Assembly: GCA_021818505.1 (NCBI GenBank) | Contig: JAKADX010000015.1 | Span: 1-64,000, forward strand | Origin: Pseudomonadota bacterium | GTDB lineage: Bacteria; Pseudomonadota; Alphaproteobacteria; Acetobacterales; Acetobacteraceae | Reading direction: 5' to 3' | DNA length: 64,000 nucleotides | In this document: piece by piece, positions 1 through 64,000 of the stretch | How positions within the stretch are numbered: the stretch's first letter is position 1 | Layout: every line of letters begins with the position of its first letter | Program-made: the position numbers and the translations under genes | Notes under the pieces: model-generated | What the model was told of the DNA's origin: nothing | Databases searched by the model: none | Seen by the model: the letters and a program-made list of their open reading frames with translations, nothing else

Positions 1-241
1 CGCCCAGGCCGCCGCCGCGCAACGAGCCGCCCGGGCGGGCCCGAACCGGCCTGCCTGCCGCCCGGCCGCCGCCGGGGCAGGTCTGACTGCAAAGCGCGGC
101 GGTGCGGCCAGATCGTTCCGATCAAGAAACAATATTGCCAGCATCGCGCCATTTGAGGCGGCAAGCAAACTCTAAATATAGCTTTACACGGCTGGTCCTT
201 TAACTCCGAACGGCGCGGACCGACGTCAGTGCCAACAGAGC
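1..241. other. Left-edge region with possible gene tail and AT-rich leader
   Basis: No complete gene is visible. Plus-strand frame 3 stays open from the window edge to a TGA at 84-86 and would encode a Pro/Arg-rich tail, which could be the end of a truncated upstream gene or GC-rich noise. From about 121 to 200 the sequence turns AT-rich, unlike the flanks, and contains the promoter-like elements listed separately. Confidence 0.35.
153..182 (+). promoter_or_regulatory. Candidate sigma70-type promoter for the Gly/Tyr-rich lipoprotein gene
   Basis: TTGAGG at 153-158 and TATAGC at 177-182 are separated by 18 bases within an AT-rich stretch in front of the gene at 260. Agreement with the -35/-10 consensus is partial, so this is an inference from pattern and position. 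Confidence 0.35.
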
Positions 242-259
242 GTGTTCGGGGCGGGGGCC

Positions 260-901
260 ATGTTCTCCACGTGCCTTCGGCGGCGGCGGAACGTCGCGCG
301 TGCCGCCGGCGTTGCCGGCATGGCCCTCGCGCTCGGTGGCTGCGTCTATCCTTACGGCTACGGCTACGGCGGCTACCCGGCCTATTCCTATGGCGGGTAC
401 GGCGGGTATCCGGCCGCCGGTGGTGCGGCTGCCTTGGGCAGCCCGCCGGCCGCGGGCGGCCCGGCCGCCGCCTCCGGCTCGCCCGCACCCGGCGGCGCGC
501 CGACCTCCATTGGTTCGCTGGCCCCAGGGGGCGCGCCCGCCGCCAGCGGCACGCCGGCCGTGGGCAGCTACCCGGCGTATCCGGCCGCCGGCGCTCCCGC
601 GTATGGCTACGGCGGCTACCCGGCCTATGCGTATCCCGCCTATCCAGCCTATCCCTACCTCTCCGCCTACGCAGCCTATCCGTATTACGGGGATTGGGGG
701 TTTCCGTTCTTCGGCGGGTTCTACGGCGCCGGCTTCTATGGCGGCGGGTTCTACGGCCGAGGATTCTACGGCCGCGGTTTCTACGGCGGCGGCTACGGCG
801 GCCGCGGGTTCTATGGCGGCGGCTACGGCGGCCGCGGGTTCGCCAGGGGCGGCTTCGGTGGCGGGGGGTTCCACGGGGGCGGCGGCGGCTTCCGCCACTG
901 A
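260..901 (+). CDS. Gly/Tyr-rich low-complexity lipoprotein
   Basis: This is a predicted lipoprotein of 213 residues. The Arg-rich n-region, the hydrophobic stretch GVAGMALALGGC and a lipobox ending at Cys lie within the first 30 residues. The rest is low complexity: repeated GGYPAY and PAYPAYP blocks, a Pro/Ala/Gly middle, then six or more FYGxGF units rich in Gly and aromatic residues, ending in GGGGFRH. An in-frame GTG lies 18 bases upstream; the ATG is preferred because it puts the charged n-region at the terminus. I recognise no domain. The composition resembles structural or surface proteins, but no function can be assigned. Similar Gly/aromatic-rich exported proteins occur at 23578, 59870 and 60893. 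Confidence 0.7.
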   Translation: MFSTCLRRRRNVARAAGVAGMALALGGCVYPYGYGYGGYPAYSYGGYGGYPAAGGAAALGSPPAAGGPAAASGSPAPGGAPTSIGSLAPGGAPAASGTPAVGSYPAYPAAGAPAYGYGGYPAYAYPAYPAYPYLSAYAAYPYYGDWGFPFFGGFYGAGFYGGGFYGRGFYGRGFYGGGYGGRGFYGGGYGGRGFARGGFGGGGFHGGGGGFRH

Positions 902-975
902 CCGGCGGCGCGCGACGGCGGCAGCGTGTGTCGGCGATTTCGCCTCCGCCCGCCGCGCCGCTACACTCGCGTGCC

Positions 976-2250
976 GTGTCCGCCACCACTCCGCTCGCCG
1001 ACCGCCTCCGTCCGCGCACGCTTGATGACGTGGTCGGCCAGGATCACCTGGTCGGGCCGCAGGGCGTGCTGACGCGGATGCTGACGCGCGGCAGCCTCGC
1101 CTCGCTGATCCTGTGGGGGCCGCCGGGGGTGGGCAAGACCACCATCGCCCGCCTGCTCGCCGACCGCGCCGGCCTCGCCTTCGTGCAGTTGTCCGCCGTG
1201 TTCTCCGGCGTCGCCGACCTCAAGCGCACGTTCGAGGAGGCGGCGCGCCGCCGCGCCGGCGGGCAGGGCACGCTGCTGTTCGTCGATGAGATCCACCGCT
1301 TCAACCGCGCCCAGCAGGACGGTTTCCTGCCGGTGGTGGAGACCGGGACGGTGACGCTGATCGGGGCGACGACGGAGAACCCGTCCTTCGCGCTCAACGG
1401 CGCGCTGCTCTCGCGCTGCCAGGTGCTGGTGCTGCGCCGCCTCGATGACGCGGCGCTGGAGAAGCTGCTGGAGCGGGCGGAAGCCGCGCTCGGCACGGCC
1501 CTGCCGCTGACGGCGGAGGCGCGCGCGGCGCTGCGCGCGATGGCCGATGGCGACGGGCGGTATCTGCTCAACATGGTCGAGCAGATCGCTGCCCTGCCGC
1601 CGCCGGCCGCCCCGTTCGACCCGGCGGCGCTCGCCGACCTGCTGGCCCGCCGCGCCGCGCTCTATGACAAGGACCGGGAGGAGCACTACAACCTCATCTC
1701 CGCGCTTCACAAATCCTTGCGCGGCTCGGATGCCGATGCCGCGCTCTACTGGTTCGCGCGCATGTTGGCGGGCGGCGAGGACCCGCGTTATGTCGCGCGC
1801 CGGCTGGTGCGCTTCGCGGTCGAGGATATCGGGCTGGCCGACCCCAACGCGCTGGTGCAGGCGCTGGCGGCGTGGGAGGCGTATGAGCGGCTCGGCAGCC
1901 CGGAGGGGGAATTGGCGATCGCGCAGTCGGTGCTGTATCTGGGCACGGCGCCGAAATCCAACGCCGCCTATGTCGCCTTCGGGCAGGCACAGGCGGCGGC
2001 GCGCGCCACCGGCAGCCTGATGCCGCCGGCGCACATCCTGAACGCGCCGACGACGCTGATGAAACGATTGGGCTACGGTGCCGGCTACGACTATGACCAC
2101 GACGCGCCGGACGCCTTCTCCGGCCAGAACTATTTTCCGGACGGCATGGCGCGCGCCGAATTCTACCGCCCCGCCGACCGCGGGTTCGAGCGAGAGGTGG
2201 CCAAACGCCTCGCCTACTGGGCGCGGCTGCGGGCGGAGCGCGGCGCATGA
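976..2250 (+). CDS. rarA: Replication-associated recombination protein RarA (MgsA-type AAA+ ATPase)
   Basis: This 424-residue protein belongs to the RarA/MgsA/WRNIP1 clamp-loader-like AAA+ family, which acts at stalled replication forks. The Walker A motif GPPGVGKTT is at residues 48-56, Walker B LLFVDEIHRFN at about 100-110, and the sensor-1 segment GATTENPSF at about 130-138. The C-terminal half carries family blocks such as YLGTAPKSNAAY and a PDGM.RAEFYRPADRGFE end. The GTG at 976 is chosen because the conserved N-terminus (PLADRLRPRTLDDVVGQDHL) starts right after it; the open frame upstream overlaps the lipoprotein gene and looks non-coding. Its stop overlaps the next start (ATGA), making it the first gene of a tightly packed string. 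Confidence 0.95.
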   Translation: MSATTPLADRLRPRTLDDVVGQDHLVGPQGVLTRMLTRGSLASLILWGPPGVGKTTIARLLADRAGLAFVQLSAVFSGVADLKRTFEEAARRRAGGQGTLLFVDEIHRFNRAQQDGFLPVVETGTVTLIGATTENPSFALNGALLSRCQVLVLRRLDDAALEKLLERAEAALGTALPLTAEARAALRAMADGDGRYLLNMVEQIAALPPPAAPFDPAALADLLARRAALYDKDREEHYNLISALHKSLRGSDADAALYWFARMLAGGEDPRYVARRLVRFAVEDIGLADPNALVQALAAWEAYERLGSPEGELAIAQSVLYLGTAPKSNAAYVAFGQAQAAARATGSLMPPAHILNAPTTLMKRLGYGAGYDYDHDAPDAFSGQNYFPDGMARAEFYRPADRGFEREVAKRLAYWARLRAERGA

Positions 2251-3218
2251 GCGGCGTGGCAACGCGCGCGGTCGCGGAGGATGAGGCCGATATCCGCCTC
2301 GACCGCTGGTTCCGCCGGCACTTCCCGGCGCTGACCCAGGGCGTGATCCAGCGCCTCTGCCGCACCGGGCAGATCCGCGTCGATGGGCGGCGCGTGGAGG
2401 CCGCGACCCGGCTGCTCCCCGGCCAGTCGGTGCGCATCCCGCCGCTGCCCGCCGGGCCGGCCGAGCCGCAGGCGGCCCCGCCGCCCGATGCGCGGGCGCG
2501 GGCGGAGCTGGAGCGGATGCTGCTCTATGCCGACGATCACCTGCTGGTGCTCGACAAGCCGCCCGGCCTGCCGACGCAGGGCGGGCCGGGGATCGCGCGG
2601 CATGTGGACGGGATGCTGGCGGCGCTGGCCAGCGGGGAGCACGGCCGGCCACGGCTGGTCCATCGGCTCGACCGCGACACCTCCGGCGTGCTGGTGGTGG
2701 CGCGCTCGCCGGGCGTTGCCGCCAAACTGGCCGCCGCGTTCCGCACCCGCGCGGTGGAGAAGGTCTATTGGGCAGTGGTGGTCGGCCGGCCGGTGCCGGT
2801 GGAGGGGCGGATCGACGCCCCACTGGTCCGCCATGAGCCGGGCATCGGCGGCGCCCGCGTCGCGGTCGCGGAGGAAGGGGAGCGCGACGCTGCGCGGGCG
2901 CTCACCGACTACCGCACGCTCGACCATGCCGGGCGCAAGCTGGCCTGGCTGGAACTGCGCCCGCTGACCGGGCGGACGCATCAGTTGCGGGTCCACTGCG
3001 CCGCGATCGGCGCGCCGATCCTGGGCGATACGGCCTATGGCGGAGCGCCGGTGGAGGGCCTGTCGGAGGCGCTGCACCTGCACGCCCGCCGCATCGTGCT
3101 GCCCCACCCGGCGGGCGGGACGCTGGCGGTGGAGGCGGGTCTGCCGGCGCACATGGCCGCGACCTTTCGCGCGCTGGGATTCACCGCCCCGGCGCCGCAA
3201 CCGCCGCTGCGCGCATGA
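2247..3218 (+). CDS. RluA-family 23S rRNA pseudouridine synthase (RluC/RluD-like)
   Basis: The 323-residue protein has the RluA-family layout: an N-terminal S4 RNA-binding domain (about residues 14-75, IRLDRWFRRHFP onward), then the synthase domain. The catalytic block HRLDRDTSGVLVVAR lies at about 139-153, and the Asp at about 142 is the expected nucleophile. Downstream blocks LRPLTGRTHQLRVH and GAPILGDTAYGG are typical. The family isomerises uridines in 23S rRNA to pseudouridine; S4-containing members are usually RluC or RluD, and the sequence alone does not tell me which. It overlaps rarA and the AsmA-like gene by four bases on each side, suggesting translational coupling. Confidence 0.92.
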   Translation: MSGVATRAVAEDEADIRLDRWFRRHFPALTQGVIQRLCRTGQIRVDGRRVEAATRLLPGQSVRIPPLPAGPAEPQAAPPPDARARAELERMLLYADDHLLVLDKPPGLPTQGGPGIARHVDGMLAALASGEHGRPRLVHRLDRDTSGVLVVARSPGVAAKLAAAFRTRAVEKVYWAVVVGRPVPVEGRIDAPLVRHEPGIGGARVAVAEEGERDAARALTDYRTLDHAGRKLAWLELRPLTGRTHQLRVHCAAIGAPILGDTAYGGAPVEGLSEALHLHARRIVLPHPAGGTLAVEAGLPAHMAATFRALGFTAPAPQPPLRA

Positions 3219-5341
3219 GGCGCCCGGGCGTGCCGCGCCGCCGTCGGCGCATTGTGCTGCGCTGGCTGCTCGGCGCCGTGCTGCTGATCGCGGTGCTGGT
3301 GCTCGGCGCGGGGCTGGCGGCGACGCTGCTGATCGACCCCAACAGCTTCCGCCCGCAGGTCGAGGCGGCGGCGGCACGCGCCACCGGCGGGACGCTCACG
3401 CTGCGCGGGCCGATTCACATCGTCTGGGGCCTACCGCTGCGGCTGGAGGCGGACGATCTCGCCTTCAGCGGCCCCGGTGAGGTGGTGCGGGCGCAGGTTG
3501 GCCGGGTGGCGGCGCGCATCGCGGTGCTGCCGCTGCTGACCGGGGCGCTGGACATCGTTCGCCTCGATCTGCTGCACCCCGATGTCCGGCTGCATCCGGG
3601 CATGGGCACGGTGTCCGTGTCCCCCGCCGCCGCGCCGCCCGCGCCGCCGTCCGCCGTGCCTGGGCCCGCCGGCGGCGCCGCGCGGCTCACGATCGGGGCG
3701 GTGCATGTGCGGGGCGGACGGGTCACCTGGCGCGGCACCGAAATCCAGGTGCCCCGCTTCGACGCCATCGCCGCCGCGCCTGGGGCGGATCTGGTGCTCT
3801 CCGGAGAGGCGCTCTGCGCCGGGCGGAAGCTGACGCTGAGCGGAGAGAGCGGGCCGGTGGAGCGTCTGCTCGATCGCGCCGGCGCGCCGCCCTGGCCCGT
3901 GCAGTTCGTGGTGCAGGGGGAGGGGGCGCGGCTCGCGGTGCGCGGCACCCTGGCCGCGCCCGTCGGGCGCGGCGCCTATGCGCTGCAGGTGGATGCCGCA
4001 GCGACCGACCTCGCCGCCTTCGCGCCGCTGCTGCCGGTCGCCCCGCCGAAGCTGCACGACATGTCGCTCTCCGCGCGCCTGACCGACGGCGGGGGGGCTC
4101 CGCCCACGCTCAGCGCGGTGACGCTGCACGTTGCCGGACTCGATCTCGGCGCGCTGCTGCCGGGCCTGGTGCTGACCCGTGCCGACGTGGCCGCCCCCGA
4201 CCTGCGCCGCCCCGCGCAGGCGGATGTGGTGGCCACGCTGAACGGCGCGGCGCTGAACGTGCACGGGACTGCGGGACCGTTGGCGGGCACGGCGCTGCCG
4301 CTGACGCTGACGCTGACGGCGGCGACGCCGCCGCTGCTGGAGGCAAGCGCGGGCGTCACCCTCGCCTGGGCGCCCCCCCACCCGGCGGTGCGCGGCACGC
4401 TGGCGGTGGCGCGCCTGGATCTCGACGCGCTGCTGGCGGCGCTGCCGGCGCCGCCCCCGCTGCCGGCGGGCGCGCCCGGCGCCGCGCCGCCGCTCTCGCC
4501 GCGTCCGGCGCGGCTCATCCCCGACCAGCCGATCGACTTTGCCGCGCTGCGCCGCGCCGATGCCGACCTGCAGATCAGCGTGGCGTCGTTGCTGACCGGC
4601 GGCGGAACCTATTCCAACGTGACCGGCCACCTTGCCCTTCAGGACGGGCGGCTGGCGCTCGACCCGTTCGCCGGGCAGTCGCCGGGTGGGCCGCTCGATG
4701 GGCGGCTGGCGATCGACGCCAGCGTACCGGCGCCGCCGGTGGCGCTGGTGCTGCACGCCCCGGCGCTGTCGCTGGCGCCGCTCGCGCAGGCGCTTGGGCA
4801 TCCTGGCGCGCTCACCGGAACCGCCGCGGTGCAGGCGGACCTGAAGGCCGCCGGCGATTCCCCTCACGCGCTCGCGGCCAGCCTCACCGGCCAGGCATCG
4901 CTGACCGCCAGCGACGCCGAGATCGACGACGCGCTGCTGGCGGCCTTGATGGGCGACGTGATGAAGGCGGCCCGGTTGCCGGCCAAGGCGCTGATCGGCC
5001 TCGGACGCACCCGTCTGAGCTGTCTCGACCTGCGGCTGGACGCGCATGATGGAGTGGTGAACGTCGCCTCCCTGCTGCTCGACTCGCCGAAGCTCATGAT
5101 GCAGGGCAACGGAACCGTGGACCTGGGACCGGAGACGCTGAACCTGCATCTGCGCCCGATGCTGCGTGTGGGGCCGGGCATCGTGGTGCCGGTGCGCGTG
5201 GGCGGCGCGCTGCGCGAGCCGAAGGCGCAGGCCGATACTGGCGCGGCGGGGCGGGCGGCGCTGCTGGGCGCGCTGGCCGGCGCGCTGGGCGCGCAGCGCG
5301 CCCCGCCGGTCCCGCCGACACCCTGCCCGGCGGCGCCGTAG
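3215..5341 (+). CDS. AsmA-family envelope protein
   Basis: The 708-residue protein starts with an Arg-rich n-region and one transmembrane segment (about residues 15-38, LRWLLGAVLLIAVLVLGAGLAATLL), followed by DPNSFRPQVEAAAARATG, the standard AsmA N-terminal block. The C-terminal part, with alternating beta-rich segments and the block DLRLDAHDGVVNVASLLLDSPKLMMQGNGTVDLG, matches the AsmA C-terminal domain. AsmA-like proteins are inner-membrane anchored, project into the periplasm and are linked to outer-membrane assembly and lipid transport. The middle is Pro/Ala-rich and variable. It overlaps the pseudouridine synthase by ATGA and is followed after three bases by the ATP12 chaperone gene. Confidence 0.88.
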   Translation: MRRPGVPRRRRRIVLRWLLGAVLLIAVLVLGAGLAATLLIDPNSFRPQVEAAAARATGGTLTLRGPIHIVWGLPLRLEADDLAFSGPGEVVRAQVGRVAARIAVLPLLTGALDIVRLDLLHPDVRLHPGMGTVSVSPAAAPPAPPSAVPGPAGGAARLTIGAVHVRGGRVTWRGTEIQVPRFDAIAAAPGADLVLSGEALCAGRKLTLSGESGPVERLLDRAGAPPWPVQFVVQGEGARLAVRGTLAAPVGRGAYALQVDAAATDLAAFAPLLPVAPPKLHDMSLSARLTDGGGAPPTLSAVTLHVAGLDLGALLPGLVLTRADVAAPDLRRPAQADVVATLNGAALNVHGTAGPLAGTALPLTLTLTAATPPLLEASAGVTLAWAPPHPAVRGTLAVARLDLDALLAALPAPPPLPAGAPGAAPPLSPRPARLIPDQPIDFAALRRADADLQISVASLLTGGGTYSNVTGHLALQDGRLALDPFAGQSPGGPLDGRLAIDASVPAPPVALVLHAPALSLAPLAQALGHPGALTGTAAVQADLKAAGDSPHALAASLTGQASLTASDAEIDDALLAALMGDVMKAARLPAKALIGLGRTRLSCLDLRLDAHDGVVNVASLLLDSPKLMMQGNGTVDLGPETLNLHLRPMLRVGPGIVVPVRVGGALREPKAQADTGAAGRAALLGALAGALGAQRAPPVPPTPCPAAP

Positions 5342-5344
5342 GAG

Positions 5345-6058
5345 ATGCAGATGCAACGCTTCTGGGAGAATGCGCGGGTTGCGCCGATTGACGGTGGCTG
5401 GCGCATCCTGCTCGACGGCCGGGCGGTGCATCTGCCGGGCGGGGCGGAACTGCGCCTGCCGCACCGCACGCTGGCCGAGGCGATCGCCGCCGAATGGCAG
5501 GCGGCGGGCGGCGGCAGGGGCGGGCAGACCTCGTTTGCCGACCTGCCGCTGACCCGCATCGCCGGCACCGGGCAGGTGCGCATCGCCCCCGACCCGGAGC
5601 CGATGGCGCTGGAACTGGCCCGCTTCGGAGAGACCGACCTGCTCTGCTACCGTGCCGCCGAGCCGCCGGCGCTGGTGGCGCGGCAGGAGGCGGTCTGGCA
5701 GCCGTGGCTGGACTGGCTCGCCGCGCGGCACGGCGTGCGGCTGATCGTCACCGCCGGCGTGGTGCCGGTGACGCAGCCGCCGGAGGCGTTGGCGATGCTG
5801 GCGGCGGCGCTGGCGGCACTGGGGCCATTCGCGCTGGCCGCGCTCGGGATTGCCGTGCCGGCGCTGGGCAGCGCCGTGCTGGGGCTGGCGCTGGCCGAGG
5901 GGGCGGTGAGCGCCGAGGCGGCGCACGCGGCGGCGACGCTGGATGAAACCTTCCAGGAGGAATTCTGGGGCACCGACGCAGAGGCCCTCGCGCGGCGCCG
6001 CCGGATCGGCGATGACATCGCGGTTGCCGCCCGCTTCCTGGAGTTGCTGCGCGCATGA
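5345..6058 (+). CDS. ATP12-family F1-ATPase assembly chaperone
   Basis: The 237-residue protein matches the ATP12 family: it begins [29 protein letters not shown], carries [17 protein letters not shown] and the segment [29 protein letters not shown], and ends with [15 protein letters not shown]. In mitochondria ATP12 binds the F1 alpha subunit during ATP synthase assembly; the homologue is found in alphaproteobacteria, which supports the taxonomic inference here. Two in-frame ATGs lie six bases apart (5345, 5351); either could be the start. Its stop overlaps the acylphosphatase start. Confidence 0.9.
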
Positions 6059-6330
6059 CCGCCAAGCGCCTGACCATTTCCGGCCGCGTCCACGGCGTCG
6101 GGTTCCGTGCCTGGGTCGCGTCGCGGGCGGCGGCGCTGGGGCTGTCGGGCTGGGTGCGCAACCGCCGCGATGGCAGCGTGGAGGTGCTGGTGGACGGGGA
6201 TACCGCCGCGGTCGAGGAACTGGTGCGCGCCTGCCGCCGCGGCCCGCGCCTGGCCGAAGTCACCGCAATCGAGGAGGCGTTGGCCGATCCGCCCGAGCAA
6301 CCGGGGTTCCGCCAGTTGCCGACCGTATGA
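6055..6330 (+). CDS. acyP: Acylphosphatase
   Basis: A 91-residue acylphosphatase, the usual family length. The signature [16 protein letters not shown] holds the phosphate-binding Arg, and [17 protein letters not shown] holds the catalytic Asn. The enzyme hydrolyses the carboxyl-phosphate bond of acyl phosphates in the cytoplasm. It overlaps the ATP12 gene by four bases and the DedA gene by four bases, so it sits inside the same transcription unit. Confidence 0.94.
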
Positions 6331-6818
6331 CGGGTTTCATCCAGGCGCACGCGGCATGGGTGGTGCCGGCCGCGTTGCTGCTGGCATTCTTCAAGTCGCT
6401 CGCCTTCGTCTCGCTGGTGGTGCCAAGCTCCTTTGTCGTGGCGATCATCGTGGCACTGGCGCAGATGGGTCATGTGTCGCTCTGGCCGGTGTGGCTCGCG
6501 GTCGCGATCGGCGCGGCGCTGGGCGATTGGGCATCATATGTGCTCGGCGACCGGCTGAAGCATCGCGCGCGTGACATCTGGCCGTTCACGCGCCACCCGG
6601 AGCTGATGCCGCGCGGGGAGCGGTTCTTTCTGCGCTATGGTGCGATGAGTGTGGTGCTGTGCCGCTTCTTCAGTCCGCTGCGCGCGACGGTGCCGTTGCT
6701 GTGCGGCGTTTTCGAGATGCCGCTGCTGATCTTCCAGATCGCCAATGTCCTGTCGGCGCTGCTGTGGGCGGCGGTGGTGCTGCTGATCGGCGAGGGTGTG
6801 CTGCAGATCTTCGGTTGA
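6327..6818 (+). CDS. DedA-family membrane protein
   Basis: This 163-residue polytopic membrane protein has the DedA/SNARE-associated arrangement: an N-terminal hydrophobic hairpin, [16 protein letters not shown], the amphipathic block [30 protein letters not shown] with its conserved arginines, and C-terminal membrane helices. DedA proteins are implicated in membrane homeostasis and lipid-carrier flipping. It is somewhat shorter than the typical 190-220 residues, mostly at the N-terminus. The ATG overlaps the acylphosphatase stop (ATGA), which fixes the start although the same frame stays open upstream. Confidence 0.88.
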
Positions 6819-6869
6819 ACTGGCGGGTCACTGCAACGCATCTTGGTCCTGGGAAAACTGGAAAGCACG

Positions 6870-7691
6870 ATGATGACCGAACAGTCCGCCGATCCATTCG
6901 GCGCCTTCAAGGCGATGCAGCGCGCGGCATGGGCGAGTTTCGCGCCGATCGAAACGTTCACGACGGCGCCGGCGGCAAGGTTGGTGCGGCTGGCGGGGAT
7001 CGGCGATGCCGCGCGCGTGCTCGACGTGGCCTGCGGCACCGGCGTCGTCGCGATCACCGCGGCACTGCGCGGCGCGCGCGTCTCCGCGCTCGACCTGTCA
7101 CCTGCGCTGCTGGAGCGTGCCCGGCGCAACGCCGAGGTTGCTGGGCTGGACATCGAGTTTGTCGAAGGTGATGTCGAGGCGCTGCCCTGGGCCGATGCGC
7201 AGTTCGATGTCGTGGTCAGCCAGTTCGGCCACATGTTTGCGCCGCGCCCCGATGTGGCGTTGCGCGAGATGTTGCGCGTGCTGCGCCCCAGCGGGCGGCT
7301 GGCTTTCGCCACCTGGCCGCCGGAGGGGGTCGTCGGCCGGACCTTCGATCTGCTGGCGCGCTACATGTCGCCGCCGGCCGGCGCGCCGAAGCCGGCGGCG
7401 CCCGCTGCCTGGGGCGATGTCGGCATCGTGCGTGAACGCCTCGGTGCCGCGGTGCGCGGCCTGCGCTTCGCGCGCGGCACCATGCTGATGCAGACATTGA
7501 GCGTCACGCACGCCCGGCTCATGCATGAAGCCACGATCGGCCCACTGGCGAAACTTGTCGAGCAGCTCGGCAACGATCCGCCGGCGCTGGCGCGGCTGCG
7601 CGACGAGTACGAGGCCATTCTCGCAGACGCTTTCGAGGAGAACTGCCTGCATCTGGAGTTCGTCATGGTGCGCGCCGAAAAGGCGGGCTGA
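6870..7691 (+). CDS. Class I SAM-dependent methyltransferase
   Basis: A 273-residue methyltransferase with motif I LDVACGTGVVAITAAL at about residues 51-66, the acidic post-I block VSALDLSPALLERARRNA, and FDVVVSQFGHMFAPRPDVALREMLRVLRPSGRL typical of UbiE-like enzymes. The substrate is not evident. The ATG at 6870 (ATGATG) follows the purine-rich GGAAAG; an in-frame TTG at 6843 is a weaker alternative. It is convergent with aqpZ, and its stop lies inside a hairpin that may end transcription from both sides. Confidence 0.87.
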   Translation: MMTEQSADPFGAFKAMQRAAWASFAPIETFTTAPAARLVRLAGIGDAARVLDVACGTGVVAITAALRGARVSALDLSPALLERARRNAEVAGLDIEFVEGDVEALPWADAQFDVVVSQFGHMFAPRPDVALREMLRVLRPSGRLAFATWPPEGVVGRTFDLLARYMSPPAGAPKPAAPAAWGDVGIVRERLGAAVRGLRFARGTMLMQTLSVTHARLMHEATIGPLAKLVEQLGNDPPALARLRDEYEAILADAFEENCLHLEFVMVRAEKAG

Positions 7692-7700
7692 CACCCGCCC
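7683..7700. terminator. Candidate bidirectional terminator hairpin
   Basis: GGCGGG and CCCGCC form six-base arms around CTGACA, overlapping the methyltransferase stop and lying ten bases before the convergent aqpZ stop. There is no T-tract, so termination is inferred from position. Confidence 0.4.
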
Positions 7701-7709
7701 TGGCCGGCG

Positions 7710-8450
7710 TCAGCGGCGCACTTCCACCTCGACCACGTCCGTCTCGATCACCTCCACCGGCTCGTACATCCAGCGGGCCAGCGCGCCGGCGATCACCGCG
7801 CCGAGCAGAGGGGCGAGCCAGAACAGCCAGAGCTGCCCGACATAGGCGCCGCCCGCAAACAGCGCCGGCCCGGTGCTTCGCGCGGGATTGACGGAGGTGT
7901 TGGTGACCGGAATAGAGATCAGGTGGATCAGCGTCAGCGCCAGCCCGATCGGGATGCCGGCGAACCCCACCGCGGCGCCCTTGGATGTCGTGCCGATGAT
8001 GATGAAAAGAAAGAAGAACGTCAGCAATGCCTCGGTCACGAAGCAGGCGCCGACGCTGTACTTGCCGGGACTGAGATCGCCATAGCCGTCGGACGCGAAG
8101 CCGCCGGGCACCCAGCCCGCCTTGCCTGAGGCGATGAACCACAGCACCGCCGCCGCGACGATCGCGCCGATCACCTGGGCGATGATGTAGGGCACGACAG
8201 TGCGGCCTGGGCAGCGCCCTGCGGCCCAGAGGCCCACGGTCACGGCGGGATTGAAGTGACCGCCCGAAATGTGGCCCACCGCATAGGCCATCGTCAGCAC
8301 GGTCAGCCCGAAGGCGATGGCCACGCCGAGGAAGCCGATCCCGAGGCCGGGGAACGCGGCGGCCAGCACCGCCGCGCCGCAGCCGCCGAAGGTCAGCCAG
8401 AAGGTCCCGAAAAACTCCGCTGCCGCAGGCCGCGTCAAGTCGCCGTTCAT
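7710..8450 (-). CDS. aqpZ: Aquaporin Z-type water channel
   Basis: A 246-residue major intrinsic protein with six hydrophobic segments and two NPA boxes: [12 protein letters not shown] (NPA about 67-69) and [11 protein letters not shown] (NPA about 188-190). His60 and the Arg after the second NPA are positioned as in the selectivity filter of AqpZ, so it most likely carries water across the inner membrane. The ATG at 8450 is chosen because [17 protein letters not shown], the first helix, begins right after; the open frame further upstream lacks family similarity. The C-terminus is a short acidic tail. Confidence 0.93.
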
Positions 8451-8603
8451 GCCACCGCGCTCCCCCCCGAGGATGGACGTCGCTACTTCGCACCAAGGTG
8501 GAACGTCAAGCCGATCGGAGGGGAACAAGCTGGTGGCAAAACGATTGACGATACCAAACTGTTCGGGCACAACCCGTCCCGCGGATTAAGGGATGGTTCA
8601 CCG

Positions 8604-8828
8604 ATGCGCTGGATGATCCTGCGGATGATCGCCACCGGATCGCTCTCCGCGTTCTCGACCGCGGTCCCGCAGGGGCCGGCGGCGCTGCCCGCCGGCACGG
8701 CGCCGCTGCGGACCGCCAAGGCATCGGTCGCCCCGGCGACGACGCCAAAGCTGTCCGCTCCGGCACCCGGCGCGGCGCAACCCGCGCGCACGTTGCCACG
8801 CGGCTCGCTGCTCGACCTCTCCGTGTGA
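8604..8828 (+). CDS. Small Ala/Pro-rich predicted exported protein
   Basis: A 74-residue frame beginning MRWMILRMIATGSLSAFSTAVPQG, which reads as a short signal-like segment, followed by an Ala/Pro/Thr-rich tail ending LPRGSLLDLSV. I recognise no family. It lies alone between the aqpZ start (divergent) and the NUDIX gene. The signal-like N-terminus is the main support, and no strong Shine-Dalgarno sequence is visible. It may not be a real gene. Confidence 0.4.
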   Translation: MRWMILRMIATGSLSAFSTAVPQGPAALPAGTAPLRTAKASVAPATTPKLSAPAPGAAQPARTLPRGSLLDLSV

Positions 8829-8913
8829 CGGACCGGCCACGTCGGCCGTGGTGTCGGCGCTACATAGCTGCGCGACGGTTGTAAGCGCCGGCCGTACGGC
8901 CCACCATGACTTC

Positions 8914-9486
8914 ATGCCGGAGTTCGTGCGCCTGATCCCGGAGGGCGATACGCGCGAGCGCCTGGTCTGCACGACCTGCGGGCATATCGACTACGAGAAC
9001 CCCAAGGTCGTCGTCGGATCGGTGATCGCCCATCAGGATACCGTCCTGCTCTGCCGGCGCGCGATCGCGCCGCGCCGTGGTTATTGGACGTTGCCCGCCG
9101 GCTTCCTCGAACTCGGCGAAACCGCCGAGGAAGGGGCGGCGCGCGAGGCATGGGAGGAGGCGCGGGCGCGCATAGCATTCGACGGCCTGCTCGGGGTATT
9201 CAGCATCAGCAGCATCGGGCAGATCCAGTTGATCTACCGGGCCCGGTTCGCCGGCCCCTCATCGGTGTCGTTCGCCGCCGGGCCGGAGACGGCCGAGGTG
9301 CGGCTGTTCGGCTGGGACGACATTCCCTGGAACGACCTGGCCTTTCCGTCGGTTCATTGGGCGCTCGCCGCATGGCGCGCGGGGAAGGCGGCGTCGCTCG
9401 GCCAGCCCGTCGCAAATCCGGCGGAGGACCCGCGCGGAGAGGGGCGGATAGCCGGGACGGCGATTTTGCAAGGAGGCGGGCTATGA
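8914..9486 (+). CDS. NUDIX hydrolase with partial zinc ribbon
   Basis: A 190-residue NUDIX protein. The Nudix box GFLELGETAEEGAAREAWEE is at about residues 63-82 with the metal-binding glutamates in place. Before it stands CTTCGHIDYENPKVVVG, the second knuckle of the zinc ribbon found in this NUDIX subgroup; the first CxxC pair is absent from the chosen start. The family cleaves nucleoside-diphosphate-linked compounds, and the ribbon subgroup includes NADH-pyrophosphatase-like enzymes; the substrate is open. The ATG at 8914 is placed directly before PEFVRLIPEGD. The stop overlaps the following small gene (ATGA). Confidence 0.88.
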   Translation: MPEFVRLIPEGDTRERLVCTTCGHIDYENPKVVVGSVIAHQDTVLLCRRAIAPRRGYWTLPAGFLELGETAEEGAAREAWEEARARIAFDGLLGVFSISSIGQIQLIYRARFAGPSSVSFAAGPETAEVRLFGWDDIPWNDLAFPSVHWALAAWRAGKAASLGQPVANPAEDPRGEGRIAGTAILQGGGL

Positions 9487-9800
9487 CACGCTTGCGACCC
9501 CTGCTGCTGGTGGGCGCGCTGCTGCTGGCGGCGGCGCCGGTCGGCAAGCTGGCGGCGGCACCGCCGTCGCCGCCCTCGCCGTTGGCGACGCCCGCGCCGA
9601 TGCCCGATCTCGACCTGACGCAGCCGCCCGGGCCTGACAGCGGTCCCGCCCGGCCGTCGCTGATGCCCGGCCTGTCGCGACCCGGCTACGGCACGACCGC
9701 CGACAGCCAGGGTTATACGGCCGGCTCGACCTATTCCGAAGCTTTCGACGGCCGGTTCCGGGTGATGCCGACGCTGCGCCTCAGCGTGCCGTTACAGTAG
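9483..9800 (+). CDS. Small Pro-rich exported protein
   Basis: A 105-residue protein with a clear signal peptide (MTRLRPLLLVGALLLAAAPVGKLAAA) followed by a Pro-rich stretch and a tail with Tyr/Ser/Gly and VMPTLRLSVPLQ. No family is recognised. Its start overlaps the NUDIX stop by ATGA, suggesting cotranscription, and its last 20 bases overlap the convergent DsbA-like gene tail to tail. Confidence 0.6.
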   Translation: MTRLRPLLLVGALLLAAAPVGKLAAAPPSPPSPLATPAPMPDLDLTQPPGPDSGPARPSLMPGLSRPGYGTTADSQGYTAGSTYSEAFDGRFRVMPTLRLSVPLQ

Positions 9801-10539
9801 CGCCGCGCGCCGCCGCCACGGCGCCCTGCAACTCGGCCAGTTCGACCGCTCCGGCCACGAGTTGCTGGCCGATGACGAAGGCCGGCGTGCCGTCCACGCC
9901 GAGCTGGTGCGCCAGGTCCAGATTGTCCTTCAGCCGCGCCGCGATCGCCGGGTCCTTCATGTCGCGCTGCAGCCGTGCCCAGTCGAGCCCGGTTGCGCGC
10001 GCGGCCGCCTGCACGCTGTCCTCCGTGATCTGGGCGCTGCCGTGCATCAGGACGGCCTGGAGCCGCGCATACGCGTCCGGCCCCTGCCGCTGCGCCGCCA
10101 GCACCGCGCGCGCGCCGATCACGCTGCCGGGGCCGAGGATCGGGATGTCCTTGTACACCAGCCGCACGTTCGGGTCGCGCTTGAGCAGCGCGTCGATCAC
10201 CGGGAGCATGCGGCGGCAATACGGGCAGCGCAGGTCGTAGAACTCCACCACCGTCACATCGCCTTTGGGGTTGCCCGCGACCGGGTCGCCGGGCGCGTGG
10301 CTCAGTGCCGGCTCGGCGGCGGCGATGGCGCTGCGCGCCTCGGCCTCGCGGTTCGCCGAATCGCTGGCCTGCAACGCGGCGACCGCGTCGCGCAGGATCG
10401 ACGGGTCATGCACCAGCGCGTCGCGCAGGATACCGACGATCTCGGCGCGCTGCGCCGGTGTGAACGGTGCAGGGCCGTCGGCGGCGCGCGCGGCGGGCAC
10501 CAGCACGAGGCCGAGCAGCAAGGCGATGACGAAACGCAT
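9781..10539 (-). CDS. DsbA-family thiol-disulfide oxidoreductase
   Basis: A 252-residue periplasmic thioredoxin-fold protein. The signal peptide MRFVIALLLGLVLVPAARAA is followed by a helical leader region (about 25-85), then GDVTVVEFYDLRCPYCRRMLPVIDALL with the active-site CPYC at about 105-108, and GVDGTPAFVIG with the cis-proline. This layout, with a leader domain before the fold, resembles ScsC/BdbD-like DsbA proteins, which form, shuffle or reduce disulfides of exported proteins. No partner DsbB is visible nearby. Its 3' end overlaps that of the small exported protein gene by 20 bases. Confidence 0.87.
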   Translation of the reverse strand: MRFVIALLLGLVLVPAARAADGPAPFTPAQRAEIVGILRDALVHDPSILRDAVAALQASDSANREAEARSAIAAAEPALSHAPGDPVAGNPKGDVTVVEFYDLRCPYCRRMLPVIDALLKRDPNVRLVYKDIPILGPGSVIGARAVLAAQRQGPDAYARLQAVLMHGSAQITEDSVQAAARATGLDWARLQRDMKDPAIAARLKDNLDLAHQLGVDGTPAFVIGQQLVAGAVELAELQGAVAAARGATVTAR

Positions 10540-10653
10540 GGGCAGCGAACTCCACGGCGGTTGTCGGTTCCGGCGAAGGCGTCTATGGCGTCGCCCGGCG
10601 CGATCAGGCGGGTCGGCGCGTGAACGCCGCGCTTGCGCGGACAGGGAGGCAAG

Positions 10654-12207
10654 GTGACGCAGGTGGGCAGCGACGGCAACAGCACCGGCAGCAATCGTGC
10701 CGGGAGGACAGGCCGCGTGGCATCCGCCGTCCTGTTTGCCGTGGCGGTCTCGGCCAGCGGCTGCGGTGTGCCCAACGTGGTCAGCAATCTCACCGGGCCG
10801 AGCGGCCCCCCCAACGGCACGCCCGGCTATGTCCGCGGCTTCCTTGGCGGGGTGGCCGCCGATGAGCCGAGCGCCGCCCTGGTCGGGCGGGAGGTGCTGT
10901 CGGCCGGCGGCACGGCCGCGGACGCGGCGGTCGCGGTCGGCTTCGCGCTCGCCGTCACGCTGCCTTCCCGCGCGGGCCTGGGCGGCGGCGGCGCCTGCCT
11001 CGCCTATGACCCGGCGCGCAAAGGGCCGAACAAGGGCGTGCCGGAGGCGGTGCTGTTCGTGCCGCCCGCGCCAGCGCATCCGGGGGCGGCGGACCGGCCG
11101 GCGGCGGTGCCGATGCTGGCGCGCGGCCTTTATCTGCTGCATTCGCACTATGGCACCCGCCGCTTCGACTCGCTGATCGCGCCGGCCGAGGCGATGGCGC
11201 GCGACGGTGTCACGGTGTCCCGCTCGCTTGCCCACGACCTCAGCATCGTCGCCGCGCCGCTCGCCGTCGATCCGGGAGCGCGGGCGGTGTTCTTCCCGGG
11301 CGGCGCGCCGGTCCAGGAGGGGGCGCGGCTGGTGCAGCCGGGGCTGTCGGGGACGCTGGAGGAACTGCGGCGCAGCGGCGTGGGCGACCTCTACCAGGGC
11401 GCGCTGGCGCATGAGCTGGCGGATGCGGCGCGCGATGCCGGGGCTGGGCTGACAGTGCCCGACCTGCGCGATTCGGTCGCCCGCTTTGCCCCGGTGCTGG
11501 AAGTGTCGGCGGGCGAGACGAAGATCGGCTTCCTGCCGCCGCCGGCCGATGGGGGGCTGGCCGCCGCGGCGGCATTCACGGCCCTGCGGCAGGCGCCGGC
11601 CGATCTGTCCGCAGCGGGCGCGCGGGCGATTGCGGTGGCGGCGCGCTGGCGGCAGGGCGGTGGGGATCCGCGTGCCGTGCTCGACGCCGCCGCGACGTTG
11701 CCGGGGGCGAGCCTGCCGGCACTGCCGGCCTCGACGTCCTTCGTGGTCATCGACCGCGGCGGCGACGCAGTGGCATGCGCGCTCACGATGAACAATCTCT
11801 TCGGCAACGGCCGCGTCGCCGCCGGCACCGGCATTCTGTTCGCGGCCTCGCCCGCCGTCGTGCCGCCGCCGCTGCTCGCCGCTGCGCTGGCATGGAACCC
11901 ACGCCGCCACGCCTTCCGCGCCGCGGTCGGCGCCTCCGGCCAGGAGGGTGCGGCGCTCGCCGCGGCCGTGGCGATGCAACAGGCGCTCGGTGCCGCTGTC
12001 CCGGCCGGACCGGTGCCGGCGCCCGGACGGGCCAATGTGATCGACTGCCCCGGCCTGTTGCCCGGCGAGCCGCGGACCTGTACCTGGAGGGTCGATCCGC
12101 GCGGCTCGGGCCTCGCGGTCGGCAACGCCTCGGGGCAGATCGCGCCGGAGAAGCCGGCGCTGCCGGACAACTACGCCCCGGCACCCGGCATTCCGACCTA
12201 CCGCTGA
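10654..12207 (+). CDS. Gamma-glutamyltransferase-like lipoprotein, probably degenerate
   Basis: About 517 residues with the Ntn-hydrolase gamma-glutamyltransferase fold: the large-subunit start (ALVGREVLSAGGTAADAAVAVGFALAV, then GLGGGGACLAYD) and a small-subunit-like part (STSFVVIDRGGDAVACALTMNNLFGNG...GTGILF). Compared with E. coli GGT by memory, the nucleophile Thr of TTHYSVVD aligns with Ser, the segment with the substrate-binding Asp and the Ser-Ser pair is shortened to PPPLLAAALAW, and the large-subunit FRE Arg is replaced (FVP). It may therefore be inactive or have changed activity. A lipobox-like ASGC follows a hydrophobic stretch. GTG 10654 follows GGGAGGC closely; GTG 10717 has the better-spaced GGGAGGA but a short n-region, so the start is uncertain. 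It is coupled to the aminotransferase by TGATG. Confidence 0.78.
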   Translation: MTQVGSDGNSTGSNRAGRTGRVASAVLFAVAVSASGCGVPNVVSNLTGPSGPPNGTPGYVRGFLGGVAADEPSAALVGREVLSAGGTAADAAVAVGFALAVTLPSRAGLGGGGACLAYDPARKGPNKGVPEAVLFVPPAPAHPGAADRPAAVPMLARGLYLLHSHYGTRRFDSLIAPAEAMARDGVTVSRSLAHDLSIVAAPLAVDPGARAVFFPGGAPVQEGARLVQPGLSGTLEELRRSGVGDLYQGALAHELADAARDAGAGLTVPDLRDSVARFAPVLEVSAGETKIGFLPPPADGGLAAAAAFTALRQAPADLSAAGARAIAVAARWRQGGGDPRAVLDAAATLPGASLPALPASTSFVVIDRGGDAVACALTMNNLFGNGRVAAGTGILFAASPAVVPPPLLAAALAWNPRRHAFRAAVGASGQEGAALAAAVAMQQALGAAVPAGPVPAPGRANVIDCPGLLPGEPRTCTWRVDPRGSGLAVGNASGQIAPEKPALPDNYAPAPGIPTYR

Positions 12208-13376
12208 TGGCGCTGAAAACCGGCCGGGGCGCGGCGGCGCCGCCGTTCATCGTCATGGACGTGATCGCCGCGGCCAATGCGCGGCAGGCGGCGCTGCCCG
12301 CCGGCGCGCCGCACGTCATTCGCATGGAGGTCGGCCAGCCCGGCACCGGTGCCCCGGCGGGCGCCGCCCGCGCCGCCGAGGCCGCACTGCGCTCCGGCGC
12401 GCCGCTGGGCTACACCGAGGCGTTCGGCCTGCGCTCGTTGCGCGCGCGCATCGCGCGGCATTACCGCGACTGGTACGGGCTGGAGGTGCCGACCGCCCGC
12501 GTGGCGGTGACGATCGGGGCGTCGGGGGCGTTCCCGCTCGCCTTCCTCGCCGCCTTCGACCCGGGCGACCGCGTGGCGCTCGCCGCGCCGTTCTATCCGC
12601 CCTATGTCAACATTCTGACCGCACTCGGTCTGCAGCCGGTGCTGCTGGAAACGGACGCCGCCAGCCGCTTTCAGCCGACGGTGGCGATGCTGGAGCGGCT
12701 CGATCCGCCGCCGGACGGGTTGATCGTGGCCAGCCCCTGCAATCCGGCGGGAACGATGCTGCATCCGCACGAACTGGCGGCGCTGGCGCGCTGGTGCGAC
12801 GGCGCCGGCGTGCGGCTGATCAGTGATGAGATCTATCACGGCCTGCACTATGACGCGCCCATCGCGACTGCCGCCGCGCTCAGCGAACATGCCGTCGTCA
12901 TCAACAGCTTTTCCAAATACTTCAGCATGACCGGCTGGCGCGTCGGCTGGATGGTCCTGCCCGACGATCTCGCCCGGCCGGTCGAGCGGCTGGCGCAGAA
13001 CTTCTTCATCAGCGCCCCGCACATCGCCCAGGTCGCCGCCGAGGCGGCGTTCGAGTGCGGTGACGAGTTGCAGGCCAATGTCGCGCGCTACCGCCGCTCG
13101 CGCGACCTGCTGCTGCGCGCGCTGCCGCAGGCCGGGTTCGCTCTGGGTCCGGCGGAGGGGGCGTTCTACCTGTTTGCCGATGTGTCGCGACTGACCAACG
13201 AGAGCGAGGCGTTCTGTGCGCGGATGCTGACCGAAGCCGGAGTCGCGGCGGCGCCGGGCGTGGATTTCGACCGCACGCGCGGCAACCGCTTCGTGCGCTT
13301 CAGCTATTGCGGGCCGGAGGCCGACATGGCGGCGGCGGCCGAGCGGCTGGCCGCGTGGGCGGGGCAGCGCGCATAG
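12207..13376 (+). CDS. Class I/II PLP-dependent aminotransferase
   Basis: A 389-residue fold-type I aminotransferase. Visible blocks are GYTEAFGLRSLRARIARHY, the cofactor-pocket region TIGASGAFPLAFLAAFDPGD, NPAGT (about residues 180-184), SDEIYHGLHYD, and NSFSKYFSMTGWRVGW with the Schiff-base Lys at about 237, ending with RFVRFSYCGPEADM. This is the aspartate/aromatic-aminotransferase superfamily; the substrate cannot be fixed from sequence. Its ATG overlaps the stop of the GGT-like gene (TGATG), which links it to that envelope protein's expression. Confidence 0.9.
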   Translation: MALKTGRGAAAPPFIVMDVIAAANARQAALPAGAPHVIRMEVGQPGTGAPAGAARAAEAALRSGAPLGYTEAFGLRSLRARIARHYRDWYGLEVPTARVAVTIGASGAFPLAFLAAFDPGDRVALAAPFYPPYVNILTALGLQPVLLETDAASRFQPTVAMLERLDPPPDGLIVASPCNPAGTMLHPHELAALARWCDGAGVRLISDEIYHGLHYDAPIATAAALSEHAVVINSFSKYFSMTGWRVGWMVLPDDLARPVERLAQNFFISAPHIAQVAAEAAFECGDELQANVARYRRSRDLLLRALPQAGFALGPAEGAFYLFADVSRLTNESEAFCARMLTEAGVAAAPGVDFDRTRGNRFVRFSYCGPEADMAAAAERLAAWAGQRA

Positions 13377-13488
13377 ACGCAATGCGATGAGTACGGTCGT
13401 TTTACCCGGATAAGTACGGCGGGGGGCTCGGCTGCTGCGCCAGCGTCAGGCTCATGGGCGACAGCGGGGAGCCGTGGCGAATTTCGCC

Positions 13489-14622
13489 CTATCCCCCCGG
13501 CATGGCGGTCTGCTGGCCATGCAGCAGCAGGCGCACCAGTTCAGCCTGCCGGTGGGTGTCGGTCTTGGCCATGATGTTCTTCAGATGCCGGCGCGCCGTC
13601 TCGAACGCGATGCCCAGTGCCTCGCCGATCTCGCGGGGGCTCTCGCCGTTGATGAGACGGTATGCCACCGTATTCTCGACCGGCGTGAGGCCGTAGAGAA
13701 GCCGCCAGATGTCCCGCGGCTCCGCGGCCCGCTCCTCCGGGTCGGTGATCAGCACGGCGACGCGGGGCGCGAGGCCGGCGAACTGATCCGACGTCCGGCT
13801 GGGAACAGGCAGGACCAGCAGCCCGAGTGGACGCTTCTGCGACGGACGCGCGAGCGCCAGTGCGCCGCCGCGAGTTCCCAGAAGTCGCGTGTCGGCAGCC
13901 GTGGCGAGCAGGCGCCTCAGCGCCGCGGTGTCACGCGCCATGGCCGCGCACAGGTTTCCCCGGCGGATCGAAAGGCCGTCGTTACGGACGATGATGCGCT
14001 CCGCCGTCGCGTTGCAGTGAACCACGCGCTCCCGCCCGTCGAGCAGGACCACGCCGCAGGGCATCCGCTCCAGCATTGCGAGCGCGCTTGCCTCGCGCGC
14101 CTGCGCCACCGCGAGGTTCTGCGAGATCTGCACGGCGCGCCGCAGATGCGGCAGCAGCAGGTAGCCGAGCTGCATCGCGGCGTCGTCAAAGCCGCCCTGG
14201 GCAGGGGTGCGGTACAGCGAGAGATAGGATTGCAGCACATCATCCTTCATCGCCACGACGCCGAGGCCATAGGCGACGCCGCGCTTGCAAAGGTAGTCGT
14301 GATAGAATTCCGTCCGCACAAGCTCTTCACGCGGCGCGAGGCGGTGGTCCGGCACCACGGTTCCCGCCGGCAGGCGCGCGAGGGACGGCAGCCAGGGGTT
14401 ACGTGTGATGTGATAGCGCGCGTAATCCTCAATCCGTTGCGGGTCAGTGCGCGGGCCGTGGAAGACGGGGATTTCGTTCCGTTGAAGGTCCTGCACGACG
14501 AAATGGCTGGACTGCGCGCCGACCGCGTCGGCGATCTCGTTCAGGACGCGGGGCCAGAGCGTGGGATCGACGGCAGCGTCATACATCCGACCGATCAAGG
14601 CCAGCAGCGCATCGCTGTCCAT
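13489..14622 (-). CDS. LuxR-type transcriptional regulator
   Basis: About 377 residues. The C-terminal 60 carry a LuxR/FixJ-type helix-turn-helix: LTPVENTVAYRLINGESPREIGEALGIA followed by the recognition-helix region ETARRHLKNIMAKT. The N-terminal part is not a recognisable autoinducer or receiver domain; the middle (AMLERMPCGVVLLDGRERVVHCNATAERII) reads like a degenerate PAS-type sensor. Start choice: ATG 14622 follows GGGGG at nine bases, whereas the in-frame GTG at 14646 has no good ribosome site. It is divergent from a small secreted protein gene across a 238-base gap holding three inverted repeats, which are plausible binding sites. Confidence 0.85.
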   Translation of the reverse strand: MDSDALLALIGRMYDAAVDPTLWPRVLNEIADAVGAQSSHFVVQDLQRNEIPVFHGPRTDPQRIEDYARYHITRNPWLPSLARLPAGTVVPDHRLAPREELVRTEFYHDYLCKRGVAYGLGVVAMKDDVLQSYLSLYRTPAQGGFDDAAMQLGYLLLPHLRRAVQISQNLAVAQAREASALAMLERMPCGVVLLDGRERVVHCNATAERIIVRNDGLSIRRGNLCAAMARDTAALRRLLATAADTRLLGTRGGALALARPSQKRPLGLLVLPVPSRTSDQFAGLAPRVAVLITDPEERAAEPRDIWRLLYGLTPVENTVAYRLINGESPREIGEALGIAFETARRHLKNIMAKTDTHRQAELVRLLLHGQQTAMPGG

Positions 14623-14716
14623 TGCCGAAACCCCCGATTCCGACACCGGTTGATCTCAGTCTTCCAACGCATCGACAAAGGGCGACGACAACCGGGGTCT
14701 CCCTGTCGGGTTGACC

Positions 14717-14803
14717 TTACACGGATGTAATTGATTGCACAACGGCTCCGACTCGGGAGGCGGGGGCCGGTCTCTCGGACCGGGTATGACCCAGATGGGT
14801 CAT
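14717..14803. promoter_or_regulatory. Cluster of three inverted repeats between a LuxR regulator and its divergent neighbour
   Basis: Three perfect inverted repeats lie within 87 bases: TTACA-CGGA-TGTAA at 14717-14730, CCGGTC-TCTCG-GACCGG at 14767-14783, and ATGACCCA-GA-TGGGTCAT at 14786-14803. They lie between the start of the LuxR-type gene and the secreted protein gene at 14861. Their use as operator sites for the adjacent regulator is inferred from position and symmetry. Confidence 0.5.
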
Positions 14804-14860
14804 GCGGGTGTCGCGGCGGGCCGCCACGCTGCGGAGGCCAACAATACCGGGAGGCAAGTC

Positions 14861-15346
14861 ATGCAAAACGTACTGCGACTCGTGGGTGGGGCGGCGTTGA
14901 TGCTGGGGCTGGCCGTCGGTGCCGGCCAGGCGCGCGCCGAGGAGGCAGGACTGAAGGTCTCGCTGGTCGCGTGTCCGTCCGACAAGACAGTCATCGGCGG
15001 GGTGAACGCCTGCGGCAAGATCTGGGCGCTGCAAGCCGGGGAGGCGGAACTCGGCCAGGATGGCCGCGTTCACGTGGAATTGCGCGGTCTGGTGCTGAAT
15101 GACCCGACGACCGCGAAATACAACGGCACGCCCGATGGCGTGGACGCGGTAGCGGTCGCCGTCGTGTGTGGCGGCACCAGTGCTTCGGTCGTCGCACAGG
15201 CGGAACCGGTGGCGCTGTCCCAGAAGGGGGATGCCATGATCGACGCGAAGCTGGCGATGCCCGCTCACTGCTTCGCCCCGGTCGTCCTGGTGCGTGAACG
15301 CTACGAAGGCAAGATCGGCGGCTGGCTCGCGGCCTCCGGCTTCTGA
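14861..15346 (+). CDS. Small secreted protein of unknown function
   Basis: A 161-residue protein with a good signal peptide (MQNVLRLVGGAALMLGLAVGAGQARAEE) and a mature part of about 135 residues with four cysteines that could form disulfides, including ACPSD, NACGK, VVCGG and HCFAP. I recognise no family. The start is supported by GGGAGG eight bases upstream; longer in-frame starts would cross the inverted-repeat cluster. It is the only gene divergent from the LuxR-type regulator and is likely its target. Confidence 0.72.
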   Translation: MQNVLRLVGGAALMLGLAVGAGQARAEEAGLKVSLVACPSDKTVIGGVNACGKIWALQAGEAELGQDGRVHVELRGLVLNDPTTAKYNGTPDGVDAVAVAVVCGGTSASVVAQAEPVALSQKGDAMIDAKLAMPAHCFAPVVLVRERYEGKIGGWLAASGF

Positions 15347-15354
15347 CGACTGGC

Positions 15355-15386
15355 GGCCTCGGCCGGCCAGACCGGCCGCCGAGGCC
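15355..15386. terminator. Bidirectional terminator-like hairpin
   Basis: GGCCTC-GGCCGG and CCGGCC-gcc-GAGGCC form a long GC-rich stem with a three-base bulge around CCAGA, between the convergent secreted-protein gene and rne. No T-tract is present. Confidence 0.5.
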
Positions 15387-15440
15387 CGCATCCGGCGCAG
15401 GGCGCGCGCCGCGTCGCTCCGCTGCCGGTCCCGCGCCGCT

Positions 15441-18245
15441 CTACCGTCGCCACCAGCCGCGCCTGCGCTCCTCCGCCGGGGGTTCCTCGGCGATGACGAT
15501 CGGCTGGATCGCCGGGGCCGGCGGCGGTTCCTCGGCGGGCAGCGGCGCCTCGGCGGGGGCAGGCGACGGCGCGACCTGCGCCGCCTCGGGCGCAATCTCC
15601 GACACTTCCTCTGCCGCCTCCACCTGCTGCGCGGGCGCGATCGCTTCGTGGGCGACCGGTTCGGGCGCGGCCGGCCCTGCCGGCTCGATCGGCGCCGGAG
15701 CGATCTCCTCGTCCATCATGTCGAAGATGTCGAACGACACGCCTCCGAACGGGTCGGCGGGGGTGGGGCCGACATAGGCCGGCACTTCCGGGGTTTCTAG
15801 CGCCGCCGCCGGCTCCGCGAGGCCGCGGCGGCGTCCGCCGCGCCGGCCGCGGCGGCGCGCGCGCGGCAGCCCCGCCTCGTCCAATGCGTCCGGCGGCAGA
15901 CTGGGCTGCTCCGCCAGGGCCAGATCGGTCGGCGCCAGGGACGGCTCGCCCGGCTCGGTCGTTTCCGCCTCGGATGGCTGCAGCGCACCGGGCAGCGGCG
16001 CGCCCGCCGCCGGCTCGCGGCGGGCACCGCGGCGGCGACGGCGGCGACGGCGGCGGCGTTCGGCATCCTCGCCGGCCTGCCGCGCCTCGGCATCGGTCGG
16101 CGCTGCGGCCTCGGCGCCGCCCTCCTCCGCTTCTTCCTCCGCCTCGACGAACTCGGCTTCGGCCTCCTCCGCCTCCTCCTCGGCCGCCGGCAGCGCCGGG
16201 GCGGCGGGGGCGACCGGCGCGGGCAGCGGGCGCTCGGCCTCCGGCACCTGCGGGCGCAGCCGCTCGATGCGGATCTGCGGCGGCACCAGCGTTTCGTCCG
16301 GCTCGAAGGTCACGCGCATGGCGTAGCGCGCCTCGATCTCGGCCAGCCGGTCACGCTTATGGTTGAGCAGATAGAGTGCGACCGCGCCGGCCACCTGCAC
16401 GCGGATCGCCGCCGCGCGGCCCTTCGCGCCCTCGTCCTCGATCGCGCGCAGCACATGGATGGCGCTGCTCTCGGTCGAGCGCACATGGCCTGTGCCGCCG
16501 CAATGCGGGCAGGGCGAGAAGCTGGTTTCGGCCAGCGACGGGCGCAGCCGCTGGCGGCTCATCTCCAGCAGGCCGAAATGCGAGATGTGCCCGACCTGGA
16601 TGCGCGCGCGGTCGATCTTCAGCGCATCCTTCAGGCGCCGCTCGACCATCGCGTTGTGCTTGCGTGCCTCCATGTCGATGAAGTCGATGACGATCAGCCC
16701 GGCGAGGTCGCGCAGGCGCAACTGCCGCGCCACCTCGTCGGCGGCTTCGAGGTTCGTCCGCAGCGCGGTCTCCTCGATCCCGCGCTCGCGCGTCGAGCGC
16801 CCGGAATTCACGTCGATCGCGACCAGCGCCTCGGTCTGGTTGATGACGAGGTAGCCGCCGGAGCGCAGTTGCACCGTCGGCGCCAGCATCGCATCGAGCT
16901 GCGCCTCGACCTGGTATTTCGCGAACAGCGGCTGGCCGTTGCCGCGCCAGAGCTGCACTTTCTTGGCGTGGCTCGGCATCAGCATGCGCATGAACTCGTG
17001 CGCGCCGCGCCAACCCTCCTCGCCATCGACGATCACCTCGTCGATGTCGCGCGAATAGACGTCGCGGATGGCGCGCTTGATCAGCGAGGCTTCCTCGTAG
17101 ATCAGCGCCGGGGCGACGGATTTCAGCGTGTGCTCGCGGATGTCGTCCCACAGCCGCATCAGGTATTCGCAGTCGCGCTTGATCTCCGCCTTCGGCCGGT
17201 TGGCGCCGGCGGTGCGCACGATCAGGCCCATACCCTGCGGGATTTCGAGTTCGGACGTGATCTCTTTCAGCCGCCGCCGGTCGGCCGCCGAGGTGATCTT
17301 GCGCGAGATGCCGCCGCCGCGCGGGGAGTTGGGCATCAGCACGCAGAAACGTCCGGCGAGCGAGATGTAGGTGGTCAGCGCCGCGCCCTTCGTGCCGCGC
17401 TCCTCCTTGACCACCTGCACCAGCATGATCTGCCGGCGCTTGATGACTTCCTGGATGCGGTAGTTGCGCAGGAAGCGCGATGCGCGGCGTACGCGCGCCT
17501 CCTCCGCGCCCTCGCCGCCGTCGGTCTCCCCGCCGATCGTCTCGGGCGGCGGGATGTCGGACGGCGGAACGTCGAGTTCCGTCGTCTCACCATCGCCCAG
17601 GACTGCCTCCTCGGGCTGGTCGGTGTGTTCTTCGGCCTCGGCCACCGGGCCGAAGCGTTCCTCGCGGTCGATGGCGGCGGCCTGGGCGGGACGGGGCGGG
17701 GCGTCGGGGTCCGCCGGCGGATCGAGGGGTTCCGGCGCGGCTTCGACGGCCTCGGCGCGGGCGGGTGCAACCTCGGCCGGCACCTCGCGCGGCTCCGGTG
17801 CAACCGCGACGGACTCGGGTACAACCTCGGCGGGGGGCGGAGGTGCAACCGGCTCGGCTACGGACGTAACCTCGGCCGGGGGTTCGGCTTGCGGCGGTCC
17901 GGCTTCGGCCGCGGGTGCGGCAGCCGCTTCCTCCTCGCGCTCGGCCTCCTCGCGCGCCTCCTGCGCCTGCAACTCCAGCAGGCGCTGCCGGTCGGCAACG
18001 GGGATCTGGTAGTAGTCCGGGTGGATCTCGCTGAACGCCAGGAAGCCGTGGCGCCCGCCGCCGTACTCCACGAACGCCGCCTGGAGGCTCGGCTCCACGC
18101 GGACGATCTTGGCGAGGTAGATATTGCCCTTGAGTTGCTTTTTGGTCGAAGTCTCTACGTCGAAATCTTCAAGCCGGGTACCGTCCAGCACCACCACGCG
18201 GGTTTCTTCCGCGTGGGTGGCGTCGATCAACATGCGTTTGGTCAT
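15441..18245 (-). CDS. rne: Ribonuclease E
   Basis: A 934-residue RNase E/G-family endoribonuclease that initiates mRNA decay and rRNA/tRNA maturation. The N-terminus MTKRMLIDATHAEETRVVV and the S1 domain (GNIYLAKIVRVEPSLQAAFVEYGGGRHGFL) are interrupted at about residues 95-255 by an acidic Pro/Glu/Ala-rich insert; then come RNYRIQEVIKRRQIMLVQVVKEE and the catalytic DNase I-like region with VAIDVNSGR and IVIDFIDM, whose aspartates bind metal. CPHCGGTG is the zinc-link. The C-terminal third is disordered, with a run of ten arginines and acidic tracts, and ends GWWRR. In Caulobacter a terminal GWW motif binds PNPase, so degradosome assembly is likely conserved. Confidence 0.95.
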   Translation of the reverse strand: MTKRMLIDATHAEETRVVVLDGTRLEDFDVETSTKKQLKGNIYLAKIVRVEPSLQAAFVEYGGGRHGFLAFSEIHPDYYQIPVADRQRLLELQAQEAREEAEREEEAAAAPAAEAGPPQAEPPAEVTSVAEPVAPPPPAEVVPESVAVAPEPREVPAEVAPARAEAVEAAPEPLDPPADPDAPPRPAQAAAIDREERFGPVAEAEEHTDQPEEAVLGDGETTELDVPPSDIPPPETIGGETDGGEGAEEARVRRASRFLRNYRIQEVIKRRQIMLVQVVKEERGTKGAALTTYISLAGRFCVLMPNSPRGGGISRKITSAADRRRLKEITSELEIPQGMGLIVRTAGANRPKAEIKRDCEYLMRLWDDIREHTLKSVAPALIYEEASLIKRAIRDVYSRDIDEVIVDGEEGWRGAHEFMRMLMPSHAKKVQLWRGNGQPLFAKYQVEAQLDAMLAPTVQLRSGGYLVINQTEALVAIDVNSGRSTRERGIEETALRTNLEAADEVARQLRLRDLAGLIVIDFIDMEARKHNAMVERRLKDALKIDRARIQVGHISHFGLLEMSRQRLRPSLAETSFSPCPHCGGTGHVRSTESSAIHVLRAIEDEGAKGRAAAIRVQVAGAVALYLLNHKRDRLAEIEARYAMRVTFEPDETLVPPQIRIERLRPQVPEAERPLPAPVAPAAPALPAAEEEAEEAEAEFVEAEEEAEEGGAEAAAPTDAEARQAGEDAERRRRRRRRRRGARREPAAGAPLPGALQPSEAETTEPGEPSLAPTDLALAEQPSLPPDALDEAGLPRARRRGRRGGRRRGLAEPAAALETPEVPAYVGPTPADPFGGVSFDIFDMMDEEIAPAPIEPAGPAAPEPVAHEAIAPAQQVEAAEEVSEIAPEAAQVAPSPAPAEAPLPAEEPPPAPAIQPIVIAEEPPAEERRRGWWRR

Positions 18246-18754
18246 TCAGCCCTGAACTCCGGTATGCCGCCCGGCGGTGCGAAGTCTGGCTTCGCGATCG
18301 CTGCCCTAGCGGGCGACAGATTGGGTGGGTCGAGGGCTGATGGGTCCGCAGCGACAGCACGGCAAAGGCGACGCTCCCGCCCCGTCCGACAACCGGCGCG
18401 GCCCGTGTCGGGCGGCACCATGCAGAAGGGGGAAACAGAGAGGGACCGGCGTCGGCCATGAAAACCTATGTCTGCGGGCACACCATTCGCCAACGGACGG
18501 CGCTGCCCTCGAATCGGGTTCCGGCGGCGCTGCGACCACGGCGCGGCCGTCCGAAGCGGGCCACGCCGGCGCGCGGCCGGTTACCACACGATGGCGCAAT
18601 CAGGCCCGCGCCGCAAGCACAACCGTGGCAGGGCTGCCACGTTCCGACGGCGATGCAGGCGTCTGACAACCGCTTCATCAATGCGTAAGGTGCGGAACCG
18701 GAGTCGGCACGTTAGAAAAGCGAGCCAGTTCACGATTCCGAAGGGACGCGCCTG
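18246..18754. other. Long gap upstream of rne and the amidase gene
   Basis: No gene is supported in these 509 bases between divergent rne and amidase genes; short open frames on both strands have no ribosome site plus protein-like composition. The rne-proximal part is a plausible long 5' leader, since RNase E often controls its own mRNA through its leader (known in E. coli; inferred here). The stretch at about 18685-18735 is less GC-rich and is the likely promoter area for the amidase. Confidence 0.5.
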
Positions 18755-19570
18755 GTGATTACCCGCCGCCTGCTTCTCGGCCCCGGCGCCGTGGCAAGTT
18801 TCATGCTTTCCTCCGCCGCGGAGGCGAAGCGGCGCGGCCGCGTAACGTCCTCCTCAGCGCCGTTGGTGATGCTCGATCCGGGCCATGGCGGCAAGGACCC
18901 GGGCGCGATCGGCGTCTCCGGCACCTATGAGAAGCGGGTGGCGCTGGCCGCGGCGCAGGAGTTGCGGCGGCAGTTGCTGGCCGCCGGGCGCTATCGGGTC
19001 GAGCTGACCCGCGGCCGCGACATCTTCATCCCGCTGGAGGAACGGGTCGCCATCGCGCAGCAGCGGGGCGCGGCATTGTTCGTCTCCATGCACGCCGACG
19101 CGCTGGCGGACCATTCGGTCCGGGGGGCCAGCGTTTATACGTTGGCGAATACCGCCTCAGATGCGCAGACGGCGGCACTGGCGCGGCGGGAGAACGCCGC
19201 CGACCGCTTCGCCGGCCGGCAGTTCCACGGCGTGGCGCCGGACGTGGCGCGCATCCTGGCGAGTCTGGTGCGGCAGGAGACGCGCAGCGGCTCGGCGCGG
19301 TTGGCGCGCCGGCTGGTGGGCAGCTTTTCCTCCGAGCAGATGGACCTGCTCGACAATCCCTCCCGCCACGCCGGGTTCGTCGTGCTCAAGGCGGCCGACA
19401 TCCCGAGCGTGCTGGTCGAGATGGGGTTCATGTCAAATCACGAGGACGAAGCCGCATTGCGACAGGCGCAGCACCGAACGCGCATCGCCGCGGCGATGCG
19501 GCGGGCGATCGATGCCTGGTTCGCCCAGACGGAGCCGCCGCGCCCCGAGCCGACTCGCATGGCCGGCTGA
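18755..19570 (+). CDS. N-acetylmuramoyl-L-alanine amidase (Amidase_3, AmiC-like)
   Basis: A 271-residue secreted amidase that cleaves the MurNAc-L-Ala bond of peptidoglycan. An N-terminal export signal with paired arginines (MITRRLLLGPGAVASFMLSSAAEA) precedes the catalytic domain: VMLDPGHGGKDPG (first zinc His), a Glu in GTYEKRVALA, FVSMHADAL (second His) and SVLVEMGFMSNHEDE (catalytic Glu). No AMIN domain is present, so septal targeting is not obvious. GTG 18755 is preceded by AAGGGA at about nine bases. It lies 84 bases upstream of the PBP1A gene in the same direction, a common alphaproteobacterial pairing. Confidence 0.92.
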   Translation: MITRRLLLGPGAVASFMLSSAAEAKRRGRVTSSSAPLVMLDPGHGGKDPGAIGVSGTYEKRVALAAAQELRRQLLAAGRYRVELTRGRDIFIPLEERVAIAQQRGAALFVSMHADALADHSVRGASVYTLANTASDAQTAALARRENAADRFAGRQFHGVAPDVARILASLVRQETRSGSARLARRLVGSFSSEQMDLLDNPSRHAGFVVLKAADIPSVLVEMGFMSNHEDEAALRQAQHRTRIAAAMRRAIDAWFAQTEPPRPEPTRMAG

Positions 19571-19654
19571 CCGCGCGCCGGCCGTCGGGTGCGGGCAACC
19601 CTGGCACGACCCCGCCGGCTACGCCGCAGTGCGGAAATCGTGTAAGTCCAACTC

Positions 19655-22270
19655 ATGCGCGCCCCCCTGACCGCCGGCGACCCGATCGCCATCCCGCCGC
19701 GCCCGCGCCGCCGCGAAAAAGGCGGGCGGTCGCCCGCGCCGCCGCAGCACTCGCGGCGCCGGCGCGGCGGCGGCTGGCTGGGGCGCCTCGCCGGCGCACT
19801 GCTCGGCCTGCTGGTGCTCGCCGTCGGGCTGGGCGGGGCCGTGGGGTTCGTTGCCTGGCGCCACTTTGCCGCCGGCCTGCCGGACGTGCAGGGCCTGCGC
19901 GACTTCCAGCCACCGGTGATGAGCCGTGTCTATGCCGGCGATTCCCGGCTGCTCGCCGAACTGGCGACCGAGCGGCGCATCTTCGTCCCCTACGCCGCCA
20001 TCCCCGACATCGTGAAGCGCGCCTTCGTCTCCGCCGAGGACCAGAACTTCTTCATCCACCACGGCGTCGATCCGCTCGCCATCCTGCGCGCAGGGGCAAC
20101 CGACCTGATGCGCATCGGCTCCGGCCGCCGTCCGATCGGCGCCTCCACCATCACCCAGCAGGTCGCCAAGAACATGCTGCTGGGCAACGAGGTGTCGTTC
20201 CGCCGCAAGGTCCGCGAAATGCTGCTGGCGCTGCGCATGGAGCAGGTACTGAGCAAGGAGCGCATCCTCGAACTCTATCTCAACGAAATCTATCTCGGGA
20301 TGCAGTCTTATGGCGTGGCCGCGGCGGCGCAGGCGTATTTCGACAAGTCGCTCGACAACCTGACCGTCGCGGAGGCAGCGTTCCTGGCTGCACTGCCCAA
20401 GGCGCCGAACAACTACAACCCCTACCGCTTCCCGCAGGCGGCGCGCGACCGGCGCGACTGGGTGCTGGACCGCATGGTCGATACCCGCACCATCACCGCG
20501 GCGCAGGCGGCGGCAGCCAAGGCAACGCCGATCATCCCGGCGACCTTTCACCGGCCGGAGCCGGTCCAGGGTGCGGACTACTTCGTGGGCGAAGTGCGGC
20601 GCGAACTGATCGACCGCTTCGGCCAGGACGTGACGACGCAGGGCGGGCTGGTGGTGCGCACGACGCTCGACCCGGCCTTGCAGGACGCCGCCGACAGGGC
20701 GTTGCACGCCGGATTGCTGCGCTACGACCAGTCGCATGGCGGCTGGCGCGGGCCGGTCGCACGGCTGCCGGCGGGGCCGCAGTTGCGCAGCGGCTGGGCA
20801 ACGGCGTTGGCCGCCGCGGCGCGCCCGCCGGGGATGCTGCCCGACTGGCAGTTGGCGGTCGTGCTGGAGGTGGCCGAGGCCGAGGCGAAGCTCGGCATCC
20901 TGAATGCCGTGCCGGGCGGCGTCGCGCCGGCGCCGCGCGTGCTGCCGCTGCAACTCGCCGATCTCGGCTGGGCACGCTCCCCGCCGCACGACGCAGTGCC
21001 GCTCGGCCCGCCGCCACGCCGCATGGCCGATGTGGTGCAGCCCGGCGACGAGGTGATGGTTCAGGTCGTCCCCGCCGAGCCGGGGCGCGGCAAGGCGCCG
21101 GCGCGGCCGGAGCGGCTGCTGCTGCGACAGGTGCCACGGGTGCAGGGCGCGCTGGTTGCGATCGACCCGGCGACCGGGCGCGTGCTGGCGTTGAGCGGCG
21201 GCTGGTCCTACGACCTCAGCCAGTTCAATCGCGCCACCCAGGCGCAGCGTCAGCCGGGGTCGAGCTTCAAGCCGTTCGTCTATCTGACGGCGCTGGAGCA
21301 GGGCATCTCGCCGGCGCAGAAATTCCTCGACGCGCCCTTCGTGGTCGATCTCGGCGCGCAGGGCAAATGGCGGCCCGGCAACTACGAGGGTGACTTCATG
21401 GGCCCGGTGCCGCTGCACGTGGCGCTGGAGGAGAGCCGCAACCTCGTCACCGTGCGCGTGGCCAACCAGATCGGCATGAAGGCGGTGGCCGACACCGCCA
21501 TTGCCTTCGGCATGGAGGACAAGATGCCGCTGGTGCTGCCGGCGGCGCTGGGCGCGGTCGATACCACGGTGCTGCGCGAGGCCGGCGCGTATGCGGGGTT
21601 GGCGGCGGGCGGCAAGCGGGTGGTGCCGACGCTGATCGACACCGTGCAGGACCGCGACGGTCACGTGGTCTGGCGCGCCCCCGGCCTGAGCTGCGACCAA
21701 GCCTGCGAGGACCCGACGAAGCCGCCGGAACTGACCGACGCGCGCGAGCAGATCGCCGACCCGCAGAGCGTCTATCAGCTCAATCTGATGATGCAGGGCG
21801 TGGTGCAGCGCGGCACCGGCAAGCGGGCGAGCTTCGGCCCGGATCGCCAGATCGCCGGCAAGACCGGCACCAGCCAGGATTTCCAGGACGCATGGTTCTC
21901 CGGCTTCACGCCCGACCTGGTGACCATCGTGTGGATCGGCTTCGACTCGCCCGAAAGCCTCGGCAACAACGAAACCGGCGGCAACCTCGCCGCGCCGGTC
22001 TGGCACGACTTCATGGCAACCGCGCTCAAGGGGCGGCCGGTGCTGACTTTCCCGGTGCCTGAGGGGCTCACCGTCGCCAGCTACGACAGTGGCTTCGGCA
22101 CCGTCACCGACGCCTTCAAGCCGGGGCAGCAGCCGGGTGTCTCGGCGCCGATCGGTGCGCCCGCGCCGGCACAGGCGGAGGCCGCGTCCGGCGATGGCAC
22201 GAACGCCGCCGCGCCGTCCGGCGGCAGCGCGGGACAGGGGAGTGACATGACGATGCCCGGCCTGTATTGA
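19655..22270 (+). CDS. mrcA: Penicillin-binding protein 1A (bifunctional transglycosylase/transpeptidase)
   Basis: An 871-residue class A PBP. A basic cytoplasmic tail (RPRRREKGGRSP...) precedes one transmembrane helix at about 48-70. The glycosyltransferase domain has EDQNFFIHHGVDPLAILRA, GASTITQQVAKNMLL and KILEL-type RILELYLNEIYLG. The penicillin-binding domain has SxxK as SSFK (Ser about 536), SRN (EESRNLVTVR) and KTG (GKTGTSQDF). An inserted OB-like region (about 350-490) is typical of PBP1A. It polymerises and crosslinks glycan strands in the periplasm. The C-terminus is a Pro/Ala/Gly tail. Confidence 0.95.
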   Translation: MRAPLTAGDPIAIPPRPRRREKGGRSPAPPQHSRRRRGGGWLGRLAGALLGLLVLAVGLGGAVGFVAWRHFAAGLPDVQGLRDFQPPVMSRVYAGDSRLLAELATERRIFVPYAAIPDIVKRAFVSAEDQNFFIHHGVDPLAILRAGATDLMRIGSGRRPIGASTITQQVAKNMLLGNEVSFRRKVREMLLALRMEQVLSKERILELYLNEIYLGMQSYGVAAAAQAYFDKSLDNLTVAEAAFLAALPKAPNNYNPYRFPQAARDRRDWVLDRMVDTRTITAAQAAAAKATPIIPATFHRPEPVQGADYFVGEVRRELIDRFGQDVTTQGGLVVRTTLDPALQDAADRALHAGLLRYDQSHGGWRGPVARLPAGPQLRSGWATALAAAARPPGMLPDWQLAVVLEVAEAEAKLGILNAVPGGVAPAPRVLPLQLADLGWARSPPHDAVPLGPPPRRMADVVQPGDEVMVQVVPAEPGRGKAPARPERLLLRQVPRVQGALVAIDPATGRVLALSGGWSYDLSQFNRATQAQRQPGSSFKPFVYLTALEQGISPAQKFLDAPFVVDLGAQGKWRPGNYEGDFMGPVPLHVALEESRNLVTVRVANQIGMKAVADTAIAFGMEDKMPLVLPAALGAVDTTVLREAGAYAGLAAGGKRVVPTLIDTVQDRDGHVVWRAPGLSCDQACEDPTKPPELTDAREQIADPQSVYQLNLMMQGVVQRGTGKRASFGPDRQIAGKTGTSQDFQDAWFSGFTPDLVTIVWIGFDSPESLGNNETGGNLAAPVWHDFMATALKGRPVLTFPVPEGLTVASYDSGFGTVTDAFKPGQQPGVSAPIGAPAPAQAEAASGDGTNAAAPSGGSAGQGSDMTMPGLY

Positions 22271-22295
22271 GCGCGGCCCGCAACCGAGCACGACA

Positions 22296-23427
22296 ATGTC
22301 CGCCGAATCCGACGCCCTTCATGAGCAGATCAGGCAGTCCGTGGCGCTGCTGAGGAGGCATCTTTGACTGGGATGCCGCCGTCGCCCGCCTGGATGAACT
22401 GAACGCGCGCGCCGAAGACCCGAACCTGTGGAACGATGCGACGCTCGCGCAGAGCGTCATGCGCGAGCGCAACCGGCTGGCCACCGCGATCGACGGCGTG
22501 CGCGCGCTGGAGCGTGAGGTTGCCGACGCGGTCGAGCTGATCGCGCTGGCCGAGGACGAGGGCGACGCGGCGATGGTGACCGATGGGGTCGCGACGCTGC
22601 GGCGGCTGGCCGAGGAGGCGAAGCGACGCGAGATCGAGAGCCTGCTGTCCGGCGAGGCCGACGGCAACGACTGCTACGTCGAGATCAACGCCGGCGCCGG
22701 CGGCACCGAGGCGCAGGACTGGGCCGAGATGCTGGCGCGCATGTACACGCGCTGGGCCGAGCAGCACGGTTACAAGGTGCAGTGGATCGAGGAGAGTGAG
22801 GGCGAGCAGGCCGGCATCAAGTCGGCGACCATCCAGGTGAGCGGGCCGAACGCCTATGGCTGGCTCAAGACCGAGGCGGGCGTGCACCGCCTCGTGCGCA
22901 TCAGCCCCTTCGACGCGGCGGCGCGGCGGCAGACCAGCTTCGCCAGCGTCTGGGTCTATCCGGTGGTGGATGACACGATCGACGTGCAGATCAACGAGAG
23001 CGACCTGAAGGTCGATACCTATCGCGCCTCCGGCGCCGGCGGGCAGCACGTCAACAAGACCGAGAGTGCCATCCGCATCACGCACATCCCGACCGGCATC
23101 GTCGTCGCCTGCCAGACCGACCGCAGCCAGCACCGCAATCGCGCGACCGCGATGGCGATGCTGAAGGCGCGGCTCTATGAGGCGGAGTTGCAGAAGCGCG
23201 AGGCGGCGGCGACGGCGCAGGAGAACGCCAAGACCGATATCGGCTGGGGCCACCAGATCCGCAGCTACGTGCTGGCGCCTTATCAGTTGGTGAAGGATCT
23301 GCGGACGGGCGTCGAGAGGGGCAACCCGGCGGCGGTGCTGGACGGCGATCTGGATGCGTTCATGGCGGCGGCGCTGGCCGCGCGTGTCGGCGCCACGCGC
23401 AGCGAGGCGAGCGCACAGGCGCAGTAA
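22296..23427 (+). CDS. prfB: Peptide chain release factor 2 with programmed +1 frameshift
   Basis: RF2 terminates translation at UGA and UAA. Reading starts at ATG 22296 and meets an in-frame TGA at 22365-22367 after 23 codons; a +1 shift there (CTT TGA C read as L then GAC) joins the frame that runs to TAA at 23425, giving about 376 residues. The shift site has the classical parts: AGGAGG, a three-base spacer, then CTTTGAC. The RF2 codon-recognition tripeptide SPF is in [18 protein letters not shown], and the peptidyl-hydrolysis motif GGQ falls at about 248-250 in [14 protein letters not shown]. Low RF2 slows termination at the UGA and favours the shift, giving autoregulation. Confidence 0.95.
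22353..22368 (+). other. prfB programmed frameshift signal
   Basis: The string AGGAGGCATCTTTGAC contains an internal Shine-Dalgarno-like AGGAGG, a CAT spacer codon, the slippery CTT codon, the TGA stop and a following C, matching the arrangement known from E. coli prfB. The downstream coding frame begins with GAC at 22366. Confidence 0.93.
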
Positions 23428-23456
23428 CGGCGGCGCGACAGGATGCGCCCGGAGTT

Positions 23457-23549
23457 AGAAAAATAAAGAAATAATAGTTAAGTCAAAACGTCAATTCTGC
23501 GTGTCATTTGCCAATACGCGTTGACTGCCGGCACGAACCCGGCTTGAGT
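23457..23549 (+). promoter_or_regulatory. AT-rich stretch and candidate promoter upstream of the repeat protein gene
   Basis: From about 23457 to 23510 the sequence is strikingly A-rich (for example TTAGAAAAATAAAGAAATAA), unlike the rest of the window. It is followed by TTGACT at 23521-23526 and TTGAGT at 23544-23549, separated by 17 bases. The A-rich stretch could act as an UP-element or a nucleoid-protein site, or as the tail of a prfB terminator. The promoter is inferred from pattern only. Confidence 0.4.
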
Positions 23550-23577
23550 TGTGGGGTCGTGTTCGTGGGGTCGTGCC

Positions 23578-24249
23578 ATGAGGCGTGCCCTTTTGTTATC
23601 GATTATTTCAGTGTCGGTGGCTGCTCTGGCGTTGCCGTCGCTGGCTGATGCGGGCGGCGGTGGCATGTACGGGCACGGCGGCGGGTCACCCCACTGGGCG
23701 CCTGCCGCACACTGGGGCCGCCACTTCCAGCGGGGGGCGGGAATGCGGCGCCCCGGACAGGCCGGCAGTCTGCTTCGACGAAGCTTCGCGAACCGATTCG
23801 GTTTCGGGCCAGGCTATGGGCGGCCATACGGTCCGGTGAACTACGGGTCGATCTATGGCCCCCTTGGTTATGGTGCGGGCTTTGGGCCGCTGGGCTACGG
23901 ATATCCCTTTGGTCCCCTGGGCTACGGCACCGGCATCGGGCCGCTCGGTTATGGCGCGGCCCTTGGATCGCTGGCCTATGGCTGGCCCTATGGCCTGTTC
24001 GGATACGGGTGGCTCGGCAATGTGTGGCCCGACACGGGGTGGCCGGACAGCGGGTGGCAGACCACCGGCGTGCAGTATATCGCACCGCCGCCGCCCGAGA
24101 TGCCGCCGCCCCAGGTCATCGTGATCAGCGCGGATGCGCGCGGCCAGACACCTCCGCCCTCGGGGCCATTGCCGGACTATTCCTACGTTGCCGGCTGCCA
24201 CGCGATTCCGAACGGCTATCATTGCGCCACTGCCGCGGGCGCGAACTGA
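23578..24249 (+). CDS. Secreted protein with nine-residue Gly/Tyr tandem repeats
   Basis: A 223-residue predicted secreted protein. The signal peptide MRRALLLSIISVSVAALALPSLADA is followed by a Gly/His/Arg-rich segment, then six tandem copies of a nine-residue unit of the type xFGPLGYGx (residues 92-145), then a Trp/Pro-rich region, PPPPEMPPPQVIVISADARG, and a tail with two cysteines (YSYVAGCHAIPNGYHCATA). No known domain is recognised. The ATG at 23578 is preferred over the in-frame GTG at 23551 because the basic n-region starts there. Low-complexity repeats suggest a surface or matrix role, but this is speculative. Confidence 0.75.
   Translation: MRRALLLSIISVSVAALALPSLADAGGGGMYGHGGGSPHWAPAAHWGRHFQRGAGMRRPGQAGSLLRRSFANRFGFGPGYGRPYGPVNYGSIYGPLGYGAGFGPLGYGYPFGPLGYGTGIGPLGYGAALGSLAYGWPYGLFGYGWLGNVWPDTGWPDSGWQTTGVQYIAPPPPEMPPPQVIVISADARGQTPPPSGPLPDYSYVAGCHAIPNGYHCATAAGAN
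23851..24012 (+). repeat. Six tandem 27-base coding repeats
   Basis: Six consecutive 27-base units encode variants of GFGPLGYGA; the first four keep GPLGYG exactly, while the last two drift (GSLAYG, GLFGYG). Third codon positions vary between copies, so the repeat appears maintained at the protein level and is not a recent DNA duplication. Confidence 0.85.
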
Positions 24250-24273
24250 TCGCGCATCGCCGGCAAGCGCGGT

Positions 24274-24465
24274 TTATTGCACAGGCGGCTCGGCTGACTC
24301 GGTGGGCGGCGCGGCCGGCGCAGCCTGGGCCTTTTCAGTGCGCTTGCGCAGTTCCGTCAGGAAATTGTCGTAATAGACGAGATATTCATCCGTCTTGGCG
24401 ACGCTGCGCTTGTTCACCAGAGCGGCGGCGAAGATGGCCGCCACGATCTTGTCGGTCTCGAACAT
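24274..24465 (-). CDS. Small protein of unknown function
   Basis: A 63-residue protein: MFETDKIVAAIFAAALVNKRSVAKTDEYLVYYDNFLTEL, then a basic patch and an Ala/Pro/Glu-rich tail. The N-terminal 45 residues look like two helices; the first is hydrophobic and might touch a membrane. The start is supported by CGGAGGA seven bases upstream of the ATG. It stands alone, convergent with the repeat protein gene and divergent from the ThDP-enzyme operon. I recognise no family with certainty. Confidence 0.65.
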   Translation of the reverse strand: MFETDKIVAAIFAAALVNKRSVAKTDEYLVYYDNFLTELRKRTEKAQAAPAAPPTESAEPPVQ

Positions 24466-24633
24466 GCCGTTTCCTCCGATTCGGGACGCCCGAGGATACA
24501 CAAAACGGTGCGCCGTGGAGATCGTTTCGGACTGCTGCGCCATCGCCCGCGGGATTGGACCATGTTGCATCCGATTTCATGCCGCCGGATCATGCGCCGG
24601 ACGGGCGGCGCGACAGGCACGGAGAGGACGGCA

Positions 24634-26424
24634 ATGGCGCGGATGAAGGGCGGAGAACTGATCGGAGAGTTCCTGCATAGGGAGGGGATCGAGCACGTCT
24701 TCGGCATCTGCGGCCACGGCAATGTCGGAATGCTCGACGTGCTGTACGGGATGCGCGACCGCATCACCCTGGTCTCGCCGCGCCATGAGCAGACGGCCGG
24801 GCACATGGCCGATGCCTATTTCCGGGTGAAGCACCGTCCGGCGGCGACTCTCACGTCCTGCGGGCCGGGCTCGGCCAATCTGGTGATGGCGCTGGCCAAT
24901 GCCTATGCCGATTCCTCGGCCGTGCTGGCGCTGACCGCCAACGTGCCTACGCAGCAGTTCAACCGCGGCCCGTTCCAGGAGCTGTACCGGCAGAAGGAAG
25001 CCGATTTTCCCTCCGTCCTGCGCCCGGTGGTCAAACGCAGCTTCCAGCCGACCCGGGTGGAGATGCTGCCCTCCGCGCTGCGGCTCGCCGCCGACACCAT
25101 GCTGGGCGGGCGGCCGGGGCCGGTGCAGGTCGATATCCCGTTCAACCTGTTCCAGGAGGACGGCGATCTGGCGGTTGAGGCCAGCAGCGCCGGCCGCACC
25201 GCGCGCCGTGGCGGCGCCGCGCCCGAGGACGTGGCCGAGGCAGCGACGCGCCTGCTCGCCGCCCGCCGCCCGGTACTGTTTGTCGGCCACGGCGTGACGC
25301 TCGCCGAGGCCGGGGCGGAACTGGTGGCGCTGGCGGAGCGGCTGTGCATTCCGGTGATCGCCTCGCCGAATGGCATGGGCTGCATGCCGATGAGCCATGC
25401 GCTCTCGCTCGGGTTCATCGGCCGCAACGGTGTCTATGCCGCCAACCAGGCCGGCCGCCACGCGGACCTCGTGCTCGCCATCGGCGCGCGCTTCGACGAC
25501 CGCTCCGCCTCTTCCTGGATCGAAGGCTATTCTTGGAATTTTCCCGACTGCGCGCTGGTGCAGGTGGACGTGGACGTGACCGAGATCGGCCGCAACTATG
25601 CCGTCGATCTCGGCATCGTCGCCGATGCGCGGGTCTTCGTGCGGCAGTTGCTGGGCGAGATCGACGCGCGCGGCGCGGCCGCGCCGGAGCGGCGTGAATG
25701 GCTGGCGATGATCGAAGCCTGGCGGGCGGAGTGGGACGCGTTCGTGCGACCCAACTTCGCGATCGACACCACACCGCTGCGGCCGGAACCGATCGTGGCC
25801 GCGGTGCGGCGCGTGCTGCCGGACGATGCAATCATCTCGCTCGACTCCGGCGTGCACCACAACTGGTTCATGCAGTTCTGGGAGGCGCGGCGGCCGCAGA
25901 CCATGCTGAATGCCTGGGGGTTTTCCGCCATGGGGTTCGGCGTCAGCGGCATTCTCGGCGCCAAGTTGGCAGCCCCCGACCGTGTTTGCGTCTCGATCTG
26001 CGGCGACGGCGGATTTACCATGACGCCGCACGTACTCTGCACCGCCGTCGAATACGACATCCCCTGCATCTGGCTGATCTGGAACAATTTCGCCTGGGGC
26101 GCCATCCGCGACATCCAGTACGGTCTGTTCGCGGGCCGTGAGCACGGCACCGCCTTCTACAGCGGCGAGAACCGCGCACCGTACAACCCGGATTTCGCGG
26201 CGCTCGCGCGGGCGCACGGCGTGGCCGGCGTCACCGTGACGCATATTGCCGACCTTGCCCCGGCGCTGGAGGCGGCGATCGCCGCAAACAAGCCGTGCGT
26301 GCTGGACGTGCATGTCGATGCCAATGTCCGCCCGCCCGCGACCGGCACGTGGGCGCTGCCGCCGATCCCGCACAAGGAGCCGGTGTTCGGCCGCCGCCTC
26401 ACCGCCGCGGAGCGTGTCGCCTGA
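24634..26424 (+). CDS. Thiamine-diphosphate-dependent enzyme (acetolactate synthase-like)
   Basis: A 596-residue three-domain ThDP enzyme. The N-terminal PYR domain has GGELIGEFLHREGIEHVFGICG and the cofactor-activating Glu region (SPRHEQTAGHMADAYFR); a central domain (about 205-340) follows; the PP domain has GDGGFTMTPHVLCTAVEYD with Asn downstream in WLIWNNFAWG (GDG at about 457). The family includes acetolactate synthase, glyoxylate carboligase, oxalyl-CoA decarboxylase and benzoylformate decarboxylase; no specific match is evident. The ATG follows GGAGAGG. It leads a four-gene operon with a cupin, a flavoprotein and a TIM-barrel enzyme, so it is probably not the biosynthetic IlvB; no small subunit gene is present. 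Confidence 0.88.
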   Translation: MARMKGGELIGEFLHREGIEHVFGICGHGNVGMLDVLYGMRDRITLVSPRHEQTAGHMADAYFRVKHRPAATLTSCGPGSANLVMALANAYADSSAVLALTANVPTQQFNRGPFQELYRQKEADFPSVLRPVVKRSFQPTRVEMLPSALRLAADTMLGGRPGPVQVDIPFNLFQEDGDLAVEASSAGRTARRGGAAPEDVAEAATRLLAARRPVLFVGHGVTLAEAGAELVALAERLCIPVIASPNGMGCMPMSHALSLGFIGRNGVYAANQAGRHADLVLAIGARFDDRSASSWIEGYSWNFPDCALVQVDVDVTEIGRNYAVDLGIVADARVFVRQLLGEIDARGAAAPERREWLAMIEAWRAEWDAFVRPNFAIDTTPLRPEPIVAAVRRVLPDDAIISLDSGVHHNWFMQFWEARRPQTMLNAWGFSAMGFGVSGILGAKLAAPDRVCVSICGDGGFTMTPHVLCTAVEYDIPCIWLIWNNFAWGAIRDIQYGLFAGREHGTAFYSGENRAPYNPDFAALARAHGVAGVTVTHIADLAPALEAAIAANKPCVLDVHVDANVRPPATGTWALPPIPHKEPVFGRRLTAAERVA

Positions 26425-26446
26425 CGCCGGCAGGGAGGGTTTCGTC

Positions 26447-26812
26447 ATGTTCGAAAAGAACGGCGCCAGCATTCGCAACATCGCCGAGGTGATGTGGGAG
26501 ACGCCGCCCGCGCATTACGACGCGCACAGCAAGATGCTGGTCACACCGGCGACCAGCGCCAGCCGGCGCTTCGACCACCGCATCTCCTCCTATCAGCCCA
26601 AGGGCTATGTCGCCCCGCACAGACACAAGGTGCAGGAGCAGATCTATCACGTGCTCGATGGCGAGGGGCTGATGGAGATCGACGGGGAGCGCGTCGTGGT
26701 GCGTCGCCACGACTGCATCTTCCTGCCGCCCGGCGTTGAGCACGCGATCTACAACACCGGCTTGCAGGATCTGGTGTTCCTGGTCATCACCACGCCGCCC
26801 ACGGATGAGTGA
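26447..26812 (+). CDS. Single-domain cupin protein
   Basis: A 121-residue cupin. Both metal-binding motifs are present: PHRHKVQEQIYHVLDGEG (motif 1 His-x-His and Glu) and PPGVEHAIYNTG (motif 2 His). Such proteins are small metal-dependent isomerases, dioxygenases or sugar-binding regulators. It begins 22 bases after the ThDP gene with GGGAGGG upstream, and its end overlaps the flavoprotein gene by eight bases, so it is part of the operon and may handle an intermediate of that pathway. Confidence 0.88.
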   Translation: MFEKNGASIRNIAEVMWETPPAHYDAHSKMLVTPATSASRRFDHRISSYQPKGYVAPHRHKVQEQIYHVLDGEGLMEIDGERVVVRRHDCIFLPPGVEHAIYNTGLQDLVFLVITTPPTDE

Positions 26813-28508
26813 CGACGCCGGCGCCTGCGACGTCGTCGTGATCGGCGCGGGCGCGGGCGGCATGACCGCGGCGGCGGTCGCGGCGGCCGAGGGACAGCGC
26901 GTGCTGCTGATTGAAAAGACCGGGCAGGTCGGCGGCACCACCGCGTGGTCCGGCGGCATGGTATGGATTCCCGCCAACAGCAGGATGGCGTCGGTCGGCC
27001 TGCACGACAGCCCGCAGGCGGCACGTGCCTATCTCGCCGCCACCGTGCCGGAGGCAGAAGGCGCCGCGCTGCGCGAGACCTTCCTGGCGCGCGGCGAGGA
27101 AGCCATCGCGTATCTGGAAGCGCGCACCGCGCTGCGGCTGCAACCGGTGCGTGCCTATCCCGACTATTACTCCGACCGGCCGGGTGCCACGCCGGGCGGA
27201 CGGGCGCTGGAGCCATGCGCCTTTGACGGACGGTTGCTCGGCGCGGACTTTGCCCGGCTGCGTGCGCCGCTGCCGGAATTCACGCTGTTTGGCGGCATGA
27301 TGGTGAACCGGGCCGACATCCCGCACCTGCGCCGCATGTTCCGCTCAGGCCGCTCCGCCGCCGTGGCGGCGCGGCTGCTGGCACGGCACGCGACGGAACG
27401 GGTGCGCGCGCCGCGCGGCACCACGCTGCACCTGGGCAACGCGCTCGCGGCGCGGCTCTATCGCTCGGTGCTCGACCTGGGCGTGACGGTGATGTTCGAC
27501 GCCGCGGTGACGGCACTTGCGACCGAGCGTGGCCGCGTTCTCGGTGCCACGATCCGAACGGGGAACGGCCTGCGGCACGTGACCGCGCGCCGCGGTGTGG
27601 TGCTGGCGACCGGTGGATTCTCGCATGACGCGGCGCTGCGGCAGGCGTATTTCCCCTCCGCCGCTGGCGCGATTTCGGCCGCCGCGCCGGGCAGCGCGGG
27701 CGACGGCGTGCGCCTCGGTCTCGCCGCTGGGGGATCGTTGGGGACCGGGTTGGCGAGCACGGCGTTCTGGGTGCCTGCCTCGGTGTTCCGCCGCGACGAC
27801 GGCAGCGTCGGCGTGTATCCGCACACCGTCACCGACCGAGCCAAGCCCGGCGTGATCGCGGTGAACGGAGGTGGCCGGCGCTTCGTCAACGAGGCGCTGT
27901 CGTACCACGAACTCGTGCTGGCGATGCTGCGCGACGGCAGCGCCGCCACGTCGTGCCACCTGATCTGCGACCGTGAGTTCCTCTGGCGCTATGGGCTGGG
28001 GCGCGTGCGCCCGTTCACGCTGCGGCTGCGCCCGTATCTCGCGACAGGCTATCTGACCCGGGCGGCGAGCATCGCGGCGCTGGCGACGGCGCTGCGCCTC
28101 GATCCCGCCTCGTTGGTGCGGACCGTTGCGACATACAATGCCGGAGCGCGCGCGGGGCAAGACCCGGAATTCGGGCGTGGCGGCACGCTGTATGAGCGGC
28201 ACATGGGCGATCCCGCGCACTGGCCCAATCCCTGCGTGGCGCCGATCCTGCGCGCGCCGTTCTACGCGCTCGCGCTGCATCCGGCAGATCTCGGCACCGC
28301 TGCCGGCCTGGTCACGAACGCGCAGGCGCAGGTGGTGCGGGCGGACGGGGCGCCGATTCCCGGGCTCTATGCCTGCGGAAACGATATGAACGCCATCATG
28401 AACGGACACTATCCCGGGCCCGGAATCACGCTCGGTCCAGCCCTGATCTTCGGCTACATTGCCGGCCGGCACCTCGCCGGACAGCCGGCAGCGGAGGCGG
28501 GACGATGA
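26805..28508 (+). CDS. FAD-dependent oxidoreductase (KstD/fumarate reductase flavoprotein family)
   Basis: A 567-residue FAD_binding_2 protein. The dinucleotide fold DVVVIGAGAGGMTAAAVAAAEGQRVLLIEK starts at residue 9 and continues into GGTTAWSGGMVWIP, typical of the 3-ketosteroid dehydrogenase group; the C-terminus has GLYACGNDMNAIMNGHYPGPGITLGPALIFGYIAGRHLA cut by family-typical glycines. These enzymes introduce or reduce carbon-carbon double bonds next to a carbonyl. No steroid genes lie nearby, so a steroid role is not supported. It overlaps the cupin and the TIM-barrel genes, indicating translational coupling. Confidence 0.88.
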   Translation: MSDDAGACDVVVIGAGAGGMTAAAVAAAEGQRVLLIEKTGQVGGTTAWSGGMVWIPANSRMASVGLHDSPQAARAYLAATVPEAEGAALRETFLARGEEAIAYLEARTALRLQPVRAYPDYYSDRPGATPGGRALEPCAFDGRLLGADFARLRAPLPEFTLFGGMMVNRADIPHLRRMFRSGRSAAVAARLLARHATERVRAPRGTTLHLGNALAARLYRSVLDLGVTVMFDAAVTALATERGRVLGATIRTGNGLRHVTARRGVVLATGGFSHDAALRQAYFPSAAGAISAAAPGSAGDGVRLGLAAGGSLGTGLASTAFWVPASVFRRDDGSVGVYPHTVTDRAKPGVIAVNGGGRRFVNEALSYHELVLAMLRDGSAATSCHLICDREFLWRYGLGRVRPFTLRLRPYLATGYLTRAASIAALATALRLDPASLVRTVATYNAGARAGQDPEFGRGGTLYERHMGDPAHWPNPCVAPILRAPFYALALHPADLGTAAGLVTNAQAQVVRADGAPIPGLYACGNDMNAIMNGHYPGPGITLGPALIFGYIAGRHLAGQPAAEAGR

Positions 28509-29323
28509 ACGACGTGGCGGCGCGGTTCGGCGTCAACACCTACGCCTATATCTACGAAAGCTCGGCCGCCGACTGCATGCGCCGGTTCGCTGAGCAGGGC
28601 TACGGCGCGACGGAACTGATGCTCTCGCCCGGGCATCTCTGGCCTTCCGAACTCGACGCGGCGGCGCGGCGGGAGCTGCGCGGGCTCGGCGAGACGCGGC
28701 TGCCCATCGCCACGCTGAACATGCCCAGCCTGGACATCAACATCGCGTCGAGCGCGGAGGAGGTGCGGGCCTATTCGCTTGCGCTGCTGACCGATTGCGT
28801 GCGCTGCGCGGGCGATGTCGGCGCCGGCGGCGTGGTCATCGGTCCGGGCAAGGCCAGCGCGCTGCGGCCGATGTCACGCGCACAGATGGTCGGCCATTTC
28901 CATCGCGCGCTGGACACGCTGGCGCCGGTCGCCCGCGCCGTCGGGACGCGGCTGCTGATCGAAAATGTCCCGTTCGCGTTCCTGCCAGCGGCCGACGAAC
29001 TGATGGCGGCAATCGACGCGCACGGCGATCCCGACATCCGCGCGATCTACGACTTCGCCAATGCGCATTTCATCGGCGAGGACCTGGCCGCCGGGCTGCG
29101 GCGGGTGCAGGCGCGACTCAGCTTAGTGCACGTGTCGGACACGACCCGCGCCGCCTATCGCCATGACCCGCTCGGGCAGGGCGATCTCGTCCTTGCCGGA
29201 TTGCCCGAGGTACTGGCGGAGGTGGGTTATCGTGAGCCGATCATGCTGGAGGTGATCTCCGCGACACCCGACGCCGACATCGCCGACAGCGCGCGGCGGA
29301 TGGCCGCAGCCGGGTTCGCCTGA
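28505..29323 (+). CDS. Xylose isomerase-like TIM-barrel protein (sugar phosphate isomerase/epimerase family)
   Basis: A 272-residue AP_endonuc_2/xylose-isomerase-like TIM barrel. Metal-site segments are visible: LLIENVPFAFLP (Glu), AIYDFANAHFIGEDL (Asp and His), SLVHVSDTTRAAYRHDPLGQGDL (His and Asp) and IMLEVIS (Glu). Members isomerise or epimerise sugars or act on sugar-like acids. It closes the operon, starting inside the flavoprotein stop (ATGA). A convergent hairpin follows directly. Confidence 0.86.
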   Translation: MNDVAARFGVNTYAYIYESSAADCMRRFAEQGYGATELMLSPGHLWPSELDAAARRELRGLGETRLPIATLNMPSLDINIASSAEEVRAYSLALLTDCVRCAGDVGAGGVVIGPGKASALRPMSRAQMVGHFHRALDTLAPVARAVGTRLLIENVPFAFLPAADELMAAIDAHGDPDIRAIYDFANAHFIGEDLAAGLRRVQARLSLVHVSDTTRAAYRHDPLGQGDLVLAGLPEVLAEVGYREPIMLEVISATPDADIADSARRMAAAGFA

Positions 29324-29340
29324 AGTCCGGCCGGTGGCCG

Positions 29341-29359
29341 GGCGGCACGCTATGCCGCC
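29341..29359. terminator. Convergent terminator hairpin
   Basis: GGCGGCA and TGCCGCC form perfect seven-base arms around CGCTA between the TIM-barrel gene and the yhaN-like gene, whose stop codon lies in the loop and arm. It probably serves both directions; there is no T-tract. Confidence 0.55.
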
Positions 29360-32300
29360 GTGACCGTCGTGCCGGCGGGCAGGCGCAGCACCGGCGCGAT
29401 GCCGTCTTCCTCGGCCATGGCGGCGATGTGGGCGTGGTGGGTGAACAGGATGGTCTGCGTGTGCGGTCCGCCTGCCGCCAGTACGCGCAGCGCCGCGCGC
29501 GCCCGGCGGTCGTCGAAATTGACCAGAAGGTCGTCGGCGATCAGCGGCAATGACTCGCCCGTACCGGCCTCGCCCGCGATTGCTGCGAGCCGCAGCGCCA
29601 GATAGAGCTGGTCGCGCGTGCCGTCGCTCAGTCGCTCCACCGCGCAGGAGCCGCCGTCGCCGCGCACCGCTGTGACCAGCGGGTCGCCTTTGTCGTCGGC
29701 ATCGACATCGAGCCGAACATAGCGGCCCTCGGTGAGGTCCGCGAACAGCGCGCCGGCGCGCGCCAGCAGCGGCCCTTGCGAGCGGCGGCGGAACCGCTCG
29801 ATACCGGCGTTGAGCAGCGTCTGCGCCAGCCGCACGCGAACATAGCGCGCCGCCGCTTCCTCGGCCTGTGCCAGCGCGTCGCGCATCGCCTGGGCTGCCT
29901 CGGGTGCGTCGTGGCCGCGCTCCATCGCGGCAAGCTCGGCGCGCAGGACAGCGAGCCGTCCGCTGCGCACATCCGACTCGGTCGCCATGTCGGCGAGCCG
30001 CCGGTCGATCTCGGCGATGCGCGGACGCAGCGAGTCGGGGTCGATGTCCGCGGCCTCCGCGTCGAGTTCGGCACGCGACTTTCCCTCACCGAGCCGGTGC
30101 AGTTCGGTTTCGCGCTCGCGGATGCGCTGCGCGAGCGCGGCATGCGCGGCGGCGCGTCGGATGGCCTCCTGCAACGCGGCATCATCGGCGGCGCCGGCGA
30201 GGCGGCGAAGGGCGGCGAGAGTTGACTCCGCCACATCGTGCTGATGTTCCAGCGCGGCGACGCGGGCCGCAGATTTCTGCGCAAACGCGTCGAGTTCGCG
30301 CCGTCGCGCGTCGGCCTTGCGCGCCGCGTCCAGCCGGGCAGCGAGGCTGCGCACCGCCTCGTGCGGCCCGGCCGGGTCGAGGTCGGGGGCGACGCGGGCC
30401 ACCAAGGCCGTCACCGCTTCCGCATCGGCGCGCACGGCCAGCGTCATCTGCTCGATGCGGTTGCGCGCGGCGCGCCACTGATCGGCCAGCCGGTCGATTT
30501 CCGCCCAGAGTTGCAGCGCCAGCTTGGCGCTTTCGACCGGCGCGTCGGGCCGGAGCGCCAGCGGTGCTGTCGCCGCGCGCCACGTCTCCCACCACGCGGT
30601 CAGCGCCGCCTCGACTTTCTGCGTCTGGATACGCTGCTTTGCTGCCTCGGCCTCCGCCGTGGCGAGTTCCTTTTGCGCAGCCGTCCAGGCTGCATAGGCC
30701 GTTTCGCGCGCCGCGCAGACCCGTTCGGCAGAGTCGAGCAGCGCGGCCAGTCGGCCGCCGTGCGGGGCGGCTTCCTCCGGCAGCAGTGCGGCCAGCGCGG
30801 CCGAGACGCTCGCGTGGCGGGCGGCCAGCGCGCCGCAACGCCGCTGCGCTTCCTGCACCGCGAGCCGCTTCGACAGCACTTCCTCCCGCCGGCGCAGCCA
30901 GTCGCGCATCGAGTCCGGGTCGGACGCAATCACGCCCGCCGGGCGCCACAGGGCCGCCCAGTCCGCCCGTGCCGCGTCGCGCGCCGCCACGGCCGCCTGC
31001 TCCGCCACCGCGTCGTGGGTCCGCAGCACCCGCTCCTGCGCGTCGCGGGCGCGCGCTTTGTCATAGGCGACCACCCGCGCAAGGTCGCCCGCACGGTGGT
31101 CGGCGAGCGCGTCGGCGGCGTGGAGCAGCGCCTCGAACGTCGCCGGCAGCGCGCTCGCTTCGCCCAGATCAGCCAGTTCCTCCGGCGAGGGAGCCGCGCC
31201 GCCTTCGATGTGCCGGCGGCGCAACAGCCGCCAGGCGCGGTCGCGCCGGTCACGTGCCGCGCTGATCGCCGCCTCGGTCGGCACCTCGCCGGTGGCGAGA
31301 TAACCCTGCAATTCCGCCGCGATCTCGACCAGGGCTTCGTCGCGGCGGGCGATCGCGTCGCGGGCGACTCGCAGTGCGGCCTCGGCGGCGCGCAGCCGGT
31401 CGGCGGCGGCCGCAAGATCGGAGTCGAGGGGAACGGGGGCGGCGGCGAGCGCGTCGGCGGTGCTGTCCCAGAGCGGCAGCGCGGCCAGCGCAGTCGCCAG
31501 CGCCGCACTCGCCGCCGCCAGCACCCGCGCTGCCTCGTCCCGCTCGGCATCCAGCCGGCCTTCGGCGCGGGCGGCCGTGATCGCCGCACGCAGCTCGGCG
31601 AAGGGCGGCGGTTCGGGCAGCGTGGCCACCCGCGCCGCCGCCGCAACCACCGCGCGGGCGGCGTCATCGGCAGCCGCCTCGGCGTCCTGGCGGCGCGTGG
31701 CAAGCCGGTCGTAGGCACTCGCAGCGCGTGCCACCGCGTCACGGGCCAGCGCATCGGGGATCCGGGCGACCAGGGCGTGCGGGTCGTCGGCCCGGCCGAG
31801 CCGCTGTGCCGCGTCCTGCAATGCCCGAGCGGCCTGCGCCTCGGCAACGCGCTGCGGTTCGCGCTCGCGCTCGGCGGCCTGGACGCGGCTGCGGTCGGCA
31901 GCAAGCGCGTCGATCGCCGCGCCCTCCGCCAGCAGCGCCGCGTCGATCACCAGCGCGTCGCGTTCGGTGCGCAGCGCTGCGGCCTCCAGGCGTTCGCGCT
32001 CAAGGTCGTGCGCGGCGCGCTCGCTCGCAGTGCGGGCGTCGCGCCATTGTGCTTCGGCGTCCGGCGGCAGCGACGGCACGTCGCCGAGAGCGGCAAGCTC
32101 CGGCAGGTCGCGCGCCAACGCCGCGCGCGCGGGGGCGGTGGCCTCGATGCGGGCGAGGCGGGCGCGCTCGGCGTGCAGCGCGCGCGCTTCGCCGGCGGCG
32201 GCATCGCGGTCGGCGACCAGCCGCTCCGCCTCGTCCCGCGCGCGCGCGAACGCCGCCGGCGGCACGATCCGCGCCTCCACCCGCTCGCGCTCCGTCTTGA

Positions 32301-32862
32301 AAGTGTCCACCGCGACGTGGAAGACGCGGCGTCCGTGCCGCGTGCCGAACAGCCGTCCGGCCTCCTCGCCCAGGCGGTCGGCCAGCGCGCGCAGGCCGGT
32401 CAGGCCGGTACGCGCCTGCAGAATGCTCTCGCTCAGGTCGCCGCGCCCTTGCAGGATCGCCTGCCCGCCCGCGCGCAGTGCCGCGCCGTCGAGGCCGAAC
32501 ACCCGCCCGAACCGCTCGCGCGTCACGCCGCCGAGCAGGGCGGCCAGCGCGCTTTCCGCCATCGGCCGGCCGTCAGCGTCGAGCAGGTCGTTCTGGTTGC
32601 GCTTGATGCGGACGAACAGCCGCTCGCGCCCGTCCTCGCCGCGCAGGCCGATCGTCACGCGCAGGTCGCGGGTGGCGTGCACGAAGGCGTAGGGCGTGAC
32701 GTGCGGGAAGCCGAACAGGGCGTCGCCGACGGCAGCCAGCGTGGTCGATTTGCCCGCCTCGTTCGGCCCCAGCACGACATGCAGGCCGGAGTCAGGCGGG
32801 AAGGCGAGCGCGAGGTCGCTCAGATGCCCGTAACGGTCCAGGACGAGGCGGGTGATCCTCAT
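29350..32862 (-). CDS. YhaN-like SMC/SbcC-type ATPase
   Basis: A 1170-residue protein with SMC-like layout: the N-terminal ATPase half MRITRLVLDRYGHLSDLALAF and Walker A GPNEAGKSTTLAAVGDALFG (about 32-51), a very long Ala/Arg/Glu-rich coiled coil (about 170-1000), and the C-terminal half with signature-like RLSDGTRDQLYLALRLAAIAG, Walker B LPLIADDLLVNFDD and the H-loop ILFTHH. It resembles Bacillus YhaN, which pairs with YhaO in DNA end processing, more than SbcC (shorter hook region, no obvious CxxC). It overlaps the nuclease-like gene by four bases, fixing the start at 32862. Confidence 0.88.
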   Translation of the reverse strand: MRITRLVLDRYGHLSDLALAFPPDSGLHVVLGPNEAGKSTTLAAVGDALFGFPHVTPYAFVHATRDLRVTIGLRGEDGRERLFVRIKRNQNDLLDADGRPMAESALAALLGGVTRERFGRVFGLDGAALRAGGQAILQGRGDLSESILQARTGLTGLRALADRLGEEAGRLFGTRHGRRVFHVAVDTFKTERERVEARIVPPAAFARARDEAERLVADRDAAAGEARALHAERARLARIEATAPARAALARDLPELAALGDVPSLPPDAEAQWRDARTASERAAHDLERERLEAAALRTERDALVIDAALLAEGAAIDALAADRSRVQAAEREREPQRVAEAQAARALQDAAQRLGRADDPHALVARIPDALARDAVARAASAYDRLATRRQDAEAAADDAARAVVAAAARVATLPEPPPFAELRAAITAARAEGRLDAERDEAARVLAAASAALATALAALPLWDSTADALAAAPVPLDSDLAAAADRLRAAEAALRVARDAIARRDEALVEIAAELQGYLATGEVPTEAAISAARDRRDRAWRLLRRRHIEGGAAPSPEELADLGEASALPATFEALLHAADALADHRAGDLARVVAYDKARARDAQERVLRTHDAVAEQAAVAARDAARADWAALWRPAGVIASDPDSMRDWLRRREEVLSKRLAVQEAQRRCGALAARHASVSAALAALLPEEAAPHGGRLAALLDSAERVCAARETAYAAWTAAQKELATAEAEAAKQRIQTQKVEAALTAWWETWRAATAPLALRPDAPVESAKLALQLWAEIDRLADQWRAARNRIEQMTLAVRADAEAVTALVARVAPDLDPAGPHEAVRSLAARLDAARKADARRRELDAFAQKSAARVAALEHQHDVAESTLAALRRLAGAADDAALQEAIRRAAAHAALAQRIRERETELHRLGEGKSRAELDAEAADIDPDSLRPRIAEIDRRLADMATESDVRSGRLAVLRAELAAMERGHDAPEAAQAMRDALAQAEEAAARYVRVRLAQTLLNAGIERFRRRSQGPLLARAGALFADLTEGRYVRLDVDADDKGDPLVTAVRGDGGSCAVERLSDGTRDQLYLALRLAAIAGEAGTGESLPLIADDLLVNFDDRRARAALRVLAAGGPHTQTILFTHHAHIAAMAEEDGIAPVLRLPAGTTVTAA

Positions 32863-34100
32863 GCGCCGCCCGCCAACATCCGGGCCACCATCTGCCATGC
32901 GTCCGGCGCGAGCGCACGCAGCGCCTCCGCCGTCTGGGGCAGGTCGGGCGGCGGCTGGTTCGCCAGGCGAGGCATTTGTGCAGCGAGGTTGCGGAAATCG
33001 GCGAGCAGCCGTTCCGTGGCGTCGGGATCGTCGAGCGCCGCGGCGAAGGCGGCCGCAAGCTCCGCCATGCCGTCGCCACCCTCGGGCGCCACGGCCGGCG
33101 GCGCGGTGGCGAGGCGGACCCGCTCGATATGCAGATCGCCGCTGATCGCGGCGGCGGCTGCGCGGCACTCGGCGTCCAGCGCCTCCTCATCGCCGAGCAG
33201 CGCGCCGTGCAGGGGCGTCGCACCCCGGAGCACCACGCGCGCGATCAGCGGCCGGCCCTCGGCGCCCGCCTCGGCGTCGGCCAGCGCGAAACGGATGCGT
33301 GCCGCCAGTTCCGCGCGCGTCTGCGCGCCGGCGGCGTCCACCGGCACATGCGCCCAGCGCAGCACGTCGGTCGCGTGGGCGGTCAGGCCGACGACGCGGC
33401 CGTCTTCGACCTCGACCAGCGTGCAGCCCTTGGCGCCGGTTTCGCGGATGCTGCGGCCCTGAATGTTGCCGGGAAACACGACGTAGGGCTGTTCGTGCAG
33501 CACGCGGCGGTCGTGGATGTGGCCGAGCGCCCAGTAGTCGTAGCCGCGCGCGGCCAGCCCGGCGGCGGTGCAGGGCGCGTAGGTGGCGTGCGGGCCGGGA
33601 TCGTCTGCGGAGGTGTGCAGCACGCCGATATTCAGCCGGCCAGGCAGCGGATGCGGGTAGTCGCGCGACAAGTCCTCCGGCACGGCGCGATGGGGAAACG
33701 AGCGGCCATGCACCGCGACCCCGATCGCCTCAAGCCCGTGGAACGTCTCGGCACGGTGCGAGGAGAACTCATGGACGTTGGCCGGCAGCGTGAGCTGACG
33801 CGTGATATGGGAAGCGGCGTCGTGGTTGCCGCGCACGATCAGGCAGGGTCGTGCGAGGCGGCGCATCTCCTGCGCGAAGTGCAGGCCGGTGCTGAAATCC
33901 TTCCAGTCGTCGTCATAGAGGTCACCGGCAATGACGACGAAGGCCACGTCCTCGCGGATCGCGAGGTCGATGAGGTTGGCGAAGGCGCGGCGGGTGCAGT
34001 CGCGGGTGAGGTGCATCGGCACGCGGTCGCGCCGCGCCAGCCCCGCGAGCGGGCTGTCGAGATGAATGTCGGCGGCGTGCAGGAAACGGAACGATGTCAT
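32859..34100 (-). CDS. YhaO-like metallophosphoesterase (SbcD/Mre11-type nuclease)
   Basis: A 413-residue calcineurin-like phosphoesterase. All metal motifs are present: FLHAADIHLDSPL (Asp, His), VIAGDLYDDDW (Asp), LIVRGNHDAAS (Asn-His-Asp) and YWALGHIHDRR (His). It resembles Mre11/SbcD-type DNA exonucleases, and with the adjacent SMC-like ATPase it should form a two-subunit DNA-end-processing complex. The ATG at 34100 directly precedes TSFRFLHAADIHLDSP; it starts one base after the nagA stop, implying cotranscription with the amino-sugar genes. Confidence 0.9.
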   Translation of the reverse strand: MTSFRFLHAADIHLDSPLAGLARRDRVPMHLTRDCTRRAFANLIDLAIREDVAFVVIAGDLYDDDWKDFSTGLHFAQEMRRLARPCLIVRGNHDAASHITRQLTLPANVHEFSSHRAETFHGLEAIGVAVHGRSFPHRAVPEDLSRDYPHPLPGRLNIGVLHTSADDPGPHATYAPCTAAGLAARGYDYWALGHIHDRRVLHEQPYVVFPGNIQGRSIRETGAKGCTLVEVEDGRVVGLTAHATDVLRWAHVPVDAAGAQTRAELAARIRFALADAEAGAEGRPLIARVVLRGATPLHGALLGDEEALDAECRAAAAAISGDLHIERVRLATAPPAVAPEGGDGMAELAAAFAAALDDPDATERLLADFRNLAAQMPRLANQPPPDLPQTAEALRALAPDAWQMVARMLAGGA

Positions 34101-34101
34101 A

Positions 34102-35244
34102 TCAAATTGGTTCGATCCGCCGACCGCCCTGCCAGACCGCGATGACGCGCAGATCACCGTCGAGTGCGACCAGATCGGCCCGTGCGCCGGCGGCAATGCG
34201 GCCGCGATCGGGCAGGCCGATGTGGTCCGCGGGCGTCGCGGTTGCCATCCGCAGGGCGGCGGCCAGCGGCAGGCCGACCAGGCGCACGGCGTTGCGGACG
34301 GCCTCCGCCATCGACAGATGTGCCCCGGCGAGCGTGCCCGCCGCGTCGGTCAGCCGCCCGTCGGCGAGGGTGATCCGCTGTCCGTTGAGCATGAACCCGT
34401 CGCGGCCGGCGTCGTCGGCGACCGTCGGCATGGCATCGGAAATCAGGAACAGCCGCGCCCCGCCGATCGCGGCGAAGGCGAGGCGGATCGCGGCCGGATG
34501 GACGTGCAGGCCATCGACGATGATGCCCGATGCGGCCTGCGCGTCGTCCAGCGCCGCGCCGACCATGCCGGGCGCGCGCGCGCCGAGCTGCGACATGGCG
34601 TTGAACAGATGCGTGAAGCCGACAGCGCCGGCGCGCAGCGCCGCCGTAGCCTGCTCCAGCGTCGCGTCGCTGTGGCCGAGGAAGACCCGCGCGCCGGCGG
34701 CGGACAGGGCGGCGATCTGCGTGGGCGTCACGATCTCGGGCGCCACGGTCAGCAGCAGAGGCGCGGGGAAGGGCACACACAATTCTGCGATATCGGCCTC
34801 GCCCGGCCGCGTCAGATTGGTCGCATCGTGGATGCCGCGCCGCGCGGGGGCGATGAACGGGCCCTCGACATGGAGGCCGCAGATGCCGGGCACGCGCTGC
34901 GCCAGCGCATCACGCACGGCCTGGGTCGCCGCGCGCCGCAACAGTGCCGGCGCGCTGATGAGCGTGGGCAGCAGCGCCGTCGTGCCGACGCGCGCATGGG
35001 CAGCAGCGATTCGACGCAGCCCGTCGGCGGAGGGCGCGTCGTTGAACAGCACGCCGCCGCCGCCGTTCACCTGCAGATCGACAAATCCCGGCGCCAGTAC
35101 AACATCATGCGGCAGATTGGTCACTTCGGCGCCGGAAGGAGCGGCCCCGTCCACCGCGACGATGCGCGCACCGTCGAGAGTTACGATCCTCGGCCCGAGC
35201 AGCGCATGACCGTCGAACAGTCGGGCGGCGGCCAGCGCGATCAC
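34102..35244 (-). CDS. nagA: N-acetylglucosamine-6-phosphate deacetylase
   Basis: A 380-residue amidohydrolase-superfamily enzyme that deacetylates GlcNAc-6-phosphate. Metal and substrate motifs: LAPGFVDLQVNGGGG, GLHVEGPFIAP (Glu), FLGHSDAT (His), THLFNAM (His), IIVDGLHVHPAAIRLAF, and LISDAMP (catalytic Asp). The start is GTG 35244, which overlaps the murQ stop (GTGA), consistent with translational coupling; an ATG upstream would lie deep inside murQ. With murQ it forms a cell-wall amino-sugar recycling pair. No nagB is visible in the window. Confidence 0.92.
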   Translation of the reverse strand: MIALAAARLFDGHALLGPRIVTLDGARIVAVDGAAPSGAEVTNLPHDVVLAPGFVDLQVNGGGGVLFNDAPSADGLRRIAAAHARVGTTALLPTLISAPALLRRAATQAVRDALAQRVPGICGLHVEGPFIAPARRGIHDATNLTRPGEADIAELCVPFPAPLLLTVAPEIVTPTQIAALSAAGARVFLGHSDATLEQATAALRAGAVGFTHLFNAMSQLGARAPGMVGAALDDAQAASGIIVDGLHVHPAAIRLAFAAIGGARLFLISDAMPTVADDAGRDGFMLNGQRITLADGRLTDAAGTLAGAHLSMAEAVRNAVRLVGLPLAAALRMATATPADHIGLPDRGRIAAGARADLVALDGDLRVIAVWQGGRRIEPI

Positions 35245-36146
35245 GGTTCCAGCTCCGCCAGCGCCGCGCGCAGGTGGCCGCCGTGGCGCGCCAGCACAGC
35301 GCACGCGGCTGCCGGATCGAGGCCGCGCAGAAGCAATACGGCGGTCTTGACGTTGCCGCCCGAAGCCGCGAGCGCGGCTTCCGCCGCCGCAGGCCCGGCG
35401 CCGGTCAGGTGGCGGAGCATCCGCAGCGCCCTGGCACGAAGTTTGGCGTTGGTGGCCCGCAAATCGACCATCAGCCCCGCGTGAACGCGCCCGAGCCGCA
35501 GCATCAGCAACGTCGAAAACAGATTGAGCACGATCTTCTGCGCCGTGCCGGCCTTGAGCCGCGTCGAGCCGGCGATCGGCTCCGCCCCTGTGTCCACCAG
35601 GATCGGGTACGCGGCCAGCGCAAGAAGATTTGTGCCGGGGCTGTTGGCGACCGCGACGGTGAGCGCGCCGCGCGCCGCGGCCTCCTGCAGGACGGCACAG
35701 GTGAAGTCCGTGCGACCGCTGGCAGCGACACCAATCGCGACGTCGGCCGCGCCGACGCCGTTCGCGCTGACCGTGCTGCGGGCTGCAGCGGCATCATCCT
35801 CCGCATTCTCCGCCGCTCTGGTCAGGGCGGCAGTACCGCCGGCGATCAGCAGCAGCAGCCGCTCCGCCGGCCAGTCGAAGGTCGGCGCCAACTCGACCGC
35901 GTCCTGTGCGGCGATCCGGCCGGACGTGCCGGCGCCAGCATAGATCAGCCGCCCGCTGTCGCGCAGCCGTTCGACGCTGGCGGCGACGGCGGATTCGATC
36001 GCCGGCAGGGCGGCCCGGGTCGCGGCGGCGGCGGACAATTGTGCCTCGAACAGCGCAGCCAGTGCCGACTCCGGCGGCCAGGCGTCGATTTCGCGATAGC
36101 GCGGATCGGCGCATTCGGTGGCGGGCAGCGGATCGGACGCATCCAC
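35241..36146 (-). CDS. murQ: N-acetylmuramic acid 6-phosphate etherase
   Basis: A 301-residue SIS-domain etherase, matching the length of E. coli MurQ. It converts MurNAc-6-phosphate to GlcNAc-6-phosphate and D-lactate. ATECADPRYREIDAWPPESALAALF is the family N-terminus; IYAGAGTSGRIAAQDAVELAPTF carries the phosphate-binding loop and one catalytic Glu, and AGGTAALTRAAENAEDD the other. The GTG at 36146 is chosen as the start closest to the conserved N-terminus; further upstream the frame is not conserved. It is the first gene of the murQ-nagA-yhaO-yhaN string, and an inverted repeat lies eight bases upstream. Confidence 0.9.
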   Translation of the reverse strand: MDASDPLPATECADPRYREIDAWPPESALAALFEAQLSAAAATRAALPAIESAVAASVERLRDSGRLIYAGAGTSGRIAAQDAVELAPTFDWPAERLLLLIAGGTAALTRAAENAEDDAAAARSTVSANGVGAADVAIGVAASGRTDFTCAVLQEAAARGALTVAVANSPGTNLLALAAYPILVDTGAEPIAGSTRLKAGTAQKIVLNLFSTLLMLRLGRVHAGLMVDLRATNAKLRARALRMLRHLTGAGPAAAEAALAASGGNVKTAVLLLRGLDPAAACAVLARHGGHLRAALAELEP

Positions 36147-36153
36147 GCGGCAG

Positions 36154-36173
36154 TGTTCCGAATCGGTGGAACA
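36154..36173. promoter_or_regulatory. Candidate operator upstream of murQ
   Basis: TGTTCC-N8-GGAACA is a perfect inverted repeat ending eight bases before the murQ GTG (read on the minus strand TGTTCCACCGATTCGGAACA). Its symmetry and position suit a repressor site of MurR/RpiR or another family, but no regulator gene is adjacent. Confidence 0.45.
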
Positions 36174-36396
36174 ATCCACAGACCACGCCGCAGCGCGCCG
36201 ATCAAGCCGTGGCCGGCGGCGTAACGGAGCCGGCCGCCGGGCCGGGGGTTGCGCCGGGATGAAGCCTGCGGCAAGAAAGCTTTTGCGCGCCGACAAGATC
36301 GCTGTTAGGAGCGGTGGACTTTCGGTTACGCTGGCGGAGCGGGCGATTCGCGCCTGCGCCGGCCAGCGGCGGCAACAAGAAAGGGAAATGAATCGC

Positions 36397-36666
36397 ATGT
36401 CCAAAGCCTTCATCGCACAGGTGATCCAGGAGTCGGCCGAACTGACCGGCACGGCGGCCAACAAGGCGGCCGGCGACGTGATCGAGGCGATCGTGCGCGA
36501 ATTGAAGAAGAACGGTCGTTTCACGCTGCCGAGCTTCGGCACGTTCATCGTGCGCAAAACCAAGGCACGCAAGGGTCTCAACCCGCGCACCGGCGAGGCG
36601 ATCAAAGTGAAGGCCGGCAAGACCGTCCGCTTCAAGGCCTCGCCCACGCTGAAGAAAGTCGTCTAA
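36397..36666 (+). CDS. HU-family DNA-binding protein
   Basis: An 89-residue histone-like protein, standard HU size. The N-terminus MSKAFIAQVIQESAELTG gives the helical dimer core; GRFTLPSFGTFIVRKTKARKGLNPRTGEAIKVKAGKTVRFKASPTLK includes the PF/GF-type turn and the DNA-binding arm with NPRTGE. It bends and compacts DNA. ATG 36397 is preferred to ATG 36388 because AAGGGA is ten bases before the former and directly next to the latter. A strong hairpin follows, so it is probably monocistronic. Confidence 0.93.
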   Translation: MSKAFIAQVIQESAELTGTAANKAAGDVIEAIVRELKKNGRFTLPSFGTFIVRKTKARKGLNPRTGEAIKVKAGKTVRFKASPTLKKVV

Positions 36667-36686
36667 GTCCGACGACCGTCGCGTCA

Positions 36687-36709
36687 CCCCCTCCCTGATC
36701 GGGAGGGGG
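36687..36709 (+). terminator. Terminator hairpin downstream of the HU gene
   Basis: CCCCCTCCC and GGGAGGGGG form a perfect nine-base stem around TGATC, 20 bases after the HU stop. The T-tract is missing, as is common in high-GC genomes. Confidence 0.65.
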
Positions 36710-36754
36710 CGGGCGGGGTGCTTTGCCTCCCGGAACGATGCGGATGACGCCGCA

Positions 36755-38059
36755 ATGCTGATGCAGCGTGCCGAATTCGCCGATCCGGCCGACCTCGCGG
36801 CCCATCGGCAGGCCCTTTGGGAACGGCAACGCGCCTATGTGCTCGCCGCCTCGCCGCTGCACCGCCGGCGCTGGGCTGGCAAGGCGCCGCCCGCGCGGCT
36901 GGAGTCGCTGGCGGAACTGCCGCTGATCGACAAGTCGATGTTGCGCGAGAGCCAGCGGCTGCATCCGCCGTTCGGCGACTACCTCGCGGCGTCGGAGACC
37001 AGGATCGCGCGAGTCCATCGCACGTCGGGCACCACGGGCACGGCGATGAACCTCGCCCTGTCGGCTCGCGACGCGCATGAGACGGCGATGGTCGGTGCGC
37101 GGGCGCAGTCGGCTGCCGGGCTCGGCCCGGGCCATCGGGTCGTGCATTGCCTCAATTATCGCCTGTGGATGGGCGGCTTCACCGACCATACGACGCTGGA
37201 GGCCACGGGTGCCACGGTCGTGCCGTTCGGTGTCGGCGAAAGCCGGTTGCTGGTGCAGACGATCCGCGAACTGGCGATCACCGCGATTTCCTGCACGCCG
37301 TCCTATCCGGCGGTGCTGGAGCGCACGCTGGCCGAGCACTTTCCGGGCCTTAACCCGCGCGATCTCGGCCTGCGGCTCGGCCTGTTCGGCGGCGAGGCGG
37401 GGCTGGACGATCCGGCCTTGCGGCGGCGCATTGCCGATACCTGGGGCATGGAGCCACGCAATGCGAATTACGGCGTCTCCGACGTATTCTGCAACTTTGC
37501 CAGCCAGACGGAGAACGATCCAGATCTGCACTTCATGGCGCTTGACGTGCTTCACCCCGAACTGGTGGCCGCGGAGAGCGGCGCGGTGCTGCCGTGGCGG
37601 GAGGGGCAGCGCGGCGAACTGGTGCTGACGCACTTGTCGCGCGAATGCCAGCCGCTCGTGCGTTTCCGCACAGGTGATATCATCGAACTGACCGGCACCG
37701 GCCGCGCCCGCTGTGGCCGCACCGCACCGCGCTTTCGGGTGGTCGGGCGCAGCGACGATATGGTGGTGGTGCGCGGCATCAATGTCTTCCCCGTCCAGGT
37801 GGCCGCTGTGCTGAACCGCGAGGCGGCCTTGTCAGGCGAATATCGAATCGTGCTCGACGGCCAGCCGCCCTATGACGCGCTTTCGGTCGAGGCGGAACTT
37901 GCGGAGCACGGGGTGCCGGCGGATGCCCTTGCCTCCGCCATGTCGGCGGCAATCAAACGTGAACTTGGCGTGACAGCACGCGTGACGTTACTACCGTTCG
38001 GAACATTGCCGCGCAGCGAGGGCAAGACCCGGCGCCTGATCAGGAGGGACAGGACATGA
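36755..38059 (+). CDS. Phenylacetate-CoA ligase-like AMP-forming enzyme
   Basis: A 434-residue adenylate-forming enzyme of the PaaK type. The phosphate loop HRTSGTTGTAMNLAL is at about 90-104; ISCTPSYPAVLE, LFGGEAGLDDPALRRRIADTWG and NYGVSDVFCNF follow the PaaK pattern; LVRFRTGDI and GRSDDMVVVRGINVFPVQV mark the hinge and C-terminal domain, with Lys in RSEGKTRRL as the probable catalytic lysine. It activates a carboxylic acid to its CoA thioester; the acid is unknown. It overlaps the enoyl-CoA hydratase start by ATGA, which suggests a joint catabolic role. Confidence 0.86.
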   Translation: MLMQRAEFADPADLAAHRQALWERQRAYVLAASPLHRRRWAGKAPPARLESLAELPLIDKSMLRESQRLHPPFGDYLAASETRIARVHRTSGTTGTAMNLALSARDAHETAMVGARAQSAAGLGPGHRVVHCLNYRLWMGGFTDHTTLEATGATVVPFGVGESRLLVQTIRELAITAISCTPSYPAVLERTLAEHFPGLNPRDLGLRLGLFGGEAGLDDPALRRRIADTWGMEPRNANYGVSDVFCNFASQTENDPDLHFMALDVLHPELVAAESGAVLPWREGQRGELVLTHLSRECQPLVRFRTGDIIELTGTGRARCGRTAPRFRVVGRSDDMVVVRGINVFPVQVAAVLNREAALSGEYRIVLDGQPPYDALSVEAELAEHGVPADALASAMSAAIKRELGVTARVTLLPFGTLPRSEGKTRRLIRRDRT

Positions 38060-38811
38060 CGGGCACCGTGCTGACGGAGGACGCAGGGGGCGGCGTGCGC
38101 GTCGTCACGCTGAACCGTCCGCACCGGCTGAACGCAATCCTGCCCGAACTGCTGGAAGACCTGGTGCCGGCGTTGCGCGCCGCCGACGCCGCGCCGGAGG
38201 TCCGCTGCATCCTGCTGACCGGGGCCGGCCGCGCTTTCTGCTCGGGTGACGATCTGAAGGATTTTGGTACGCAGGCCGGGGACGAGGCGGCAGCGCGCGC
38301 CTATATCGCGCGCATTCAGGACGTGACTCGCGCTCTGGTGACAGGCGACACGCCGGTGGTCGGCGCGATCCGCGGCTGGGCGGTCGGCGGCGGGCTGGAA
38401 TGGGTCATCAACTGTGACTTCGCCGTCGTCGCCGAGGGCACGCGCTTCTTCTTTCCCGAAGTGTCCTGGGGCATGTTCGTGACCGGCGGCGTCACCGAAC
38501 TGCTGCCAAGACTTGTCGGACTGCAGCGCGCGCGCGAGTTGATGTTGCTGGGCGAACGGTTCGACGCGGCGCAGGCGGCGGCCTGGGGGCTGGTGTACAA
38601 GGTGGTTCCCGACGCGGCGCTGATGGCCGAGGCGCTGGCGCTGGCGCAGCGGATCGCGGCGCTGCCGGCCGGCCCGGTCCGTGACCTGCGGCGCATCCTG
38701 GCGCGCCGCGCGGGCGGCGGGCTGGAAGCGGCGATGGCGGCCGAAACCGATGCGACCGTGCGGGGGTTTCTCGATCCCGAAACCGCGAAGCGGATCGCCG
38801 CGTTCGGGTGA
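38056..38811 (+). CDS. Enoyl-CoA hydratase/isomerase family protein
   Basis: A 251-residue crotonase-fold protein. GAGRAFCSGDDLKDFG supplies the first oxyanion-hole residue, and IRGWAVGGGLEWVINCDFAVV the second; FFFPEVSWGMFVTGGVTELLPRLVG is the region that normally holds a catalytic Glu, present here in PEVSWG. It may hydrate, isomerise or cleave an acyl-CoA made by the ligase just upstream. It ends nine bases before the convergent parE gene. Confidence 0.88.
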   Translation: MTGTVLTEDAGGGVRVVTLNRPHRLNAILPELLEDLVPALRAADAAPEVRCILLTGAGRAFCSGDDLKDFGTQAGDEAAARAYIARIQDVTRALVTGDTPVVGAIRGWAVGGGLEWVINCDFAVVAEGTRFFFPEVSWGMFVTGGVTELLPRLVGLQRARELMLLGERFDAAQAAAWGLVYKVVPDAALMAEALALAQRIAALPAGPVRDLRRILARRAGGGLEAAMAAETDATVRGFLDPETAKRIAAFG

Positions 38812-38820
38812 GCGACGCCG

Positions 38821-40836
38821 CTATACGTCCACGTCGGCGACCGTGCGCGCCCGTTCCTGGATGAACTGGAAACGCAGTTCGGGCCGGCGACCCATCAGGC
38901 TCTCGACGAGGTCGCTGGTCCGGGCGCGATCCTCCGGCCGCGTCAGCACCTTCAGCAGCGTGCGGGTCTGCGGGTCCATCGTGGTTGCCTTGAGCGCCGC
39001 CGGCGGCATTTCGCCCAAACCCTTGAAGCGGCTGATCTCGACCTTGGTCCCGATCTTGAACTGACGCTGCTTGCGGGTGAGGTCGACGTCGTCCATGGCA
39101 TAGATCGACTTCGCCCCCTGCGTCAGCCGGTAGAGCGGCGGCTGGGCAAGATAGACGTGACCGTGGCGGATCAACTCCGGCAACTCACGATAGAAGAACG
39201 TCATCAGCAGCGAAGCGATATGCGCGCCGTCCACGTCGGCATCGGTCATGATGATGACGCGGCCGTAGCGCAGGCGCGCGCGGTCGAACCGCTCCCCGAC
39301 GCCGCAGCCCAGCGCCTCGATCAGGTCCTTCAACTCCTGGTTCTGCCGCAGCTTGTCGGCCGAGGCGCTGGCGACATTGAGGATCTTGCCGCGCAGCGGC
39401 AGCACCGCCTGCGTCGCCCGGTCGCGCGCCTGCTTGGCGGACCCGCCAGCGCTGTCGCCCTCGACGAGAAAGATCTCGGTCCGCCCGGCGTCCTCAACAG
39501 TGCAATCGGCGAGCTTGCCGGGCAGGCGCAGTCGGCGCGTCGCGGACTTGCGCGGCGTGTCCTTGAGTTCGCGCCGGCGCAGCCGTTCCTCGGCGCGTTC
39601 GATGACGAAGGCGAGCAGGTTGTCGGCGGTGGCGGGATCGCCGGCGAGGAAATGATCAAAGCGGTCGCGCAGCGCGGTTTCGACCAGCCGTGATGCTTCC
39701 GGGCTGGTGAGCTTTTCCTTCGTCTGGCCCTGGAACTGCGGATCGCGCAGGAACAGCGAGAACTTCGCGGCGAGCGGGCCGAGCAGATCCTCCGCCGTGA
39801 TCTGCGCCGCGCGGCGGTTGCCCCGCTGCTCGCCCCAGGCGCGAACGCCCTTGAGCAACGCGCCGCGAAAACCCGCCTCGTGCGTTCCGCCCTGTGGCGT
39901 CGGCACGGTGTTGCAGTAGCTGTGCAGGAATCCCTCGTCGTTCTCCATGCAGGCGAGCGCCCATTCGATGCGCCCTGGGCGTTCGCCGCCGGGGCCTGCC
40001 GGCAGATCGGCCTCGCCGGCCCAGATCGGCAGGACAGTCGCGGCACCGTTGATGTCGGCGCCGAGGCTGTCGCGCAGTCCGCCGGGGAAATGCAGCACCG
40101 CCTGCGCGGGGGTTTCGTCCTTGGCCGCGATCAGTGCCGGATCGCAGGACCAGCGGATTTCCACCCCGCGGAACAGATAGGCCTTCGAGCGGCACAGCCG
40201 GTAGAGCCGTGCCGCGCTGAAGGCGGCGTCACCGAAAATCTCGCGGTCCGGTCTGAAACGGATGAGCGTGCCCCGACGGTTCTGCACCGGCCCGGCGTTG
40301 GTGAGCCTCGTCGTCGGCTTGCCGCGCACGTAGCTCTGCCGCCACAGCACACGGTCGCGTGCCACCTCCACCTCCAGCGACTCGGAGAGCGCGTTGACCA
40401 CCGAACTGCCGACGCCGTGCAGCCCGCCGGAGGTCTCATACGCCTTGCCGCCGAACTTTCCGCCGGAATGCAAAGTCGTGAGGATCACCTCCAGCGCACT
40501 GAGGTTACGGAACTTCGGATGCGGATCGACAGGAATGCCGCGCCCGTTGTCGCGGATCGCGAGATGGTTGTCGGCCTCCAGCGAAACCTCGATGAAACTG
40601 GCGTGACCGGCCACCGCCTCGTCCATGGCGTTGTCGAGGATCTCGGCCGCGAGGTGGTGCATGGCCGATTCGTCAGTGCCGCCGATATACATGCCGGGAC
40701 GGCGGCGCACCGGCTCCAGCCCCTCCAGAACCTCAATGTCCTTGGCTGAATATCCGCCGGGGTCGGCCGTCGCCGCGGCCGTGCGGCGCTGCGAACGTCC
40801 GGCGGGGGTCGCGCTGCCGAACAGGTCGTCGTTCAT
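38821..40836 (-). CDS. parE: DNA topoisomerase IV subunit B
   Basis: A 671-residue type IIA topoisomerase ATPase subunit that decatenates daughter chromosomes with ParC. The GHKL ATP site shows EILDNAMDEAVAGHA, IRDNGRGIPV and GGLHGVGSSVVNALS; the TOPRIM domain has LVEGDSAGGSAKQARDR and IIMTDADVDGAHIASLL. The SAKQARDR form and the C-terminal SRFKGLGEMPPAALKATTMDP fit ParE better than GyrB, which usually has SAKQGRDR. parC is not in the window. Confidence 0.92.
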   Translation of the reverse strand: MNDDLFGSATPAGRSQRRTAAATADPGGYSAKDIEVLEGLEPVRRRPGMYIGGTDESAMHHLAAEILDNAMDEAVAGHASFIEVSLEADNHLAIRDNGRGIPVDPHPKFRNLSALEVILTTLHSGGKFGGKAYETSGGLHGVGSSVVNALSESLEVEVARDRVLWRQSYVRGKPTTRLTNAGPVQNRRGTLIRFRPDREIFGDAAFSAARLYRLCRSKAYLFRGVEIRWSCDPALIAAKDETPAQAVLHFPGGLRDSLGADINGAATVLPIWAGEADLPAGPGGERPGRIEWALACMENDEGFLHSYCNTVPTPQGGTHEAGFRGALLKGVRAWGEQRGNRRAAQITAEDLLGPLAAKFSLFLRDPQFQGQTKEKLTSPEASRLVETALRDRFDHFLAGDPATADNLLAFVIERAEERLRRRELKDTPRKSATRRLRLPGKLADCTVEDAGRTEIFLVEGDSAGGSAKQARDRATQAVLPLRGKILNVASASADKLRQNQELKDLIEALGCGVGERFDRARLRYGRVIIMTDADVDGAHIASLLMTFFYRELPELIRHGHVYLAQPPLYRLTQGAKSIYAMDDVDLTRKQRQFKIGTKVEISRFKGLGEMPPAALKATTMDPQTRTLLKVLTRPEDRARTSDLVESLMGRRPELRFQFIQERARTVADVDV

Positions 40837-41457
40837 GCTGTGTTCCCGTGCTCTGGCGGCACTCTAGCGACCGCGCCGCGCCGCAGGCAAGCGGCGTCGG
40901 CGGCCACTGGGCACGCGCGTCGGTCGCATTCGGCGGCAGGCGCGTCGTGGCGCGAACCGAGGAAGTTCCGCAGCGCCGTCGAAGGCCGCGCGCACGCGGC
41001 ACGGCAGGAGAGCAATGATGAGCACGACGAATCGGCTCGGCCGAGGCGCGGCTATATCCGCGTCACACGGTGGAGATGCTGCGCGTGCTGTATCGCGCCA
41101 CCGATGCGGTGATCCGCGACGAGCGACCTCGGTGCTGGTGCCGCACCGGGCACGCCCCACCGGCTGGCGCGGCAATCGACGCCGTGGGCGCAGGCGGGGG
41201 CCGCAATATGGGCAAGGGCGAGCACGGGTTCATCTCGTTGCGAATTGGAAGGCGCTGTGGCAACGCCTCGCGTGACACTGACAGTTCCGCAGGGTCCATG
41301 GTCTGGTTGTCGGCACCGGAGCGCGGCCAGCGACTTGCCCGCACAGTGTGCCGGGCGCAGATTGTGCAGCCGAACCGGTCCGCGCAGTTGGGGCCGGAAC
41401 CACGCCTCTGCCCGCGCGGACGAGCGCGGGATGGGCGAACAAAAAGGGGAGACGCGG
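40837..41457. other. Gap between parE and the ABC importer operon
   Basis: No intact gene is supported in these 621 bases. An ATGATG at 41014-41019 follows the good ribosome-site sequence GGAGAG, but its frame gives an Arg-rich, non-protein-like peptide. In another plus frame, about 41040-41130 reads RLYPRHTVEMLRVLYRATDA, which could be the remnant of a dehydrogenase-like C-terminus; I cannot confirm this. Degraded coding sequence plus the promoter of the ABC operon is the likeliest content. Confidence 0.35.
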
Positions 41458-43089
41458 ATGATGGTCACGGGTCCGGCCTTGGGCCGCCGCCACTTGCTCG
41501 CCGGCGGCGCCGCCATATTGACTCTCGGCAACGCCCGCGTGGGTCGTGCCGCCGGGGCGGCAAGCCAGTGCGTGCTCGGCGTCACGCAGGAGGCAGTGAA
41601 TTTCAACCCGCTGCTGTATGTCAACACGGGCGTCGAAACCTCCGTAGAATACATCGTGTTCGACGCGCCGTGGCAGATCGGACCCGACGGCAACTTCTTC
41701 CCCAATCTCGCGGCAGAGATACCGACGCGTGCCAACGGCGGCATCAGCGCCGATGGCCGGACCTGGACGGTCAAGCTGAACCCCGCCGTGCGCTGGCATG
41801 ACGGGACGCCGTTCAGCTCGGCCGACGTGGCCTTCACGCTGGATACGATCATGAACCCGAAAGTGGCCGTGCGCAGCCGCAACGGCCACGACCATGTCGC
41901 CAGCTACGATACGCCGGACCCGCAGACGATCCGGATCCAGCTTAAGGACAATTTCGCGCCTTATCTGGTGTCCTGGCAAAAGACCAGCATCATCCCCAAG
42001 CACATCCTCGGCGGGGTTGCTGACATAAACACGGCTCCCTTCAACACGGCGCCGATCGGCACCGGCCCCTTCAAGTTCAAGGAGCGGGTCGCCGGCAGCT
42101 ACATATCCTTCGAGCCGAACACGGCGTACCATCGTGGCGCGCCAAAGCTCACCTCCCTGATCCAGAAATACGTCCCCGATCAGCAGACGCTCTATGCGCA
42201 GTTCCAGACCGGCGAGGTCGATATCTACGACCTGCAGGGCATTCCGCCGCTGCTCTACAGCCGGGCCAAAAAGCTGCCCGGCAGCCGCATTCTGCTGAGC
42301 CCGTCGCCGTTCGTGGAATTCATCTACTTCAACTGCGGTAAGCCGCAGTTCAAGGACAAGGCCGTGCGCAAGGCAATCTACATGGCGATCGACAAAAAGG
42401 GGTGGATCGACGCCGTTTACTACGGCGTGCCGCAGCCGACTTTGAGCTACCTGCCGCCGAACCACTGGGCCTACAACAAGAGCCTCAAGGATCCCGGCTA
42501 TAACCCGGCGCAGGCGGCCGCGATGCTGGATGCGGCAGGCTGGAAGGTGGGGTCCGACGGCGTCCGCGCCAAGGATGGCGTGCGGCTCGCCTTCACGATG
42601 TCCACAACGGCCGGCAACAAGTCGCGCGAGCAGGCGCAGCAACTGGTGCAGCAGAATCTCAAGAAGATCAATGTGGAGATGACGATCAAAAACATGCCGG
42701 CCTCGGTGGTGTGGGGCGACTACACGGTCAAGAGCGAGTTCGACACGTTGATGGTGGGCTGGGACCCGCTGCTTTACCCGGATCCCGACTACACCGATCG
42801 CATCGCCAGCAACCTGATCCCGGCAAAGGGCGGCAGCGGCTCGAATTACGTGCAGTATGAGAACGCGGAAATCGATGCGCTGTGTGCCAAGGGCACAGCG
42901 ACGCTGGAACAGGCCGAGCGCAAGCCGATCTACGACCGCATCCAGGAAATCCTGCTCGACGACATGCCGTTTGCGCCGATCTTCGCTTATGAACTGGTCA
43001 TCGGCGTCAAGGACCGTGTTCACGGCTACGAGGTCAACCCATACACGCCGATCAACTCGTGGAACACCGGCGCATGGTCGGTGGGCTGA
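41458..43089 (+). CDS. ABC importer substrate-binding protein (SBP_bac_5, oligopeptide/nickel type)
   Basis: A 543-residue periplasmic binding protein. The N-terminus carries a twin-arginine-like signal (GRRHLLAGGAAILTLGNARVGRA), and the mature part has family blocks: ISADGRTWTVKLNPAVRWHDGTPFSSADVAFTLD, NTAPIGTGPFKFKER, and KAVRKAIYMAIDKKGWIDAVYYG. The family binds peptides, nickel, opines, oligosaccharides or other solutes, so substrate is undefined. AAGGGGAG precedes ATGATG at 41458. It leads a complete operon of two permeases, two ATPases and a sugar kinase, the last hinting at a sugar- or nucleoside-containing ligand. Confidence 0.9.
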   Translation: MMVTGPALGRRHLLAGGAAILTLGNARVGRAAGAASQCVLGVTQEAVNFNPLLYVNTGVETSVEYIVFDAPWQIGPDGNFFPNLAAEIPTRANGGISADGRTWTVKLNPAVRWHDGTPFSSADVAFTLDTIMNPKVAVRSRNGHDHVASYDTPDPQTIRIQLKDNFAPYLVSWQKTSIIPKHILGGVADINTAPFNTAPIGTGPFKFKERVAGSYISFEPNTAYHRGAPKLTSLIQKYVPDQQTLYAQFQTGEVDIYDLQGIPPLLYSRAKKLPGSRILLSPSPFVEFIYFNCGKPQFKDKAVRKAIYMAIDKKGWIDAVYYGVPQPTLSYLPPNHWAYNKSLKDPGYNPAQAAAMLDAAGWKVGSDGVRAKDGVRLAFTMSTTAGNKSREQAQQLVQQNLKKINVEMTIKNMPASVVWGDYTVKSEFDTLMVGWDPLLYPDPDYTDRIASNLIPAKGGSGSNYVQYENAEIDALCAKGTATLEQAERKPIYDRIQEILLDDMPFAPIFAYELVIGVKDRVHGYEVNPYTPINSWNTGAWSVG

Positions 43090-43114
43090 CGCGGAACGCA
43101 GGGCGGGCCGGGTG

Positions 43115-44071
43115 ATGGCCCGATACCTGCGAAACCGCATCGGCCAATCCTTGCTGCTTCTGCTCGGCGTGTCGGTCATCGGCTTCGCGCTGATGCACCT
43201 CGCGCCGGGCGGCCCGCTCGCCGTCTATACGCTCAATCCGACCGTCACAGCGCAGGACATCGAGCGGGTGAAGCACCAGTTCGGCCTCGACCAGCCGGTC
43301 TATGTGCAGTACGTCAAGTGGGCATTCGGACTGGTCACCGGCCACTGGGGCTACAGCTTTTTTGGCGGTCGGCCGGTCGGCAGCATTGTGCTCGAACGCA
43401 TCCCGGCGACGCTGGAACTGATGGGATCCAGTCTCGCACTCGCGCTGATCGTGGGTGTTGCAAGCGGCATCCTGGCGGCAGTTCGGCGGAACACCATCAT
43501 CGACTACGCCACGGCGACGGCCGCGATGCTGGCGCTGTCGTTGCCGACCTTCTGGTTTGGTCTGCTCGGTATCTACGTGTTCGCGCAGACGCTGGGCTGG
43601 CTGCCGGCCGGCGGAATCGCCAGCACCGGCGGGGGCGGGCTGCTGGATCGGCTGCTGCATCTTCTGCTGCCGATGCTTGTGCTGGCCTTCGTGCTGGTGG
43701 CGCAGTGGAGCCGTTACACGCGGTCCGCGATGCTTGAGATTCTGACGCAGGATTACATGCGCACGGCGCGCGCCAAAGGGCTCGGGCCGGCGCGTGTGTT
43801 GCTGGGCCACGGATTGCGTGCGGCGCTGGTTCCGCTGGTGACGCTCGCCGGGCTGCAACTGCCGCTGCTGGTGGGCGGTGCACTGGTGACGGAAACCGTG
43901 TTCAGTTGGCCCGGGATGGGGCTGCTGTTCGTCAATGCGCTCGGGATGCGCGATTATCCGGTCCTGATGGCGATCCTGATGGTAGGTGCGCTGGTCGTCG
44001 TCCTTGGCAACCTGCTCGCCGATATCATCGTGGCCCTGATTGATCCTCGCATCAAACTCACGCATGTCTGA
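43115..44071 (+). CDS. ABC importer permease (DppB/OppB-like)
   Basis: A 318-residue inner-membrane permease. MARYLRNRIGQSLLLLLGVSVIGFALMHLAPGGP is the typical DppB N-terminus; the coupling-helix EAA region is YMRTARAKGLGPARVLLGHGLRAALVPLVT, and the last helices follow ETVFSWPGMGLLFVNAL. About six transmembrane segments are seen. It forms the translocation pore with the next gene product. The ATG at 43115 is taken as start, 25 bases after the binding protein stop; an in-frame GTG directly precedes it. Confidence 0.92.
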   Translation: MARYLRNRIGQSLLLLLGVSVIGFALMHLAPGGPLAVYTLNPTVTAQDIERVKHQFGLDQPVYVQYVKWAFGLVTGHWGYSFFGGRPVGSIVLERIPATLELMGSSLALALIVGVASGILAAVRRNTIIDYATATAAMLALSLPTFWFGLLGIYVFAQTLGWLPAGGIASTGGGGLLDRLLHLLLPMLVLAFVLVAQWSRYTRSAMLEILTQDYMRTARAKGLGPARVLLGHGLRAALVPLVTLAGLQLPLLVGGALVTETVFSWPGMGLLFVNALGMRDYPVLMAILMVGALVVVLGNLLADIIVALIDPRIKLTHV

Positions 44072-44948
44072 CATTCTGCTGGAAGAGGTTTCGATCCGGC
44101 CGCCGTCGGCACGGCGGGGCGTGCTGCGGCGGTTCCTGCGACACCGGCTCGCCGTGCTCGGGGTGGTGCTGATCGCGCTGCTGGGTATCGGCGCGGGCGG
44201 CGCGCCCTGGCTGGCGCCGCACGACCCCGACGAGATCGCCATCGCCGAGCGTTACGTACCGCCGCTGAGTGCCGACCGACTGCTGGGCGCCGACGATCTC
44301 GGTCGCGACGTGCTCAGTCGGCTCATGTATGCCGGCCGAATCTCGCTTTCGGTCGGCATCGCGGCGATGCTGGTCACGCTCGTGGTCGGCTTCGCCATCG
44401 GCGCGTTCGGCGCCTATCTCGGTGGCTGGATCGACGTGGCGCTGATGCGGCTGACCGACGTGATGCTGTGCTTCCCAAGTGTGTTCCTGCTGTTGTTCGT
44501 CGCTGCCTTTGTCACTCCCAGCCTTGGCAGCATGGCGCTGATGATCGGGCTGACCTGCTGGATGGAGATCGCGCGCATCGTCCATGCCCAGATCCTCGCC
44601 CTGAAATCCGCCGACTTCATCGCCGCCGCGGAGCTTGCCGGTGCGCCGGCCTGGCGGATCGTGGTGCGGCAAATCCTGCCGAACACGCTCGCGCCCATCC
44701 TGGTCGCCGCGACTCTGAACACCGCCAATGCGATTCTGCTCGAAAGCTACATCAGCTTCCTTGGCTATGGCATCCAGCCGCCGCAGGCGAGTTGGGGCAA
44801 TATGCTGACCAATGCGCAGAGCGACTTTCAGGTCGATGCATGGCTCGCGGTGTTCCCCGGTCTCGCCATCACCTTGGCGGTCGCCAGCTTTAACTTCATC
44901 GGCGACGGGCTGCGCGACGCGCTCGATCCGCGGGTGCGCGACGCGTGA
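44064..44948 (+). CDS. ABC importer permease (DppC/OppC-like)
   Basis: A 294-residue permease with the DppC N-terminal domain (RRFLRHRLAVLGVVLIALLGIGAGGAPWLAPHDP), the block LLGADDLGRDVLSRLMYAGRISLSVG, and the EAA region ADFIAAAELAGAPAWRIVVRQILPNTLAPI. It overlaps the DppB-like gene by eight bases and the first ATPase gene by four, so the complex is expressed in fixed order. Confidence 0.92.
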   Translation: MSDILLEEVSIRPPSARRGVLRRFLRHRLAVLGVVLIALLGIGAGGAPWLAPHDPDEIAIAERYVPPLSADRLLGADDLGRDVLSRLMYAGRISLSVGIAAMLVTLVVGFAIGAFGAYLGGWIDVALMRLTDVMLCFPSVFLLLFVAAFVTPSLGSMALMIGLTCWMEIARIVHAQILALKSADFIAAAELAGAPAWRIVVRQILPNTLAPILVAATLNTANAILLESYISFLGYGIQPPQASWGNMLTNAQSDFQVDAWLAVFPGLAITLAVASFNFIGDGLRDALDPRVRDA

Positions 44949-45886
44949 CGCAGTTGCTGGAGGTGGACGATCTCGTCGTATCGTTCGGCGCCCTGCGCGC
45001 CGTCGATGGCATCTCCTTCGCGGTTACGCCCGGCGAGACGCTTGGTCTGGTAGGGGAGAGCGGCTGCGGCAAGTCGACGACGGCTTTGGCGCTCATGCGG
45101 CTGTTGCAGGGTGCGACGTTGCGCGGTGCGGCGCGGTTCGCCGGGCGCGACCTGCTGGCGCTCGATGAGGCGGCGATGCGGCGTGTGCGGGGTGCCGAGA
45201 TCGCCATGATCTTTCAGGATCCGGGCACCTCGCTGCATCCGCTGATACCAGTCGGTGAGCAGGTTGCGGAGGTATTGCGCGCGCATCTGGACATTCCCGC
45301 GACCGAGGCGCGCGCACGGGCGCTCGAGCTGTTCCGCAAGGTCGGCATCGCAGCTCCCGAGCAGCGGCTGCGCGCCTATCCGCACGAACTCTCCGGCGGC
45401 ATGTGCCAGCGCGTGATGATCGCCGCCGCGATTGCCTGCGGACCGCGTCTGCTGCTCGCGGACGAGCCGACGACCGCGCTGGACGTGACCGTGCAGGCGC
45501 AGATTCTGGACCTGTTGCGATCGATCGCACGCGACTCGGGCATGGCGGTGATCCTGATCACGCACGATCTCGGCGTGGTTGCCGGGCTGGCCGATCGGGT
45601 CGCGGTGATGTACGCGGGCCGCATCGTCGAAGCTGCCGACACGCGGACCCTGTTTGCCAACCCGGCCCATCCCTACACGCGCGGCCTGCTTGGCGCGGTG
45701 CCGCAGCTTGACCGCGGCTGGGACGAGGACCTGCCGACGATTGCAGGCAGTGTGGAGACGGCACTGGCAGCGAAGGGCTGTCGCTTCGCGCCGCGCTGCA
45801 ACTTCGCTTACGCTGCCTGTGCCGAACGGCCGCCGCTCGAAGCAGTGGGTGAGGGGCATGTCGCGGCGTGTTGGAAAGTGCGATGA
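44945..45886 (+). CDS. ABC importer ATP-binding protein (DppD/OppD-like)
   Basis: A 313-residue nucleotide-binding subunit. Walker [11 protein letters not shown] is at about 39-48, the Q-loop follows in [13 protein letters not shown], the signature is LSGGMCQRV, Walker B is [12 protein letters not shown], and the switch His is in LITHDLG. The C-terminal OppD/F extension has a cysteine-containing segment ([20 protein letters not shown]), in this family a possible iron-sulfur cluster site. It starts at GTG 44945, inside the permease stop. Confidence 0.93.
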
Positions 45887-46866
45887 GCCCGCCGCTGGTC
45901 GAAGCGGTCGGGTTGGCGCGGCACTATCGGGTGGAGGGCCGCCTGCTGCGCGCGCTGGACGGGGTGGACGTAGCGATTGCGCGCGGCGAGACACTGGGTC
46001 TGGTCGGCGAGAGCGGCAGCGGAAAATCGACGCTCGGCCGCACGCTGGTCGGATTGCAGGCGCCGAGCCGGGGCACGGTCCGCTTCGACGGCATTGACAC
46101 ACAGACCATCACCGGTGCTTCGCTACGCCAGCTCCGCCGCCGGCGGCAGCTCGTATTTCAGGACCCGTCAGGCGCGCTCAATCCGCGCATGACAATCGGC
46201 GCGACGTTGACCGAGCATCTGCGCGTGCAGGGCTGGGACCGCGCGGCTGCGCGGGCGCACGTGCCCGATGTACTGCGACAGGCCGGTCTGTCGTCCGAGT
46301 ATGCCGCCCGGTACCCGCACGAGATCTCCGGCGGGCAACGCCAGCGTGCGGTGATTGCGCGCGCGATCAGCACCGACCCTGACTTCCTGGTGGCCGACGA
46401 GCCGGTGTCCGCACTTGACGTCTCGACGCGGGCGCAGATCATCAACCTGCTGCGCGCATTGCAGCGGGTGCGCGGGCTCGGAATGCTGTTCATCAGCCAC
46501 GACCTCAGCGTCGTTGCGCATGCCTGCCGCAATGTCGCGGTGATGTATCTTGGTCGCATCGTCGAATTGGCTCCGCGGGAGGCGCTGTTCGCCGCGCCGA
46601 TGCACCCCTACACCGCTGCTCTTCTATCCGCGGTGCCACGGGCCGATCCGGCGCGCGAGCGCGCGCGCGACCGCATCATTCTGCCCGGCGAGACGCCCGA
46701 TCCGTCCGCACCGCCGCCGGGCTGCCGATTCCATCCGCGCTGTCCACTCGCAACGGACGTCTGCAAACGCGACGATCCTCCGGTGCGCGCGCTGGGACGC
46801 GGTCACGTCTCCGCCTGTCATCACGCCGAGCGGGTGCCGCAGCTCGCGGCCGGCGGAAGCCGCTGA
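45883..46866 (+). CDS. ABC importer ATP-binding protein (DppF/OppF-like)
   Basis: A 327-residue nucleotide-binding subunit paired with the preceding one. Walker A GESGSGKSTLGRTL, Q-loop QLVFQDPSGALNPRM, signature ISGGQRQRAVIARA, Walker B FLVADEPVSALDVS and H-loop FISHDLS are all present, and the C-terminal extension again has GCRFHPRCPLATDVCKRDDPP. The ATG at 45883 overlaps the DppD-like stop (ATGA), preferred over the in-frame ATG at 45868. Its own stop overlaps the kinase start (TGATG). Confidence 0.93.
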   Translation: MSPPLVEAVGLARHYRVEGRLLRALDGVDVAIARGETLGLVGESGSGKSTLGRTLVGLQAPSRGTVRFDGIDTQTITGASLRQLRRRRQLVFQDPSGALNPRMTIGATLTEHLRVQGWDRAAARAHVPDVLRQAGLSSEYAARYPHEISGGQRQRAVIARAISTDPDFLVADEPVSALDVSTRAQIINLLRALQRVRGLGMLFISHDLSVVAHACRNVAVMYLGRIVELAPREALFAAPMHPYTAALLSAVPRADPARERARDRIILPGETPDPSAPPPGCRFHPRCPLATDVCKRDDPPVRALGRGHVSACHHAERVPQLAAGGSR

Positions 46867-47771
46867 TGCGTGCCGTGGTGATCGGCAATATCGCGATGGA
46901 CGAGACGCTGCGGGTGTCGCACCTTCCGGCGCCCGGCGAAACTCTGCTCGCGCGGGCGAGCTTTGCCGGCGCCGGCGGCAAGGGCGCCAACCAGGCGGTA
47001 ACGCTGGCACGGTGCGGCGTGCCGACACGTCTGCTGGCGCGCCTCGGCAACGATGCCGCCTCGGTGCGCGCGCACGCATTGCTGGCGGCGGAGGGACTCG
47101 ATCTCTCGACGTTGACCGGGACCGAAGCGCCGATCGACCGCTCGATCGTGCTGCTCACCGATGCCGGGGAGAACGCCATCATCGCCACAATCGTGCCGGC
47201 TCCGCCGTTCACCAGTGCGGAACTGCATGCCGTCGTAGCCGGATGCGGCGTCGGTGACCTGCTGGTGCTGCAGGGCAACCTGACGGAGGCGGTGACGGAG
47301 GCGGCGCTGCGCATCGGGCGGGCGCGCGGGATGATCACCGTGTTCAATGCCGCGCCTGCTTCGCCCGGCTTTGCCGCACTGTGGGCGCTTGTGGACCTTG
47401 CCGTGCTGAACAGCGTCGAGGCGCGGCAGATGACGGGCCTCGACGATCCGGAAGCAGCGGCGCGCGCCATTCATGCCGCCGGTGCACGGCAAGCCGTGGT
47501 CACGCTCGGCGCGGCCGGCGCATTGCTGTGCGATGCCGGCGGCGCGGTGCGCGTTGCGGCGGAGCCTGTGGCGGTGCGCGACAGCACAGGGGCCGGGGAC
47601 TGCTTCACCGCGGTGCTGGCGGCCGCGCTCTACGTGTGCCGGGTACCACCGGCCGCGGCACTCTCCGCTGCGTCGCGCGCCGCCGCGCTGGCGGTGGGGC
47701 GCATCGGCGCGCTCACGTCGCTGCCGACAGCGGCGGAACTGGCGGCGATTCTGGACGACGCCGCGCGATGA
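46866..47771 (+). CDS. PfkB-family carbohydrate kinase (ribokinase-like)
   Basis: A 301-residue ribokinase-fold kinase. GAGGKGANQAVTLARCG is the PfkB signature 1 region, and VRDSTGAGDCFTAVLAAAL carries the catalytic Asp in DSTGAGD (signature 2). It should phosphorylate a sugar or nucleoside. It is translationally coupled to the ABC ATPase gene (TGATG), so it probably acts on the imported solute or a product of it. It ends ten bases from a convergent truncated sugar-binding protein gene. Confidence 0.9.
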   Translation: MRAVVIGNIAMDETLRVSHLPAPGETLLARASFAGAGGKGANQAVTLARCGVPTRLLARLGNDAASVRAHALLAAEGLDLSTLTGTEAPIDRSIVLLTDAGENAIIATIVPAPPFTSAELHAVVAGCGVGDLLVLQGNLTEAVTEAALRIGRARGMITVFNAAPASPGFAALWALVDLAVLNSVEARQMTGLDDPEAAARAIHAAGARQAVVTLGAAGALLCDAGGAVRVAAEPVAVRDSTGAGDCFTAVLAAALYVCRVPPAAALSAASRAAALAVGRIGALTSLPTAAELAAILDDAAR

Positions 47772-47781
47772 CGATGATCCG

Positions 47782-48432
47782 CTACGCGGCGCCGACGATG
47801 TTGGCCGCCTTCTGGCGGTCCCAGTTGCCGGGCAGCGATGCTGCCACCTTCAGCCCCGGCGCTTTCGCCGCCAGCTCCTCGCGAAAGCCGGTGGCGCGCT
47901 TCTGGCCGGTGATGTTGCCCGACAGCCCCTCGATCACCAGCACGGCGCCCTTGGCGTCCGCGCCGAGCTTCTGCACCAGCCAGTCGGCCCCTTGCTTGCC
48001 CGCGGCGACGTTGTCCGAGCCGATGGTGAAGGCGATCTTCACACCGGCTTTCGCCGCGATGGCGTGATCGAGATTGGCGTCCAGATCGACCACCGGCATG
48101 CCCAGTTCATTGGCGCGTTTCAGGCATGGCAGCAGGATCGTCGAATTGATTGCCGCGGTGATCATCACCGCCGGCTTGCGTTCCAGCATCGTGTTGCAGG
48201 TGTTGAGCTGCGGTTCGGCAGCCTGATCGGATTCGACCGCCTGCATGTAGTACTGCACGCCGGCTTCGCGGGCGCCGTCGCGGATGCCTTTCTCCATCGC
48301 ACCCCAGAACGGATTGGACAGCGTCTTGAGCAGCACGCCATAGACCGGACCGACGGCAGCCTGCGCACCGGCGCCCAGGCCGAATGCCAGCACGGTCGCG
48401 GCCAGCGCGCCCGCGATGTTGCGTCGCTTCAT
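47782..48432 (-). pseudogene. 3'-truncated sugar ABC periplasmic-binding protein (RbsB-like)
   Basis: A 216-residue product with a signal peptide (MKRRNIAGALAATVLAFGLGAGAQA) and a type I sugar-binding fold: YGVLLKTLSNPFWGAMEKGIRDGA, then VVDLDANLD and TIGSDNVAAGKQGADWLVQKLG. It stops at NWDRQKAANIVGAA-TAG, just where family members continue for about 90-100 residues of the second lobe, hinge and final helix. Downstream sequence in the frame does not resume the fold. GGAGG lies eight bases before the ATG, so the 5' end looks intact. It is probably a decayed transporter gene cut by a rearrangement at the kinase boundary. Confidence 0.75.
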
Positions 48433-48559
48433 ATGATCATCCTCCCCTGGATTGCCGAAAAGCCGGGCGGCGCGCGCGGCGTCGGGCCGCGGCATCGGCA
48501 GGCGGCGGCCTCGTCGCGGTGGCCGCGCCAAGCACGTCGAAGGCCGCGGCCGCCGGCGG

Positions 48560-49591
48560 TCACGTCAACGCAACCGGCTTGCTGCGCAGCCGCGACGCCA
48601 GCGTCGGGTCCGCCCGTCGGCACAGTTGCGGCGGCAGCCCGCGCAGGATCAGCTCGGCATCGGCGACCGTCATCCGGCCGATCTCGAACAGCGCCTCCGG
48701 CATGCCGCCGCTGCGGTGGGCCGAGAGCAGCAGCCCGTCGATGCGGCGGAGCGGATCATCCGCGGCCACCGGCTCCTCGGGGAACACGTCGGTGGCGACG
48801 CGCAGCCGGCCCGATCGCGCCTCGGCCAGCAAGGCCGGGAAATCGACCACCCCGGCGCGGCTCATCAGCAGCACCGCCGCGCCGTCTGGTAACCTCGCGA
48901 GTTCGCGCGCGCCGAGGAAATGCGCATTCTCGGTCGTCGGCGCGGCGAAGATGAACAGCACGCGCGACGTGGCCAGCACCTCGTCCAGCGGCGCGGCGCG
49001 GCAATCATGGGCGGCGATCAGCTCGGCGGGCAGCCAGGGGTCATAGACCGTCACCGGGTTGCGCAGCGGCACCAGCAACCGGCGCAGCGCGCGGCCCAGA
49101 TCGCCGAAGCCGATCAGCCCGACCGGAGCGCCCGCGAACAGGAAGCAGCCCGCGTTGCCGGCCAGGCCATAGCGTTCCGTGCCGGCGCGGAAGGCGCGAT
49201 CGGCGCCGGTGATGCCGCGGGCGAGATCGATCGCCATGGCCAGCGCGCTCTCCGCCACCGCGCCGGCGAAGGCCGAGGTCGGGCTGAGCACCGCGATGCC
49301 GCGCTGCTGGCAGGCGTCGTAGTCGATATTGGGCAGGAAATTGGTCTCGACGTTGAAAATCGCCCGCAGCTTCGGGGCTCGGTCGAGCCGGTCGCGCGGC
49401 ATCGCGGTCTGGCCGATCAGCAGCACCGTCTCCGCCAGCAGCCGGTCCACTTCGGCGTCCGGCGCCGGCGCATCCTCGAACACCGCAAGCCGGCCGAGTG
49501 CGTCCAGCCGCCGGCGCGTCGGCGCATCACAGATCGCATCCAGGGTGCGCGGCAGCGGATCGACCAGGATCAGCGGCGTGGCCGGTGCCAT
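48560..49591 (-). CDS. D-2-hydroxyacid dehydrogenase family protein
   Basis: A 343-residue NAD-dependent oxidoreductase. The nucleotide site GLIGFGDLGRALRRLL with acidic residue in VYDPWL is central, and the catalytic Arg, Glu and His are seen in SRAGVVDFPALL, FPEEPV and LLSAHRSGG. It is less typical than the two at 51413 and 52387, with HRSGGMP replacing HxGSxT. The substrate is a D-2-hydroxy acid or phosphoglycerate-like compound. It sits alone between the truncated binding protein and the GMC gene. Confidence 0.86.
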   Translation of the reverse strand: MAPATPLILVDPLPRTLDAICDAPTRRRLDALGRLAVFEDAPAPDAEVDRLLAETVLLIGQTAMPRDRLDRAPKLRAIFNVETNFLPNIDYDACQQRGIAVLSPTSAFAGAVAESALAMAIDLARGITGADRAFRAGTERYGLAGNAGCFLFAGAPVGLIGFGDLGRALRRLLVPLRNPVTVYDPWLPAELIAAHDCRAAPLDEVLATSRVLFIFAAPTTENAHFLGARELARLPDGAAVLLMSRAGVVDFPALLAEARSGRLRVATDVFPEEPVAADDPLRRIDGLLLSAHRSGGMPEALFEIGRMTVADAELILRGLPPQLCRRADPTLASRLRSKPVALT

Positions 49592-49671
49592 GCATCTCCC
49601 CCGTCTTCGGCGGCCGCCGAAGGTATGGCAAAAGCCAATTCCGGGAAAGCCACGGACTGTCGGACACCGCC

Positions 49672-51297
49672 TCAGACCGCCAGTTCGCGGCTCCGGGCGC
49701 CGGCCGGCCGGACCATGCCGCGCAGGAACTCGCTCGCGCGCTCGGCGATCATCATGGTCGGCGCATTGGTGTTGGAACTCACCAGGCTCGGCATCACCGA
49801 ACTGTCGCAGACCCGCAGGCCCCCCAGCCCGCGGACCCGCAATTCGGGATCGACCACCGCCAGGGCATCAACGCCCATCCGGCACGCGCCGCTCGGGTGA
49901 TAGCCGGTTCGGCCGGCGGCGCGCACATACGCCTCCAGGTCCGCATCCGGCCCCGGCAGGTACTCGCCCTTCACGAACGGACCGAACGCCGGCTGGCGCA
50001 TGATCTCGCGCATCCGTGTGACCGCAGCGAGCGTCAGCCGCACGTCCTCGGGATCGGCGAGGAAGTTCGGGTCGATCGCCGGCGGCGCATCGGGATCGGC
50101 GCCGCGCAGCGTGAGCGACCCCCGGCTCCTCGGGCGCAGCACATAGGCGTTGATCATGCAGCCATCGCGCGCGGGCAGGGGCGGGAACCCCTCCGTGGGC
50201 CCGGCGCCGGCGACGAAATGCAGTTGCGTGTCGGGCGAGCCGGACGCCGGATCGGCGCGCAGGAAGGCGCCGCCCTCGACAATGTTGGAAATCGCCGGCC
50301 CGCGCCGCAGCAGCGCGTATTGCAGCGCCGCCAGCGCCTTCCAGTGCCGCCGGTGATAGCGATCCAGCCCATGCGGGCCGCTCAGTTCGTAGGTGAGGTC
50401 GATCGTGTAGTGGTCCTGCAGGTTGCGTCCCACACCCGGCAGGTCATGTACCACCGGCACGCCGACCTCGCGCAGATGTTCCGCCGGGCCGATGCCCGAG
50501 CGCAGCAGCAGCAGCGGGGAGCCGATGCCGCCCGCGGTGACGATCACCTCGCGCGAAGCCCGCGCCTGCATCGCCTTGCCGCCCTGCTCATAGGCGACGC
50601 CGACGGCGCGTCCGTGTTCGACCAGGATGCGGCGCGCGCGGCAGCCGGTTGCGACGCTCAGGTTCGCGCGCGCCCGCGCCGGGCGCAGATAGCCGACGGC
50701 GGCGGAGCAGCGGCGGCCATTGCGTGCCGTCGTCTGATACACGCCCGCACCTTCCTGCCGTGTGCCGTTGAAGTCGTCGGTGCGCGCGATGCCGGCCTGC
50801 GCGCAGGCGTCCACGAACGCCCGTGTCAGCAGATTCGGCGCGCGCGTTGTGACCCCGAGCGGCCCGCCCTTGCCGTGATGTGGCGCGCCGAGCGTGTCGT
50901 TGTCCTCCATGCGCAGGAAGCAGTGTTGGATGTCCGCGAAGGACCAGCCGGCACAGCCTTCCTGCGTTGCCCAGCGGTCATAGTCCTCCGGCGTGCCGCG
51001 CGTGAACACCTGCGCGTTGATCGAACCGCCGCCGCCCATCACGCGCGCTTGCGTGTACGCCATCGCGCGATTGGCGGCATGGCGCTGCGGCACGGTGCGG
51101 TAGCCCCAGTCGAACTTCGCCGGGTCCATCGCGAAATAGCCGGCGGGGATGTGGATCAAAATGTCATTGTCGGGCGGCCCGGCTTCCAGCAACAGCACCG
51201 TTGCATCGCGCTGCTCGCTCAGGCGCGCCGCCAGAGTGCATCCCGCGCTGCCGCCGCCCACCACGATGTAATCGTGCTCCGTCGCAAGCTGCCGCAT
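49672..51297 (-). CDS. GMC-family FAD oxidoreductase (choline dehydrogenase-like)
   Basis: A 541-residue GMC flavoprotein. The ADP-binding motif YIVVGGGSAGCTLAARLSEQ starts at residue 10; ARVMGGGGSINAQVFTRG is GMC signature 1; GGIGSPLLLLRSGIGPAEHL is signature 2; the catalytic His is in GYHPSGACRMG and the Asn in SSNTNAP. It oxidises an alcohol to an aldehyde or ketone, with FAD; choline and glucose are only examples. It lies on the same strand as the three hydroxyacid dehydrogenases, separated by short gaps. Confidence 0.9.
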   Translation of the reverse strand: MRQLATEHDYIVVGGGSAGCTLAARLSEQRDATVLLLEAGPPDNDILIHIPAGYFAMDPAKFDWGYRTVPQRHAANRAMAYTQARVMGGGGSINAQVFTRGTPEDYDRWATQEGCAGWSFADIQHCFLRMEDNDTLGAPHHGKGGPLGVTTRAPNLLTRAFVDACAQAGIARTDDFNGTRQEGAGVYQTTARNGRRCSAAVGYLRPARARANLSVATGCRARRILVEHGRAVGVAYEQGGKAMQARASREVIVTAGGIGSPLLLLRSGIGPAEHLREVGVPVVHDLPGVGRNLQDHYTIDLTYELSGPHGLDRYHRRHWKALAALQYALLRRGPAISNIVEGGAFLRADPASGSPDTQLHFVAGAGPTEGFPPLPARDGCMINAYVLRPRSRGSLTLRGADPDAPPAIDPNFLADPEDVRLTLAAVTRMREIMRQPAFGPFVKGEYLPGPDADLEAYVRAAGRTGYHPSGACRMGVDALAVVDPELRVRGLGGLRVCDSSVMPSLVSSNTNAPTMMIAERASEFLRGMVRPAGARSRELAV

Positions 51298-51412
51298 CCC
51301 GATCCTGCCCGTCGTTGCGCGCCCACTCTGCCCAGGGCGAAGTGCGCGACTCAACGGGAGGCGCTGGCCGCACCTGTCACAATCGCGTTGAGCGACGACG
51401 GGTTCCGCCGCG

Positions 51413-52375
51413 TCAGCGCACGAGATTGGCCGGTTCGCGACCGGCCAGCACGGCCTCGATGCCGTCGAGCACGAGGTGGCCCATCGCGTCGCGTGTCTCG
51501 CGCGTGGCGCTGCCAAGGTGCGGCAGCAGCACCACATTCTCCAGCGCCAGGTAGCCAGGATTGAGCGCCGGTTCGCCGGCATAGACGTCGAGCCCGGCGA
51601 AGCCGACCTGCCCGGTCTGCAGGGCAGCGATCAGCGCGGCATCGTCGATCAGCGTGCCGCGCGCCGCATTCACCACCACCGCCCCGCGCGGCAGCAGCGC
51701 GATCCGCTCGGCATTCAGCCAGTCGCGCGTCGCTGCGCCGCCGGGCGCGTTCAGCGACAGCACCTCGCTCGCGGCGAGGAAGCTCGCGTCGTCATCGTGC
51801 CAGATCGCGCCCGCCTCCAGCGGCTCCGGCAGGCGTGCCACGTCGCGATAATGCACGGACATGCCGAACCCGCGCGCCATCCGCGCCAGCTCGCGCCCGA
51901 TCCGCCCCATTCCGAAAATCCCCAGCCGGCGGCCGGAGACTTGCGTGCCGAGCAGTTGCGTCGGTGTCCAGCCGGTCCAGCCGCCGCTGCGCACCAGCCG
52001 CTCGCCCTCGCCGGCGCGGCGGCTGGCGGCCAGGATCAGCAACATGCAGCACTCGGCGGTCGCTACCGACAGCACATCGGGTGTGTTGACCACCGGCAGG
52101 TTGCGCACGCGGCAGGCGGCGATGTCGATGTGGTCGAAGCCGACCGAGAACGTGCCGATCACCTTCACGGTTGCCGGCAGTGCGCCAATGGTGGCGCCGT
52201 CGAGTTTTTCCGCCGGGCAGCACAGCACGGCATCGGCGCCCTGCGCGAGCCGCAGGATGTCGGCGCCGCTGCGCGGCGAATCGTCGGGGTTGAGCCGCGC
52301 GTCGAAATGTTCGGCGGCGCGCGCTTCCACGGCCGGCGGCAGACGTCGCGTGATCAGCAGCACGGGCTTGACCAT
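51413..52375 (-). CDS. D-2-hydroxyacid dehydrogenase (glyoxylate/hydroxypyruvate reductase-like)
   Basis: A 320-residue NAD(P)-dependent enzyme. IGTFSVGFDHID is the substrate loop; GIFGMGRIGRELARMARGFG is the dinucleotide site; catalytic Arg, Glu and His lie in NAARGTLIDD, VYAGEPALNP and LLPHLGSATRETR. GHPR-type features suggest glyoxylate or hydroxypyruvate as substrate. The start at 52375 is supported by AAGGAGG five bases upstream. It is followed in the same direction from the 52387 paralogue after 11 bases, so the pair is probably cotranscribed. Confidence 0.9.
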   Translation of the reverse strand: MVKPVLLITRRLPPAVEARAAEHFDARLNPDDSPRSGADILRLAQGADAVLCCPAEKLDGATIGALPATVKVIGTFSVGFDHIDIAACRVRNLPVVNTPDVLSVATAECCMLLILAASRRAGEGERLVRSGGWTGWTPTQLLGTQVSGRRLGIFGMGRIGRELARMARGFGMSVHYRDVARLPEPLEAGAIWHDDDASFLAASEVLSLNAPGGAATRDWLNAERIALLPRGAVVVNAARGTLIDDAALIAALQTGQVGFAGLDVYAGEPALNPGYLALENVVLLPHLGSATRETRDAMGHLVLDGIEAVLAGREPANLVR

Positions 52376-52386
52376 GGCCGCCTCCT

Positions 52387-53352
52387 TCAGTTCCACAGCG
52401 GATCGATGGGCGGCCGTCCGGCCAGCACGGCCGCGATGTTGTCGAGTGCCCGCATTCCCATCGCCGTGCGCGTCTCGATCGTCGCACTGCCCATGTGCGG
52501 AAACAGGAAGGTGTTGGGCAACTCGGCCAGCCGCAGGTCGAACGCCGGCTCGTTATGGTACACGTCGAGCCCGGCGGCGAACAGGTGCCCCGAGCGCAGC
52601 GCCGCGATCAGCGCCTCCTCATCGACCAGGCCGCCGCGCGAGGCGTTGACGAACACGGCCCCTTTCGGCAGCAGCGCGAAGGTCTCGGCGTTCATCAGTC
52701 CGGCCGTCGCCGGGCCGCCGCGCGCGTGCAGCGTCAGGATATCGCATTGCGGCAGCATCTCCCGCAGATCGGCGAAATACGTCGCACCCTCCTCGATGTC
52801 CTCGGGCAGCCGCCGCGGGTTGTTGTAGAGGATGCGCATGTTGAAACCGCGTGCGCGCCGCGCCACTGCCTGGCCGATGCGGCCCAGCCCGACGATGCCG
52901 AGCCGCTTGCCGCTCGCCCGCACGCCCAGCATCTCGCCCAGGCCATAGCCGCGCCGCCACCCGGCGCGCATGATCGCCTCGTATTCATGCGCGCGCCGGC
53001 AGGCGCCCAGGATCAGCAGCATGGTCAGATCGGCGGTGCAATCGGTCAGCACGTCCGGCGTGTTGGTCACCGGCAGACCGCGCGCACGCGCCGCCGCCAC
53101 GTCGATATGTTCGAAACCGACGCTGCACGTCGCGGCGATCCGCACATGGTCGGGGATGCGCGCGATCACCGCCGCATCGAGCTTCAGATGCGAGCTGAAC
53201 AGCAGCGCCTCCGCCTGCGTGTCGCGCACCTGTTGCAGCATCTCCTCGGCGTCCATGTCGCGCCCCTCGGGCCACGGGCAGTCGAACTCGGCGCGAATGC
53301 GGGCGCCGACCGGACCCGGCATCTGGCGGCTGACGATCAGGCGCGGCTTCAT
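52387..53352 (-). CDS. D-2-hydroxyacid dehydrogenase (glyoxylate reductase-like)
   Basis: A 321-residue paralogue of the 51413 product. ATCSVGFEHIDVAAAR, GIVGLGRIGQAVARRARGFN, NASRGGLVDE, DVYHNEPAFD and LFPHMGSATIETR mark the complete catalytic set. The two adjacent genes appear to be a tandem duplication, now clearly diverged. The start at 53352 has GGGGGAG six bases upstream. The gene is divergent from the N-carbamoyl hydrolase-type gene across 96 bases, where shared regulation is possible. Confidence 0.9.
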   Translation of the reverse strand: MKPRLIVSRQMPGPVGARIRAEFDCPWPEGRDMDAEEMLQQVRDTQAEALLFSSHLKLDAAVIARIPDHVRIAATCSVGFEHIDVAAARARGLPVTNTPDVLTDCTADLTMLLILGACRRAHEYEAIMRAGWRRGYGLGEMLGVRASGKRLGIVGLGRIGQAVARRARGFNMRILYNNPRRLPEDIEEGATYFADLREMLPQCDILTLHARGGPATAGLMNAETFALLPKGAVFVNASRGGLVDEEALIAALRSGHLFAAGLDVYHNEPAFDLRLAELPNTFLFPHMGSATIETRTAMGMRALDNIAAVLAGRPPIDPLWN

Positions 53353-53448
53353 GCGTCTCTCCCCCTCGTGAGGCGCATGATGGCGGTCCCGGCGCGGTTG
53401 CGGAAGGGGCGAGCGCGCGCCACCCTGCGCGGCCCACAGGAGACCGCG

Positions 53449-54729
53449 ATGCGCCCCACCGTCACACCCGACCTCGGTCTCGCCGAGGAGCTGTTCGCCA
53501 CGCTGCGCGACGCGAGCTTCGAGGGCGTCGGCATCACGCGCGAAGCCTATGGGCCGGGCGAGCGCATCGCCCACGCGATCGTGAGCGAGCGGGCGCGGGC
53601 GCTGGGGCTGGAGGTCGCGGTCGATCCCGCCGGCAACCTGCTGCTGACCCTGCCGGGGGCAGACCGGGCGGCGCCGGTGCTGGTGATCGGCAGCCATCTC
53701 GATTCCGTCCGTCAGGGCGGCAATTACGATGGTGCGGCCGGCGTGCTGGCCGGCCTCGCCGCGGTCGCCGGGATGCGCCATGCCGGGTTCGTTCCCGCCT
53801 GCGACATCACCGTGCTGGTGGCGCGGGCGGAGGAGAGCGGGTCGTGGTTCCCGACCAGTTTCCCCGGCAGCCGCGCCGCCCTCGGCCGTCTGCCCACCGA
53901 GGCGCTCGCCGTCCGGCGCCTGGACACCGGCCGCACGCTGGCCGAGCACATGGCCGAGGAAGGCTTCGATCCCGACGCGGTGCGCGCTGGCGCGTGCCTG
54001 CTGCCGCCCGCACGGGTGCGCGCCTATCTGGAGCTGCATATCGAGCAGGGGCCGGTGCTGGACGCGGCGGGCATTCCCGTCGGCATCGTCACCGCGGTCC
54101 CCGGCGCGCGCCGGCTGCGGGCGGCGCGGGTGCTGGGCGAATACAACCATTCCGGCGCCACGCCGCGCCGCTTCCGCCGCGACGCCGCGATCGCGCTGGC
54201 GGAACTGGCCTACCGGCTGGATGAGGCGTGGGCGGCGCTGGAGGCGGCGGGACAGAGGCTGGTCTGCACCTTCTGCGTGCTGGCCACGACCGAGGATGCC
54301 GGGTTGGGCAAGATCGCCGGCGAGGCGCGCTTTCAGCTCGACGTGCGCAGTGTCGATGCGGCCAGCGTCGATGCGCTCTATGCCGCGCTGCACCGGCTGG
54401 TGCCCGAGATCGAAGCGCGGCGCGGCGTGCGCTTCGAACTGGGCGAGGAGGTGCGCAGCCCGGCCGCGCCGATGCACGCGGGCGTGCAGGCCGCGCTGGC
54501 GCGCGCGGCGGACGCCGCCGGCGTGGCGTGGCGGTCGATGCCCAGCGGCGGCGGCCACGACGTGGTTTCCTTCGCCCAGGCCGGCGTGCCCGCGGGCCTG
54601 CTGTTCGTGCGCAACCAGCACGGCAGCCACAACCCGCAGGAGGCCATGCGCATGGAGGACTTCGCCGCCGCCGCCGCGGTGGTGACGGGGTGGGCGGTGG
54701 CGGAGAGCGTGGCGGACCGCCCAGGTTGA
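53449..54729 (+). CDS. Zinc-dependent amidohydrolase (N-carbamoyl-L-amino acid hydrolase/allantoate amidohydrolase family)
   Basis: A 426-residue M20-type hydrolase. Metal ligands are in IGSHLDSVRQGGNYDGAAGVLAG (His, Asp), RAEESGSWFPTSFPGSRAALG (Glu), ELHIEQGPVLDAAG (His) and GSHNPQEAM (His). The group hydrolyses carbamoyl or ureido groups of amino acids or ureides. Hydantoinase/oxoprolinase-type genes lie 1.3 kb downstream, so the context fits N-carbamoyl amino acid turnover, though no DNase- or imidase-type hydantoinase is seen. AGGAGA precedes the ATG. Confidence 0.9.
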   Translation: MRPTVTPDLGLAEELFATLRDASFEGVGITREAYGPGERIAHAIVSERARALGLEVAVDPAGNLLLTLPGADRAAPVLVIGSHLDSVRQGGNYDGAAGVLAGLAAVAGMRHAGFVPACDITVLVARAEESGSWFPTSFPGSRAALGRLPTEALAVRRLDTGRTLAEHMAEEGFDPDAVRAGACLLPPARVRAYLELHIEQGPVLDAAGIPVGIVTAVPGARRLRAARVLGEYNHSGATPRRFRRDAAIALAELAYRLDEAWAALEAAGQRLVCTFCVLATTEDAGLGKIAGEARFQLDVRSVDAASVDALYAALHRLVPEIEARRGVRFELGEEVRSPAAPMHAGVQAALARAADAAGVAWRSMPSGGGHDVVSFAQAGVPAGLLFVRNQHGSHNPQEAMRMEDFAAAAAVVTGWAVAESVADRPG

Positions 54730-54777
54730 TCGGGGCAACGGCGGGGCGCACACTCCGCGCGAGACGACGGGACACCC

Positions 54778-55245
54778 ATGAGTACCCTCTACGACGCCGA
54801 CATCGTGCTGTGGTCCGAGCAGCAGGCGGAGAAATTGCGCCGCATCGCGCGCGGCGAGCAGCCGAACGAGGTGGACTGGGAGAACATCGTCGAGGAGATC
54901 GAGAGCGTGGGGCGGAGCGAGATGTACACGGTCCGCAGCCTGCTGCTGCGTGCCCTCGAACACCTGCTGAAGGCCGCCGCCTGGCCGCATGCCCAGTCCG
55001 CCCGCAAGTGGCTGCACGATGCGCGGACGTTTCTCCGCGACGCGCGGCTCACCTGGGCGCCGAGCATGGCGCAACGGATCGACCTCGCCGACCTCTATGC
55101 GGAGGCTCTGGCGAGCGTGCGGGACCTGGCGTTCGAGGAAGGGCCGCCCGGACCGCTGCCCGCGGACTGTCCGGTGACGCTGGCGGAACTGATCTCGGGC
55201 GACGTGATGGGGGTGCTGGCGCCGCGCTTCCGTCCGCCCGCCTGA
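54778..55245 (+). CDS. DUF29 domain protein
   Basis: A 155-residue protein matching the DUF29 family: LYDADIVLWSEQQAEKLRRIA, then DWENIVEEIESVGRSEMYTVRSLLLRALEHLLKA. It is predicted to be helical and cytoplasmic. The function of DUF29 is unknown to me. These genes often occur in multiple copies in proteobacteria and cyanobacteria. It is followed by a terminator hairpin, so it is probably transcribed alone or with the hydrolase 48 bases upstream. Confidence 0.9.
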   Translation: MSTLYDADIVLWSEQQAEKLRRIARGEQPNEVDWENIVEEIESVGRSEMYTVRSLLLRALEHLLKAAAWPHAQSARKWLHDARTFLRDARLTWAPSMAQRIDLADLYAEALASVRDLAFEEGPPGPLPADCPVTLAELISGDVMGVLAPRFRPPA

Positions 55246-55249
55246 CCAC

Positions 55250-55284
55250 GCCCCGGGGCCGGTGATCGGCCGGGGCAGACTTTT
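55250..55284 (+). terminator. Rho-independent terminator after the DUF29 gene
   Basis: GCCCC-GG-GGCCG, loop GTGAT, CGGCC-GGGGC makes a ten-pair stem with a two-base bulge (55250-55276), followed by AGAC then TTTT. This is the clearest intrinsic terminator in the window. Confidence 0.75.
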
Positions 55285-55288
55285 GTGC

Positions 55289-55319
55289 TTGCCCAGGGGG
55301 GCGACTGTTGTGTTAGTAT
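55289..55319 (+). promoter_or_regulatory. Candidate promoter placing a start codon at the transcript end
   Basis: TAGTAT at 55314-55319 is a good -10 hexamer, with TTGCCC at 55289-55294 as a weak -35 (19-base spacer). The -10 ends eight bases before the ATG at 55327 and no ribosome-binding sequence is present, suggesting a leaderless mRNA. Confidence 0.45.
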
Positions 55320-55326
55320 ATCTGTC

Positions 55327-55929
55327 ATGTCCTCCACCACCCCGGCGCAGCGGCTCGCCCTGATCATCGAAGGTCTGCGCCGGGCCGTGGCCGCGCAGAT
55401 CGCCGGGCGGCGGCTCGCGGGGCCGTTCATCATCCTCATCTGCTCGCGGCTGGGCCGCCTCGCCGGGCTCGCCGCAAGGGTCTCTGCGGGCACCGCCGGT
55501 CCCCGGCGTCGCGCCGCATCCCGTCAGCCGAGCAAACGGCCCCGTCCGACCTATCAGCGCCTGCCGCGCCGCTTCGCCTGGCTGCTGCCGCTGGTGCCGG
55601 GGGAGGCGGCGGCGTACGGGTCGCAGTTGCAGCATCTCCTGGCTGACCCCGAGATGGCGGCGCTGATCGCCGCCGCCCCGCAGGCCGGCCGCATCCTGCG
55701 CCCGCTCTGCCGGATGCTGGGGGTCCGCCTGCCGCCCAGCCTGCGGCAACCAAGCCTGCGCCAACCAAGCCTGCGCACGCCGCGGCCATCCGCGCCCGCT
55801 GCCGGGACGGCCGGCCCGGTGCTTGCGCCGAGGCCGCCGCCGGCCGCGCTCTCCTCGCCGCGTCCTGCGGCCGCCGGACCGACGCGGCTGCCGCCCCGAC
55901 ACGCCTGTGGCCCGCCGGTGCCGGCATGA
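55327..55929 (+). CDS. Conserved-type hypothetical protein with Pro-rich tail
   Basis: A 200-residue protein. The N-terminus (SSTTPAQRLALIIEGLRRAVAAQ) and the hydrophobic block GPFIILICSRLGRLAGLAARV are followed by a basic segment, a helical segment (LPRRFAWLLPLVPGEAAAYGSQLQHLLADPEMAALIAAAPQAGRILRPLCRMLGV cut by family-like leucines) and a Pro/Ala-rich tail that contains three PSLRQ repeats. I associate this organisation with a family common in Acetobacteraceae, from memory only. The start at 55327 has no Shine-Dalgarno sequence. No function is known to me. Confidence 0.65.
   Translation: MSSTTPAQRLALIIEGLRRAVAAQIAGRRLAGPFIILICSRLGRLAGLAARVSAGTAGPRRRAASRQPSKRPRPTYQRLPRRFAWLLPLVPGEAAAYGSQLQHLLADPEMAALIAAAPQAGRILRPLCRMLGVRLPPSLRQPSLRQPSLRTPRPSAPAAGTAGPVLAPRPPPAALSSPRPAAAGPTRLPPRHACGPPVPA
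55738..55782 (+). repeat. Three tandem 15-base coding repeats
   Basis: Three consecutive 15-base units beginning AGCCTGCG encode PSLRQ, PSLRQ and PSLRT. Units one and two differ by one base (G versus C), indicating a recent slippage-type duplication inside the Pro-rich tail of the hypothetical protein. Confidence 0.8.
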
Positions 55930-56051
55930 GCGCGCCGCCCCGCGCGCGGATAATGTTCCACTATGACAACAATACCGACATAGCGGGACTGGCAGCGCCC
56001 ACAGGCCTGACGCCCCCTTGACGCGCCGCGCCGCGCCGGCAACGTGACGCC

Positions 56052-58127
56052 ATGACCTCCGCCCGTCTCGCCGTCGATATCGGCGGTACCTTCACCGATC
56101 TTGCCCTTGAACGCGACGGCCGGCGCACCACTGTCAAGGTGCTGACCACGCCGGAGGCGCCGGAACGCGGCGTGATGCAGGGCGTGCGCACCATCCTGCA
56201 CCGCGCTGCCCTCGGCGTCGCGGACCTCGCCATCGTCATCCACGGCACCACGCTCGCCACCAACGCCGTGATCGAGCGCAAGGGCGCCCGCACGGCGCTC
56301 GTGACCACCGACGGGTTCCGCGACGTGCTCGCGCTGCGCAACGAGAGTCGCTACGACCAGTACGACCTCAACCTCGTGCTGCCGGAGCCGTTGGTGCCGC
56401 GGCATCTGCGCCTGCCGGTGCCGGAGCGGCTGGACAACCAGGGCCGCGTGCTGCTGCCGCTCGATGAAGGTGCCGTGCGCGCCCTGGTGCCGGTGCTGCA
56501 GCGCGAGCGGGTCGAGAGTGTTGCCATCGGCTTCATCCACGGCTTCGTCAATCCGGCACACGAACGCCGCGCCCGCGACATCCTCGCCGCTGCACTGCCC
56601 GACCTGCCGATCACGCTCGCCTCCGACGTCTCGCCGGAGATGCGCGAGTGGGAGCGGTTTTCCACCGCCGCCGCCAACGCCTATGTGCAGCCCCTGATGG
56701 CGCGATATCTGTCGCGGCTGGAGCAGGAGTTGCGCGCCGAGGGGATGCGTGCGCCGCTGTTCCTGATGCTGTCGGGCGGCGGGTTGACCACCGTTGCGAC
56801 GGCCTGCCGGTTTCCGATCAGGCTGGTGGAGAGCGGGCCGGCGGGCGGCGCGATCTTCTCCGCCCATGTCGCGCGCGAATGCGGGCTGGATCGCGTGCTG
56901 TCCTTCGACATGGGCGGCACCACCGCGAAGGTCTGTCTGATCGACGACTTCCGCCCGCAGACCGCGCGCAGCTTCGAGGTGGCGCGGGTGGGGCGGTTCA
57001 AGAAAGGCTCGGGCCTGCCGCTCAGGATTCCGGTGATCGAGATGGTCGAGATCGGCGCCGGCGGCGGCAGCATAGCGCGCGTCGATGCGCTCGGCCGCAT
57101 CACCGTCGGGCCGGACAGCGCCGGCGCCGATCCGGGGCCGGCCTGCTATGCGCGCGGGGGTGAGCACCCGACCGTGACGGACGCCAATCTTCTGCTTGGC
57201 CGCTATGAGTCGCGCCGCTTCGCCGGTGGGCGCTTCAACCTCGATGCCGAAGCCGCGCGCGCGACTCTCGCGGCCGACATCGGCGATCGGCTTGACCTGT
57301 CCGCGGAAATGGCCGCTCTCGGCGTGATCGAGATGGTGGACGAGACGATGGCGAACGCCGCGCGCGTGCATGCCATCGAATCGGGAAAATCCTATGCGGG
57401 GCGCACGCTGATTGCCTTCGGCGGCGGCGGCCCCGTTCACGCCTGCCGCGTCGCCGAAAAGGTCGGCATCCATCGCGTGCTGGTCCCCTCCGGCGCGGGC
57501 GTGGGCAGCGCCATCGGCTTTTTGCGCGCGCCGGTCGGCTACGAGGTGGTGCGCAGCCTGTATCAGCGGTTCTCGACGTTCGATGTCGATGCCGTCAACG
57601 CATTGCTCGACGACATGGCGGCCGAAGCAAAATCCGTTGTCGTGCAGGGCAGCTTCGGTGCCGCGTTGCACGAGACGCGCGTCGCCTATATGCGCTATGT
57701 CGGGCAGGGGCACGAGATCGCGGTGCGGTTGCCGCCGCACCGTCTCACGGCGTCCGACGTGCCGGCGATCCGCGCCGCCTATGACGACGAATACACGCGG
57801 TTCTACAATCGCCCGGTGCCGGGCTCGGACGTGGAAATCCTCAGCTATGCCGTCAGCGTTGCGACCGTCACGGACGATGAACCGCCGTCGCCGCCGGATG
57901 CCGTCAGGCACGCCGCGCGCCCGGTCCGCACGCAACTCGTGCGCGACACGGCGAGCGGTGAGCAGGCGGAGTGGCCGGTGTTCGAGCGCGCGGCGCTGAC
58001 GCCGGGCGCAGTGCTGCAAGGCCCCGCCATCATCGCCGAGGACGAAACCTCCACCCTCGTCGGCCCGTCCTGGTCGGCGCTGATCGACGGCTACGGCTAC
58101 ATCGTTCTGTCGCGGGAGGCAGCGTGA
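56052..58127 (+). CDS. hyuA: Hydantoinase/oxoprolinase family protein, subunit A
   Basis: A 691-residue HyuA-type ATPase-fold subunit. LAVDIGGTFTDLALERDG is the N-terminal nucleotide-binding block; IHGTTLATNAVIERKGARTALVTT, LSGGGLTTV and VLSFDMGGTTAKVCLIDDF are typical; GAGGGSIARVDALGRITVGPDSAGADPGPACY is the most conserved stretch of the family (glycine-rich). HyuA/HyuB pairs act as ATP-dependent hydantoinases, 5-oxoprolinases or acetone/acetophenone carboxylases. No gamma subunit is adjacent, so a hydantoin or oxoproline-type substrate is more likely. It couples to HyuB through TGATG. Confidence 0.92.
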   Translation: MTSARLAVDIGGTFTDLALERDGRRTTVKVLTTPEAPERGVMQGVRTILHRAALGVADLAIVIHGTTLATNAVIERKGARTALVTTDGFRDVLALRNESRYDQYDLNLVLPEPLVPRHLRLPVPERLDNQGRVLLPLDEGAVRALVPVLQRERVESVAIGFIHGFVNPAHERRARDILAAALPDLPITLASDVSPEMREWERFSTAAANAYVQPLMARYLSRLEQELRAEGMRAPLFLMLSGGGLTTVATACRFPIRLVESGPAGGAIFSAHVARECGLDRVLSFDMGGTTAKVCLIDDFRPQTARSFEVARVGRFKKGSGLPLRIPVIEMVEIGAGGGSIARVDALGRITVGPDSAGADPGPACYARGGEHPTVTDANLLLGRYESRRFAGGRFNLDAEAARATLAADIGDRLDLSAEMAALGVIEMVDETMANAARVHAIESGKSYAGRTLIAFGGGGPVHACRVAEKVGIHRVLVPSGAGVGSAIGFLRAPVGYEVVRSLYQRFSTFDVDAVNALLDDMAAEAKSVVVQGSFGAALHETRVAYMRYVGQGHEIAVRLPPHRLTASDVPAIRAAYDDEYTRFYNRPVPGSDVEILSYAVSVATVTDDEPPSPPDAVRHAARPVRTQLVRDTASGEQAEWPVFERAALTPGAVLQGPAIIAEDETSTLVGPSWSALIDGYGYIVLSREAA

Positions 58128-59857
58128 TGTCGGCACTCAGGGAAATCCATCGGCAGGTGATGTGGAACCGGCTGATCGCGGTGGTCGAGGAACAGGCGCA
58201 GACCATGATCCGCACTGCCTTCTCGACCACGGTGCGCGAGGCCGGCGATCTCTCCGCCGGCATCTTCGACGTGCAGGGCCGGATGCTGGCGCAGGCCGTG
58301 ACCGGCACGCCGGGCCATGTCAACTCGATGATGGAGAGTGTCGGTCATTTCCTGGCGAAATTCCCGGCGCACACGATGCAGCCGGGTGATCACTACATCA
58401 CCAACGACCCGTGGCTCGGCACCGGCCATCTGCACGACCTGACGGTGGTGACGCCGGCCTTCCATCGCGGCCGCATGGTCGGCCTGTTCGCCAATACCGC
58501 GCACGTCATCGACGTGGGCGGCCTCGGCTTCGGCCCCGAAGGGCGCAGCGTGTTCGAGGAAGGACTGTACATCCCGATCGTCAAATGCTTCGACCGCGGG
58601 CAGCCGAACGAAACCTTCTTCGACTTCATCCGCGCCGGCTCGCGGCTGCCGGTCGAACTCGAAGGCGACATCTTCTCGCTCTGCGCCTGCAACGAGGAGG
58701 GCGCGCGGCGGCTGGCGCACATGTTGGACGAATTCGCGCTCGACGGGCTGGACGATCTGGCGGACTTCATCTTCGCCAGTTCGCTGCGCGCGACCGAGGC
58801 CGAGATCGCGAAACTGCCGCGCGGCACCTGGCACGCCGAGCTGCACTCCGACGGCTACGAGCAGCCGGTGACGCTGCGCGCTGCGCTGAGCATCGACGCC
58901 GACGGAATCGGCGTGGATTTCGCCGGTACCTCGGGCCTGTCGCAACGCGGCATCAACGTGCCGGCGGCCTATTGCCGCGCCTATGCCAGTTTCGGGATCA
59001 AGGTCGTGGTGGCGCCGGAGGTGCCGAACAACTGGGCCAGCCTGCAACGCTTCCGCTTCGCCATTCCCGAAGGCTGCATCCTGAATGCGCCGCGGCCCTA
59101 TCCGGTCTCGGTGCGCCATGTCATCGGCCAGTTGCTGCCCGACCTGATGATGGGCTGCCTGCATCAGGCGCTGCCCGATCGCGTGGCGGCCGAGGGGTCG
59201 TCCGCACTGTGGAACCCGCCTCTGCGCGGCGGCGGCGCGGTGTCCGGCCAGGGCGGCGGCAATCGCCGCGTGCCGGCGGATTTCGAGATCATCACCTTCA
59301 ATTCCGGCGGCACCGGCGCGCGCCCGGCGCTGGATGGCCTCGACGGCACGGCGTTCCCGTCAGGCGTGCGCACCATGCCGGTCGAAGCAACCGAGAACGC
59401 GGCGCCGGTGGTATTCTGGCGCAAGGAACTGCGCCCGGACTCGGCCGGCGCCGGCCGCACCCGCGGCGGTTTCGGGCAGATCATGGAGATCGCGGCGAAA
59501 GACGATCTGGAATTCGCCGTCAACGCCGTGTTCGACCGCGTCGCCAACCCGCCGCGCGGGCGCGACGGCGGCGGCGACGGGGCGGCGGGCGCGGTGGCAT
59601 TGAAATCCGGCGCGCGGTTGCGGACCAAAGGGTTTCAGATCATCCCCGAGGGCGACCGGTTGCGGCTCGACCTGCCCGGCGGTGGCGGGCTGGGCGATCC
59701 GGCGACGCGCGACCCGGCGCTGGTGGCGCGCGACGTGCGCGACGGGCTGGTGAGCGCGGCGGCGGCGCGCCGCATCTACAAGGTGGCGCTGACCGCCGAC
59801 GGCGCACCTGACCTCGCGGCGACGGCGGCGCTGCGCGGCATCCCGCCGCCGATGTGA
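58127..59857 (+). CDS. hyuB: Hydantoinase/oxoprolinase family protein, subunit B
   Basis: A 576-residue HyuB-type subunit. MIRTAFSTTVREAGDLSAGIFDVQGRMLAQA, PGDHYITNDPWLGTGHLHDLTVV and VSVRHVIGQLLPDLMMGCLHQALPDRVAAEG are the characteristic blocks; the C-terminus has GGFGQIMEI and RLDLPGGGGLGDPATRDP, the substrate-loop region. It forms a complex with subunit A and carries the ring-opening or hydrolysis chemistry in known systems. The ATG at 58127 overlaps the subunit A stop. Confidence 0.92.
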   Translation: MSALREIHRQVMWNRLIAVVEEQAQTMIRTAFSTTVREAGDLSAGIFDVQGRMLAQAVTGTPGHVNSMMESVGHFLAKFPAHTMQPGDHYITNDPWLGTGHLHDLTVVTPAFHRGRMVGLFANTAHVIDVGGLGFGPEGRSVFEEGLYIPIVKCFDRGQPNETFFDFIRAGSRLPVELEGDIFSLCACNEEGARRLAHMLDEFALDGLDDLADFIFASSLRATEAEIAKLPRGTWHAELHSDGYEQPVTLRAALSIDADGIGVDFAGTSGLSQRGINVPAAYCRAYASFGIKVVVAPEVPNNWASLQRFRFAIPEGCILNAPRPYPVSVRHVIGQLLPDLMMGCLHQALPDRVAAEGSSALWNPPLRGGGAVSGQGGGNRRVPADFEIITFNSGGTGARPALDGLDGTAFPSGVRTMPVEATENAAPVVFWRKELRPDSAGAGRTRGGFGQIMEIAAKDDLEFAVNAVFDRVANPPRGRDGGGDGAAGAVALKSGARLRTKGFQIIPEGDRLRLDLPGGGGLGDPATRDPALVARDVRDGLVSAAAARRIYKVALTADGAPDLAATAALRGIPPPM

Positions 59858-59869
59858 CGCTGCCGTCCG

Positions 59870-60406
59870 TCAGTTCGGAGGGCGCTGCCAGGGAGGGGTC
59901 GGCACGTTGCGCGGGACCTGGGCGCCCTGCTGCGGCGGCTGGCGGCTTTGCGCCTGCGGCGGCGGGGCGCCGCTTCGGCCAAAGGATCGCTGCGGCGATG
60001 CCGGGGGGACGTTGCGCGGGCCGTAGGCGCCACCTTGCTGCGGCGGCGGGCGGCCCTGTCCCGGCGGTGGGGCACGCCCCGGGCCGCCCTGTGGGCCGCG
60101 GTCGCGCTGCCAGTTCCGGTCGCCCGGTCCGCCGCGATCGTAGCCGCGACCGTAGTAGCCACCGCCGAAACCGAAGCCGAGGGCAGGGGGCACGCCGTAG
60201 AACGGCGGCGCGTAGTAGTAGCCCGGCGCGTAGGGCGCGACATAGCCGGGGGCATAGCCGTACCCGTACGTCACCGGCGGCGCGTAGCCATAGCCGTATC
60301 CGTAGCCGGTCGTGGCGTAGTCGTCCGCGACGATGCAGCCCGACAGCAGCAGCAGGCCGGCCGCGAGCATGAGCCGGTGCCGGTCGCGTATGGCCTCGCG
60401 CATCAT
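59870..60406 (-). CDS. Gly/Tyr/Pro-rich lipoprotein
   Basis: A 178-residue predicted lipoprotein. MMREAIRDRHRLMLAAGLLLLSGCIVADD has a basic n-region, hydrophobic core and lipobox LSGC. The mature part has Tyr/Gly blocks (TGYGYGYGYAPP, YGYGYAPGY), then Gly/Arg/Pro/Gln-rich low complexity. It resembles the lipoprotein at 260 in design. No family is recognised. The upstream 260-base gap holds an FNR-like box about 190 bases away. Confidence 0.68.
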   Translation of the reverse strand: MMREAIRDRHRLMLAAGLLLLSGCIVADDYATTGYGYGYGYAPPVTYGYGYAPGYVAPYAPGYYYAPPFYGVPPALGFGFGGGYYGRGYDRGGPGDRNWQRDRGPQGGPGRAPPPGQGRPPPQQGGAYGPRNVPPASPQRSFGRSGAPPPQAQSRQPPQQGAQVPRNVPTPPWQRPPN

Positions 60407-60594
60407 GGTGCTGGGCTTCCTTCGCATCCTCTGCGTCGCGGCGCCGACGTGGCAGCGCAATATGGCACGGCGGTGGCGGGCCGGCGGACCCTGCCGCGAA
60501 TTCACGCGGCCGACGGCGCGCGGCCATGCAACGCGCTGCGGCAACAACCGGCGTCGCCGCGCCCGGTTGCACCGCACGCCCTCGACGCTGCGGC

Positions 60595-60614
60595 GCATTG
60601 ACCTGTGTCAATGC
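60595..60614. promoter_or_regulatory. FNR/FixK-type palindromic site
   Basis: GCATTGAC-CTGT-GTCAATGC is a perfect 20-base palindrome whose core TTGACCTGTGTCAA (60598-60611) matches the TTGA-N6-TCAA pattern bound by FNR, FnrL and FixK regulators. It lies 54 bases upstream of the small membrane protein gene at 60668. Binding itself is inferred. Confidence 0.6.
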
Positions 60615-60667
60615 CGCGACGTCCTCCGCGACGCTTGCGTGTCGCCCTTCGCAACGAGGAGGGGACG

Positions 60668-60829
60668 ATGACGCGCGGCGAGATGTGGTATCTGGTGATG
60701 GTGCTGGTGGCGTTTGCCGTGTTCACGGCAGTGCTGGCGCACGAATCCTGGCAGCAAAGGAAGGCGCGCCGGGCCGCGGAGGCGACATCCCCGGCGCCCG
60801 CGGCCGGGCCAATTCAGCAGCCGGGCTGA
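60668..60829 (+). CDS. Small single-pass membrane protein
   Basis: A 53-residue protein: MTRGEMWYLVMVLVAFAVFTAVLAHESWQQRKARRAAE, one transmembrane helix (about 7-24) followed by a basic cytoplasmic-side patch and a Pro/Ala tail. The start has an excellent ribosome site, GAGGAGGGG, three bases upstream. It is too short for family assignment; its size, topology and the FNR-like site upstream recall the small subunits of oxygen-regulated respiratory oxidases, but no oxidase gene is nearby, so this stays a hypothesis. Confidence 0.72.
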   Translation: MTRGEMWYLVMVLVAFAVFTAVLAHESWQQRKARRAAEATSPAPAAGPIQQPG

Positions 60830-60892
60830 GGCGCCGCACGCCCCGCCGGCTGTGTCACGGGGCGTCCGGCGACGGACGCCACTGGCGCCGCG

Positions 60893-61171
60893 TCAGTGGT
60901 CCTCGCCCCAGCCGCCGCCCCAGCCGTGCTCGCCCTCGCCGCCCCAGCCGCCGTCGCCCCAGCCGCCATCCCCCCAGCCGCCGCCCCAGCCGATGCCGGG
61001 CAATGAGGCGAAGGGGCTCGCGAAGCCGCCGTCGCCTTCATAGGGCGCGCCGATGCCGAATCCGCCGAGCGAGATGTCGCCCATGATCGGCTGGCCCTGA
61101 CATCCAGGCAGCAGCAGCGCCAGCAACAGCAGCCCACTGGGCGCGGCGGCGCGACGTTGGAATTTGCGCAT
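60893..61171 (-). CDS. Small Gly/Trp-rich lipoprotein
   Basis: A 92-residue predicted lipoprotein. MRKFQRRAAAPSGLLLLALLLPGC gives a signal with lipobox LPGC. The mature part includes GDISLGGFGIGAPYEGDGGFASPF and a C-terminal Gly/Trp/Asp repeat region with several WGDGGWG units. GGGAG precedes the ATG by six bases. No family is recognised. The Trp-Gly repeat could bind carbohydrate or pack against the envelope; this is speculation. Confidence 0.68.
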   Translation of the reverse strand: MRKFQRRAAAPSGLLLLALLLPGCQGQPIMGDISLGGFGIGAPYEGDGGFASPFASLPGIGWGGGWGDGGWGDGGWGGEGEHGWGGGWGEDH

Positions 61172-61202
61172 GAATTGCTCCCGGGCCTTTCCGCGTCCGA
61201 GA

Positions 61203-61880
61203 CTACCGCCGGCCGCCGACCTCGTCGAGGTGGCGCAGCAGATCGGCCGGGTCGGCATAGACGCGTGCGGCGCCGGCCCGTTCCAGCTCCTCCTCGCCAT
61301 AGCCGCCGGAGAGCAGCCCGACGCCGAGCGCGCGGCAGCGGCGCGCGGCGAGCATGTCCCAGATGGCATCGCCGACCACCACTGCCGTTTCGATCGGCGC
61401 GCCCAGCCGCTCGGCGGCGGCCAGGAACAGGTCGGGGTCGGGCTTGGCGTATTTCACCTGATCGCGCGTTACCACCGGCACCTTTGCCGGATCGACACCG
61501 AGCGCGCCGAGATTCGCCGCCGCCGTCTCCATCCGCCCGCTGGTCGCGATCGCCCAGGGAATTGCGTTCTGCGTCAGTGTCGCGAGCAGTTCGCGCGCCC
61601 CCGGCAGCGGCCGCACCCCCGCCACCAGCCGCCGATAGCTCTGCGTATGTCCCTGGCGCAGCCGTTCCAGCCGCTCCGTGCTGACCTGCATCCCGGTCTC
61701 GCGCAACAGCATGTTGGTGAACAGCCCGCCGCTCATGCCGATCCTGCGGTGGATGCGCCAGACCGAGAGTTCGATGCCTTCGGCGTCCAGCGCCTCCTTC
61801 CACGCCAGCACGTGCTGATAGACCGAGTCGACCAGCGTGCCGTCGAGGTCGAACAGGAAAACCGGCTCGATGCGGGTCAC
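61203..61880 (-). CDS. HAD-family phosphatase
   Basis: A 225-residue HAD-IA hydrolase. Motif I FLFDLDGTLVDSVYQH contains the nucleophile Asp; motif II is AIATSG; motif III Lys lies in KYAKPDPDLFLAAAERLG; motif IV is VVVGDAIWDML. A helical cap (about 20-85) marks the phosphoglycolate-phosphatase-like subgroup. The substrate is unknown. It uses a GTG start four bases after the stop of the small WXXGXW-type lipoprotein gene, so both are probably cotranscribed. Confidence 0.9.
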   Translation of the reverse strand: MTRIEPVFLFDLDGTLVDSVYQHVLAWKEALDAEGIELSVWRIHRRIGMSGGLFTNMLLRETGMQVSTERLERLRQGHTQSYRRLVAGVRPLPGARELLATLTQNAIPWAIATSGRMETAAANLGALGVDPAKVPVVTRDQVKYAKPDPDLFLAAAERLGAPIETAVVVGDAIWDMLAARRCRALGVGLLSGGYGEEELERAGAARVYADPADLLRHLDEVGGRR

Positions 61881-61884
61881 GCGG

Positions 61885-62229
61885 TCACATCCAGTGCGCC
61901 GGCACCCAGGTCCAGGTGCGGTTCGGATTCTGGTTGGACCAGTAGCCGTCCTGCCATTCGGTGCCGTGGCCGGCGCGCGGCATCCACTGGCCCTCGCGCC
62001 AGGAATAGCCGTTGCCGACCCAGTCCCAGTGGCCCGGCTGCCAGATCAGCGGTTCCTCCGACACCGGCGGCTTGGGGATGACCTCGGTGCGGACCGGTGG
62101 CGGCGGCGGATAGGGGTTGGTCATCGCGACCGGCGAGGGCGCGCCCTGCGTGCAGGCGGCGGCGCCGAGCGCGAGCAGCAGCGCGGCGGCCGGACCGACG
62201 AAAGACAGGCGGGCGAAGCGGACGGACAT
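61885..62229 (-). CDS. Lipoprotein with WXXGXW-type repeats
   Basis: A 114-residue predicted lipoprotein. MSVRFARLSFVGPAAALLLALGAAACTQ ends in a lipobox, and the mature part shows the repeating aromatic pattern of WXXGXW/YXWGXW repeat proteins: IWQPGHWDWVGNGYSWREGQWMPR, then GTEWQDGYWSNQNPNRTWTWVPAHW broken across the repeat. Such proteins are common in proteobacterial envelopes and have no fixed function. GGGAGG lies about ten bases before the ATG. Confidence 0.8.
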   Translation of the reverse strand: MSVRFARLSFVGPAAALLLALGAAACTQGAPSPVAMTNPYPPPPPVRTEVIPKPPVSEEPLIWQPGHWDWVGNGYSWREGQWMPRAGHGTEWQDGYWSNQNPNRTWTWVPAHWM

Positions 62230-62264
62230 CGGCGGCACACCTCCCAGGCAACAATCGGCGGAAG

Positions 62265-63854
<1,590 letters not shown>

Positions 63855-63867
63855 GGGCGCCTCCTCC

Positions 63868-64000
63868 TCAGTCCGGCAGCAGGATGGTGGCGACCGCCTG
63901 CGCCGCAATCCCTTCCATCCGTCCCGTGAAGCCGAGCCGCTCGGTGGTGGTTGCCTTCACCGACACGCGCTCCGCCGCCACGCCGAGCAGGTCGGCCAGC
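63868..64000 (-). CDS. ispF: 2-C-methyl-D-erythritol 2,4-cyclodiphosphate synthase, C-terminal end (partial)
   Basis: Only the last 44 codons are in the window. [36 protein letters not shown] is the conserved IspF C-terminus (KATTTE.LGFTGR.EGIAA). IspF makes methylerythritol cyclodiphosphate in the MEP isoprenoid pathway. In many alphaproteobacteria it is fused behind IspD; whether that holds here cannot be seen. The TGA (63868-63870) lies directly before the ribosome site of the acyl-CoA dehydrogenase. Confidence 0.88.

Follow-up and report, generated by a model that had tools for sequence, protein, structure and literature searches.

The window, meaning the whole 64-kb stretch of DNA analysed here, contains four adjacent genes for a ThDP-dependent enzyme, a small cupin, an FAD-dependent enzyme and a TIM barrel, and the question they raise is which pathway such a set could serve. 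An earlier note drawn from the letters of the DNA alone (the sequence-only reading) knew of no named pathway with these genes. A pathway-directed look in open-licence PMC full text bears this out, having found no description of such a pathway. The features of the locus are as follows:

24634..26424, + strand: ThDP-dependent enzyme, 596 aa; Pfam TPP_enzyme_N/M/C, all above gathering scores
26447..26812, + strand: small single-domain cupin, 121 aa; Pfam Cupin_2 (PF07883), 62.5 against a gathering score of 27.2
26805..28508, + strand: FAD-dependent enzyme of the 3-ketosteroid dehydrogenase kind, 567 aa; FAD_binding_2, 301.6 against 20.4
28505..29323, + strand: TIM barrel, xylose-isomerase-like, 272 aa; AP_endonuc_2 (PF01261), 108.8 against a gathering score of 31.1
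29350-33168, - strand: convergent ORF with an AAA_27 domain, ending 26 bases past the TIM barrel gene

Taken in the order ThDP-cupin-FAD-TIM, the four genes share one strand and are spaced by 22, -8 and -4 bases, as the ORF coordinates confirm for the co-directional arrangement noted earlier. The operon had also been said to end at a convergent hairpin. The convergent minus-strand ORF is there, but the hairpin part of that claim does not hold: the element at 29318-29370 (-25 kcal/mol) folds at chance level, with 49 of 200 shuffles folding equally well (z -0.58), and a scan of 24250-29600 revealed neither a terminator nor a sigma-70-like promoter.

The flavoenzyme retains the catalytic residues of 3-ketosteroid dehydrogenase

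Alignment of the FAD enzyme with KstD structures 7p18 and 4c3x (the chain numbering of the latter being offset by 20, by our own count) places Y121, Y367, Y536 and G540 at the positions of KstD1 Y119, Y318, Y487 and G491, with all four catalytic residues kept; the match to 7p18 is nearly full-length (E 2.2e-95). PMC5348764 assigns the KstD residues roles in keto-enol tautomerisation and in taking up the proton at C2, with hydride passing from C1 to FAD. Given these roles, the kept residues lead to the prediction that the window's FAD enzyme is equipped to desaturate a ketone, and this ketone would be a ring.

Family assignment is less specific than the active site. The enzyme falls under the cut-off of every NCBIfam model listed (25 of 58), including PRK12843 (702.8 bits against a cut-off of 758), the ChcC2 model (428.8 against 900) and PRK12844 (462.7 against 789), the best of the ketosteroid-dehydrogenase-named models listed. 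Unlike KstD and ChcC2, it thus stays below the cut-offs of their models, and no steroid-specific gene is found among the four.

The ThDP enzyme shares a loop with IolD and overall similarity with AHAS

In ThDP enzymes, the residue at position 28 steers the type of reaction. The window's ThDP protein has His at this position, within a GHGNV loop at residues 27-31 (24712-24726), and its catalytic Glu lies in HEQ at residue 52. Seventy-nine of 87 family ORFs match the strict pattern GHG[NT]VG; the remaining eight comprise five that visibly read GHGNI, one fragment, and two (L113 and L107) printed too short to judge. GHGNV is likewise present in each of the 7 IolD proteins examined, which come from this genome and from relatives, and absent from all 5 other, non-IolD ThDP paralogues of this genome. 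In a set of 30 ThDP N-domains drawn from 8 genomes (loci were available for 30 of 54 places; 2 of the other 24 were IolD places by coordinates), GHGNV occurs in the window's own protein only, with L178 reading GHSNL. IolD shares both this loop and a G[FY]SxMG segment with the window protein; because MAFFT aligned the IolD loop in register once and two columns off twice, the loop match depends on the motifs being identical.

A second point of comparison is CDH (2pgn), in which His28 and the catalytic Glu occupy places matching those of the window protein in a side-by-side comparison over CDH residues 1-173, the CDH loop reading GHTSH as against GHGNV. The deposited CDH variant 4d5g has Ala at the His28 position. 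CDH does not figure in the 50 matches listed when the ThDP model was compared with solved structures, a result that still allows for a CDH-like enzyme.

By NCBIfam score and fold, the nearest large family is AHAS, and overall similarity is nearer to AHAS than to IolD: the protein scores 398 bits with TIGR00118 (AHAS) and 265.1 bits with TIGR04377 (IolD), and its model (pLDDT 79.3) finds its best structural matches in AHAS (Z 43.5, rmsd 3.1 over 549 residues). Both scores are under the respective cut-offs of 538.35 and 715. We reject membership of AHAS on account of this score and of the loop, which reads GGAVL in AHAS; moreover, the operon holds no small regulatory subunit, in agreement with the earlier remark that an IlvN-type subunit is missing from the four genes. 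The protein also differs from IolD proper in that its 265 bits stand against a cut-off of 715 and the genome holds its own, separate IolD. Glyoxylate carboligase was considered and rejected, the window protein having Glu in HEQ where rows L187 and L189, which we take to be Gcl-like, have RHV, and a joint clade returning a p-AU of 0.0231.

No tree gave a decisive sister group for the ThDP family. A tree computed without the loop columns grouped the family with IolD weakly (75/88), and a quick tree, flagged for long branches, joined the two with an SH-aLRT of 95. Constraining the family to group with AHAS alone gave a p-AU of 0.054, with AHAS plus the Gcl-like rows 0.312, and with the own_L038 group 0.26.

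The best solved relative by sequence is BbmA, followed by AHAS. The structure title of BbmA, 'ThDP-dependent HKA synthase', suggests a different chemistry, in which the window enzyme would be an acyloin- or benzoin-type lyase or carboligase that cleaves or forms an open-chain or aryl alpha-hydroxyketone and feeds an ALDH. The ThDP fold and catalytic Glu are compatible with such an activity, and the solved relatives include many ligases and lyases; BbmA, however, is without the GHGNV loop, and the KstD residues of the neighbouring enzyme speak for a cyclic or similar ketone. We regard this alternative as unlikely.

The cupin and TIM barrel retain probable metal-binding residues

Read from sequence, the metal-binding set of the cupin is complete (H58, H60, E64 and H99, and N103), the first four of which we take to be a 3-His/1-Glu metal motif. 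In the TIM barrel, E153, D183, H209 and E249, presumably the metal site, are invariant in both alignments. The model of the barrel (pLDDT 94.7) has ketose 3-epimerase-like barrels as its best structural matches, led by 3wqo (Z 29.6, rmsd 2.1, 254 aligned residues, 22% identity), with UlaE at Z 29.0 and others tied. These barrels have the fold in common with the window protein and an identity of just 17-22%, and the best NCBIfam match reaches 40.1 bits against a cut-off of 305. The label of sugar-like isomerase given by the sequence-only reading thus stands at the level of fold but not beyond it. A 3-dehydroshikimate dehydratase was not among the family and structure matches listed for the TIM barrel, which does not exclude that identity. 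Neither the cupin nor the TIM barrel features fix a reaction.

The four families recur together in other genomes

Co-occurrence was scored in 86 loci, 6 from plasmids and 80 from genomes. Plasmid tblastn returned 47 records, from which the 6 at 60-80% identity were taken and the 41 below 60% left out; a genome-contig scan with an 11-row alignment returned 284 ThDP relatives at E<=1e-3, and the best 80 of these 284, which are 65-84% identical to the ThDP protein, were used. A cupin, FAD enzyme or ALDH was counted at an identity of at least 40% over half of the query, and a TIM barrel at any match with E<=1e-10. The counts quoted come from tblastn; neighbour clusters derive from simple ORF calling, so cluster counts are rough. 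Because 26 of the 86 loci are shorter than 15 kb, the co-occurrence counts are lower bounds.

A cupin is found in 65/86 loci (62/86 at an identity of at least 50%), and in 45 of the 65 loci having both genes it lies within 200 bases of the ThDP gene on the same strand. The KstD-like flavoenzyme occurs in 36/86 loci, an ALDH match in 32/86, the TIM barrel in 19/86, and all four families of the operon in 8/86 (L040, L041, L042, L044, L106, L108, L115 and L130). A single-strand ThDP-cupin-FAD run is present in L072, L074, L046, L048 and L053, of which L046 and L048 duplicate L072 and L074, having come in through another collection; L076 has this run with the FAD gene on the opposite strand, and L080, L083 and L085 have the order FAD-cupin-ThDP. 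The ThDP enzyme and cupin therefore form a stable core, with the FAD enzyme frequent and the TIM barrel in a minority of loci. Since the genes recur together in other genomes, the four very likely serve one pathway, as had been proposed from their spacing. The co-occurrence that the sequence-only reading had named as its check is real, but the exact four-gene order is seen here alone, occurring in no other locus among the 86 and 25 further ones. Nor does the fixed four-gene unit it had envisaged carry over to the relatives: the TIM barrel was found in none of the 25 further loci and had no match in most of the 86, and many relatives hold an ALDH, SDR or transporter absent from this operon.

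The distribution among close relatives bears on whether the four genes are mere neighbours, that is, a ThDP-cupin pair beside unrelated FAD and TIM genes brought together by chance or horizontal transfer. A DNA search did not find the operon in 4 same-genus genomes, of which G200 alone matched a portion of the FAD gene, at 69%, and the TIM barrel is unlinked in most relatives; both observations would fit such an origin. When a conserved insertion site was tried, the prfB-side flank matched 4/4 same-genus genomes, and the right flank of the operon was on a different contig in 2/4 and was not among the matches listed for the other 2, so the comparison yielded no empty site. Against a fortuitous assembly stand the gene overlaps of -8 and -4, the recurrence of the FAD enzyme, the TIM barrel and the complete set at the frequencies given above, and the remainder of the 64-kb window, in which 30 query families, transporters and IclR included, gave no further match. 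We consider mere adjacency highly improbable.

Genes added in relatives point to carboxylated rings and tricarboxylates

The extra genes of relatives encode ALDH, NAD(P) oxidoreductases, Liv or Tct transporters, TcuA/TcuB, dehydroquinase paralogues and enzymes of the 4-oxalomesaconate pathway, and their common theme is carboxylated rings and tricarboxylates. In the alphaproteobacterial loci L102, L115, L117, L123 and L127, a self-contained operon recurs with the order FAD-ThDP-cupin-(IclR)-LysR-LivK-LivH-LivGM-ALDH-SDR, and Antarctobacter and Ponticoccus plasmids share NAD(P) oxidoreductases, a class II dehydroquinase, a Gfo/Idh protein, the TIM barrel and the FAD enzyme. Genes for an acyl-CoA ligase, enoyl-CoA hydratase, 3-hydroxyacyl-CoA dehydrogenase or CoA-transferase accompany L131, L143 and L147 (called by Pfam for some members and by cluster membership for the rest). 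TcuA (at least 40% identity) occurs in 14/86 loci and TcuB in 13/86; the representative of cluster 'FAD493' passes the NCBIfam TcuA model (710 bits against a cut-off of 369), and that of cluster 'c12' the TcuB model (382.4 against 246.6). In L073, whose ThDP protein is 84% identical to that of the window, neighbours of the ThDP gene encode a dioxygenase of the LigB type and a 4-oxalomesaconate tautomerase (527.8 bits against a cut-off of 440), and L121 has such a tautomerase together with a PIG-L protein. LigK-like matches occur in L043, L073 and L121, and the amidohydrolases beside the L073 and L121 tautomerases score 228 and 221 bits, under the cut-off of 500 of the nearest model.

These neighbours suggest another role for the ThDP enzyme, as a decarboxylase of a 2-oxo tri- or dicarboxylate such as 4-oxalomesaconate or its reduced form, with ALDH oxidising the resulting aldehyde to aconitate or tricarballylate for TcuAB and the TCA cycle. 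The Tcu counts, the two representatives above their cut-offs, and the dioxygenase, tautomerase and LigK-like match of L073 all speak for it. Across 200 genomes of the window's family, TcuB is found in 18/26 ThDP-positive as against 61/174 other genomes (p 0.001; genome size and kinship uncontrolled). This association, however, stems from a second, more distant ThDP subtype (mostly 49-53% identical; 17/200 genomes), for which TcuB stands at 14/17 vs 65/183, whereas the window's own subtype (9/200 genomes: its own and 8 others at 76-84% identity) gives 4/9 vs 75/191 for TcuB (p 0.51) and 3/9 vs 81/191 for the tautomerase (p 0.81), with genome size and kinship again uncontrolled in each comparison. 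No ALDH orthologue was found in this genome (the best match by score is 36%), nor any match to 4-oxalomesaconate tautomerase at E<=1e-60, though TcuB and TcuA are present away from the operon. Decarboxylation would also leave the KstD-like enzyme and the GHGNV loop without explanation, and we see it as a possible but rather doubtful role.

A candidate ring-opening route

We tentatively propose that the operon may be this genome's version of a catabolic gene set that is widespread in proteobacteria and acts on a small ring compound, a polyol or ketone that is probably carboxylated, with the ThDP enzyme opening the ring. Our best reading of the route is non-phosphorylating and inositol-like: desaturation would precede ring opening via ThDP-dependent C-C cleavage. 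A dehydrogenase, present in relatives and here perhaps encoded elsewhere in the genome, would yield a ring ketone, which the TIM barrel might epimerise or from which it might take water off beside the ketone. The KstD-like flavoenzyme would then remove two hydrogens alpha,beta to the ketone, ThDP would attack the tautomeric 1,2-dione or acyloin, and the C-C bond would be cut by hydrolysis, the type of reaction carried out by IolD and cyclohexane-1,2-dione hydrolase. The open-chain oxo-acid would in turn be isomerised or cleaved by the metal cupin, whose place corresponds to that of IolB in inositol breakdown. In relatives, an ALDH may follow by oxidising the aldehyde, and the acid may go to TcuAB, beta-oxidation or 4-oxalomesaconate enzymes. 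Since neither an ALDH orthologue nor a tautomerase match at E<=1e-60 was found in this genome, and its TcuAB lie elsewhere, the last steps here probably differ from those of relatives.

Ring opening is favoured by the co-occurrence across the 86 loci, the GHGNV loop as in IolD, the weak grouping with IolD in the tree without loop columns, His28 as in CDH, the KstD residues, and the ALDH and Liv/Tct transporters of relatives; against it stand the AHAS-nearer similarity, the unsettled sister group, the shifting register of the IolD loop in the alignments, a TIM barrel found in only 19/86 loci, the search for an ALDH orthologue in the genome that found none, the lack of any further match to the 30 query families in the window and, for the window's own ThDP subtype, the lack of an association with TcuB or the tautomerase. 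The earlier guess at a cyclitol-type compound gains support from the loop shared with IolD and from the KstD catalytic residues. In the inositol route, IolE is a TIM barrel and IolB a cupin, and the IolG/E/D/B set and this operon thus both combine a TIM barrel with a cupin; unlike that route, the operon includes a flavin enzyme and has no kinase among its four genes. We file the gene set as a putative, so far undescribed variant of IolD/CDH-like ring-opening catabolism.

Riboflavin/lumichrome catabolism, as it appears in the accessible part of PMC12746152, was also compared and rejected: it shares a thiamin-dependent decarboxylase and a cupin, with P450, xanthine oxidase and dioxygenases replacing the rest of this set.

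The ThDP protein has many relatives (284 in the genome scan), some plasmid-borne, and is coupled with a putative ketone-desaturating flavoenzyme. If ring opening is true, it would add a means of breaking down cyclic carboxylic acids that involves neither aromatisation nor phosphorylation, and would give a function to proteins that now carry such annotations as acetolactate synthase, 'thiamine pyrophosphate-binding protein' or 'FAD-binding protein'.

A more specific version, which we consider very doubtful, is a quinate- or shikimate-like hydroaromatic-acid route that operates without any aromatic ring in many proteobacteria. Dehydration and flavin desaturation would produce a carboxylated 1,2-dione, whose IolD-like opening by the ThDP enzyme would give a C7 tricarboxylate of the homocitrate type, bound for TcuAB, beta-oxidation or 4-oxalomesaconate enzymes. 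Direct hints at such substrates are limited to the class II dehydroquinase paralogues matched in 6/86 loci (L040, L044, L098, L100, L108 and L130); for each of the 4 such loci that come from whole genomes, the genome holds 1-4 extra copies of dehydroquinase II.

ThDP proteins in related loci

Some of the loci compared with the operon encode more distant ThDP proteins:

L045 6547-8349, with further loci among L054-L070: second ThDP subtype, about 50% identical
L102 4131-5804: further, distant ThDP protein
L112 4193-5872: further, distant ThDP protein

The N-domain GHGNV loop was present in all three second-subtype proteins checked, and in L056, L058 and L062 a cupin 83-85% identical to that of the window lies near the second-subtype gene. 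In L102 and L112, each of which has a member of the window's ThDP family as well, the distant ThDP gene adjoins TctA- and PrpF-like genes.

Plasmid-borne sets and dehydroquinase paralogues

An almost identical catabolic set is found on a Ponticoccus conjugative plasmid (L044) and an Antarctobacter plasmid (L040), which come from different roseobacters; annotation splits the Ponticoccus ThDP gene into two overlapping pieces. The ThDP cluster of L040 includes the following gene:

L040 14803-15270: class II dehydroquinase paralogue

Further class II dehydroquinase matches occur in the ThDP clusters of L044, L098, L100, L108 and L130, and the ThDP-cluster copies score 112-136 bits, below most other copies of the same genomes.

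On a plasmid of Chelatococcus sp. CO-6 (L213), a flavoenzyme gene that matches the window's at the DNA level (64.7%) is grouped with SDRs and TRAP transporters, close to homogentisate genes; no ThDP gene is annotated in this stretch.

Genes upstream of the operon

A Gly/Tyr-rich ORF with repeated PLGYG-like units (window 23551-24249) had no Pfam match. The prfB gene appears to contain a programmed +1 frameshift:

22296-23427: prfB
22296: ATG of the first frame, leading to an in-frame TGA at 22365
22353-22358: AGGAGG, inside prfB and 5' of this TGA
22362-22368: CTTTGAC, spanning the TGA

AGGAGG and CTTTGAC together form what we take to be the frameshift motif, and the long ORF, with a listed start at 22459, lies in the +1 frame relative to the ATG.
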